In this document: piece by piece, positions 1 to 40,031 of the stretch
Layout of the letters: each line of letters starts with the position of its first letter
How positions within the stretch are numbered: position 1 is the stretch's first letter
From: Chromatiales bacterium
GTDB lineage: Bacteria; Pseudomonadota; Gammaproteobacteria; Chromatiales; Chromatiaceae
Assembly (NCBI GenBank): GCA_028280505.1
Contig: JANQLO010000001.1
Span: forward strand, 1 to 40,031
Length of the DNA stretch: 40,031 nt
Direction: 5' to 3'
Made by a program: the position numbers and the translations under genes
Notes under the pieces: generated by a model
Database searches by the model: none
What the model was told of the DNA's origin: nothing
Seen by the model: only the letters and a program-made list of their open reading frames with translations

Positions 1-214
1 AAACGGCGAGCTCACCGAAAAAAGCGACGGCACCGAAACCACCCGTTATCAGTACGACATGCTGGGTAACCTCACCAGCGTCACGCTAGCGGACGGCACC
101 CGGATCGACTATGTCATCGACGGGGAAACCGACGGGTCGGCAAAAAGATCGACGGTGCCCTCACGCAGAGCTTCCTATACAAAGATCAGCGCAATCCGAT
201 TGCCGGATGGATGA
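1..214 (+). pseudogene. RHS/YD-repeat protein fragment, frameshifted
   Basis: Reading from base 2 gives an RHS core-like peptide with the motifs YQYDMLGNL and LADGTRIDYVIDGE, typical of the conserved C-terminal YD-repeat region of RHS toxins. Just after this (about 124-129) the family-typical continuation (NRRVGKKIDG, then FLYKD) is found only in the next frame. A single base therefore seems to have been lost in a short A run, and the original frame then stops at 212-214. Homology ends near 210 and no toxin tip follows. The 5' part lies outside the window. I infer a decayed RHS fragment or displaced RHS C-terminal cassette. A sequencing error at the A run could explain the frameshift, but not the loss of the downstream end. 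Confidence 0.75.
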
Positions 215-268
215 CGACCAACCTATGTGGAAGCCCTGATGTATTAGCCAAGGGATTCAGAGTAGCTA

Positions 269-1165
269 TTACCGCATTTTCAACTTGGTCTCGATCGGCA
301 AATCGGTCTTGCCCCACTCGATCATCGAGGCATCGTATAAGCGCGCCGCTTCGTTACCCATGAGTGCGTAGTCGACGAACCAGGTAAGCGACGCGCGGTT
401 GCCGGTATGGCAAAAATGCACTGCCGGTTGCCCTGCGATGCCGGCATGTTCGAACAAGCGGTCGAGCTCGGCCTTCGGGCGCAGACGGCCGCTGCTGTTC
501 TTGGTCAGCCAGTCGAACGGCAGATGCTTCGCACCACTCAGCGTGCCCGGCCTTTCACCGGGGCCGGCGATCAGGCCGACATGTTCGCCGAGGCTGCGCG
601 CATCCAGTCGTTGCATGTCCGAGTCGTTCAGCCATTCGGCATTCGCCAGAAGGGCGAGATTGGGTTTGGCCTCGTAAACGACCGCCTTGCGACTGGATTT
701 TTCCGCGCCGCTCGCATAACCGCCGCGGTATTCGTTGACATAGCTGAGCAGGCCGCCGTCGAGGATCGCCACCTGCTCGTGCCCGAGCACCTTCAATGTC
801 CAGTAGACCCGCGCCGCTGCCGACATATCGCTACTGCTGGTGCCCGTGCCGACGATCACGACGGGCGAATCGAACGATATCCCCTTGCCGCCCAGACGCT
901 TCGTGATCGATTCGATGGGGGGCAAGGAGCTTGGCGGCACCGCTTTGGCGTCCGTGCGCCATTCCGAGAACGGCCAGTTGATGGAACCCGGGATATGGTG
1001 ACGCATGAACATCGGCATCTCCTGGACATCCAACACCACCAGTTCCGGTTTATCGAGGCTCGATTTGAGCCAATCGCCTTCGACCAGCGGACCGGGCAAC
1101 ATGGCATGGACAGTCAGGGACACGGCCAGCAAGCCGGCAACAACTAACGATTTAAACAGCTTCAT
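269..1165 (-). CDS. exported rhodanese-family sulfurtransferase
   Basis: Two-domain rhodanese (thiosulfate/3-mercaptopyruvate sulfurtransferase type), 298 aa from the chosen start. The N-terminus MKLFKSLVVAGLLAVSLT ending in HA is a clear signal peptide, so the enzyme should act in the periplasm. The first rhodanese domain lacks a catalytic cysteine, as is usual for the structural N-terminal domain. The second carries the active-site loop HFCHTGNRAS with the persulfide-forming cysteine near residue 252. The frame is open up to 1252, but the first 29 residues there look non-coding and the signal peptide begins at 1165; the ATG at 1177 is an alternative. It lies directly downstream of the thioredoxin-like gene on the same strand, so the two probably form a unit for sulfur or thiol chemistry in the envelope. 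The physiological sulfur donor cannot be read from sequence. Confidence 0.88.
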   Translation of the reverse strand: MKLFKSLVVAGLLAVSLTVHAMLPGPLVEGDWLKSSLDKPELVVLDVQEMPMFMRHHIPGSINWPFSEWRTDAKAVPPSSLPPIESITKRLGGKGISFDSPVVIVGTGTSSSDMSAAARVYWTLKVLGHEQVAILDGGLLSYVNEYRGGYASGAEKSSRKAVVYEAKPNLALLANAEWLNDSDMQRLDARSLGEHVGLIAGPGERPGTLSGAKHLPFDWLTKNSSGRLRPKAELDRLFEHAGIAGQPAVHFCHTGNRASLTWFVDYALMGNEAARLYDASMIEWGKTDLPIETKLKMR

Positions 1166-1238
1166 CACGTTTTCCATCTCTCTATTCGCTTGCGGTCGGA
1201 TTGCCGGGTTCGTCGACCGGCGCGCAGGCAGAGCATTG

Positions 1239-2315
1239 TCACTCACCGACATTCACGTCTTGCCCGGCATCCAGCAACTCAGCCGTACGTACGTTCAGGT
1301 AGTCGAAAAAACTCTTGGGATACTGCACATAATGCCGTTCACCGACGTAGCGAAGCAACTCCGTGAAGTGAAAACGATAAAGCAGACTCTCGATACGCGC
1401 GATTTCCTTACCACGATCGAACAGCACCAGGCCCGGCCGGTAGGTCAGCCCGAGCGAGCGGGCGTAGTCTCGGGGTGTCGTCGCATTGCCGTCCGGATCG
1501 ACAATGGCATCGGTCGATTGCGCATCGAGACGCACGAAGTTGAACCCCCGCAACAACGCATTGACCGCGGGATCGCTCAGGTGGCCGTCATGCAATGCCG
1601 CGCAGTCGCCACAACCCCGGTCTTCGAATAATACCGCCAGGGGCCGGTCGGTCAGCGATTCGAGATCCTTTGCCTCGAGCAACTGCGGATGCACGCGAAA
1701 CCGGTAAACGGCCGTCTTGGCCCGGTCGATGTAATCCGCCAGCGAGGTGCTGCGATAGGCCTTTTGCTGCACATAATCGAGTACGTGCTTGAAGTCCTCG
1801 ACCGAACGATAGCCGTTGATTCGCGCGACCGTTTTGTTCTGCTGATCCAGGAACACGATCGTCGGCGTGTAGCGTACCCGCAGCTTGTTGGCCAGGGCCT
1901 TCTCGGTCAGGCTCGTCTCCTCGTTCAGCGCGATCTCCCGATCGCCCAGAATGTTCAACGCAATCACGTCGAAGTGCTCTTTCACGAACGCGGTATAGGG
2001 TGCGTGTTTGAGATTTTCCTCGACCATCTTGTGACAATACGGACAGCCGTTGATGTACATGAACAGCATCACATGCTTGTCGGCTTCGGCAGCCTCGGCA
2101 ACATCCTCCGCGATGTCGAGAAAGCTCTGTTTGAACCAGTCCGGATGCACCGAGGTAACCGCGCCATGCAGGGTACCGCGCGGCGGGTCGACCGAGGCCT
2201 GAACCCCGGCGGCGAAAAGAAACAAGGCGGCGATAAACAGTTGACGACCAAAAAGGCCTGCGCCGCCGCTATCCCGGCGATCCGAACGTAACATCGGCCG
2301 ATTGACTCGATTCAT
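1239..2315 (-). CDS. exported two-domain thioredoxin-like protein (SoxW/DsbD-gamma type)
   Basis: 358 aa with a hydrophobic export signal around residues 24-40. Domain 1 (about 60-190) has the redox motif CPYC at 91-94 and the cis-proline segment RYTPTIVF. Domain 2 (about 220-345) has a second motif CGDC at 235-238 and a matching YRPGLVLF segment. Such tandem thioredoxin folds act as periplasmic thiol-disulfide reductases, often beside sulfur-oxidation or cytochrome-maturation genes. The start at 2315 is supported by GGAGG eight bases upstream. The gene ends 73 bp before the rhodanese start, which fits a two-gene operon. A specific partner such as SoxYZ is not present in the window, so the SoxW-like label rests on fold and context only. 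Confidence 0.85.
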   Translation of the reverse strand: MNRVNRPMLRSDRRDSGGAGLFGRQLFIAALFLFAAGVQASVDPPRGTLHGAVTSVHPDWFKQSFLDIAEDVAEAAEADKHVMLFMYINGCPYCHKMVEENLKHAPYTAFVKEHFDVIALNILGDREIALNEETSLTEKALANKLRVRYTPTIVFLDQQNKTVARINGYRSVEDFKHVLDYVQQKAYRSTSLADYIDRAKTAVYRFRVHPQLLEAKDLESLTDRPLAVLFEDRGCGDCAALHDGHLSDPAVNALLRGFNFVRLDAQSTDAIVDPDGNATTPRDYARSLGLTYRPGLVLFDRGKEIARIESLLYRFHFTELLRYVGERHYVQYPKSFFDYLNVRTAELLDAGQDVNVGE

Positions 2316-2539
2316 CCCATTTCCTCCGAATCAGGCAATAAACGTAGACGGCCTGCGTGCGCGGAAATTCCCTTAATCCGTATCCGCCACGCTGTTTTCC
2401 CGGCCGGGCCGCCGCATCGTTTCGGGCACTGTACAAAAACCCGAACACTTGCGGATAATGGGGTTGGAATACCCGGTTGGCGTTGTCCCAGCGAATCGAC
2501 CACATCGGGCCGAGCACCACTAGACATACGGATATCCCG

Positions 2540-3163
2540 ATGCCGATCGAAACCTGGCTGGCCTTTGCATCCATCGCATTCATCGCGACCATTTCACCCG
2601 GTCCGGCAATATTGCTGGTAACCAGCGTCAGCCTGCAATACGGGCCGTCCCGTTCGCTGATGACCATCGCGGGAAACGTCAGCGGCCTGTTTCTGATGTC
2701 GTCGGCCTCGGTTCTCGGGCTGAGCAGTCTGTTGCTCTATTCGAACACCGCTTTCGCCGTCATCAAGTTCATCGGTGCCGCCTACCTGATCTACCTCGGG
2801 ATAAGGCTGTGGCGTAACGGCCTGGGTTTCTCCGGCATCACCGCGACGGCGACACCGCCCCGTCGGCGCAGCCTGTTTTCGCAAGGCCTGTTCGTCGCGC
2901 TCAGCAATCCGAAGGCGATCGCCTTCACTACCGCGCTGTTCCCGCAGTTCATTTCGGTGTCGGACCCGCTGACGACCCAATTCACCATCCTGGTCGTGAC
3001 CTTCATGGCGTTTTCCGCGGCCTGTTTGTTCGCGTATGCACTGCTCGCACACAAGGTACGCCACCGTTCGACCAGGCTGACGTCCGATCGGCTCGCCGGG
3101 AGGTTGTTCGGATCGGCATTCATCGGCGCCGGTGTCTTACTCGCCGGCAGCAATCACCGCTGA
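2540..3163 (+). CDS. LysE/RhtB-family amino-acid exporter
   Basis: 207 aa, the usual length for the LysE/RhtB family of inner-membrane exporters of amino acids or related metabolites. The diagnostic N-terminal motif SPGPAILLVTSVSLQYG follows the first hydrophobic helix. Further membrane segments follow, with the family-typical SNPKAIAF motif in the middle and about six predicted helices in total. The frame is open from 2477, but family members start at the MPIETW methionine (2540), preceded only by a weak GGA-like site. It is divergent from the thioredoxin-like gene across a 224-bp gap that should hold both promoters. The substrate cannot be assigned from sequence. Confidence 0.9.
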   Translation: MPIETWLAFASIAFIATISPGPAILLVTSVSLQYGPSRSLMTIAGNVSGLFLMSSASVLGLSSLLLYSNTAFAVIKFIGAAYLIYLGIRLWRNGLGFSGITATATPPRRRSLFSQGLFVALSNPKAIAFTTALFPQFISVSDPLTTQFTILVVTFMAFSAACLFAYALLAHKVRHRSTRLTSDRLAGRLFGSAFIGAGVLLAGSNHR

Positions 3164-3189
3164 TATCGGCGCCGGCAGCGGCCGACACC

Positions 3190-4677
3190 CTACAAATCGA
3201 ACTGCTGGCGCAGACGCAATTGCAGGGTCTTGGCCTGCTTGAATGCCTCTTTCAACATGATGCGCTGCGGTGCGGTCAAGTCGTCCGGATCGATACGATT
3301 GATTTCGTCATAGGCGCCGCCGGCAAGCTGGCGTTGAATGCGTATGCGCTGAATCAATTCAAAGGCCTCGATCGAAGCGGCGGTATCGTGCGCCGAGCGT
3401 TTCAGATGTGGTCCGACGCTGCGTAGCCGGTCGGCCGTGTTCGTCGTCCAGACACCGTAGCGCAAGGCCCAAAGGCGTGCCGCGTCGACAAAAGGACGGA
3501 TGCCGCGCGTTTTGATATCGATGGTGTGCGGATAGCGATTGCCACCGTCGTAGCTGAAGTTGCCGAGCAGTCCGAGCGACGGGACGCAACTGAGCGCCTC
3601 GGCCGCCATGGCATGGAGAAAACGCGGATGCTCGGCCGGCCTCGGCAACAACCATTGGTGCAACTCGTCCACCAAATCGTCCTGTCCGTACAAGGGCCGG
3701 CAATCGAAAAAGATAGCCGCATTCAAACGTGCCTCGGGTTCGGGCGTGTTCATCCACGCACCAAACCGCTGTCGCCATTCCTCGGCCGACAGACACCAGG
3801 TCGGATTGCCGGCCATGATGTCGCCGGGACAGGTCATGAAGCCGCAGATGTCGAGCGCCTGATTGACGGCCTTGGCGAAGTTGACGAACTGGCCGCGCAA
3901 TGCCCCGGTATCGGACGGCTTGTCGGGCTGAAAGATCAGACCGTTGTCCTGATCGGTCGCGAAGGTCTGCTCCAAACGTCCCTCCGAACCGAACACCATC
4001 CAACACCAGGGTACGGGCGGCAGATCGAATTCGTTCGCGACCAACTCGATCACCCGCATACTGACGAGGTCGTTCAGCCCCGACATCCATTGGCACAGCG
4101 GTTCGATACCCATGCCGCCGTCGAACAACGCACGCCCCCGCTGACGTACCTCCCGGGTCAATTCGGCGAGGCTGTCGACATTGTCGGCCAGGGCGATACG
4201 CTCGATCAGCTCATCGGCCCCGCCCTCGCGAAATCCCGGCAGATCCGATTGCGAAATCAGATTGTTCAACCGACCGTCCGGCTCGAGCAGGACCAAATGG
4301 GTGAGCCGACCGCGCGTCATCGCCACCCGTGCACGATGAATCGACGCATCGGCGGGCAGGCTCGCCGGCGCGGCCGTCATGAAACCGAATGTCGGATCGC
4401 CCAGGTCCGCGCCCTTGATGGTGATCGCATCGACCAGATCACGCAATGTCACGATACCGAGCGGCACATCACGGTCCTCCGCCACCACGCCGGCCTCGAC
4501 ACCGGCCTGGTTCAGCGCGAACAGCGTGTCGCGGAGGCTCGCATCCGGCTTGACGATCAACGGCGGCTGGCGAACCAGGGCGCACAGCGGTATCGCACCG
4601 CCGGTCTCGTGGCTCATCGCCTCGACCGGTTCGAACGGCCTGGGCGGCGCAGCGGCCGGGGCTTTGCGCGGCATCAT
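3190..4677 (-). CDS. CBS-domain protein with DUF294 putative nucleotidyltransferase
   Basis: 495 aa. A pair of CBS domains occupies about residues 30-150. A DUF294 (GlnD-like) nucleotidyltransferase domain follows, with the motif GSEGRLEQTFATDQDNG at 230-246; Asp242 and Asp244 are the predicted metal ligands. A helical DUF294 C-terminal domain completes the protein. There is no N-terminal cNMP-binding domain, which some relatives carry. The ATG at 4677 overlaps the response-regulator stop by ATGA, and a second ATG follows at 4674, so translational coupling is likely. Related CBS/DUF294 proteins are often encoded beside acetate-type Na+/solute symporters. Here the symporter is fused to a histidine kinase two genes upstream, suggesting that the enzyme modifies a target in response to the same signal. 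The substrate of the transferase is unknown. Confidence 0.88.
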   Translation of the reverse strand: MMPRKAPAAAPPRPFEPVEAMSHETGGAIPLCALVRQPPLIVKPDASLRDTLFALNQAGVEAGVVAEDRDVPLGIVTLRDLVDAITIKGADLGDPTFGFMTAAPASLPADASIHRARVAMTRGRLTHLVLLEPDGRLNNLISQSDLPGFREGGADELIERIALADNVDSLAELTREVRQRGRALFDGGMGIEPLCQWMSGLNDLVSMRVIELVANEFDLPPVPWCWMVFGSEGRLEQTFATDQDNGLIFQPDKPSDTGALRGQFVNFAKAVNQALDICGFMTCPGDIMAGNPTWCLSAEEWRQRFGAWMNTPEPEARLNAAIFFDCRPLYGQDDLVDELHQWLLPRPAEHPRFLHAMAAEALSCVPSLGLLGNFSYDGGNRYPHTIDIKTRGIRPFVDAARLWALRYGVWTTNTADRLRSVGPHLKRSAHDTAASIEAFELIQRIRIQRQLAGGAYDEINRIDPDDLTAPQRIMLKEAFKQAKTLQLRLRQQFDL

Positions 4678-5054
4678 GTGTGTATCACGCCTCGTAACAA
4701 TTCGTCGACCCGAGCGACCAGCTCGTGGGTGGAAAAGGGTTTGGTGATATAGGCATTCGCGCCCAGGGCCAATCCTTTCTCGCGCTCGGCCTCGCGTCCT
4801 TTGGCACTGAGCATCAGAATCGGCAGATCCGCGGTCTCCGGGTTGGCCCGCACATCCGTGCAAACCTCGAAACCGTTCTTGCGCGGCATCATGACATCGA
4901 GAATCATCAAATCGGGTTTGGTCTCCGCCAACACCCGTAGCGCCTCCTCGCCGTCGCCCGCCGTGACCACCTCGTGCCCGGCGCGCTTCATCAGAAATTC
5001 GACCGAAAGCACGATATTGGGCTCGTCATCCACAACCAGCACTTTCTTGGACAT
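4674..5054 (-). CDS. single-domain response regulator (CheY-like)
   Basis: 126 aa, only a receiver domain. The acidic pocket is the Asp-Asp-Glu in VLVVDDEPN (residues 9-11). The phospho-acceptor is Asp53 in LMILDVMMP, and the conserved lysine is Lys105 in AYITKPF. No output domain follows, so it must act by protein-protein contact. The frame is open further upstream (to 5216), but that part overlaps the kinase gene. The ATG at 5054 has GGGAGAGG just upstream. It starts 10 bases after the kinase stop and overlaps the nucleotidyltransferase start, so kinase, regulator and nucleotidyltransferase are almost certainly co-expressed. The regulator is the natural phospho-acceptor of that kinase. Confidence 0.92.
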   Translation of the reverse strand: MSKKVLVVDDEPNIVLSVEFLMKRAGHEVVTAGDGEEALRVLAETKPDLMILDVMMPRKNGFEVCTDVRANPETADLPILMLSAKGREAEREKGLALGANAYITKPFSTHELVARVDELLRGVIHT

Positions 5055-5064
5055 CGACCTCTCC

Positions 5065-7791
5065 CTAGTCGCCCTCGCGACCCGCCGGCAACTCAAAAAT
5101 AAAGGTAGCACCTTTCCGCTCGACACTTTCGACCCAAATGCGCCCCCCCAGATGCTCGACGATCCGCCGGCTGATCGGCAGCCCGAGGCCGGTACCGATC
5201 GGTTTGTCCTCGCCACCGCTCGCCTGGCGAAACTTCTCGAAGATACTTTCCAGATCGGCGGGCGCGATGCCCGGGCCGTTGTCCCGAACGCTGATCCGAT
5301 AACGGTCCTTTGAGCGGGACAGGGTCACACCGATTCGACCGTCACGATCGGGCGCGTATTTCACTGCATTCGATAAGAGATTTACCAGGACCTGCATCAA
5401 TCGATCGGTATCGCCGGTAACGACACAGGGGTTTTCCGGAAGCGCGCGTTCGAGTCGGACCCCCTTTTCACTGATCAACTGTTCCGTCACCGCCAGGGCC
5501 TGTTCGATCAGCACGCCGAGGTCGACGGCATCGTCGCGCCATTGGACATGACCCGATTCGATCTTGGCCAAATCCAGCACCTGGTTGACCAGACGCGACA
5601 AACGATTGGTCTCGTCGACGATGATGCCGAGAAAACGCCGCCGCTCATCGAGGGCCACCTTGGGATCGTCGTAGAGGATTTCCGAAAAGGCACGGATCGA
5701 CGCCAATGGCGTGCGTAACTCATGCGTGACCGACGACATGAAATCGTCCTTCATGCGATCGATCTCCTTGAGCTGCTCGTTTGCCGTTTTCAACTCGGCG
5801 GTCGCGGCTTCGAGTTCCCGTGATTTTTGTTCGAGTTCGTGACTGTAGGCACGAATCTGCGAGGCCTCGTCGAGGATATGCAACACCTCGTCCAGACCCA
5901 GCGTTTCCTCGGCGGTCACCGAGGCCACCATCACCCGCGCAGAGGCGCTCCCGATTGCGCCGGCGAGCAGTGTCTCGGCGAAATGCACCGTCTCCGCATC
6001 GGCCGGCAGATCTTCCGGGACTTGCACGTCGCGCCGCGCCGCAAAGGCCGTGAAGGCACGACGTGCCCGTGCGTTGCCGAGAAAACGCTCTGCCAGACCG
6101 AGCAGTTGCTTGATTTCGGCCTTACCACGCCACAAACGAATGCCGATCGGTCGCTCGTGTTTCAGCGCGTCGACAAACAACGTCGCCTGCGTTGCCTCGT
6201 GTACATTGGGCGGGCGCCACAGCGACAGGAACAGATAACCGCCGATGTTGAACGTCATGCTCCAGAACAGGCAGTGGGTGATCTCGTTCATACCGTCGAG
6301 ACCGAACAAGGCCTGCGGTCGTAACAGTTCGATGCCGAAGGGGCCATACAGCAGAAAGTCCATCGGCAACCATCCGGATTTGGCGAACGACGGCAACAAC
6401 AATGTGTAAGCCCAAACACCGAAGCCCATCAGCAGCCCCGCCATGGCACCGCGGTGCGTGCCGCCCCGCCAATACAGGCCGATGATCATCGCCGGCGCGA
6501 ACTGGGCGACCGCGGCGAAACTGATCAGGCCGATGCTCACCAGCGCATAGGCCCCGCTGGCAAAACGAAAGTAGAGATAACCCAACAACAGAATCACGAT
6601 GATGGCGCCGCGTCGAATCCGCAGCACCAACTGACCCAGATCGGCATCGGGCGGGAGCCGCTTCCAGCGGCGCAGCAGAAACGGCATCACCAGATTGTTC
6701 GACACCATGGTCGACAGCGCGATGGTTTCGACAATCACCATGCCGGTCGCCGCCGACAGGCCGCCGATGAAGGCGAACAGCGACAACATCGCCTGATCGT
6801 GCGCCATCGGCAGCGTCAACACGAAAGTGTCGGCATCCACACCGGTACCCGCGAACGACAACTGACCGGCGAGCGCGATCGGAATCACGAAGATATTGAT
6901 CAGAAAAAGATACAGCGGAAACATCCAGACCGCGCGGCGCAGATGATCCTCGTCGCTGTTCTCGACCACGGCGACCTGAAACTGGCGCGGCAGCACCATG
7001 ACCGCGAGCGCCGCGAGCAAGGTCAACGCGAACCAGTTCTCGTAACCGCCCATGCCCTCGCCGACCAGCGGGTTCAAATAACCGGCCCGTTCGGCCTTGT
7101 TGAACAAATCGGCGAAACCGTCGTGAAGGAAGTAGGTCGCGAAAACGCCGACCGCAATAAAGGCGAGCAGCTTCACGATGGACTCGAACGCAATCGCCGC
7201 GACCATGCCTTCGTGGCGTTCGCTGGCATCGAGATGCCGGGTGCCGAACAGAATCGTGAAGGCCGCCAGCACCAGGGCCACGTAAAGCGCCGTGTCCTGC
7301 AACACGGGCATCGTCGTCAACAGCGTGTCGGTCTGCACCTCCGGTCCGCTCTGCAATATGGTGAAGCTGCGCGCAATGGCCTTGAGCTGCAAGGCGATAT
7401 AGGGCACGACGCCGATCACGGCGATTACGGCCACGACACCGCCAAGGCGTTGACTCTTGCCATAGCGCGAGGCGATGAAATCCGCGATCGATGTGATGCG
7501 CTGGCTCTTGCTCACACGCACCATCTTCAGCAACAGGGTGCCCCACAATGCGGCGATCAGGGTCGGGCCCAGGTAAATGGGCAGAAAACCGGCACCGGTC
7601 GCCGCGGCCCGGCCGACGCTGCCGTAGAAGGTCCACGCGGTGCAATAGACCGCAAGCGACAAAGCATAGACCGTCGGGCTGGCGACCACCGACCGATTCC
7701 GGTCCGCCCGCCGATCGCCCCAATAGGCAATCGCGAACAACAGACCGAGATAAAGAAAGGAGTAAAGAACGATGAACGGCGTAGTCAGCAT
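5065..7791 (-). CDS. Na+/solute symporter-histidine kinase hybrid (CbrA/CrbS type)
   Basis: 908 aa. Residues 1 to about 500 form a multi-helix sodium:solute symporter (SSS) domain, including the motif YCTAWTFYGSVG. A cytoplasmic linker follows, with a coiled coil at about 645-680. The kinase core contains the H-box SSVTHELRTPLASIRAF with His690, an N-box (VLVNLLSNAVKYA), a G1 box (RDNGPGIAP) and a G2 box (GTGLGLPIS). The family comprises sensors that couple transport of amino acids or acetate to phosphorelay, for example CbrA and CrbS. No separate PAS domain is obvious in the linker. The order in the operon is small membrane protein, this kinase, a response regulator and a CBS-nucleotidyltransferase. 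The ligand is unknown; an amino acid or acetate is a guess from the family. Confidence 0.93.
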   Translation of the reverse strand: MLTTPFIVLYSFLYLGLLFAIAYWGDRRADRNRSVVASPTVYALSLAVYCTAWTFYGSVGRAAATGAGFLPIYLGPTLIAALWGTLLLKMVRVSKSQRITSIADFIASRYGKSQRLGGVVAVIAVIGVVPYIALQLKAIARSFTILQSGPEVQTDTLLTTMPVLQDTALYVALVLAAFTILFGTRHLDASERHEGMVAAIAFESIVKLLAFIAVGVFATYFLHDGFADLFNKAERAGYLNPLVGEGMGGYENWFALTLLAALAVMVLPRQFQVAVVENSDEDHLRRAVWMFPLYLFLINIFVIPIALAGQLSFAGTGVDADTFVLTLPMAHDQAMLSLFAFIGGLSAATGMVIVETIALSTMVSNNLVMPFLLRRWKRLPPDADLGQLVLRIRRGAIIVILLLGYLYFRFASGAYALVSIGLISFAAVAQFAPAMIIGLYWRGGTHRGAMAGLLMGFGVWAYTLLLPSFAKSGWLPMDFLLYGPFGIELLRPQALFGLDGMNEITHCLFWSMTFNIGGYLFLSLWRPPNVHEATQATLFVDALKHERPIGIRLWRGKAEIKQLLGLAERFLGNARARRAFTAFAARRDVQVPEDLPADAETVHFAETLLAGAIGSASARVMVASVTAEETLGLDEVLHILDEASQIRAYSHELEQKSRELEAATAELKTANEQLKEIDRMKDDFMSSVTHELRTPLASIRAFSEILYDDPKVALDERRRFLGIIVDETNRLSRLVNQVLDLAKIESGHVQWRDDAVDLGVLIEQALAVTEQLISEKGVRLERALPENPCVVTGDTDRLMQVLVNLLSNAVKYAPDRDGRIGVTLSRSKDRYRISVRDNGPGIAPADLESIFEKFRQASGGEDKPIGTGLGLPISRRIVEHLGGRIWVESVERKGATFIFELPAGREGD

Positions 7792-7806
7792 GGCCGCTCC
7801 ATCGCG

Positions 7807-8007
7807 CTATTGTTTCCCGCCCTCGACCGTCAGTGCGGCGAGCAAAAGCAGCAACAACCAGGCACCGAACAAATACAGATAGCTGACCGGAAACCCGGCC
7901 CACTCGGCAGCCACGTCGAACAATGCCAGTACCGGCGAATACAACAACAGCAGACCGAGCACGAAGACACCGACCAAGCGCTGCCGGGTCAATGCGGACT
8001 GACGCAT
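7807..8007 (-). CDS. small two-helix inner-membrane protein upstream of symporter-kinase
   Basis: 66 aa with two hydrophobic segments, about residues 10-30 (LVGVFVLGLLLLYSPVLALF) and 41-60 (VSYLYLFGAWLLLLLLAAL), and a short polar tail. It resembles the small proteins commonly encoded just before SSS-type transporters (DUF4212/DUF3311-like position and topology), although I cannot assign a family with certainty. It ends 15 bp before the symporter-kinase start on the same strand, so it is the first gene of the four-gene signalling operon. It may be an accessory subunit of the transporter domain. A TATACT hexamer on the minus strand at 8046-8041 could be its -10 box, but no good -35 is visible. 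Confidence 0.75.
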   Translation of the reverse strand: MRQSALTRQRLVGVFVLGLLLLYSPVLALFDVAAEWAGFPVSYLYLFGAWLLLLLLAALTVEGGKQ

Positions 8008-8061
8008 ACCGACCCCGATGGCTTTTGATCCTCTCCGCTGAGTATATGCCAGACTCGGGGT

Positions 8062-8445
8062 TTACACGTCGGCGAGCACCGACGACGTCAACGCCTTGAA
8101 CCGCACGATACAGTACGGCGGATCGGAAACATCCTTGCCCGCATTCGATACGGCGCAACGATTGAGCATGTTGACCGCGGCATACATCCAGCCATCCGGC
8201 CAGACCGAGTCACGATCGTCCGCTAACAGACGACGATGAACGCCGTCGGATCCGGTCACGCCAATGGCGTTGCGCGCAATATCGGTCACGTAGAGATTGT
8301 CGCCGACAACGGAGGATTGGCGAGATCGCGCGCCCGTATCCGCCGAATGTCGTCACCGTGAATCGAGCCGTAACAAACCCGGGTATCAGTCGTATCGATG
8401 GCGATCGGATTGAGCCCGAGCCGTTCGATACCGGCCATGCCGGGC
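8062..8445 (-). pseudogene. remnant of a yellow/major-royal-jelly (MRJP) family protein
   Basis: Two minus-strand frames together read like one yellow/MRJP propeller protein. The upstream part (about 8310-8470) has CYGSIHGDDIRRIRARDL, matching the family's tyrosine-rich repeat. The downstream part (8062 to about 8318) has DNLYVTDIARNAIGV, then SVWPDGWMYAAVNMLNR, then DPPYCIVRFKAL at the end, all in family order. The frame changes near 8305-8320 and intervening blocks are missing, so this is a deleted, frameshifted relic. Its 5' side runs into the 3' end of putA, whose last residues may derive from the junction. The living protein would have been a secreted or cytoplasmic SMP-30-like propeller; no function remains. 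Confidence 0.7.
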
Positions 8446-11370
8446 TCAAGCTGCAGGTCCGGCGAGGTCGGGCGCAACCCCGCGCCTTAGCGTGTTTTCC
8501 GTCACGCAACGCGGCTCCATGAACTGCAAGAGATAATCCGGACCGCCGGCCTTGCTGCCGATACCGCTCATCCTGAAACCACCGAAAGGCTGACGCGCGA
8601 CCAATGCGCCGGTAATCCCGCGATTGAGATAAAGATTGCCCACGCCGAACTCGGCCTCGGCCTTGCGCAGGTTCGCCGGACTGCGTGAATAGACCCCGCC
8701 GGTCAGCGCATAGTCGGTCGCATTGGCGATGGCCAGTGCCCGGTCGAAATCATCGGCCGGCATCACGGCCAATACCGGACCGAAGATCTCCTCTTGCGCG
8801 AGCGGGCTGTCGGGGTCGGCATCGGCAAAGATCGCCGGTGCGACATAGCAGCCGGGCAGGCCTTCAGGCAATCGGCCGCGAAACGCCAGCGTGCCCCGGC
8901 GCTGTTGCTGCGCCTCGGCGATCACCGCCTCGATACGCTGCGCGGCAGCGGCATTGATCACGGGCCCGAGGTCACAATGGGGCTCCCAGGGCATGGCCAC
9001 AAGCAAATCGGCCGTCGCGTCGCACAGTCTCTCGACAATCGCCCGATAATGCGGCCCGACCACGATAACCCGCGAACAGGCACTGCATTTCTGGCCCTGA
9101 AAACCGAAGGCCGATTGCACTATGCCGGCGACGGCCTCGTCGATGTCGGCACTGGCATCCACGATCACCGCATTCTTACCGCCCATCTCGGCGATGACGC
9201 GTTTGACATGCCGCTGTCCCGGCGCCGTTTTCGCAGCACGTTCGATCAAACGGCAACCCACCTCGCGCGAACCGGTAAAGGCGATCACATGCGTCGCGGG
9301 ATGCTCGACCAGATACTCGCCGACGTCCGCGCCCGACCCCGGCAGAAAACCGATCACCCCGGCCGGCACCCCGACCTCGACCAAAAGTCCGACCAGTTCG
9401 GCGGCGATCACCGGCGTGTCCGACGAAGGTTTGAGGATGGCGCAATTGCCGCTGACCAGGGTCGCCGACAACATGCCGGTCAGAATCGCCAGCGGAAAGT
9501 TCCACGGCGGTATCACCACACCGACACCGCGCGGCCGATAGCCGTTGCGATTGTGCTCACCGGGTACCGAAACCCCGACGGTCTCCGCAAGACGCTCGGC
9601 CTGATCGGCGTAATAACGCAGGAAATCGATCGCCTCGCAGACGTCGGCGTCGGCCTCGATCCAGTTCTTGCCGGCCTCGAAAATCTGCAACGCGGCAAAT
9701 TGGTCGCGCCGCGCCGACAGACGATCGGCGGCGGCACGCAAGACGGCCGCGCGTTGTGCGGCCCCCATATCCCGCCATGCCGGAAAGGCCCGTTGTGCAG
9801 CCTCTATCGCGGCCTCGACCTGTTCCCTGCCGGCCATGGCCACGTCTCCGACCACGAGCTCGGGGTCGGCGGGACAGATCGAGCGAATACGATCGGGCGT
9901 CTCGACCACGCGGCCATCGATCCATAACGGGTGCTCTTGACCCAAAGCCGCACGGACCGTCGCGATCGCATCGGAAAAGGCCCGGCGCTCCGCCGCGTCG
10001 GTAAAACGATGGACCGGGGTGTTGACGAATGCCCCGGCGACAAACGGCGGCGGCTCATCGGCATCGACCGACGTCCGGATCAGTGCATCCGTCGTCGCAC
10101 CGTCCATGGCATCGAGTCGCGCGACCGACTGGCTGCTGGCGTTCTCGAGCAAGCGCCGCACCAGATAGGCCATACCCGGAATGGGTTCGCCGAAAGGCAG
10201 ATAGACCCGCAAGCGATAACCCATATCGACCAGGGCCGCCTGCATCGGCTCGGCCATGCCATAGAGCATCTGAAACTCGAATGCCGATGTCTCCAAACCG
10301 AGAGACGCCGCTACCGCCATTGCATGTGACAGGCTGCGCGGATTGTGCGTGGCAATCGCGGTGCGAACCGCCGCATGCGCATACAGCAGCCGTTCGGCAC
10401 AGGCCTCATAGCATCGATCGGTATCGGCCTGCCTTCGCCAGACGGGAACCGGCCAACCCCGTTGCGCGGCAATGACACATTCCCGATCCCAATAGGCACC
10501 GCGCACCAGGCGCACCATAAACGGTGTCTGCCGGCGCCTTGCCAGTTCGATCAATCGTTCGACATCGGCCGGGGTATCACGCAGATAGGCCTGCAAGGCG
10601 ATGCCGGCATCCGGCCAATCCTGCATTTCGGGTGTGAACAGCCAATCTTCGAATACCGCCAACGTCAGCGGACGACTGTCGTAATCTTCCATATCGAGCG
10701 TGATACCGGCACCGGCATGACGTGCGGCATGCGATAAACGCAACAGACGCTCGAGCACGATGGGACGCACATGATCCAGCGTGTGCGCGGCAATACGCGG
10801 ATACAGCGCGGACAGTTTGACCGAAAGATGCAGATGCCGCCGACCCGCCTTGCGCGCGGTCTCGATCAGATCCAGATACCCTTGCAGATAGCCTGCCGCT
10901 TCGTGTTCGGAAAGGATGACCTCGCCCACCCGGTCGAGCGAATACTCACGTCCCTGCGCACGGAGTTCATCGACCTTGGAGAAAACCTCGGCCGCAACTC
11001 GTCCGGCGAGGAAACGCCCCGACAACGCCTGTGCGGCGCGGCGTATCACGCTCGCCGTCGCATGCTTGCCGAGCCATTTACCGGCACCGAGTGCCGCACC
11101 GCCCCAGCGCGGCAACGGAAAATCGTCGGCCGCAAAGTATTCATCGAAAATGGCGACGAGATCGGCGTCATCGTCGAGACTCGGCAATACATCGATGAAC
11201 CGCAGGGCTTGGATACGAAATGCCGGTTCGGCGTTCAGACGCCGCAGCAGCGTTTCGATCCACTGTTCGACCATCGACTGCTCATGGCGCCGCGTTTGGA
11301 CCTTGGTCAATAAAGCGCCGCCGAGCGCCTGAATGCGGGCTTCGAGTCCGTCTGTGTGATTCGACTTCAC
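8446..11370 (-). CDS. putA: bifunctional proline dehydrogenase / P5C dehydrogenase PutA
   Basis: 974 aa. The N-terminal half is the FAD-dependent proline dehydrogenase barrel (motifs ITLDMEDYDSR, RLVRGAYWD, YLPFGEPIPGM, and a conserved YLVRRLLENAS). The C-terminal half is the NAD-dependent glutamate-semialdehyde dehydrogenase (VIPPWNFPLAILTGM, FTGSREVG). General base Glu728 is in AEMGGKNA, and catalytic Cys762 is in GQKCSACSR. It oxidises proline to glutamate at the membrane or cytosol, channelling P5C between sites. It lacks the N-terminal ribbon-helix-helix of trifunctional PutA and the extra C-terminal domain, so it should not autoregulate. The start has only a weak ribosome site. The last dozen residues after VTENTLRRG look non-conserved and overlap the MRJP relic. 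Confidence 0.96.
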   Translation of the reverse strand: MKSNHTDGLEARIQALGGALLTKVQTRRHEQSMVEQWIETLLRRLNAEPAFRIQALRFIDVLPSLDDDADLVAIFDEYFAADDFPLPRWGGAALGAGKWLGKHATASVIRRAAQALSGRFLAGRVAAEVFSKVDELRAQGREYSLDRVGEVILSEHEAAGYLQGYLDLIETARKAGRRHLHLSVKLSALYPRIAAHTLDHVRPIVLERLLRLSHAARHAGAGITLDMEDYDSRPLTLAVFEDWLFTPEMQDWPDAGIALQAYLRDTPADVERLIELARRRQTPFMVRLVRGAYWDRECVIAAQRGWPVPVWRRQADTDRCYEACAERLLYAHAAVRTAIATHNPRSLSHAMAVAASLGLETSAFEFQMLYGMAEPMQAALVDMGYRLRVYLPFGEPIPGMAYLVRRLLENASSQSVARLDAMDGATTDALIRTSVDADEPPPFVAGAFVNTPVHRFTDAAERRAFSDAIATVRAALGQEHPLWIDGRVVETPDRIRSICPADPELVVGDVAMAGREQVEAAIEAAQRAFPAWRDMGAAQRAAVLRAAADRLSARRDQFAALQIFEAGKNWIEADADVCEAIDFLRYYADQAERLAETVGVSVPGEHNRNGYRPRGVGVVIPPWNFPLAILTGMLSATLVSGNCAILKPSSDTPVIAAELVGLLVEVGVPAGVIGFLPGSGADVGEYLVEHPATHVIAFTGSREVGCRLIERAAKTAPGQRHVKRVIAEMGGKNAVIVDASADIDEAVAGIVQSAFGFQGQKCSACSRVIVVGPHYRAIVERLCDATADLLVAMPWEPHCDLGPVINAAAAQRIEAVIAEAQQQRRGTLAFRGRLPEGLPGCYVAPAIFADADPDSPLAQEEIFGPVLAVMPADDFDRALAIANATDYALTGGVYSRSPANLRKAEAEFGVGNLYLNRGITGALVARQPFGGFRMSGIGSKAGGPDYLLQFMEPRCVTENTLRRGVAPDLAGPAA

Positions 11371-11520
11371 CGAAGGTATTCCTGCGTAATGGCTGACAAC
11401 CTATTACTTTAGGGCACCGCCAATCGTTCCGGGTACATTGGATGGGATGCGTAGGCACGAATTGCCGGAGGCGCCCTTGAATCGACCCGATGTCTCGATT
11501 TTGCGAACCCGCATTGACAG

Positions 11521-11691
11521 TCCGTACTTGCAGCGCTCGGTACGCCATGGGCCTTGATCCCGGGGGGCTTGTCGGCACTACTCATGGTTGTTCGTACCGC
11601 CATGGAAGACGACCTGCTACGCCAGGGACTCGAAGGATACGGGCACTACGCCGAACACGTTCGTTGTCGACTGCTACCCGGCATCTGGTAG
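11521..11691 (+). pseudogene. C-terminal remnant of an isoprenylcysteine-methyltransferase-like protein
   Basis: The gap between putA and the GGDEF-EAL gene (11371-11704) has no full gene. On the plus strand, frame 11521-11691 reads VLAALGTPWALIPGGL, then SALLMVVRTAMEDDLLRQ, then GLEGYGHYAEHVRCRLLPG before a stop. The block GTP-ALxPG, followed by RTxxEDxLLRxxLxGYxxYxxxVRxRLxPGxW, is the C-terminal signature of small integral-membrane methyltransferases of the isoprenylcysteine carboxylmethyltransferase/NnrU-like family. A stop codon lies at 11515-11517 and nothing upstream continues the family, so only the last two helices and tail survive. It is a decayed neighbour, and no start or ribosome site is present. 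The rest of the gap shows nothing else I can identify. Confidence 0.6.
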
Positions 11692-11704
11692 ACGGCACGG
11701 GCCG

Positions 11705-14122
11705 TCATACCGAACCGGCCCGGGCAGGTCCGATCGAGCCTTCGTCCGAGGAACGCAGATAGGTCTCGAGTTCGGGCGCGGGCATGGGCTTACAGAACAA
11801 ATAACCCTGACCGTTATTGCAGCCCTCGTCATGAAGAAATGCCAGTTGCTCTTCGGTCTCGACGCCCTCTGCCAGGATTTCGAGCGACAGACTTTTACCC
11901 AACAAGATCACCGCGCGGGTAATCGCCATATCGTTGGGGTCGGACGGAATATCGGACACAAAGGACTTGTCGATTTTCAACTTGGTCAAAGGCAGCAGCT
12001 TGAGATGGCTGAGCGACGAATAGCCGGTACCGAAATCGTCGATCGCCACCTTGACACCGAGTTTGCGCAGCTCTTTTAGCACCTGCCCGGTCAAATCGGC
12101 CGATCGCATCATGGTCGATTCGGTGATCTCCAGTTCGAGGTTGGTCGCCGCCAATCCCGTCTTTTCCAACGTCTGACTGATCAACCCGGTAAAGTCTTCC
12201 TGATCGAACTGCTTCGCCGAGATGTTCACACACATCAGCGCATCTTTCGCGAGCAAACCGTCGTCGAGCCAGGTTTTCATCTGACGACAGGATTCTTCGA
12301 GAATCCAGGAGCCCAGCCCGATGATCAATCCGGATTCCTCCGCGGCCGGAATGAACTTTGCCGGCGATACAATGCCGTTCTCGGGATGATACCAACGGAC
12401 CAGCGCTTCGATGCCGCTCACCGTATTGTCCGCGAGATCGAACTGCGGTTGATAATGCAGCGCGAACTGATGCTCGTTGAGCGCCCGGCGCAGTTGCGTA
12501 TCGAGCGTGATCCGCCGGAACGCCTTGACGGTCATACCCTTCGAGTAATAGCGGAAGGTATTGCGGCCTTCGTCCTTCGCGCGGTACATCGCCGTGTCGG
12601 CCTTGCGTACCAAATCGTCTATGGTCGAACCGTGCTTGGGGTACACGCTGATGCCGATGCTGGCCCCCAGGAACACCGTGCGGCCACGAATCTCGAACGG
12701 CTCTCTGAACGATGCCAGCACTTTTTCCGCAACCAGACCGGCATCTTCCGAGTGCGAAACATTACGCAGGATAACGGTAAACTCATCACCCCCCATCCGG
12801 GCGACCGTATCGTCCTCGCGCATGAGGCCTTTGATCCGCAAGGCCACCAACTTGAGCACTTCGTCGCCGAAGCTATGGTCGTAGCTGTCGTTGACCAGCT
12901 TGAACCCGTCGAGATCGATAAACAGCACCGCCAGCTTGGCATCCTCCCGATGCGCCATGTGCATGGACTGACCCAGCCGATCATTGAAAAGCATGCGGTT
13001 GGGTAAACCCGTCAAGGCATCGTGCTGCGCCAGGTGGGCATAATTGAGCTGGCTGGCCTTCAACTCGTCCATAAGCGCCAGATGACCGGTAATGTCGCGG
13101 TATGCCTCGATCGCCCCCATGACCTCGCCCGTATCGTCGAGCAACGGGCTCATGGACACTTCCAGGGTATGCTGCTCACCGTTGCGCGCCATCAGGGTTC
13201 GAACGATCTTACGCGGCGAACCCATATCGATCACTTCCTGCAAAAGACAGCGCGCCTCGTCGCAGGCACACACGGCATGGCGATCCTGGGCGTCCCTGCG
13301 GCAAGCCAGAAGCTTTTCGGGCGCGTCGTTGTATTGCCCGGCAATCTCATGCACGGCGCGGTTCATTCGCAATACGGCGTGATCTCGATCGACGACCACA
13401 ATCGGGTCGTTTACGCCATCGATGACATGCTGCAAGAAGTTGCGTTCGCTTTGCAGCGTCGCCAGGACATCGCGCAGACGCCTTTCCAACGGCAGGAATA
13501 TCAGCACCACCTCGAGCGCAAGCACAACGAGCGTCGAGAGCCATATGATGAACTCCATGCGCTCGATGCGCAGGATGGCCTCGCGTCCTATGCGCTCGTA
13601 TTCGTCGACCACGGAATCGAACATGGGCTCGAGGACATGCGGCCCATAGGTGATCAGAAAAATGTACGCAACCGAACTGGTGCTCAGTTGGTCCATGGGC
13701 TGGTTATAGAGATTACGCGCACGCTCGAAATAACGTTCCACCGCGTTGTCCAAACCGACCATGGGATCTTCGAAGATCAAATCCAGATTGTCGTTCGTCA
13801 GCCTGGGAATACCCAACTCGGCATCGCCCTGACGAAGAATGGCATGGGCACGTTCCATCTTGTTGATGGTGCGCCCGACCTGCGCCTTCGCCATATCGAA
13901 CTCGTCGTCGTCATCGGTCGTCGCCATCAGTCCGGCGAAGTAGGCGATGCGATTTGACAAGCCGCTTTGATGACCAGCAAGATTGACCATCGTCGCGAAG
14001 TTCCGTTGCTCCGAAACGATGCGTTGCATCATGGTGTAGGACGCCGTAACCAGAAGCGCGATCATCGTCAGGCCGATGATGTATCTGATCCTCAGGCTTC
14101 TGGCAATCTTTAACGAAGACAT
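11705..14122 (-). CDS. membrane PilJ-N/PAS/GGDEF/EAL cyclic-di-GMP enzyme
   Basis: 805 aa. A membrane helix at about 12-32 and another at 192-211 enclose a periplasmic helical sensor of the type IV pili methyl-accepting transducer N-terminal (PilJ-N) kind. A PAS domain (about 228-350) follows, with four cysteines at 274, 285, 287 and 292. The diguanylate cyclase domain has an intact GGDEF at 444-448 and an inhibitory I-site RxxD (REDD, 435-438) exactly five residues before it. The phosphodiesterase domain has EAL at 572-574, DDFGTGYSS and ILAEGVET. Both activities look intact, so the net direction of c-di-GMP turnover depends on the sensor. It is divergent from a PhnD-like binding protein only 22 bp away, a likely ligand partner. 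The start is taken at the first methionine before the first helix. Confidence 0.93.
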   Translation of the reverse strand: MSSLKIARSLRIRYIIGLTMIALLVTASYTMMQRIVSEQRNFATMVNLAGHQSGLSNRIAYFAGLMATTDDDDEFDMAKAQVGRTINKMERAHAILRQGDAELGIPRLTNDNLDLIFEDPMVGLDNAVERYFERARNLYNQPMDQLSTSSVAYIFLITYGPHVLEPMFDSVVDEYERIGREAILRIERMEFIIWLSTLVVLALEVVLIFLPLERRLRDVLATLQSERNFLQHVIDGVNDPIVVVDRDHAVLRMNRAVHEIAGQYNDAPEKLLACRRDAQDRHAVCACDEARCLLQEVIDMGSPRKIVRTLMARNGEQHTLEVSMSPLLDDTGEVMGAIEAYRDITGHLALMDELKASQLNYAHLAQHDALTGLPNRMLFNDRLGQSMHMAHREDAKLAVLFIDLDGFKLVNDSYDHSFGDEVLKLVALRIKGLMREDDTVARMGGDEFTVILRNVSHSEDAGLVAEKVLASFREPFEIRGRTVFLGASIGISVYPKHGSTIDDLVRKADTAMYRAKDEGRNTFRYYSKGMTVKAFRRITLDTQLRRALNEHQFALHYQPQFDLADNTVSGIEALVRWYHPENGIVSPAKFIPAAEESGLIIGLGSWILEESCRQMKTWLDDGLLAKDALMCVNISAKQFDQEDFTGLISQTLEKTGLAATNLELEITESTMMRSADLTGQVLKELRKLGVKVAIDDFGTGYSSLSHLKLLPLTKLKIDKSFVSDIPSDPNDMAITRAVILLGKSLSLEILAEGVETEEQLAFLHDEGCNNGQGYLFCKPMPAPELETYLRSSDEGSIGPARAGSV

Positions 14123-14144
14123 CGAAGATTAACGCTACTGCAGA

Positions 14145-15194
14145 ATGGCTAATGTAACGGCTGATTCACGAATTACTTCAATCGTTTATTGTCACAAAAA
14201 CGTAAAGAACAAAGACGTCGGATTTCGATTTTTATTCTTATTATTCCTGCTTTTTTTCCCATTGCTGACACGCGCGGACGGTGCCATTTGCTTCGGCATC
14301 CAGGGAGCGGCCACCAGAGCCACTTTGGAATCGATCTGGAAGCCCCTGCTCGCCGATATGGCAAAGACAATCGGGCGCCCCGTCGAAGCCGCGCTGTTCG
14401 AAGATTACGCCACCACCGTATCGTCGATCAAAAAAGGCGAGGTGCAGTTGGCCTGGCTGGGAAACAAAAACGCCATCGAAGCGGTAGACCATGCCGACGC
14501 GGAAATCTTCGCACAAATTGTGGGCACCAGGGGCATCCCGGGATACTACAGCCTGCTGATCACCCATAGAGACAGTCCATACGAAAACTTCGGCGATGTG
14601 ATCGCCGACAAACGAAACGTTCTGTTCGGGCTCGGCGACAAGCACTCGACCTCGGGAACCACGGTCCCACTTTACTTCCTGTTCGCCCAGAACAATATCA
14701 GCCAATACGACCTCGGTGGCTTTCGCCACGCGAATCACGAGGACAACTATCTCGAGGTCGCCGATAAAACGGTTGACGTGGCAACCATCAGCAGCGTGAT
14801 GCTGCAACGTTTCAAAGAGCGTCATCCGACAAAGGCCGACCTTGTCCGGGTGATCTGGGCCTCGCCTTTGATTCCGTCCGATCCTTTGATTTGGAGCCGT
14901 TCGCTCGATCCGAGTCTTAAACCCGTGATTCGCGACTTCTTCATGTCCTATGGCAAACCCGGTCGCGAAAAAACCCATCGGCAAATCGAACAGGAACGGC
15001 AACGCCTCGCGAAATCCAGATGGTCGGGCTTTAAGCCATCGAGCAACAAACAACTCGAGTACGTGCGCATTCTTTACTTGTTCGGTGAACTGGAAGCCGT
15101 CAAAGCCAACCGAAACATGGACGAAACCGCCAGACAACAACGCATTGCCGAGCTGGAAAACAAAATCAGAGCAATGGAAACCGGCCGAAGATAA
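14145..15194 (+). CDS. PhnD-like periplasmic substrate-binding protein
   Basis: 349 aa. The core (about 45-290) is a phosphate/phosphite/phosphonate ABC-transporter binding protein fold (PhnD family), with GIQGAATRATLESIWKPL, the segment QLAWLGNKNAIEAVD and the hinge block GDKHSTSGTTVPLYF. A hydrophobic export segment (FLFLLFLLFFPLL) ending in TRADG lies unusually far in, near residues 29-45. The true start may therefore be later than 14145, although no ATG or GTG is available there. The C-terminal 60 residues form a charged helix (AELENKIRAMETG) that could be a coiled coil. No permease or ATPase is nearby. It is divergent from a PilJ-N/GGDEF/EAL protein, so I infer a sensing rather than transport role. 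Confidence 0.85.
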   Translation: MANVTADSRITSIVYCHKNVKNKDVGFRFLFLLFLLFFPLLTRADGAICFGIQGAATRATLESIWKPLLADMAKTIGRPVEAALFEDYATTVSSIKKGEVQLAWLGNKNAIEAVDHADAEIFAQIVGTRGIPGYYSLLITHRDSPYENFGDVIADKRNVLFGLGDKHSTSGTTVPLYFLFAQNNISQYDLGGFRHANHEDNYLEVADKTVDVATISSVMLQRFKERHPTKADLVRVIWASPLIPSDPLIWSRSLDPSLKPVIRDFFMSYGKPGREKTHRQIEQERQRLAKSRWSGFKPSSNKQLEYVRILYLFGELEAVKANRNMDETARQQRIAELENKIRAMETGRR

Positions 15195-15246
15195 TACCGC
15201 GTCGGGCCACCCTACCGTTCTCTAAACGCTGAGCCCCGGGCTGTCC

Positions 15247-15269
15247 TATACTCGGTCGCATCACGACCG
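15247..15269 (+). promoter_or_regulatory. possible promoter -10 and inverted-repeat operator before the MoaD-like gene
   Basis: TATACT at 15247-15252 is a good -10 hexamer, but no clear -35 is seen 16-18 bases upstream. It is followed at once by a perfect 6-bp inverted repeat CGGTCG-catca-CGACCG (15253-15269), placed where transcription would begin and 14 bases before the MoaD-like start. It could be an operator or an mRNA 5' hairpin. It is seen directly; function is inferred. Confidence 0.4.
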
Positions 15270-15283
15270 ATCCCGGTAAAGCC

Positions 15284-15556
15284 ATGTCGATCGTACTGCG
15301 TTTTACGCCGAACCTGGCCCGGCATCTCGACTGCCCGGACGCCCGGGTCGCGGCCGAAACCCTGCACGACGCCCTCGACCAATACTTCCGACAAAACCCG
15401 AGCGTCCGGGGCTATGTGCTCGACGATCAAGGCATGGTGCGCAAACACGTGGCGATCTTCATCAATCAGGCCCTGATAAGCGACCGCATCGGATTGACCG
15501 ACAAGATCGACGCGGGTGACGAAATCTTTGTGATGCAGGCGCTGTCGGGCGGTTGA
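15284..15556 (+). CDS. MoaD/ThiS-family ubiquitin-like protein
   Basis: 90 aa, beta-grasp fold length. It ends in a free Gly-Gly (MQALSGG), the hallmark of MoaD, ThiS and related sulfur carriers that are adenylated and thiocarboxylated by an E1-like enzyme. The segment FINQALISDRIGLTDKIDAG followed by DEIFV matches the late strands of MoaD-like proteins (usually FVN...L...L.DGDEV). No moaE, thiG or E1-like gene is adjacent. Instead it is followed 25 bp downstream by a cytoplasmic Asp-box propeller, with GAGAGG before that gene, so the two form an operon. The pair suggests a sulfur-carrier or protein-conjugation role outside molybdopterin synthesis. This is inference. Confidence 0.85.
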   Translation: MSIVLRFTPNLARHLDCPDARVAAETLHDALDQYFRQNPSVRGYVLDDQGMVRKHVAIFINQALISDRIGLTDKIDAGDEIFVMQALSGG

Positions 15557-15581
15557 CCGTAACCCACGAGAGGACAGACCA

Positions 15582-16694
15582 ATGAGCAACCGGCTATTGA
15601 TCGGCACCCAAAAAGGGCTGTTTCGCATCGCACGCGACGACAAGGGCCGTTGGGCGATGCACGACAGCCGGTTCATCGGCGACCCGGTTTCGCTGGTATT
15701 GTCCGAACCCGGCAGCCGGCGGCTGCATGCCGCATTCGCACTCGGCCACTTCGGCGTCAAGATGCAACGTTCCGAAGACGGCGGCGCAAGCTGGCAGGAA
15801 GCACCCGTGCCCGGCTATCCGGAAAAGCCCGCGGACATCGAAGACAAAGATCCCATGCGTGGCATCGATATCCCCTGGAGCACCCAGCTGATCTGGTCCA
15901 TGGCGCTCGGCGGCACACCGAATGAACTCTGGTGCGGCACCATCCCCGGCGGTTTGTTCCGTTCGGTCGACGGCGGCGACAACTGGACACTGATACGCGC
16001 GTTATGGGACGACCCGCGACGCCGGCAATGGATGGGCGGCGGTTATGATTTCGCCGGCATTCATTCGATCCTCGTCGACCCGCGCGATCCGGCACATATC
16101 ACCGTCGCGATCTCGGTCGGCGGCGTCTGGACCACGCATGACGCCGGTACGAACTGGACGTTAATCGGCAACGGTCTGCGCAACGACTACACCCCGCCGG
16201 GCATGGGCGAAAACCCCTTGATGCAAGATCCGCATCGGGTGGTGCAATGCCCCACCGCGCCGGACCGTCTGTGGATGCAACATCACAATGGCATTTTCGT
16301 CAGCGACAACGGCGGCATCGACTGGCGTGAACTCACCGATGTCCCACCGTCGGCGTTCGGCTTCGCGGTCGTGGTACACCCCGACGAGCCGGACACCGCT
16401 TGGTTCGTGCCGGCTGCCAAGGATGAACAACGCGTGCCGGTCGATGCTAGGCTGGTCGTCACACGCACTCGCGACGGCGGCCGCAGTTTCGATGTACTCG
16501 GCAACGGACTGCCGGACGAACCGGCCTACGACCTGATCTATCGCCATGCGTTCGATATCTCGGCCGATGGCGAACGCCTGGCCTTCGGCAGCACGACGGG
16601 TGGCCTGTGGGTCAGCGAGAACCGGGGTGACGATTGGCAATGCGTCAGCACGCATCTGCCACCGATCAACAGTGTTTGTTTCGAGATGGACTGA
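15582..16694 (+). CDS. cytoplasmic Asp-box (BNR/sialidase-like) beta-propeller protein
   Basis: 370 aa without a signal peptide. Asp-box turns recur along the chain: RSEDGGASW, RSVDGGDNW, THDAGTNW, VSDNGGIDW, TRTRDGGRSF and SENRGDDW. These give about six blades of a sialidase/VPS10-like propeller. Catalytic sialidase residues (an FRIP motif and arginine triad) are not evident, so an annotation as exo-alpha-sialidase would be misleading. Conserved WMGGGYDFAGIHSI and WMQHHNGIF blocks are rich in aromatic and histidine residues and may line the central channel. It is the second gene of an operon with a MoaD-like protein. I infer a scaffold or binding partner of that protein. Substrate and activity are unknown. 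Confidence 0.8.
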   Translation: MSNRLLIGTQKGLFRIARDDKGRWAMHDSRFIGDPVSLVLSEPGSRRLHAAFALGHFGVKMQRSEDGGASWQEAPVPGYPEKPADIEDKDPMRGIDIPWSTQLIWSMALGGTPNELWCGTIPGGLFRSVDGGDNWTLIRALWDDPRRRQWMGGGYDFAGIHSILVDPRDPAHITVAISVGGVWTTHDAGTNWTLIGNGLRNDYTPPGMGENPLMQDPHRVVQCPTAPDRLWMQHHNGIFVSDNGGIDWRELTDVPPSAFGFAVVVHPDEPDTAWFVPAAKDEQRVPVDARLVVTRTRDGGRSFDVLGNGLPDEPAYDLIYRHAFDISADGERLAFGSTTGGLWVSENRGDDWQCVSTHLPPINSVCFEMD

Positions 16695-16715
16695 GCAACC
16701 CGGCGCGACGACCGA

Positions 16716-17681
16716 TCATTCGGCATTCAGAAAATGTCCGATCGCGTCATAGCAGGCCGCGCAGACTTCGGGCACCACATCTTCCAAATTAAGGAAGGCA
16801 TGCACCATGTCGGGCTCGTGCCGATGCATTACCGCAATGCCGGCATTTCGCAGTCGTTCGACATAGGCGAAACCTTCGTCGCGTAGCGGACAATAACCGG
16901 CCGTGAGTACAAAGGTCTGCGGAAAACCTTCTGATAACGTCATGAACAAGGGCGAGGCCGTTCGTCGATCCTCGGCCTGTTGAAAATACCGATCGAACAA
17001 CCAGACGATCCGGTCACGCTCCAACAGATAACCCTTGGCCAGGGTATCGATGGATTCGCAAGACAGCGTGTAGTCCAGGCTCGGATAGATCAGCACCTGT
17101 CGTTCGATAGCGACACCCGACTCCCCGGCGAGCCGGTGTGCCGCCGATGCCGTGATGGCCGCACCGCCGCTGTCGCCGGCCATGGCCAATCGCCGTTGGT
17201 ACGCAACACCCAATCGATCGAGCGTCGCGTGGATTCCACGAATCACCGTGACGAGATCGTTCAAACCCGTGGGGTACGGGTATTCCGGTGCCAGACGATA
17301 CTCGACCGATACCACCAGCCAACCCGTTGCCTCGGCCAGCTTGCGGGCGATGGGATCGTAGGCGGACACACTGCCGGCCATGTGTCCGCCACCGTGCGCA
17401 AACACCAATACCGGCAAGGGTTCGTTCGGACAAGGATCATACAGCCGCACCGGCACCTCGAACCCGGCATGTCCATTCCCGGCTACCGAGGTATCGTGAA
17501 CCCACTCGATCGGCGGTATCCGTGTAACGAAACGCCGGATCATCATGTCGAGGTTTTCACGCATACCGGCGGGCGTGTAGTCAATGTCCTGGCTTTGCCG
17601 CTTTTCCTCGGCGTATCTCGCCTGCGCCATCAGGTCGCGTAACAGCTTGGGCAAGACCCCTTCGCGTTTCATCTCAGTCAT
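16716..17681 (-). CDS. alpha/beta hydrolase of the hormone-sensitive lipase (HSL) esterase family
   Basis: 321 aa. The oxyanion-hole motif HGGGHMAGS and the nucleophile elbow GDSGGAA define the HSL-type carboxylesterase family. The acid and base of the triad are likely the Asp in PLRDEGFAYVERL and the His in MVHAFLN near the C-terminus. No signal peptide is seen, so it should be a cytoplasmic esterase acting on short acyl esters. The frame extends to 17801, but the start at 17681 has AAGGAGAG about ten bases upstream, and the extra N-terminal part is arginine-rich shadow sequence. It lies 23 bp downstream of the DksA-like gene on the same strand and is probably co-transcribed with it. Confidence 0.9.
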   Translation of the reverse strand: MTEMKREGVLPKLLRDLMAQARYAEEKRQSQDIDYTPAGMRENLDMMIRRFVTRIPPIEWVHDTSVAGNGHAGFEVPVRLYDPCPNEPLPVLVFAHGGGHMAGSVSAYDPIARKLAEATGWLVVSVEYRLAPEYPYPTGLNDLVTVIRGIHATLDRLGVAYQRRLAMAGDSGGAAITASAAHRLAGESGVAIERQVLIYPSLDYTLSCESIDTLAKGYLLERDRIVWLFDRYFQQAEDRRTASPLFMTLSEGFPQTFVLTAGYCPLRDEGFAYVERLRNAGIAVMHRHEPDMVHAFLNLEDVVPEVCAACYDAIGHFLNAE

Positions 17682-17704
17682 CGGACGGGACTCTCCTTTC
17701 CCGC

Positions 17705-18028
17705 TTACGCCTCGGACCGGCTGGCACAATCGATACATAACAAGGCCGTCGGATCGACCTCCAACCGTCGCGGATCGACGGGCTCGCCACAATCCCGGCA
17801 ATAACCGTATTCGCCGTCATCGATCCGCTTGAGTGCGGCATCGATCTGACGCAGCATCGCCTCGCGCCGCTGTACCGATGCCTGCGCCATGGCCTGCGCC
17901 TGCATGGCATCCATGCGCGACAGGCGCCCGACCTTGGTCTGATCGAGTTCGACCACCGCGGCCGCCTCGTCGCCGGTCTCGGCCAGCCGCAGCAATTCTT
18001 GCTTCATTTCGAGTAGCTTCTTTCGCAT
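17705..18028 (-). CDS. TraR/DksA-family zinc-finger protein
   Basis: 107 aa. The N-terminal two-thirds is helical. The C-terminus has the four-cysteine zinc finger YCRDCGEPVDPRRL followed by LLCIDCA (CxxC...CxxC), as in DksA/TraR-type proteins that enter the secondary channel of RNA polymerase. It is shorter than DksA (about 150 aa), and the coiled-coil tip carries DEAAAVVELDQTKVGRLSRM in place of the DxxDxA motif of DksA, so it belongs to the short YbiI/TraR-like group. Such proteins tune transcription, sometimes without ppGpp. Its 5' side borders the IS remnant 23 bp away, so its native promoter may have been altered by the insertion. Confidence 0.85.
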   Translation of the reverse strand: MRKKLLEMKQELLRLAETGDEAAAVVELDQTKVGRLSRMDAMQAQAMAQASVQRREAMLRQIDAALKRIDDGEYGYCRDCGEPVDPRRLEVDPTALLCIDCASRSEA

Positions 18029-18048
18029 AGCCGCTTTTTCATCTTTCC

Positions 18049-18520
18049 CTAGGGTCTGTTAACACTGATGATCGTATCGGTGATGAGCGCGAAGTGGATG
18101 AAGAACACGAACACGACGTCCAGCTTATCGAAGCGAGAGAAGAGGTGGCGAAAACCCTTGAGCCGGCGAAACAGCCGCTCGACTTCGTTGCGCTTCTTGT
18201 ACATCGCTTTGTCGTATTCCCACGGCGTCAGTCGATTCGCCTTCGGTGGAACGACCGGAATCATTTCCAGATCAAGTACCAGCTGTCGCGTTTCGTCCCC
18301 CTCATAGGCCTTGTCCATCAGGACATGACCCCCCTCCCAGCCAGCGTTTTCAAACGTCTCCAGCGGTTTCCTGCCTTCCGGTGCATCACCGGCATTGCCG
18401 GGGGGAAGTGAAAACGTACAGGATGGCGTTGAGCACCTGCAAATTCGACAGTGATACGTTACCGCGTTGTTTTGGCAGAAGTTGTTCGATCAGTTTGAAG
18501 TCTTGCGCCGTGATTCTCAT
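18049..18520 (-). pseudogene. IS5-family transposase, internally deleted and frameshifted
   Basis: The N-terminal piece starts at 18520 (MRITAQDFKLIEQLLPKQRG) and includes LSNLQVLNAILYVF. It then jumps, out of frame, at about 18405-18415 to the C-terminal half (PGNAGDAPEGRKPLETF, MDKAYEGDETRQL, NEVERLFRRLKGFRHLFSRF). The C-terminal half keeps the second Asp (MDKAY) and the Glu of the DDE triad (NEVERLF). The region with the first Asp is deleted. The reading frame runs out through the inverted repeat and stops at the TA target site. No active enzyme can be made. Confidence 0.85.
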
Positions 18521-18555
18521 CCAAAAAGCTTAAAGCATTTAGTGTTAACAGGCCC
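18052..18555 (-). mobile_element. internally deleted IS5-family (IS427-like) element with intact ends
   Basis: 504 bp bounded by 15-bp inverted repeats: GGGTCTGTTAACACT at 18052-18066, and the complement of AGTGTTAACAGGCCC at 18541-18555 (one mismatch). A TA dinucleotide is duplicated outside each end (18050-18051 and 18556-18557), the target-site pattern of the IS427 group. Complete members are around 800-900 bp, so the middle is lost. The termini look competent for mobilisation by a related transposase. Confidence 0.85.
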
Positions 18556-18711
18556 TAGGTGCTCGCAAGTATCGCACGACAGATGCTAAGCATTTGCCTA
18601 AGCGAACGTTTCCAGCAACTCCAAAGAATCAACCATCGGGTTTACCGGTAAACCGCCGGAACCATAACAGCCCTCGGCCAATCTAAAGCGCCATATCTGT
18701 GGAGGTGACCT

Positions 18712-20394
18712 ATGGCACGCACGAAGGCCGACCCTCGAGGTTACGACATCCCACAGGCCGACTGGCCACCTATCGGTGAACATCTGTTGAATCGCCTCGC
18801 GACCGCCGGCGTCGGCCACGTCTTCGGGGTGCCGGGCGATTACATCCTGCGCTTTTACGACATGCTTTCACACAGCGGTATTCGACATGTCGGTACCACG
18901 CGCGAAGACACCGCGGCCTTCGCCGCCGATGCCTATGCCCGCTGCAACGGTCTGGGCGTCGTCGCGGTCACCTATGGCGTCGGCGCGTTGAATACCGTCA
19001 ACGCCCTGGCCGGCGCGAACGCGGAACAATCGCCCGTGGTGATCATCAGTGGCGCACCCGGCGTCGAAGAACAACGTAACGACCCGCTGTTGCATCACCG
19101 CTTCGGGCCTTTCAGCTTTCAACGCGAGATCTTCGAACGGATCACCTGCGACAGCGCGGTACTCGATGATCCCTACACCGCCATTCGCCAGATCGATCGG
19201 GTTTTGGCCTCGGCGCACCGGCACAGTCGGCCGGTCTATATCGAAATACCAAGGGATCGCGTGGATACACCGGCCTTCCCGCTGCCCGCTCAACCCAAGG
19301 CCATGCCGATCAGCGATCCGGCATCACTGGCCGATGCCGTGGCCGAAGCCGCGGAACGGCTCAATCATGCCGAGGCACCGGCGGTACTCGCCGGTCTCGA
19401 GATCCACCGGCGCCGTCTGCAAGGGCATCTTGCCCGCTTCCTGCTCGGCGCCCGGCTACCGGTCGCCGCGACCCTGACCGGCAAATCGGTCGTCGGCGAA
19501 CGCCACCCTGCCTACCTGGGCATCTACGAAGGCGCGATGGGCGGCGAGATCGCGCGCAAGGTCATCGAACAGGCCGACGTTCTGCTGCTGCTCGGTGTGA
19601 CGCTCAACGACGTCGATATGGGCATCTATACCGCACGACTCGACCCGATGCATATGATTCGCGCCAGCCAACACGAGATCTGGGTGCATCACCACCGCTA
19701 TACCCATGTCGAGTTGGGCGACTTCATTCGCAACCTGGCAAGCAAGGCGCGACCGAGCACCAGGCACTTGCCCGAGGCTACGGTCGAAACGCCGACCCCG
19801 TCGTTCCCGCAGCCGAAACGAGCCATGTCGATCGACCGCCTGATCGCCCGCCTGAACGAGGCGCTCACACCGGACATGCAGGTGATCGCCGATACCGGCG
19901 ACTGCCTGTTCGCCGCGATCGATCTGCGCGTGCACGAGCGCAGCGAGTTCCTTGCGTCGGCCTTCTACACCAGCATGGGCTTTGCGGTACCGGCTGCACT
20001 GGGCGCGCAAACCGCTCGCCCCGAGTTGCGCCCCCTGATCCTGGTTGGCGACGGCGCCTTCCAGATGACCGGCACCGAACTGGCGACCGCCGCCCGACTC
20101 GGACTCGACCCCCTCGTGATCGTATTCAACAACGGCGGCTATACGACCGAACGCTTCATCCTCGAAGGACCGTTCAACGACATCAGCGAATGGCGCTTCC
20201 ACAAGCTGGGCGAACTGTTCGGGCCGGTGCGCGGTTTCGACGCGCCCGACGAAGTGGCTTTCGAACAGGCCTTGCAATCCGCACTGGCGTACCGGTCGGG
20301 ACCCTCGGTGATCAATGTACGGCTGTCGCCGGACGATACCTCGATCGCGCTCAGGCGACTCTCAGAACGTTTGAAAGCCAAGGTCTCTGGCTGA
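18712..20394 (+). CDS. thiamine-diphosphate 2-oxoacid decarboxylase (pyruvate/indolepyruvate decarboxylase type)
   Basis: 560 aa, three-domain ThDP enzyme. The N-terminal PYR domain has the catalytic Asp in GVPGDY (Asp43), the cofactor-activating Glu65 in TTREDTAA and the His-His pair at 128-129 (LLHHRFG), both hallmarks of pyruvate/indolepyruvate decarboxylases. The C-terminal PP domain has the ThDP motif GDGAFQMTGTE ending in FNNGGYTTERF, followed by the EGPFND block with the second catalytic Glu region. It would convert a 2-oxoacid to aldehyde plus CO2 in the cytoplasm. The start has an excellent ribosome site (GGAGGTGA) five bases upstream. The substrate (pyruvate, phenylpyruvate or indolepyruvate) cannot be settled by sight. 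Confidence 0.92.
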   Translation: MARTKADPRGYDIPQADWPPIGEHLLNRLATAGVGHVFGVPGDYILRFYDMLSHSGIRHVGTTREDTAAFAADAYARCNGLGVVAVTYGVGALNTVNALAGANAEQSPVVIISGAPGVEEQRNDPLLHHRFGPFSFQREIFERITCDSAVLDDPYTAIRQIDRVLASAHRHSRPVYIEIPRDRVDTPAFPLPAQPKAMPISDPASLADAVAEAAERLNHAEAPAVLAGLEIHRRRLQGHLARFLLGARLPVAATLTGKSVVGERHPAYLGIYEGAMGGEIARKVIEQADVLLLLGVTLNDVDMGIYTARLDPMHMIRASQHEIWVHHHRYTHVELGDFIRNLASKARPSTRHLPEATVETPTPSFPQPKRAMSIDRLIARLNEALTPDMQVIADTGDCLFAAIDLRVHERSEFLASAFYTSMGFAVPAALGAQTARPELRPLILVGDGAFQMTGTELATAARLGLDPLVIVFNNGGYTTERFILEGPFNDISEWRFHKLGELFGPVRGFDAPDEVAFEQALQSALAYRSGPSVINVRLSPDDTSIALRRLSERLKAKVSG

Positions 20395-20613
20395 GAACGT
20401 TTACCCCACCCCGTTCACCCGATGCAGAGCGAGATAACGTCACGCCGTCTGAAGTCCCTGGTTTCTTACCGGAGCTGAACACTCGATCGGTCGACTGCCG
20501 CCCCGCTCGGAATCACTTCGAGTTAAAGCGTAGTGACCTAAAGGAACCGATAATGACAACGACTGGTATGATTGGATCTCGTGCCGTCACAAGGAAAAAA
20601 GGAAAGCAGGATC

Positions 20614-22626
20614 ATGGAACACAGCCGGTTGCGAACTTTACTCTTCATGCCCGCGATCCTTGCATGCGTTACGTATGCCGAAGCTGACTGGCTCGACAAC
20701 CTGGCCGACGGACTAAAAGACGTTTTGGCCAATGGAAGCAAATGGGTCGAACTGAAACCCAACGAGAACTTCAACACGCCTATGGGCGCTCGCTTAATTG
20801 CAAGGCGCCCTATCTTCAACAGCGTCTGGTTCATCAACAAACATGTTGTCTACGCTGTCAGCGACCACTGGCTCCACCGTTCTACTAACGGCGGCAAGAG
20901 CTGGGAACCCGTTGTCGAGCTACCGAAACGGGCGCAATGGGTGCAGTTCGAGCAAAGCGGCCAACGCGGTTACGCCGGTTCACCTTTTTTGCTGGAGGTT
21001 ACCGACGATGGCGGGAAACAGTGGCGGACGGTAGATCCCGCAGCGATCTTTACCGAACTGACGGGCAAGCAATTGGACGAGCAAACGATCGATTGGTCAT
21101 CAGCGATTCAGCTTTCCCCCGAGAGCGGTGAAGGTGCCTTCAGTGCCGGTTGCCACTACTTCACCACGGAGGACATGGGCAGGCATTGGTCGATGCACAG
21201 CGTAGAGCGAGAGCCCGGCAAGAAACTTTGTATCGCTCAATCACCCTTCGCCGTCGATTTCGACAATGGCCTGATAGTCGCCACTCGAGTCGGCGGCGAT
21301 GCGGTCTACAAGCGCCAAGCCAACGGGCGCTGGCAAACGATGTGCGATTTCGACAAAACGCATGCCATCCTTCTCGAGCTAAGCTATTGCGCGGATGTGA
21401 TTGATCCGGCGATCACGTCCTTCGTGTCCCGATTCGAATCCTTTGGCGTTCTGCCACCAATGGATTATGAGGCTTTCGATCTACGTGAACTCAATACCCC
21501 CCGGGCATCCGAGCGATTGGATGGGATCAATCTACAGGACAATGGCAGGAGACAATGGCTTTCGTTCCGTGGGCAGCTTGCATTGAAACTGAATGAAAGC
21601 ACAGACCACCGCTGGCAAGTGGTTTCCAATATGCCGCGCCTGGAACACCTGTACCCTGTTTCTCGCTCGGAGGCCTTGGGCATCGACGATTACGGCGCAT
21701 TCCTTACCAATGATGCCGGAGTCACCTGGCAGCCGCTGGGAGCACCGGGTAGCGGCATCTACGAGCACTGGTACCAGGCCAAGCACAATCGTCTGTGGGC
21801 AACCAGCGACCGGGAACTGTGGGTAATCGATGCGGTCGCGGAAGGGCGTTGGAAAAAAGTGCCCACACCATACCTTGTCGATGAGTTCGCCACGATCAAT
21901 CACGATTCGTCAGAGGAACTACTTTGGATTGAGAGTAACGAGCCCGTTTTGCTACTGAGTCGCGATGGCGGCATTACATGGACCGCACTTGAGATCGAAT
22001 CAGGCGATGAACCGGATTACGAGCGCGGCATCGATATGGCGCACTGCCAAAACAACCCGCCAAGCTGTCTGATATTGACCAAGGACGGCAACCTGATAAC
22101 GGCGGAACTATTCGACAAAGCGCCGCGTATCTCCGATAAGGCCAACACATCCATGCCGGAATACGAGTACATGGCAATCGAATGGATGACGGTCGATAAC
22201 GGCGACGTCATCGCCTATGACGACGAAAATGCGCGTATCTTGGTGAATGAGAAAGGCGATTCAACCTGGGACGAACGGCCTGTGCCCCATGAAGATCTAT
22301 TCATACGTAAGGTCAACCACGATGGCAAGATTCTCGCCAGCAGCCGTGATCGGTTGGAACGGGCTTATCTGCACGTGGGAAAGAACTACGGGAAATCGTG
22401 GTCGGATCTGCGTTTGAAAGGCTGGGAGGGTTCGGTCCGTTTTCTCTGCGCCGACGACACACTGAACAACATACTGATCGGCGAAGACGGTGAAGGTATT
22501 GCCTTCAGTAACGATGGCGGGAATCGATGGCAGGTGATCGATACCGACCCCGCCTTTTGCGGCATAGCGAATGGTTATATGTGGATGTTTGACAGGGATT
22601 TTCGCATTTACGCGCTCGGGGAATGA
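20614..22626 (+). CDS. secreted Asp-box (BNR-like) beta-propeller protein
   Basis: 670 aa. The signal peptide has a hydrophobic core LLFMPAILACVTY ending in AEA. Asp-box turns recur through the whole length: STNGGKSW, TDDGGKQW, TEDMGRHW, TNDAGVTW, SRDGGITW, GKNYGKSW and SNDGGNRW. This indicates one large or two smaller sialidase/VPS10-like propellers. No catalytic sialidase motif or C-terminal anchor is visible. It is a periplasmic or extracellular protein of unknown ligand. The start is chosen at 20614, after AAAGCAGG; the frame is open from 20572. A 219-bp gap without other content separates it from the decarboxylase, so it probably has its own promoter. It is unrelated in length and location to the cytoplasmic propeller at 15582-16694. 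Confidence 0.75.
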   Translation: MEHSRLRTLLFMPAILACVTYAEADWLDNLADGLKDVLANGSKWVELKPNENFNTPMGARLIARRPIFNSVWFINKHVVYAVSDHWLHRSTNGGKSWEPVVELPKRAQWVQFEQSGQRGYAGSPFLLEVTDDGGKQWRTVDPAAIFTELTGKQLDEQTIDWSSAIQLSPESGEGAFSAGCHYFTTEDMGRHWSMHSVEREPGKKLCIAQSPFAVDFDNGLIVATRVGGDAVYKRQANGRWQTMCDFDKTHAILLELSYCADVIDPAITSFVSRFESFGVLPPMDYEAFDLRELNTPRASERLDGINLQDNGRRQWLSFRGQLALKLNESTDHRWQVVSNMPRLEHLYPVSRSEALGIDDYGAFLTNDAGVTWQPLGAPGSGIYEHWYQAKHNRLWATSDRELWVIDAVAEGRWKKVPTPYLVDEFATINHDSSEELLWIESNEPVLLLSRDGGITWTALEIESGDEPDYERGIDMAHCQNNPPSCLILTKDGNLITAELFDKAPRISDKANTSMPEYEYMAIEWMTVDNGDVIAYDDENARILVNEKGDSTWDERPVPHEDLFIRKVNHDGKILASSRDRLERAYLHVGKNYGKSWSDLRLKGWEGSVRFLCADDTLNNILIGEDGEGIAFSNDGGNRWQVIDTDPAFCGIANGYMWMFDRDFRIYALGE

Positions 22627-22824
22627 TCGGCTTTGCCGTCACCGTCGATGCACCGGAGAGCTTGAATGGATTTGTCATGGCCGCAATGACGCACCTTGCG
22701 TGAAACCGTTCAACCATGCCGATGCCCTGAAAAACTGATGGCCGGCACCGGGCTCACGCTTACCGGAAGATGCCTCGATCACACGCCGGCGTCTTTCCCG
22801 GCGGCTAAAGGCAAACGTCACAGG

Positions 22825-24228
22825 CTAGACCAACAGCGAATACGTAAGACCGGCGACCGCGCATCCGGCGAGCACCGGAATGATACCGAGCTTGTAGCGC
22901 CACAAGGCAACAAACGCCGCGATACTGATCAGCAAGGAGAACCACTCGAACGACCCCGAAAACGGTGCCGACTCGGTAGCCTGCGGCCACAACACGTGCC
23001 AGGCGAAGAACACCGCCAGATTCAGCATCACCCCGACCACCGCCGCGGTGATACCGGTCAACGGCGCGGTGAACTTGATCTCCTCGCGTGTCGCCTCGAC
23101 CGCCGGCCCGCCGATCAGAATGAACAAAAACGACGGCAGAAAAGTAAACACCGTCGCCACGCCGGCACCCGCGACACCGGCCAAAAACAGACTCTCCGGC
23201 CCGAAGATCTCCTTGGTCCAACCCCCGACGAAACCGATGAAGGCCACCACCATGATCAACGGCCCCGGCGTGGTCTCGCCCAAGGCCAGACCATCGATCA
23301 TCTGACGACCGGTCAACCAACCGTATTGCTCCACCCCGCCCTGATACACATAAGGCAACACCGCATAGGCCCCGCCGAAGGTCACCAGCGCAGCCTTGGT
23401 GAAAAACCAACCCATCTGGGTCAAAGGGCCATGCCAACCGTAAGCAAGAAAAAGCACGCCCTCCATCAACAACCAAAGCGACAGCCCGACAAAGGCGTGA
23501 ATCGCCGTCGACCGCCAGGTAAACCGGGCCCAGACCGGTGACGGCGTACGGTCGTCGATCAATGCCGCACCATAAGACTTGTCGGTCGCATCGTGACCGC
23601 CGCCGGCACTGAACTTATCGGGTGCGAACCGACCACCGAGATAACCGATGATGCCGGCGCCGAGTACGATGTACGGAAACGGCACCTGTAACACAAAGAT
23701 CGCAACGAAGGCCGCCGCGGCAATCGCCCACAAGGCCCCGTTACGCAGCGCGCGCGACCCAATACGATAGGCCGCGAACACCACGATCGCCGTCACCGCC
23801 GGTTTGATGCCGTAAAGTATCCCGGCGACCACCGGCAGATCGCCATACACCAGATACACCCAGGTCAACGCGATCAAAATCGCCAATGACGGCAACACGA
23901 ACAACACGCCGGCAATGATCCCACCCAAGGTACCGTGCATCAGCCAACCGATATAGGTCGCCAACTGCTGCGCCTCGGGGCCCGGCAACACCATGGTGTA
24001 ATTCAAGGCATGCAAAAAACGCCGTTCGCTGATCCAGCGACGCTGCTCGACCAACTCGGTATGCATCATCGCGATCTGACCGGCGGGGCCGCCGAAGCTG
24101 ATGAAACCGAGCTTGAGCCAGTAACGGAAGGCCTCGATGAGTGAGACGGATGTGGGGGGTTGTGAGGGTGTTTCCGCCATCGCAGCCTCGGCCTCAAGCG
24201 AACGCTGCCTTTGGTCACCCGTCGTCAT
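22825..24228 (-). CDS. chrA: chromate transporter, long-chain CHR family
   Basis: 467 aa from the chosen start. It has the two homologous CHR halves of ChrA. The first has LGFISFGGPAGQIAMM, ERRFLHALNYTMVLPGPEAQ and the following helices. The second has ALVTFGGAYAVLPYVYQ, LALGETTPGPLIMVVAFIG and about five more helices. These proteins export chromate from the cytoplasm using the proton gradient, although relatives may handle other oxyanions. The start at 24228 has GAGG nine bases upstream; the frame is open to 24300 and 24237 is also possible. No chrB regulator lies next to it. It is divergent from the WYL regulator across about 270 bp, which could control either side. Confidence 0.92.
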   Translation of the reverse strand: MTTGDQRQRSLEAEAAMAETPSQPPTSVSLIEAFRYWLKLGFISFGGPAGQIAMMHTELVEQRRWISERRFLHALNYTMVLPGPEAQQLATYIGWLMHGTLGGIIAGVLFVLPSLAILIALTWVYLVYGDLPVVAGILYGIKPAVTAIVVFAAYRIGSRALRNGALWAIAAAAFVAIFVLQVPFPYIVLGAGIIGYLGGRFAPDKFSAGGGHDATDKSYGAALIDDRTPSPVWARFTWRSTAIHAFVGLSLWLLMEGVLFLAYGWHGPLTQMGWFFTKAALVTFGGAYAVLPYVYQGGVEQYGWLTGRQMIDGLALGETTPGPLIMVVAFIGFVGGWTKEIFGPESLFLAGVAGAGVATVFTFLPSFLFILIGGPAVEATREEIKFTAPLTGITAAVVGVMLNLAVFFAWHVLWPQATESAPFSGSFEWFSLLISIAAFVALWRYKLGIIPVLAGCAVAGLTYSLLV

Positions 24229-24452
24229 TTCTCTCATCCTCTGAACACGCTGGCTTCGAGCCGCGGAGCATAGCGCACGAATGAGACAGAACGTATGCAA
24301 CCCTTGGGTGCTACGTTATCGGTCCGCTGCCCAGTCGGATTGATGAACAACACTGTCGAAATCAAACGCGACAAAACAGGGCCACGATTCAGCTCATCGA
24401 ACACTGTACCGTCCACCGCGAATCCGTTGTAACATCTTGTAAGGTCTCGAAA

Positions 24453-24466
24453 GTTCTTTAAAGAAC
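24453..24466. promoter_or_regulatory. perfect 14-bp palindrome, candidate operator of the WYL regulator
   Basis: GTTCTTTAAAGAAC is its own reverse complement. It lies 23 bases before the ribosome site of the WYL gene, in the promoter region shared with chrA. Autoregulatory operators are common in this position. I found no second copy before csb1 or in the CRISPR leader by eye. Confidence 0.5.
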
Positions 24467-24489
24467 GACAAGGAACCAGTGCCTGTCAT

Positions 24490-24494
24490 GGAGG
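24490..24494 (+). promoter_or_regulatory. ribosome-binding site deciding a CTG start
   Basis: GGAGG here is six bases before CTG 24501. The only nearby ATG (24488) is in another frame and soon stops. The site supports non-ATG initiation of the WYL gene. Confidence 0.6.
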
Positions 24495-24500
24495 TCCGGC

Positions 24501-25469
24501 CTGAGCAAAGTCGAACGCATACGTGAACTGCACCAGTTGCTATCGACACGGCGACATCCCGTCCCCCTGGACGAAATCCGCCGCGAACTCGAGTGCTCCG
24601 ACTCCACCGCCCGCCGCACGGTGTACTACCTGCGCGATCAACTTTCTGCGCCGCTGGAATACGATCGCGAGCGAAACGGCTGGCATTACACGAACGAGCC
24701 GGAACAACGCTACGAAATCCCCGGTCTCTGGTTCAACCCCGAAGAACTCTATGCCTTGCTGGTTTCGCACCATCTACTCAACGAACTGCAACCCGGCCTG
24801 CTAAGCCCGTATATCGAACCGGTCAAAGACAAGATCGAAGAACTGCTCGAAAAACACAGCGGCACCAAACCGGACATCGCGCGCCGCGTGCGCATCTTGC
24901 AGATCGCCGCAAGACCAACTGATCTGAAACAGTTCCGCCGTTTCGCCGATGCGCTGCTCGAACGCAAACGCGTGCGTGTGCTCTACCGCGGTCGTGAACG
25001 CGACGAACTCACCGAACGCGTGATCTCACCACAACGCCTGGTCTACTACCGCAGCAACTGGTACCTGGACGCTTGGTGCCATCTACGCAAGGCCTTGCGT
25101 AGCTTCTCGCTCGACCGACTGCACCTGGCCTATCTGCACGACGACAGCGCCAAGGAAATCGACGACGACATCCTCGACAAACACTACGCCACTGCCTACG
25201 GCATCTTCGCCGGCGTACCCAAACACAAAGCGGTTCTGCATTTCAGTTCCGATGCAGCACGCTGGGTCGTGGACGAACAATGGCACCCGCAACAAGAAGG
25301 CAAAGTGCAAACCGACGGCAGCTACCGATTACAGGTGCCCTACAACGACGATCGGGAATTGGTTATGGATATCTTGAAGTATGGACCCGAGGTTCAGGTG
25401 ATGCGGCCGAAAAGGCTAAGGGACAAGGTCGAGGCGAGGCTGAGGGCTGCACTCGCACAATACAAATGA
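24501..25469 (+). CDS. WYL-domain transcriptional regulator, apparent CTG start
   Basis: 322 aa if started at CTG 24501, giving SKVERIRELHQLLSTRRHP, the usual first helix of the winged helix-turn-helix in these regulators. The HTH continues with LDEIRRELECSDSTARRTV. A WYL domain covers about residues 145-225 with RSNWYLDAWCH, and a C-terminal WCX extension ends the protein. WYL domains bind nucleic acid or nucleotide ligands, and many such regulators sit beside CRISPR-Cas or other defence genes. Here the cas operon starts 0.5 kb downstream on the same strand. The next in-frame start, TTG 24537, would cut into the HTH, so CTG with GGAGG is preferred. Alternatively, one base is missing and the ATG at 24488 was the original start. 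Confidence 0.88.
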   Translation: MSKVERIRELHQLLSTRRHPVPLDEIRRELECSDSTARRTVYYLRDQLSAPLEYDRERNGWHYTNEPEQRYEIPGLWFNPEELYALLVSHHLLNELQPGLLSPYIEPVKDKIEELLEKHSGTKPDIARRVRILQIAARPTDLKQFRRFADALLERKRVRVLYRGRERDELTERVISPQRLVYYRSNWYLDAWCHLRKALRSFSLDRLHLAYLHDDSAKEIDDDILDKHYATAYGIFAGVPKHKAVLHFSSDAARWVVDEQWHPQQEGKVQTDGSYRLQVPYNDDRELVMDILKYGPEVQVMRPKRLRDKVEARLRAALAQYK

Positions 25470-25477
25470 ATTCGTTG

Positions 25478-25500
25478 GCCTGGTCAGTTTTTGACTAGGC
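25478..25500 (+). terminator. stem-loop after the WYL gene
   Basis: GCCTGGTCA-gtttt-TGACTAGGC can form a 9-bp stem with one G-U pair, starting 8 bases after the WYL stop. There is no T tract behind it on the plus strand, so it is a weak or Rho-assisted terminator candidate. It also lies downstream of the convergent antitoxin gene. Confidence 0.45.
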
Positions 25501-25575
25501 AGTACGGTTAGAGTGATCCCATAGCCGACGAACCGAGGAGAGCACCAGGGGAATGAGCCAATGCTGCCAAGAAAA

Positions 25576-25902
25576 TTACTTTGGCCGATGCGCCTCCATG
25601 TATGCGCGCAAAAGTTCGTTTATGCGCGTCTGGTATCCTTTGCCCAAGCCCTTGAACCAATCAAGCACATCGGTATCCAAGCGCAAAGTAATCTGCTGTT
25701 TCCCGGTTTGCGGCTTCAGCCCTTTGCGAACAATGGCCTTGGCGAACTGTTCCGGCGTCAATTCGGGGATCTCCGAAAAATCGATCGATTCATCCCGGAT
25801 ATTGTCGGACGTTTCACCGGCATTATCCGATTCATTGAAAGAAGAGTGCTGTTTCACTTTTGCTCGCTTTTCGCGCCGAGATAAACCGAATAGTTTCATC
25901 AT
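25576..25902 (-). CDS. orphan BrnA-like antitoxin (DUF4415)
   Basis: 108 aa from the ATG-ATG pair at 25902; the frame is open to 25926. The C-terminal part (KQQITLRLDTDVLDWFKGLG, then GYQTRINELLRAYMEAH) is the ribbon-helix-helix DNA-binding domain typical of BrnA antitoxins. The middle, with IPELTPEQFAKAIVRKG, is also family-like. The N-terminus is lysine- and arginine-rich. No BrnT toxin gene is seen on either side: WYL lies convergent downstream and csb1 divergent upstream. BrnA binds its own promoter, and here that promoter region is the short gap before csb1, so it might influence cas transcription. Whether it is a toxin-less relic or a recruited regulator is open. Confidence 0.8.
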   Translation of the reverse strand: MMKLFGLSRREKRAKVKQHSSFNESDNAGETSDNIRDESIDFSEIPELTPEQFAKAIVRKGLKPQTGKQQITLRLDTDVLDWFKGLGKGYQTRINELLRAYMEAHRPK

Positions 25903-25936
25903 CTTCGCCAGTGTACCCAAACACAAGGCTATGCTG

Positions 25937-25963
25937 CGGCAATAAGCCGGGCCTCATTGAAGG
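25937..25963 (+). repeat. degenerate CRISPR repeat upstream of csb1 (pseudo-repeat)
   Basis: GGCCTCATTGAAG at 25950-25962 is identical to 13 consecutive bases of the array repeat. Before it, AGCCG (25945-25949) also matches, with one repeat base (T) missing between the blocks. CGGC at 25937-25940 pairs with GCCG at 25946-25949 around a 5-base loop, exactly as the inner stem and loop of the repeat do. About 23 of 28 repeat positions are kept, in the same orientation as the array and the cas genes. The element ends 30 bases before the csb1 start, so it lies in the promoter or 5' leader of the cas operon. No second repeat flanks it. Confidence 0.75.
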
Positions 25964-25993
25964 GACGTTTTACCAAAGTACAGGAGACACAAG

Positions 25994-27196
25994 GTGCAAC
26001 TCGATATTAATTTGCTGAAACAGGCAGTTAGCGGAAATGCAGCCGCCTTTCGCTGTATCACGGAATACCAACCGGCCGGCGGCCTTGGAGACAAAGTGTT
26101 TCCACCAACATACGAGGGCGGCCAATACGCTACCGAGGACCGGGTCGACCCCGAAACGGGCGAAGTATCGCCCTGTGTACTTTTGGATTCGGTCCAGTCC
26201 CAAGCCAACCGTATGGAACTGGCCTTGCTCGATGCACATCGCGCAGGAAAGGTTGAGTTACCTCTGATAGTCGCAAACTTCGACCAAGAATCACTGCTCA
26301 AAAAGTTTTCGGTAAGCAGCCTGGAAGCACCGCATCGGGTGGCTGATGCCCTCTTCAGAGACAGCCTTCTCGGTGATGTGATGTTCCGAAAATCCGACAA
26401 AGGGCGCGTTCTCGATTACGCCGATATCCGTAATGCAACCGATATTTTCGGACTTTGCCCGACCGCACTGGTATTTGGCCTTTGGGATTCGACGGGTCCG
26501 CGTGGCGGCTTGGGCGCAAAATTCCAGCGCGCGCTCGTATCCGAAATGATCGGTATGAATGCGGTCCAAGGTAGCAAAACGAGCAGTCGTATTGATCCAG
26601 CACAGATTACGGTAGGCGCAGGCACGCTCTACACGCGTAAGCTAGAAAAAGACAATGCGCCTGACTGGACACTCGATAGTGCATCAGGCAGCAAGAAACT
26701 CGGCAAAGACGGCAAGCCTTCAGAAGCCAACCACGGCAACGTCACACCAAGCTTCGTTGACGGCGGTTTCACGATTTCGAAGGCCGTTCAGACCACGGTG
26801 CTCTCGCTGGCGGCACTTCGCAGACTGCGTTTCCCGCTTAATGGCGAAGCAGCTTCTAAACCAGACGTCGATATTGCCGCGCGTACAACACTCGCTGCTC
26901 TCGGCTTGGCTGCAGGCGCAATGTCGCGCACCGACGGCGACCTGCGTTCGCGTTGCCATTTGTTTGCTCAAGAAGCACCTGTATGGGAGTTATTGAACGA
27001 GCCCGGCCAAACACCCGTCCAATACGAGTTGAACAGCACAGCGGCAATTGGATTGCTGAATGACGCGATTCAAATGGCAAGAGACGCAGGATTACCGTGG
27101 GAGGGGGAGATCGAGCTGACACCCTCTGACGAGCTGGTGGAGCTGGTTCGTCGAAGCCAGGAATTAGCCACTACTTCGGCTGAGGCAGACAAGTAA
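25994..27196 (+). CDS. csb1: type I-G CRISPR-associated protein Csb1 (Cas7 family)
   Basis: 400 aa, the GSU0053/Csb1 family, the Cas7 backbone subunit of type I-G (formerly I-U) Cascade that coats the crRNA spacer. Family-like features are EYQPAGGLGDKVFPPTY and DSVQSQANRMELAL near the N-terminus, ALVFGLWDSTGPRGGLGAKF in the middle and FTISKAVQTTVLSLAALRRL later. The GTG start at 25994 has AGGAG seven bases upstream. It is the first gene of csb1-csb2-cas3-csb3, and its last base overlaps the csb2 start. A degenerate CRISPR repeat lies just before it. Base composition is clearly lower in GC than the genes left of 25 kb. Confidence 0.93.
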   Translation: MQLDINLLKQAVSGNAAAFRCITEYQPAGGLGDKVFPPTYEGGQYATEDRVDPETGEVSPCVLLDSVQSQANRMELALLDAHRAGKVELPLIVANFDQESLLKKFSVSSLEAPHRVADALFRDSLLGDVMFRKSDKGRVLDYADIRNATDIFGLCPTALVFGLWDSTGPRGGLGAKFQRALVSEMIGMNAVQGSKTSSRIDPAQITVGAGTLYTRKLEKDNAPDWTLDSASGSKKLGKDGKPSEANHGNVTPSFVDGGFTISKAVQTTVLSLAALRRLRFPLNGEAASKPDVDIAARTTLAALGLAAGAMSRTDGDLRSRCHLFAQEAPVWELLNEPGQTPVQYELNSTAAIGLLNDAIQMARDAGLPWEGEIELTPSDELVELVRRSQELATTSAEADK

Positions 27197-28791
27197 TGCT
27201 TGTATTGGCCATACGCTACCTGAACGGTTGGGCGATGGCGGCAGCAGACGGGGCCAAGAAAGAGCAAGCGGAATGGCCGCCACACCCGAGCCGTGTATTC
27301 ATGGCCTTAGCCGCCGCCTGGTTCGAGACAGGTGAAGATCCAGCGGAAGGTGACGCATTGCGCTGGCTAGAAGCCGAACCGCCACCCGATATTGCGTGCA
27401 CGGATGCCGAGATACGTCAAAGCACTGACCGGCCGACAATAAGTTACGTGCCGGTTAACGACTCACGAGTCGGGCGAAAACCACCAAAGAAAAACGATCT
27501 CGGCAAACTAAAAGAAGCCGGACTCGCCGCCCTACCGGAGTTTCGTCCACGCCAACCGCGCAGATTCCCCGTAGCGATTCCGCACAATCCTGTTGTTCAT
27601 CTGATCTGGAACAACACGCCGAACGAGAAACATCGAGAAGCCTTGCAACAACTCGCCACGAAAGTCATTTGTGTCGGGCATTCCGCATCTTTGGTGCAAC
27701 TGTGGGTCACCAACGCATCACCCGGAGCAATGTGGACAGCCAGCGAGGGTGTGACGCCACTCCGTTTGCGCATTCCTTCGAGGGGATACCTCGATGCGCT
27801 ACAGCGACAGCACAACCGAGCTGACGTCATTGCCTATGCCGACATGACTGAGCAAATCAAAACATTAAAGGGCAAGGAGAAGACAAAGATGAAAACAGCC
27901 ATTTCTGAACGTTTCGGCGAAAACCCTCCGCGCTCTTCGCGACCACAACCGGGGCTCTTTATTGGTTATAAACGTGCGACAGCCGCTGACAATACAGACT
28001 GTTCCCGAAGTATTTTCGACAACAATCTGCTGGTTTTTACTTTGCTGGGCAAACGCCCGTCGTTACCCGCAACACTCAAGCTCACCGAGGCGCTGCGAGG
28101 CGCTCTAATGTCAACCTGTGCGCGCATCGCAGACGAGACATTACCGGAATGGTTAAGCGGCCACACCACTGATGGCAAACCCACCAAACAAGCACACGTT
28201 GCCCTGCTGCCCTTACCCTTCGTGGGATCAAAACATGCGGATGGCCGTATCCTAGGCTTGGGTATCGCGTTACCCCGTGAGCTCGACCCGGAAGACAGCG
28301 CGCACTGGCTTGGTCAATTCTTGTATGAGGAGAATGGATTACCGCGTGAACTAAAGCTGTTTGCAGGTCGATGGCTAGAGTCACGGCTTACATTGGAGGT
28401 GCGAGAGAAACCACCTGTTAATTTAAACCCGAACACATGGACACAAGCCGCAAACATGTGGGCCAGTGCCACACCGGTAGTCCTCGACCGTCATTTCGAT
28501 GGTGACGATAAATGGGAACATGCCGCTGAGAGCATAAAAAAAAGCTGTGAGCGCATCGGTCTACCGCGTCCACGTGAGGTAGTGCTACACCCCGTATCAT
28601 TGATCGAGGGCGTACAACACGCACGTGAATTTCCATCTCTCGTCCGCAAACAAGATGGCGGCCGCCGTCAGCATACGCACGCCGTATTGATTTTCGACCA
28701 ACCCGTACAAGGCCCGGTGATCGTCGGAGCAGGTCGATTTCGAGGCTACGGTCTGTTTAGACCGACAAATACGGTCCAGTCATATGACTGA
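27196..28791 (+). CDS. csb2: type I-G CRISPR-associated protein Csb2 (Cas5-Cas6 fusion)
   Basis: 531 aa, the GSU0054/Csb2 family. The N-terminal RAMP half corresponds to Cas5 (LAIRYLNGWAMAA, then WPPHPSRVFMALAAAWF). The C-terminal half corresponds to Cas6, with the glycine-rich RAMP loop GAGRFRGYGLFRP near the end. It should both cap the crRNA 5' tag and cut the repeat hairpin, which fits the absence of a separate cas6 in the locus. His residues in TKQAHVALLPLPFVGSKH and RRQHTHAVLIF are candidate general bases. The ATG overlaps the csb1 stop by one base, and the 3' end overlaps cas3 by 8 bases, so translation is coupled. Confidence 0.92.
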   Translation: MLVLAIRYLNGWAMAAADGAKKEQAEWPPHPSRVFMALAAAWFETGEDPAEGDALRWLEAEPPPDIACTDAEIRQSTDRPTISYVPVNDSRVGRKPPKKNDLGKLKEAGLAALPEFRPRQPRRFPVAIPHNPVVHLIWNNTPNEKHREALQQLATKVICVGHSASLVQLWVTNASPGAMWTASEGVTPLRLRIPSRGYLDALQRQHNRADVIAYADMTEQIKTLKGKEKTKMKTAISERFGENPPRSSRPQPGLFIGYKRATAADNTDCSRSIFDNNLLVFTLLGKRPSLPATLKLTEALRGALMSTCARIADETLPEWLSGHTTDGKPTKQAHVALLPLPFVGSKHADGRILGLGIALPRELDPEDSAHWLGQFLYEENGLPRELKLFAGRWLESRLTLEVREKPPVNLNPNTWTQAANMWASATPVVLDRHFDGDDKWEHAAESIKKSCERIGLPRPREVVLHPVSLIEGVQHAREFPSLVRKQDGGRRQHTHAVLIFDQPVQGPVIVGAGRFRGYGLFRPTNTVQSYD

Positions 28792-31756
28792 TCTAACCGC
28801 AAAGGAATTCAGCAGTTTCTTCAATGAACTCTGGGGCTATGCACCATTCGCATGGCAACAGAAACTGGCCGAACGTGTTTTATCCAACGAAGAATGTCCC
28901 TGGCCTCAAGCGATCGCACTACCAACCGCAGCCGGTAAAACAGCCTGCATCGACATCGCTGTATTCGCCCTGGCCGCACAAGCACAGAGAATGCTACAAG
29001 GCGACACTGTTACGGCACCTCGGCGAATCTTTTTTGTCGTGGACCGCCGTATCATTGTCGATGAGGCCTTTGAGCGAGCGCGGAAACTTGCCAATGCGCT
29101 AAGGTCCGCTGATGACAGCATTCTAAAAGTGGTTGCGGACGCCTTGAGATTTTTAGCGCGCGGCGAATCGGATAGAGCAGAGGATGAACCTCCCTTAACT
29201 GTCCATACCTTGCGTGGGGGCATGTACCGTTCGGAATCTTGGGCACGCAACCCTTTGCAACCGACAGTCGTTGCCTCGACGATTGATCAATTGGGTTCGC
29301 GACTACTTTTTCGTCCCTATGGACGGAGTGCCAATATGGCGCCGGTCTACGCGGGCTTGATCGCCAACGACAGCTTGATCCTGCTGGATGAAGCACACTG
29401 CGCACAGCCATTCATGCAGAGCCTACAGGCCATTGACCGCTATCGGGCCTGGGCCGAACAACCGCTTAATCGCAGTTTTTACCCCGTAGTCATGTCGGCG
29501 ACACCACCGAATGGACTGAACATCTTCAAAGACGAATCGGGTGAACCAGAAGATCCGGACCATCCGCTGGGACGGCGGCAATTAGCCTGCAAACCGACAA
29601 CGCTCGATTTGGTAACCAAAGCAAAAGGAAAAAACGCAACGCGGATTTTGGCAAAGGAACTGGCAAAAGCGGCGGAAAAGCTGATCAATGAACAACGGCG
29701 TGCCGTTGTCATCTTTGTTAACCGTGTGGCAACGGCGCGAGCAACACACAAGCAGCTCGCTGATAAGTATGGCGATAGCGTCACTCTGCTGACCGGCCGG
29801 ATGCGTGGAATAGACAAAGAGACAACAGCGAAAGACAAGCTGACGATACTATCGTCTGCCAATTCGACAACGCGTCAGCTCGATGAACCCCGCTTCGTCG
29901 TCGCGACCCAAACACTTGAAGTCGGCGCCGACCTTGACTTCGACGCATTGGTCACCGAATGCGCCAGCCTGGATGCATTGCGACAACGCTTCGGCCGCTT
30001 GAATCGCATGGGGCGCGATATCGAAGCCTGCGCCGTCATACTCATGCGTGGCGACCAGGTTAATAAAAACCATGAAGACCCCATATACGGACCCGCACTA
30101 GCCAATACATGGGCATGGCTCAATGAACAAATGGGCGAAGGTAAAACCATCGACTTTGGCATTAAGTACATCAACGCACTTCTACCCCAGGATGAAGATC
30201 TGCTCGCCTCTTTGAGCGCCCCGGCTAGAGATGCCGCGATCATGTTACCAGCACATATCGATTGCTGGGCACAAACCGCACCTCAACCTGTCCCATCTCC
30301 AGATGTTGCACCTTTTCTTCGCGGCCCTAGCTCAGGTACAGCAGACGTCCAGGCTTGTTTACGTGTCCACTTGAATCTCGATGCAATCAAACTCTGCCCA
30401 CCAACCTCCAGCGAGACGTTACCAGTACCTATCGGGATTTTTAAGCAATGGTTAACCGGAAACCTGATTAGCGACACAAGCGGTGATATTGAAGGTGCAG
30501 ACTCGGAATCTGATTCGATTCAGGAAAAACGCCCGATTGGGAATACCATAGGTAACGTTCTACGCTGGCGCGGCAAGGAAACGCAGTTAAGCGATTTCAC
30601 AAACGATCCGACAGCCATTCGACCTGGCGATGTCGTTGTTGTATCTGTCGATGCAGCGAACTTAGCTGTATTGGGCGATATACCTGCTGTGGAAGAAAAC
30701 AACACTCCTGTACTCGATATCGGTGATCAAGCCTACCTAATCGCACGTGCAAAACCCGTACTGCGCTTGCAGCGTGATTTGCTCTCTTGTTGGCCCAAGG
30801 GATCGGCTAAAGAACAAGCCCTTTCCTTGTTGACAACAGACAACGACAACCCAGAGGGGTTAAACCCAGAAGACCTACTTGCGGCGGTACGGAAGATGCT
30901 GCAAGTACTAGTGCAGGAAACAGAAGGCATGGGGGAATTCGGTTGGCTGAACAAAGCGGCATATCATCTGAATCAAGAATCAAAACGTAAAAGCTTCTCC
31001 CGAAACATCCATCAGATTGACGAAGGCCATCTAATCATCATCGGACAGAACTTGGTTCCAGAACTCCTGCATCAAGCGGATACATTCAGCAGTGATGACG
31101 ATGTCAACTCATCGGGAATGAGTAACAAGCAGGGGCAGCCAATCAAGTTACGTGATCACCTGCCCGGCGTGGAATCCTTTGCACGCCGGTTTGCCCAAGG
31201 TTGTGGACTTTCTGCAGAAATCACCGCCGCGGTAGCCAGAGCCGGGTTGCTACATGACTTAGGTAAGGCCGATCACCGTTTCCAATCATTGCTTCAAGGA
31301 GGAAACCGCTTTTTAGCCACAACAGAACCACTTGCCAAATCTGCGGCGATACCAAAAGATCGCCAGGCTTTTGAGCGCGCACGCGAAGCATCCGGGTACC
31401 CCGCAGGCGGCCGTCACGAATTATTGTCCATACGTTTGGCGCAATCGGCACCCGATCTGCTACCCAAAGAGCCCTGGCTCCAAGACCTGATCCTGCATTT
31501 AATTGCGAGCCATCACGGCCACTGCAGGCCATTTGCGCCTGTTGTTTTAGACGATGATGCGCCAACAACAACGTTGGCACTTCACGAGCAGTCCATGACA
31601 TGGACTGGAGCAACCAAGCTGGAAAGCCTGGATTCCGGCGTGGCACAGCGCTATTGGCGTTTGGTTCGGCGCTTTGGGTGGTGGGGGCTCGCATGGCTGG
31701 AATCTCTGCTCAGACTCGCCGACCACCGGCGCAGCGAATGGGAGCAAATGCAATGA
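28784..31756 (+). CDS. cas3: Cas3 helicase-nuclease with C-terminal HD domain (type I-G)
   Basis: 990 aa. SF2 helicase motifs lie in the N-terminal two-thirds: Walker A LPTAAGKTAC (about residue 46), DEAH box ILLDEAHCAQPF, motif III SATPPNGL, motif V ATQTLEVGADLDFDAL and motif VI QRFGRLNRMG. The HD nuclease is at the C-terminus, with GLLHDLGKADHRFQ and ASHHGHCRPFAP. This helicase-HD order, reversed from the usual Cas3, is characteristic of type I-G. All catalytic residues I can check are present. It would unwind and degrade DNA after Cascade recruitment. It overlaps csb2 by 8 bases, and the csb3 ATG overlaps its stop (ATGA). Confidence 0.94.
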   Translation: MTDLTAKEFSSFFNELWGYAPFAWQQKLAERVLSNEECPWPQAIALPTAAGKTACIDIAVFALAAQAQRMLQGDTVTAPRRIFFVVDRRIIVDEAFERARKLANALRSADDSILKVVADALRFLARGESDRAEDEPPLTVHTLRGGMYRSESWARNPLQPTVVASTIDQLGSRLLFRPYGRSANMAPVYAGLIANDSLILLDEAHCAQPFMQSLQAIDRYRAWAEQPLNRSFYPVVMSATPPNGLNIFKDESGEPEDPDHPLGRRQLACKPTTLDLVTKAKGKNATRILAKELAKAAEKLINEQRRAVVIFVNRVATARATHKQLADKYGDSVTLLTGRMRGIDKETTAKDKLTILSSANSTTRQLDEPRFVVATQTLEVGADLDFDALVTECASLDALRQRFGRLNRMGRDIEACAVILMRGDQVNKNHEDPIYGPALANTWAWLNEQMGEGKTIDFGIKYINALLPQDEDLLASLSAPARDAAIMLPAHIDCWAQTAPQPVPSPDVAPFLRGPSSGTADVQACLRVHLNLDAIKLCPPTSSETLPVPIGIFKQWLTGNLISDTSGDIEGADSESDSIQEKRPIGNTIGNVLRWRGKETQLSDFTNDPTAIRPGDVVVVSVDAANLAVLGDIPAVEENNTPVLDIGDQAYLIARAKPVLRLQRDLLSCWPKGSAKEQALSLLTTDNDNPEGLNPEDLLAAVRKMLQVLVQETEGMGEFGWLNKAAYHLNQESKRKSFSRNIHQIDEGHLIIIGQNLVPELLHQADTFSSDDDVNSSGMSNKQGQPIKLRDHLPGVESFARRFAQGCGLSAEITAAVARAGLLHDLGKADHRFQSLLQGGNRFLATTEPLAKSAAIPKDRQAFERAREASGYPAGGRHELLSIRLAQSAPDLLPKEPWLQDLILHLIASHHGHCRPFAPVVLDDDAPTTTLALHEQSMTWTGATKLESLDSGVAQRYWRLVRRFGWWGLAWLESLLRLADHRRSEWEQMQ

Positions 31757-32709
31757 TGGACAACAGTAGCGAGCAAAAGACGATAAGTCTGACTTTTTCA
31801 GGTATCGATGGAGGTAACCCATTAGGCTTTCTTGTTGCCCTGGGCACCCTTGGTCTTGCTACTGAGAAATGGTCGATGGCACAGCTACTTTGGCAGGCCA
31901 CGGACGGTTGTTGGCGTCCAACATTGACTGGTTGTCCCGTCGATGAAGACACTTTTCTCGATAATCTATATAAAGCCCTAATGGCAGCTTCGAATGAAGC
32001 CTTTAGCCTGAGCAAGAAGCTTCCCTTCAATGCCACAGAATTCAAACAAGGCTTGATAGAGGCTCAATCCGACTGTAGCGCAACACACCGCCGCACCTGC
32101 GATTTTCTTGCGGCATTCGGCACCGAAATGTATCCGGATGAAAAAACCGGGATATTCCAAGATTCAAAGTTTCGCATGGTGCGCAGTGGCGACAGCGCTG
32201 GCCAAGGCCTACCTGTTTACGCCGAAAACATCCGCAACAGCACAACCATTGAACATTTACGGCGCACCCTTTTTCGCACTTGGGATTACCAAGACCCTAA
32301 GGCCAACCTTAATCTGCGCTGGGACCCGATCGATGACCAACGCTATGCCTTGCGTTGGCGCGATCCAAGCAAATCCACCCTGAATGACGGCCCCGGCACC
32401 ATGATCGGCGCTAATGGCCTTGCCATCGAAGCACTACAATACTTCCCTACCTTTATTACCAACGGAAGCACGGCAAGTACGACCGCATTTTATCGAAGCA
32501 GGCGCCGAGAAGTGTTTATGACATGGCCGATTTGGACCGTACCGCTCGATATACAGTGCATCAAATCTCTACTCAGTCACCCCGCTATCGTAGAGGAGGA
32601 AACAAATAGAGAAGAGCTGAATGCGGCAGGTATTGCTGAGGTATATCGTAGCCAACGTATTCAGCAGAATCAGTACTACAGCAATTTTGCACCAGCCCAT
32701 CCTGTTTAG
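31753..32709 (+). CDS. csb3: type I-G CRISPR-associated protein Csb3 (Cas8-like small variant)
   Basis: 318 aa from the ATG at 31753, which overlaps the cas3 stop and follows GGGAG. I assign it to Csb3/Cas8u2 mainly by position (between cas3 and the cas4-cas1 gene) and by the N-terminal TFSGIDGGNPLGFLVALGTL, a block typical of this family and of Csx17. Other visible blocks are WDPIDDQRYALRWRDPS and TMIGANGLAIEALQYFP. It would be the large-subunit substitute of the type I-G effector, responsible for PAM recognition. Sampled 60-base lines here are only about 40% GC, the lowest in the cas operon. A 77-bp gap separates it from the adaptation genes. Confidence 0.8.
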   Translation: MMDNSSEQKTISLTFSGIDGGNPLGFLVALGTLGLATEKWSMAQLLWQATDGCWRPTLTGCPVDEDTFLDNLYKALMAASNEAFSLSKKLPFNATEFKQGLIEAQSDCSATHRRTCDFLAAFGTEMYPDEKTGIFQDSKFRMVRSGDSAGQGLPVYAENIRNSTTIEHLRRTLFRTWDYQDPKANLNLRWDPIDDQRYALRWRDPSKSTLNDGPGTMIGANGLAIEALQYFPTFITNGSTASTTAFYRSRRREVFMTWPIWTVPLDIQCIKSLLSHPAIVEEETNREELNAAGIAEVYRSQRIQQNQYYSNFAPAHPV

Positions 32710-32739
32710 CTTTAACGGCTTAGAAGCAATAAAAGCACC

Positions 32740-32770
32740 TTGGTTTCGCTGAGATAAATCGCGGGACCAA
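32740..32770 (+). promoter_or_regulatory. strong hairpin immediately before cas4-cas1
   Basis: TTGGTTTCGC (32740-32749) and GCGGGACCAA (32761-32770) form a 10-bp RNA stem with two G-U pairs and an 11-base loop, ending 16 bases before the cas4-cas1 ATG. No T tract follows. It could attenuate read-through from csb3 or limit translation of cas4-cas1. It does not resemble the CRISPR repeat. Confidence 0.5.
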
Positions 32771-32786
32771 CGAATTCAAGAACGCC

Positions 32787-34493
32787 ATGGACCAGGACAG
32801 TCAGCAGGAACTGCCGCTCCCGTTTCCCGAACTGGCCGAGGATTCTCCCTTGTTGCCGGCACGCATGGTCAACGAGTTCGAGTACTGTCCACGGTTGGCC
32901 TATCTGGAATGGGTGCAAGGCGAATGGGCCGACTCGGGCGATACCGTTGAAGGACGTCACACTCACCGTCGCGTAGACAAAAAGTCGGGGCAACTACCCG
33001 AACAAACCGACGACTTCGAGAAGTTCCATGCCCGATCGATCGAGCTGTCGTCCAACCGCCTCGGCCTGATCGCCCGGCTGGATCTGGTCGAAGGCGAAAA
33101 CGGCGAAGTCATACCGGTAGACTACAAACGCGGCAAACGCCCGCACGTAGCCAAAGGTGCCTATGACCCGGAACGCATCCAACTTTGCGTACAAGGCATG
33201 CTGCTGGCAGAGCATGGCTACCAATGCGATACCGGCATTTTGTATTTCGCCGCGTCGAAAGAGCGCGTGCGGGTCGAATTCGATGACGAGCTACGCAACC
33301 GCACCCTGTCGGCGATCAATGGCCTGCGCCTGATCGCCGCGGGTGGGCGCATGCCAGCGCCATTGGAGGACAGCCCCAAATGCCCACGCTGCTCACTCGT
33401 GGGTATCTGCTTACCCGATGAAGTCAACTTTCTGCGCAAGCCCGACAGCTCGCCCCGCCCCATGGCCGTCAGCCGCGACGAAGCACTGCCTTTATATGTT
33501 CAGGCCAATCGCGCCAAAGTGGCCAAGAAAGGTGAAACCCTCGAAGTTTCGGTCGAAGACAAAGCCGTAACCAGTATACGCCTGCTGGACGTGTCGCAAG
33601 TCGTGCTCATGGGCAATGTGTATGTCACGACACCCTGCCTGCATGAACTCATGCGGCGTGAGATTCCGATTTCCTGGCACTCCTACGGCGGCTGGTTTCT
33701 CGGGCACAGCGTAGGCCTTGGTCATAAGAACGTCGAGTTGCGCACGGCGCAATACAAGGCAAGTTTCGATGAAGCGACCTGTTTGAGGTTGGCCAAGACA
33801 CTGGTGCGTAACAAAATCCTGAATTGTCGAACACTGCTGCGACGAAACTGGCGGGGCGAGGAAGATGTTCAACCCTTGCTGGACGCACTCAAAGGCGATG
33901 CGCGAGGCGTCGCCCGCGCCGAGGATCAACAAACCCTGCTGGGTATCGAGGGCGCTTCCGCGGCCCGTTATTTCGGGGCGTTCGGTAATCTGATCAAACA
34001 GGAAAAGGATCCGCAAAGCTTTGTTTTCGACTTTGCTCGGCGCAAACGCAGACCGCCACCCGATGCGGTCAACGCCTTATTGTCCTACGCCTACACCGTG
34101 CTGGTGCGTACCTGGACGGTCACCCTTAGTGCAGTCGGCTTCGATCCCTATCGCGGCTTCTATCATCAACCGAGATACGGCCGGCCCGCGTTGTCGCTCG
34201 ACCTCATGGAGCCCTTCAGATCGTTGATTGCCGAATCGGCGGTAATCTCCGCTATCAACAATGGCGAGGTTCGGCCGGCCGATTTCATTACCGCCGGTGG
34301 TGGCGTGGCGCTGACCAGCGAGGGTAGAAAACGTTTTCTGGGCGTGATCGAGCGGCGCCTGGGTCAAGAGGTCACACATCCTTTATTCGGTTATCGCATC
34401 AGTTATCGACGCACCCTGGAAGTACAGGCACGACTGCTGGGACGTTTCCTGCTTGAAGATATCGACCACTATCCCGAATTCATCACACGGTGA
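32787..34493 (+). CDS. cas4-cas1: Cas4-Cas1 fusion, spacer-acquisition integrase
   Basis: 568 aa. Residues 1 to about 215 are Cas4, a RecB-like nuclease with an Fe-S cluster. It has a first Cys in EFEYCPRLAYLEW (Cys34), the nuclease motif VIPVDYKRGK, and further cysteines in CPRCSLVGIC. From about 225 onward is Cas1, with the first metal Glu in LLGIEGASAARYFGAF, the NALLSYAYTVL block, the His region in DPYRGFYHQPRYGRP, and the LSLDLMEPFR block with the last acidic ligand. Fusion of Cas4 to Cas1 is typical of type I-G and lets PAM trimming be coupled to integration. All catalytic residues appear intact, so adaptation should be functional. Sampled GC (57-62%) is higher than in the interference genes. 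The stop overlaps the cas2 region. Confidence 0.95.
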   Translation: MDQDSQQELPLPFPELAEDSPLLPARMVNEFEYCPRLAYLEWVQGEWADSGDTVEGRHTHRRVDKKSGQLPEQTDDFEKFHARSIELSSNRLGLIARLDLVEGENGEVIPVDYKRGKRPHVAKGAYDPERIQLCVQGMLLAEHGYQCDTGILYFAASKERVRVEFDDELRNRTLSAINGLRLIAAGGRMPAPLEDSPKCPRCSLVGICLPDEVNFLRKPDSSPRPMAVSRDEALPLYVQANRAKVAKKGETLEVSVEDKAVTSIRLLDVSQVVLMGNVYVTTPCLHELMRREIPISWHSYGGWFLGHSVGLGHKNVELRTAQYKASFDEATCLRLAKTLVRNKILNCRTLLRRNWRGEEDVQPLLDALKGDARGVARAEDQQTLLGIEGASAARYFGAFGNLIKQEKDPQSFVFDFARRKRRPPPDAVNALLSYAYTVLVRTWTVTLSAVGFDPYRGFYHQPRYGRPALSLDLMEPFRSLIAESAVISAINNGEVRPADFITAGGGVALTSEGRKRFLGVIERRLGQEVTHPLFGYRISYRRTLEVQARLLGRFLLEDIDHYPEFITR

Positions 34494-34498
34494 CGACC

Positions 34499-34789
34499 AT
34501 GGAAGAACACCTCTACGTCGTAACTTATGACATCAGCGACACCAAACGCTGGCGCGCGGTATTCAAGCTTATGAAAGGCTACGGTGAATGGTTGCAGCTA
34601 TCGGTATTCCAATGCAGGCTGAGCCGCAAACGCCATGCCGAACTCCTGGCGACCCTCGATGAAATCATTCACCACAAAGACGATCATGTATTAATGCTTG
34701 ACCTAGGCTCGGCAGAACGTGTGAGCCCCAGGGTTGTCAGTCTCGGCAAATCGTTTCGGCCAGTTGAGCGTGAACCCGTCATTGTCTAG
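34499..34789 (+). CDS. cas2: Cas2 spacer-acquisition protein
   Basis: 96 aa from ATG 34499, with GGTGA five bases upstream. A GTG at 34490, overlapping the cas4-cas1 stop, is an alternative. The N-terminal YVVTYDISDTKRWRAVFKL has the conserved first-strand Asp of Cas2. The ferredoxin-like core continues with GEWLQLSVFQCRLSRKRHAE, and the C-terminal strand ends in EREPVIV. With Cas1 it forms the integrase that inserts new spacers at the leader end of the array, which starts 225 bp downstream. Confidence 0.95.
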   Translation: MEEHLYVVTYDISDTKRWRAVFKLMKGYGEWLQLSVFQCRLSRKRHAELLATLDEIIHHKDDHVLMLDLGSAERVSPRVVSLGKSFRPVEREPVIV

Positions 34790-34796
34790 ATTGATT

Positions 34797-34823
34797 CGAG
34801 GCAATGCAGCATCGTTTGCCTCG
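34797..34823 (+). terminator. stem-loop just after cas2
   Basis: CGAGGCAA at 34797-34804 pairs with TTGCCTCG at 34816-34823 across an 11-base loop, starting 8 bases after the cas2 stop. There is no following T tract, so it may be a weak terminator or an mRNA 3'-end stabiliser of the cas operon. Confidence 0.45.
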
Positions 34824-34931
34824 GCTGTGCGAGCACTGAGGTCATTGCAAGATTCCCAGTGACCACTCGCACGCTGTAAGCTATTTAAAAACTTGGATTA
34901 TTTCTACAGCCCGTCATGAATTTGCAATTTA

Positions 34932-34945
34932 GCAAACCCGTTTGC
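34932..34945. promoter_or_regulatory. palindrome in the CRISPR leader
   Basis: GCAAACCCGTTTGC has 6-bp arms around CC and overlaps the first TTGCATATCGA copy by four bases. It is a candidate binding site for a leader-acting protein (array transcription or spacer integration). Seen directly; function inferred. Confidence 0.4.
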
Positions 34946-35014
34946 ATATCGAATGCGCCACCGCTCGCAAATGCGGTATTGCATATCGAGCAATCAATAG
35001 CTTACGGTTGGGCT

Positions 35015-38000
35015 GTGATCCACGGCTAACAGCCGTGGCCTCATTGAAGCATTGCAGGAAAGGTGTTTAGTCCCCTCGAATTGGGAGTGATCCACGGCTA
35101 ACAGCCGTGGCCTCATTGAAGCGCGGTTGCGATACCGTCAGGATTGCCGCCAGCCGCGCCGGGTGATCCACGGCTAACAGCCGTGGCCTCATTGAAGCTG
35201 GCGGTCTTGCCCGACCCCATGAACGCACCCAGGAGTGATCCACGGCTAACAGCCGTGGCCTCATTGAAGCGGGTATCCCGACAACATGACATGCGCCGGC
35301 AGTGACCGGTGATCCACGGCTAACAGCCGTGGCCTCATTGAAGCCGGGTGTGTACGACGCCAGTGCGGAAGGATTAGATCAGTGATCCACGGCTAACAGC
35401 CGTGGCCTCATTGAAGCTTATCGATGTCTGCGATGATCTCGAAGTCCTTCGTTGTGATCCACGGCTAACAGCCGTGGCCTCATTGAAGCGATCTCACGAC
35501 CCACACGGAACCCACGTACGCCAAAGTGATCCACGGCTAACAGCCGTGGCCTCATTGAAGCCGCAGAGGTGGCAATCGCCAAAGCCAAGGGAGAGGAAGT
35601 GATCCACGGCTAACAGCCGTGGCCTCATTGAAGCTACGCAATGGGCATGCGTCGCATTCGGATTCAAGCTCGTGATCCACGGCTAACAGCCGTGGCCTCA
35701 TTGAAGCACCAGGCACAGCAAAAAGAGTTTTGGTTAGATGACAATGTGATCCACGGCTAACAGCCGTGGCCTCATTGAAGCGGTGGAGCTTACGGCCCAA
35801 GTACAGCTTGGTTTCCGGTGATCCACGGCTAACAGCCGTGGCCTCATTGAAGCGAGATGCCTCTAGCCCGATTGGCGGAACGGTTCGTGTGATCCACGGC
35901 TAACAGCCGTGGCCTCATTGAAGCGTATCGCGAGATCGTCGAAGGCGAGACGGTTCCTGAGTGATCCACGGCTAACAGCCGTGGCCTCATTGAAGCCCTA
36001 GCGGCATAGTTGTCCCACGAGGTTCGATCAATGTGATCCACGGCTAACAGCCGTGGCCTCATTGAAGCATTGAAGCCTCGCCGCCCTCTGTGACCGTCGG
36101 CGATGTGATCCACGGCTAACAGCCGTGGCCTCATTGAAGCAAGTCCATTGGATTCGCTGCGGTGGTCAAAGATCCGAAGTGATCCACGGCTAACAGCCGT
36201 GGCCTCATTGAAGCCAGATACCGCAGGGCGTTGTCGAGAAGATACTTGCCAGTGATCCACGGCTAACAGCCGTGGCCTCATTGAAGCGAGCACGGCCGCT
36301 TTGTAGCCGTAGAGCAAATCAACGGGTGATCCACGGCTAACAGCCGTGGCCTCATTGAAGCAAGATCTAAACACAGATCTTAAGGACCACGCGGCGGTGA
36401 TCCACGGCTAACAGCCGTGGCCTCATTGAAGCGGGAAAATCGATGGGATACGATGACACTTGAAGCGATGTGATCCACGGCTAACAGCCGTGGCCTCATT
36501 GAAGCAACAGCAGACTATGGCGGGCATGCCGCCGACACCTGGGTGATCCACGGCTAACAGCCGTGGCCTCATTGAAGCCGCATTCATGGTGTCGTCCCTG
36601 TCGGGTTAAAGAGTGTGATCCACGGCTAACAGCCGTGGCCTCATTGAAGCTGTAAGTACCGTTATCAGGATGGTTCGTTCGCGACCGGTGATCCACGGCT
36701 AACAGCCGTGGCCTCATTGAAGCTAATTAGAATTATTAGGTACATCTTTTTTATGTAAAACGTGATCCACGGCTAACAGCCGTGGCCTCATTGAAGCAAC
36801 GTTGCTGCGTAGCTATTCATTGCAATCAATTGGCTGTGATCCACGGCTAACAGCCGTGGCCTCATTGAAGCCTGGGCATTATTTGAGCGACTGGGAGAAG
36901 GGGCGAGGTGATCCACGGCTAACAGCCGTGGCCTCATTGAAGCTTCGGGTCAAGCTTTTTGGCGTTTTGGCCGGGGTCGGGTGATCCACGGCTAACAGCC
37001 GTGGCCTCATTGAAGCCTGGATCGTGGCACGGCTTTTCCAGGCAGCGCCGACGTGTGATCCACGGCTAACAGCCGTGGCCTCATTGAAGCTGCTGTATCG
37101 TCGTAATCCGCATACCATTCACTGGTGTGATCCACGGCTAACAGCCGTGGCCTCATTGAAGCGCCCAGAGGTTGTCCCCGAGGTTGTCCCTGAGGTTGTG
37201 TGATCCACGGCTAACAGCCGTGGCCTCATTGAAGCCCTGACATGCGTTCCTCCTATCAGGTCGCGTCGAACGGTGATCCACGGCTAACAGCCGTGGCCTC
37301 ATTGAAGCAGCAGCAAGGCGGTCTTGCCCATCGCCGGTCGCGCACCGGTGATCCACGGCTAACAGCCGTGGCCTCATTGAAGCTGCTGCGAGTCGGCCGG
37401 GCATGGCCTGCAGGTTTTGTGATCCACGGCTAACAGCCGTGGCCTCATTGAAGCAGCCAGACCACTAGGCTGCCGCTCGGCGTGGACTGAGTGATCCACG
37501 GCTAACAGCCGTGGCCTCATTGAAGCTTATTTTAATTATCAGTGTGCTCGTCCACTTCCATTGTGATCCACGGCTAACAGCCGTGGCCTCATTGAAGCAT
37601 TGCATACGTATCTGTAGCATACGATCTTCTTCCGGGTGATCCACGGCTAACAGCCGTGGCCTCATTGAAGCAGTTCGTTACCCCCTGGTTGGGTCATCGG
37701 TACCGGCAGTGATCCACGGCTAACAGCCGTGGCCTCATTGAAGCTGTACCGGCAAACTTCGGGGCTATAACAATCAATCACTGTGATCCACGGCTAACAG
37801 CCGTGGCCTCATTGAAGCGTCTTGGTAATACTCGAACAGCACGCGGTAAACCAGGTGATCCACGGCTAACAGCCGTGGCCTCATTGAAGCATGCCCGGGG
37901 TATGCATTTAATTTTTAATGTTTTATCGTGATCCACGGCTAACAGCCGTGGCCTCATTGAAGCTCTGCGGATTCAGATTCGGTAAATGCTTGTCGAATTT

Positions 38001-38834
38001 CGGTGATCCACGGCTAACAGCCGTGGCCTCATTGAAGCGAGATTGCGGACGATACCGGTCAGCACATTGGTGGAAGTGATCCACGGCTAACAGCCGTGGC
38101 CTCATTGAAGCGGTACTTGTTTACCGCCTTTCTCTTCCAACACGTAGTGATCCACGGCTAACAGCCGTGGCCTCATTGAAGCGCGAGTAGTCGGTAGATT
38201 CTCGCCGCCTCCCGAAGGAGTGATCCACGGCTAACAGCCGTGGCCTCATTGAAGCTTGTAACCTGTGTCTGCTGGTCATGCGGACCCCTTGCGGTGATCC
38301 ACGGCTAACAGCCGTGGCCTCATTGAAGCCACGATACGCACCGGGCCGACGGTATCAACCAACTCCGTGATCCACGGCTAACAGCCGTGGCCTCATTGAA
38401 GCGCTGTATTCCTTGCGTCGCTTGCGCAACATCCGGCGTGATCCACGGCTAACAGCCGTGGCCTCATTGAAGCATCGGGTCGTTCCAGAAGCGCTTCAGT
38501 GCCGTGTTGGGTGATCCACGGCTAACAGCCGTGGCCTCATTGAAGCCACGTCATTCGGGCGGACTTCACCCGGACCCGTAATGTGATCCACGGCTAACAG
38601 CCGTGGCCTCATTGAAGCGATCAAGTGACCGCGCCCACCTACGCCAAATTAGGGGTGATCCACGGCTAACAGCCGTGGCCTCATTGAAGCAAGCTGGAGC
38701 CACAGGGCGATGTATGTGCCGCTGGCGTGATCCACGGCTAACAGCCCGTGGCCTCATTGAAACGCCGCTCAAACGCTCGGATACGACATCATGGATACTT
38801 GATCCACAGCTAACCACCGCAGCTCGACTTAAAC
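35015..38834 (+). CRISPR. CRISPR array, 53 repeats and 52 spacers, type I-G
   Basis: The repeat is 36 bp, beginning GTGATCCACGGCTAAC and ending CCTCATTGAAGC, with an 8-bp stem CCACGGCT/AGCCGTGG and loop AAC. I count 51 repeats that look identical from 35015 to 38690. Repeat 52 (38727-38763) has one extra C and a changed end. Repeat 53 (38799-38834) is strongly decayed. Spacers are 35-40 bp, mostly 36-38. Decay at the right and the adjacent cas2 and leader at the left set transcription left to right, with the newest spacers near 35051. Cleavage by the Cas6 part of Csb2 at the 3' foot of the stem would leave a tag of about CTCATTGAAGC. The long array of perfect repeats and intact cas genes indicate an active system. 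Repeats read as fake proteins in other frames. Confidence 0.99.
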
Positions 38835-38862
38835 AAAACAAGAATAAACCACACTTCCATAA

Positions 38863-39486
38863 CTAGAAGCGGTAGGTCAATGCCAAGCTCAGCTTTTCGA
38901 ACTCCGCCTCCTCGATACGTATGACAGAGCCGTTGCTGTTTATCTTGGTATCGGACTCGAAATCCACCACGCTGTAATCCAGTCTCACAGCCCAATGTTC
39001 CGACAAGGCACGCCGATAGCCCAGGCCATAGAGAAAACCGGTTTCCGTAAAGCCATGTTTGAGCGGAACGGCTGCGCCTTCGGTACTGAACCTACCGTGT
39101 ACGACACCAAGACGCGCATAAACCGAGTCTTTGGCGGTAAAGGCATAGTGTAGATTCGTCGCCAAGGTATGGGTGTCCTTGGCCTCGTTGGACCCCTTGT
39201 TCCCCGGCAGTGTATCCGAGGTATCCAAATCCGCATCGATATGATCGTAATTGTATTCCAACTCGGCGAAAACATGACCGGATTCGAATACACGCGCACC
39301 CAGAACGACACCAAACCCCTCATCGTCCTTATCGGCACTGAAAAACTGGGTATCGTCAAAAGACTTCTCCGCATCGATGTCGTAATAAGAACCGACAAGC
39401 CCCAAATATGGCTGAAACAAAAATTCGGCCATTGCGGGGCTCGATAGGCATACGGAAAACATGGATACTGCGATAACTTTCTTCAT
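38863..39486 (-). CDS. outer-membrane beta-barrel protein (OmpA/OprF-like barrel)
   Basis: 207 aa from ATG 39486, preceded by AAAGGGCTT. The signal peptide MKKVIAVSMFSVCLSSPAMA is followed by alternating strands such as QPYLGLVGSYYDID, GFGVVLGARVFESGHVFAEL, HYAFTAKDSVYARLGV and YGLGYRRALSEHWAVRLDYS. It ends in a terminal LSLALTYRF, with the C-terminal Phe used for BAM-dependent insertion. Length and pattern fit an eight-stranded barrel of the OMP_b-brl class. There is no peptidoglycan-binding domain. It lies just beyond the old end of the CRISPR array in the opposite direction. Function beyond outer-membrane location is unknown. Confidence 0.85.
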   Translation of the reverse strand: MKKVIAVSMFSVCLSSPAMAEFLFQPYLGLVGSYYDIDAEKSFDDTQFFSADKDDEGFGVVLGARVFESGHVFAELEYNYDHIDADLDTSDTLPGNKGSNEAKDTHTLATNLHYAFTAKDSVYARLGVVHGRFSTEGAAVPLKHGFTETGFLYGLGYRRALSEHWAVRLDYSVVDFESDTKINSNGSVIRIEEAEFEKLSLALTYRF

Positions 39487-39705
39487 CTTAAGCCCTTTAC
39501 AAAGGGACGAAATACCGACGAGAAAGTAAGAATCAGAAACAATCCCAACGTCATCGAACAGGCTCAGCCCCTTGAACAAAAAGAACAGGAAATCAATCCC
39601 AGTTAATTACACCAAAAAAGCATGTATAAATAAAAATTCTACTATAAAAATATTCAGATTTTATTCGCTTTAAAAAAATCTAAGTTAACTATTACATCCT
39701 GCAAT
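39487..39705. other. AT-rich intergenic region
   Basis: 219 bp, strongly AT-rich between about 39590 and 39700 (many A and T runs), unlike the rest of the window. It should hold the promoter of the barrel gene (minus strand) and the 3' end signals of the next gene. A 7-bp AT-only inverted repeat AGATTTT...AAAATCT is present near 39656-39682, too weak to call a terminator. Confidence 0.5.
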
Positions 39706-40031
39706 TCATTGGTTACAATGATTACCTTTCACAGAAGTGAATATTTTTGCATCTTGCGGGCTGTCACTAGGCAAAACCATCTCGAAAACTCGATCTAAAT
39801 TATCAAAATTCACTTCCATTATAAGCTTATTTTTAATGCTTTCTGAAACCAGACACCCCTCTTGCCCCGGCTCTTCCGACTTCCTCTTAGTGGCCGACCT
39901 AGCCAACTCCGTTAACTTATCTAAGCCATCACCAGAGCTGGACCCACCTGATTGGACAGTCAATGGACTGAGATAAGTGCTTCCTCCATCATGAGCAATA
40001 GGCTCTAGAGAGAAGCTATGAGACGCAAGAG
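39706..40031 (-). CDS. unrecognised protein, C-terminal part only
   Basis: The minus-strand frame is open from the window edge to a stop at 39706 (about 107 codons visible), so the 5' end lies outside. The visible chain has a serine- and glycine-rich linker (TVQSGGSSSGDGLDKL), a charged segment (LARSATKRKSEEPG) and a tail with IMEVNFDNLDRVFEMVLPS. I do not recognise a family. The continuous frame through the window edge and the mixed, non-repetitive composition argue that it is coding. The AT-rich DNA suggests it was acquired horizontally. Confidence 0.5.
   Translation of the reverse strand, partial: LASHSFSLEPIAHDGGSTYLSPLTVQSGGSSSGDGLDKLTELARSATKRKSEEPGQEGCLVSESIKNKLIMEVNFDNLDRVFEMVLPSDSPQDAKIFTSVKGNHCNQ

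Follow-up and report, generated by a model that had tools for sequence, protein, structure and literature searches.

The lone CRISPR repeat-like element that precedes csb1 in a Chromatiales bacterium is probably the surviving ψR2 of a former CreR-like mini-CRISPR, which lay between divergent brnTA genes and the type I-G cas operon. In related loci, two degenerate repeats (ψR1 and ψR2) flank a spacer, and the guide taken from this spacer partially matches an upstream site with a TTN PAM. Overall, 13 of 72 type I-G loci carry a unit that passed our guide-target test. Neither the two-repeat anatomy nor such a match is present in the window, i.e., the whole stretch of 40,031 nucleotides that was analyzed (contig C51 of a 4.65 Mb genome). 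From these sequence comparisons, we infer the transcription, processing, and repression described below, as well as the deletion itself. In the present study, loci and genomes are designated L### and G###, respectively (L086 corresponds to G408, and L078 to L023).

The pseudo-repeat and its neighborhood

The features of the window are as follows (position, strand, and description).

24537..25469, +, WYL-WCX transcription regulator upstream of the cas operon (PF13280, PF25583)
25479..25499, +, palindrome-like CCTGGTCAGTTTTTGACTAGG directly after the WYL gene, read from the sequence
25576..25902, -, brnA antitoxin gene, ORF intact, without a complete toxin partner (PF14384, E 2.5e-20)
25832..25957, -, ORF with a C-terminal piece of the BrnT toxin, N-terminal ~50 residues absent
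25900..25937, +, 38 nt sharing 84% identity with 25202-25239 of the WYL gene, ending where the pseudo-repeat begins
25934..25949, +, weak hairpin of the pseudo-repeat, possibly brnT codons (GLLPQ, - strand), from the covariance-model alignment
25950..25962, +, pseudo-repeat core GGCCTCATTGAAG, composed of GGCCTC next to the hairpin and 7 of the 8 bases of the array-repeat handle, 13/13 identity
25994..27196, +, csb1 (cas7g), first gene of the type I-G cas operon (TIGR02570, PF09617)
27196..34493, +, csb2, cas3g, Cas3-extension protein, and cas4g/cas1g (NCBIfam TIGR02165, TIGR02621, NF049934, NF049935)
35014..38763, +, CRISPR array, 52 repeats detected, repeat GTGATCCACGGCTAACAGCCGTGGCCTCATTGAAGC, in the orientation of the pseudo-repeat

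An earlier note on this DNA had reported 13 consecutive bases identical to the array repeat and in the same orientation, shortly before csb1. The identity was confirmed at 25950-25962 (+), and the placement also holds: the core ends 31 nt before the csb1 GTG at 25994, and the array is ~9.05 kb away. The genome contains 52 copies of the 13-mer, 51 in the array and the window core as the sole copy elsewhere; the opposite strand of the 4.65 Mb has 0 copies (a reversed-pattern control had 1). By simple arithmetic, ~0.14 copies per genome and ~1e-6 copies in the csb1 leader are expected by chance. A chance identity is favored by the shortness of the core and by hairpin bases that may be read as brnT codons. 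However, the estimate for the leader, the uniqueness of the copy in the genome, and its positional agreement with relatives make this explanation very unlikely, and we regard it as close to negligible.

A covariance model built from 29 type I-G repeats scored the pseudo-repeat at 19.3 bits (E 0.0028), the top match in window positions 1-34990, where the next best reached 11.2 bits. These 29 repeats are a selection sharing the common 3' half, diverged and 37-nt repeats being omitted, and the invariant columns of the model result from this choice. Only one repeat-like match was detected upstream of csb1 by this model, which agrees with the previous statement that a second pseudo-repeat is lacking; we consider this lack to be best read as a loss by deletion.

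The hairpin that had been described 5' of the core was borne out in part. CGGC (25937-25940), a 5-base loop AATAA (25941-25945), and GCCG (25946-25949) are present; however, the T between GCCG and GGCC of the array repeat is absent from the pseudo-repeat, which removes the pairs at the base of the stem. Folding of the 48-nt pseudo-repeat stretch predicts another structure with shuffle-like stability (z 0.11), versus a z of -3.4 for the array repeat. Since the stem and loop bases are readable as codons of the truncated brnT, the 4-bp hairpin may be fortuitous, and the alignment of the window BrnT with the BrnT of L109 extends to GLL, within the hairpin bases. The hairpin may be a true repeat stem or may consist of brnT codons.

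The genes next to the pseudo-repeat link the window to loci with complete units. The window BrnA is 61 and 56% identical to the BrnA proteins of L109 and L086, respectively, and brnA adjoins a complete CreR-like unit in both of these loci. The BrnT piece matches positions 54-77 of 77 of PF04365 (E 0.0011) with 19.7 bits, which is under the gathering cut-off of 34.5 bits. It aligns with the L109 BrnT from approximately residue 52, indicating that the N-terminal half was lost right at the pseudo-repeat. The 38-nt direct repeat (25202-25239 and 25900-25937) is identical at 32/38 positions, while the best of 60 codon-shuffled controls had 25/38; this direct repeat may be a trace of the recombination event that broke brnT. 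The copy at 25900-25937 is antisense to the brnT fragment.

CreR-like units in type I-G relatives

Relatives of csb1 were collected from named genome contigs (6 loci) and from genomes of the phylum, family, and class of the window, in which csb1 matches were obtained in 6/398, 31/210, and 20/369 genomes, respectively, the window's own genome being counted every time. The order-level set consisted of the same 210 genomes as the family-level set, and, for G840, G001, and G657, the family or order comprised 5, 1, and 1 genomes, respectively. Sixty-one type I-G loci were built, including the window; csb1 matches of G245, G435, G802, and G803 on short contigs and second matches in contigs already used were omitted. 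In 14 of the 61 loci, the sequence available before the csb1 match is shorter than 3 kb, and several loci of the fresh sample (see below) end at contig ends, so the absence of a unit there is not proof. Among the 43 loci with a called array, GGCCTCATTGAAG occurs in the array repeat of 34; the others have variants such as GGCTTCATTGAAGG, and two have doubtful repeats.

Candidate handles were all sites outside masked arrays that contain TTGAAG and differ from GCCTCATTGAAG by no more than 3 mismatches. This yielded 218 candidates, which perhaps include some unmasked array repeats; some of the 34 candidates in the fresh sample are array repeats of this kind. The guide was defined as the 18 nt past the 8-nt handle and was compared with the 500 bp upstream on both strands, a pass requiring a TTN PAM and at least 9/10 matches at guide positions 1-5 and 7-11. 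The handle length and the TTN PAM of type I-G were taken from excerpts of PMC9638904. Swapped guide-region pairs served as the control. An initial count of only three loci (the window, L079, and L109), based on scans of ~3 kb or 1.5 kb upstream of csb1, was discarded; these short scans were misleading because csb1 is not the first cas gene in other loci. The inspection of up to 12 kb upstream in 33 loci exposed most of the remaining units.

The guide-target test was passed by 12 of the 61 loci, while the control (21/8513) gives an expectation of ~0.5. The passing loci belong to 12 genomes, 10 genera, and 5 families. Since some of them had been noticed by eye before the test was written, a fresh sample was taken from 385 genomes of the class of G103, which provided 11 loci not seen before. 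One of these (L195) passed (control 1/803), and the remaining 10 had no match in the test. The passing loci of the main sample and the number of loci (of 12) that match at each guide position are listed below.

Passing loci: L077, L079, L086, L089, L092, L093, L096, L098, L103, L109, L112, L115
Guide positions 1-5: 12, 12, 11, 12, 12
Guide position 6: 4
Guide positions 7-11: 12, 11, 11, 10, 12
Guide position 12: 3
Guide positions 13-17: 11, 9, 11, 8, 7
Guide position 18: 5
Guide positions 19-30: 1-7, near chance from 19

Positions 1-5 and 7-11 were selected by the test, while positions 6, 12, and 13-17 were not. The gap at one in six positions agrees with the bases that are flipped out in type I Cascade. 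The PAMs at the 12 targets are TTC (4), TTT (4), TTA (3), and TTG (1). When the PAM rule was dropped, 13 extra matches were obtained from 12 candidates; the window match is among these, and one candidate contributed two array artefacts. The any-PAM control (142/4256) gives an expectation of ~7 candidates versus the 12 found.

All 12 units consist of ψR1, a spacer of 32-36 nt, and ψR2, with ψR2 lying 69-73 nt past ψR1 (73 in L195). ψR2 forms a hairpin of 6-8 bp in 12/12 units, with G-T pairs allowed, and retains CCTC. The terminal AAG has gone from ψR2 in 11/12 units; L079 retains it, as does L195 of the fresh sample. ψR1 retains the handle and has a diverged stem, in which at least 5 bp are still paired in 7/12 units by the count of our script. 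In 11/12 loci, the target is on the + strand and its start precedes the ψR1 core by 56-231 nt; the L077 target is on the other strand. The L195 unit (6402-6475) is on the strand opposite csb1, with the target between the csb1 match and the unit; therefore, a unit need not be co-transcribed with csb1. Thus, L195 and the 12 loci of the main sample share two features of CreR, namely, a ψR1-spacer-ψR2 arrangement of one array-unit length and a PAM-flanked, partially complementary target.

At the targets of six of the 12 loci, sigma-70-like promoters with 9 or 10 of the 12 consensus bases were detected. Their scores are weakly above those of shuffled sequences (5-44 of 200 mononucleotide shuffles equal them), and the other six loci have 7-8 consensus bases or none (L098). 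These scores lend weak support to the view that the target site near the cas promoter is a working promoter.

L078 and L079 have Csb1 proteins that are 93% identical; L079 carries a full unit and L078 has none, which hints at a turnover of the CreR-like unit. As judged by eye, L078 has a strong hairpin, CCGCGGTC-CCC-GACCGCGG, 123 nt before the csb1 Pfam match, and a weak resemblance to the repeat core follows it. This hairpin, which the repeat model did not recover at E values of up to 10, is possibly a second, independent relic. A 10.9-bit model match in L078, initially taken to be a hairpin preceding csb1, is csb1 coding sequence and was rejected.

The window copy as a probable relic of ψR2

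Six loci have a cas gene directly after ψR2 (a partial csb1 in L115), with ψR2 26-64 nt and ψR1 95-136 nt before this gene. The window core is 43 nt before csb1 and, thus, corresponds to ψR2 by position. In L109, in which csb1 is the first cas gene, and L086, in which cas3 is the first, the order is brnA-brnT (divergent), target, ψR1, guide, ψR2, and cas gene. Pfam identifies BrnT in both loci and BrnA in L109, and the BrnA of L086 was recognized by its 56% identity to that of the window. The truncation of the window BrnT at its junction with the pseudo-repeat supports the relic reading. One feature is against the assignment to ψR2: AAG, which ψR1 copies retain, is also retained in the window copy. 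No close relative was found to carry this exact locus in intact form, and the eight genomes of the same genus that were searched lack csb1; consequently, the deletion was not seen directly. Furthermore, 49 of the 61 loci, including the window, have no detected unit, and, thus, the ancestor may have had none.

We propose the following mechanism on the basis of the sequence comparisons. In an intact unit, Csb2 would cut both repeats and Cascade would take up the guide, which may bind the TTN-flanked upstream site through positions 1-5, 7-11, and, for the most part, 13-17. Such a match is presumably too short for normal interference and sufficient for binding, and may repress the promoter located there. 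The predicted outcome is the autorepression of cas, possibly together with repression of the gene on the divergent side. A deletion in the window would have eliminated ψR1 and its guide along with the target, the divergent promoters, and the N-terminal half of brnT, and would have fused the rest of brnT to ψR2; a single deletion from inside brnT into ψR2 may suffice.

A plain array fossil, or a stray repeat that was never part of a regulatory unit, may also leave a single partial repeat, and the 49/61 loci without a unit are compatible with this possibility. However, the pseudo-repeat has the same strand as ψR2 in related loci and approximately the same distance to the first cas gene, and it adjoins a toxin-antitoxin family that is also found in L109 and L086. 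We consider this explanation to be improbable.

The earlier note had also suggested that the element could be a hairpin in the leader of the cas mRNA that is cut by Csb2. Such cleavage would exert negative feedback without a guide. Csb2 is described as cutting 4 nt 3' of the hairpin base, leaving an 8-nt handle (PMC9638904, excerpts). The element is in the sense orientation in the csb1 leader and contains the cut-site sequence, CCTC followed by ATTGAAG, and L078 has its hairpin (-123) at approximately the same place by eye. However, the stem of the window copy is reduced to 4 pairs, and no stable repeat hairpin was found in its predicted fold. Moreover, the L078 hairpin has no handle and went unreported by the model, and matches of at least 18 bits lie in full-unit loci, except for the window, array repeats, and a contig-end repeat of L077. 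A leader hairpin is, therefore, distinctly improbable.

A working single-repeat CreR has a somewhat greater claim. Csb2 would cut the repeat, and the guide GACGTTTTACC would direct Cascade to a site near or far. The window shares the handle ATTGAAGG with ψR1 of L086, a locus in which the target is clear, and a single-repeat creA exists in Haloarcula hispanica (PMC8501985, excerpts). A near match, GACGTTTCACC, lies at 25808 on the + strand, inside brnA and 143 nt upstream of the core, with 9/10 seed matches. However, its PAM is TCG versus TTN in the 12 relatives (TTN was the search rule, and non-TTN matches are few), pairing is poor past position 11, and 156 of 4000 random 18-mers of the window (~4%) reach a similar match. 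For the guide proposed previously, starting with GGACGTTTTACC, no TTN-flanked target was detected in the upstream 500 bp, and none with an exact seed (positions 1-5 and 7-11, mismatches disallowed) in the 4.65 Mb genome. No sigma-70-like promoter or terminator-like site was found at the scan thresholds in 25400-26050, where the best site of a looser promoter scan had 7 of 12 bases, a repeat-like fold is not predicted, and only 31 nt separate the core from the csb1 start. On these grounds, we rejected a solo guide as the best reading of the window; we regard it as unlikely and prefer the relic reading, which is probable.

The features of CreR in the window copy are, accordingly, limited to a degenerate repeat beside the cas operon; a TTN-flanked target (within 500 bp or, with an exact seed, in the genome) and a second repeat were not found. 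The lack of a second repeat is not decisive, given the single-repeat forms of the related creA. The general proposal of a type I-G autoregulatory element was correct in kind, since repeat-like blocks are conserved in CreR-like units of 12/61 loci and 1/11 fresh loci, most loci having none, but it probably does not apply to the window copy. This class of explanation holds for some type I-G loci, and the window copy most likely represents a broken member. The lone repeat is explained as a relic, and the cas operon of the window has probably escaped CreR control. The WYL regulator is likely to be its remaining control.

Toxin-like neighbors and known crRNA-like systems

CreR is listed for types I-B, I-E, and V-A in excerpts of PMC13131331, and type I-G is not in this list. 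Our literature search retrieved no report of CreR in type I-G; most subscription papers were outside this search, and an earlier notice is possible. Similar to CreR, the units of type I-G relatives have degenerate repeats beside cas, a guide that is partially complementary to upstream DNA, and a PAM. Unlike CreR, several type I-G units adjoin a divergent BrnT or a small hydrophobic ORF, and the window copy has no target or ψR1. These units would add type I-G to the systems that seemingly regulate themselves through a crRNA-like guide. The Cascade of type I-G differs from other type I complexes in its way of holding the crRNA 5' handle (PMC9638904, excerpts). The 13 concrete guide-target pairs are open to testing.

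CreTA of type I-B, which consists of an RNA toxin and a crRNA-like antitoxin, resembles the type I-G units in having two degenerate repeats, with ψR1 being more diverged than ψR2, as well as guide pairing at 1-5 and 7-11 and a TTC PAM (PMC9458426 and PMC8501985, excerpts; the pairing and PAM of type I-B creA are given in the latter). In contrast to CreTA, the neighbors in type I-G are protein toxin families (BrnT and PIN) or possible membrane peptides. A toxin gene beside a crRNA-like unit would fit the logic of CrePA, in which the protein toxin CreP is under crRNA-like repression. However, CreP typically has a KilA-N domain (PMC12737573, excerpts), whereas the type I-G loci have BrnT or PIN_3, families with protein antitoxins. 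Solitary repeat units of phages, which produce Racr RNAs, are also lone repeats outside an array (PMC10651486, excerpts). Unlike these units, the window repeat is in the leader of a host cas operon, between the WYL regulator and csb1, and not in a viral genome. We set aside a phage or plasmid origin of the repeat: a tblastn search with Csb1 identified no phage record and a pattern-based search for viral contigs identified none. Csb1 is present on 23 plasmid records.

BrnT and BrnA adjoin the unit in L086 and L109; the target in these loci is between the divergent brnT and ψR1, and the same site also faces the cas side. DUF6364, which we take to be an antitoxin-like family, is encoded just upstream of the unit in L096 and L098, and PIN_3 just downstream in L096, placing the unit between the two. 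A CRISPR-controlled toxin is a natural hypothesis for the DUF6364/PIN_3 loci. A DUF6364/PIN_3-like pair was also noted by eye upstream in L089. Divergent hydrophobic ORFs of 20-75 aa lie upstream of ψR1 in 4/12 loci (L079, L092, L093, and L103), versus 20/3000 random positions and 0/47 csb1 upstream regions without a unit, in a test that was set after some of these ORFs had been seen. The hydrophobic ORFs of L092 and L112 (the latter not among the four) matched no family in Pfam. These divergent ORFs are a possible new family of toxin-like peptides. Protein toxin families and hydrophobic mini-ORFs are, thus, placed beside crRNA-like guides.

We tentatively speculate, as a possibility that we hold to be doubtful, that type I-G loci possess a combined CreR/CrePA device, in which one Cascade-guide complex between divergent promoters represses the cas operon and a toxin gene. 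Depending on the locus, this toxin may be the BrnT ribonuclease or a small hydrophobic peptide, with a third layout perhaps using a PIN toxin. The role of the toxin would be to guard the CRISPR system, and the cas operon would be autoregulated. In the window, one deletion may have disarmed the toxin and removed the regulator, leaving only the antitoxin gene whole; this joint loss is expected if the toxin would be set free when only the regulator is lost.

Several minor observations concern these neighbors and the WYL regulator. The hydrophobic ORF of L092 ends in LVVLLVAVLKHQ, and a hydrophobic segment in L089 starts a 101-aa ORF, the later part of which resembles BrnA. In 13 other loci (of 60), the 2.5 kb upstream of csb1 encode a WYL-WCX relative, that of L109 being a fragment. 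The palindrome CCTGGTCAGTTTTTGACTAGG that follows the WYL gene in the window is a possible operator of a remaining or second cas promoter. Palindromes such as CCTGTCANGTTTTGACAGGG were also noted by eye after the WYL gene in L001, L078, L079, L081, and L083.
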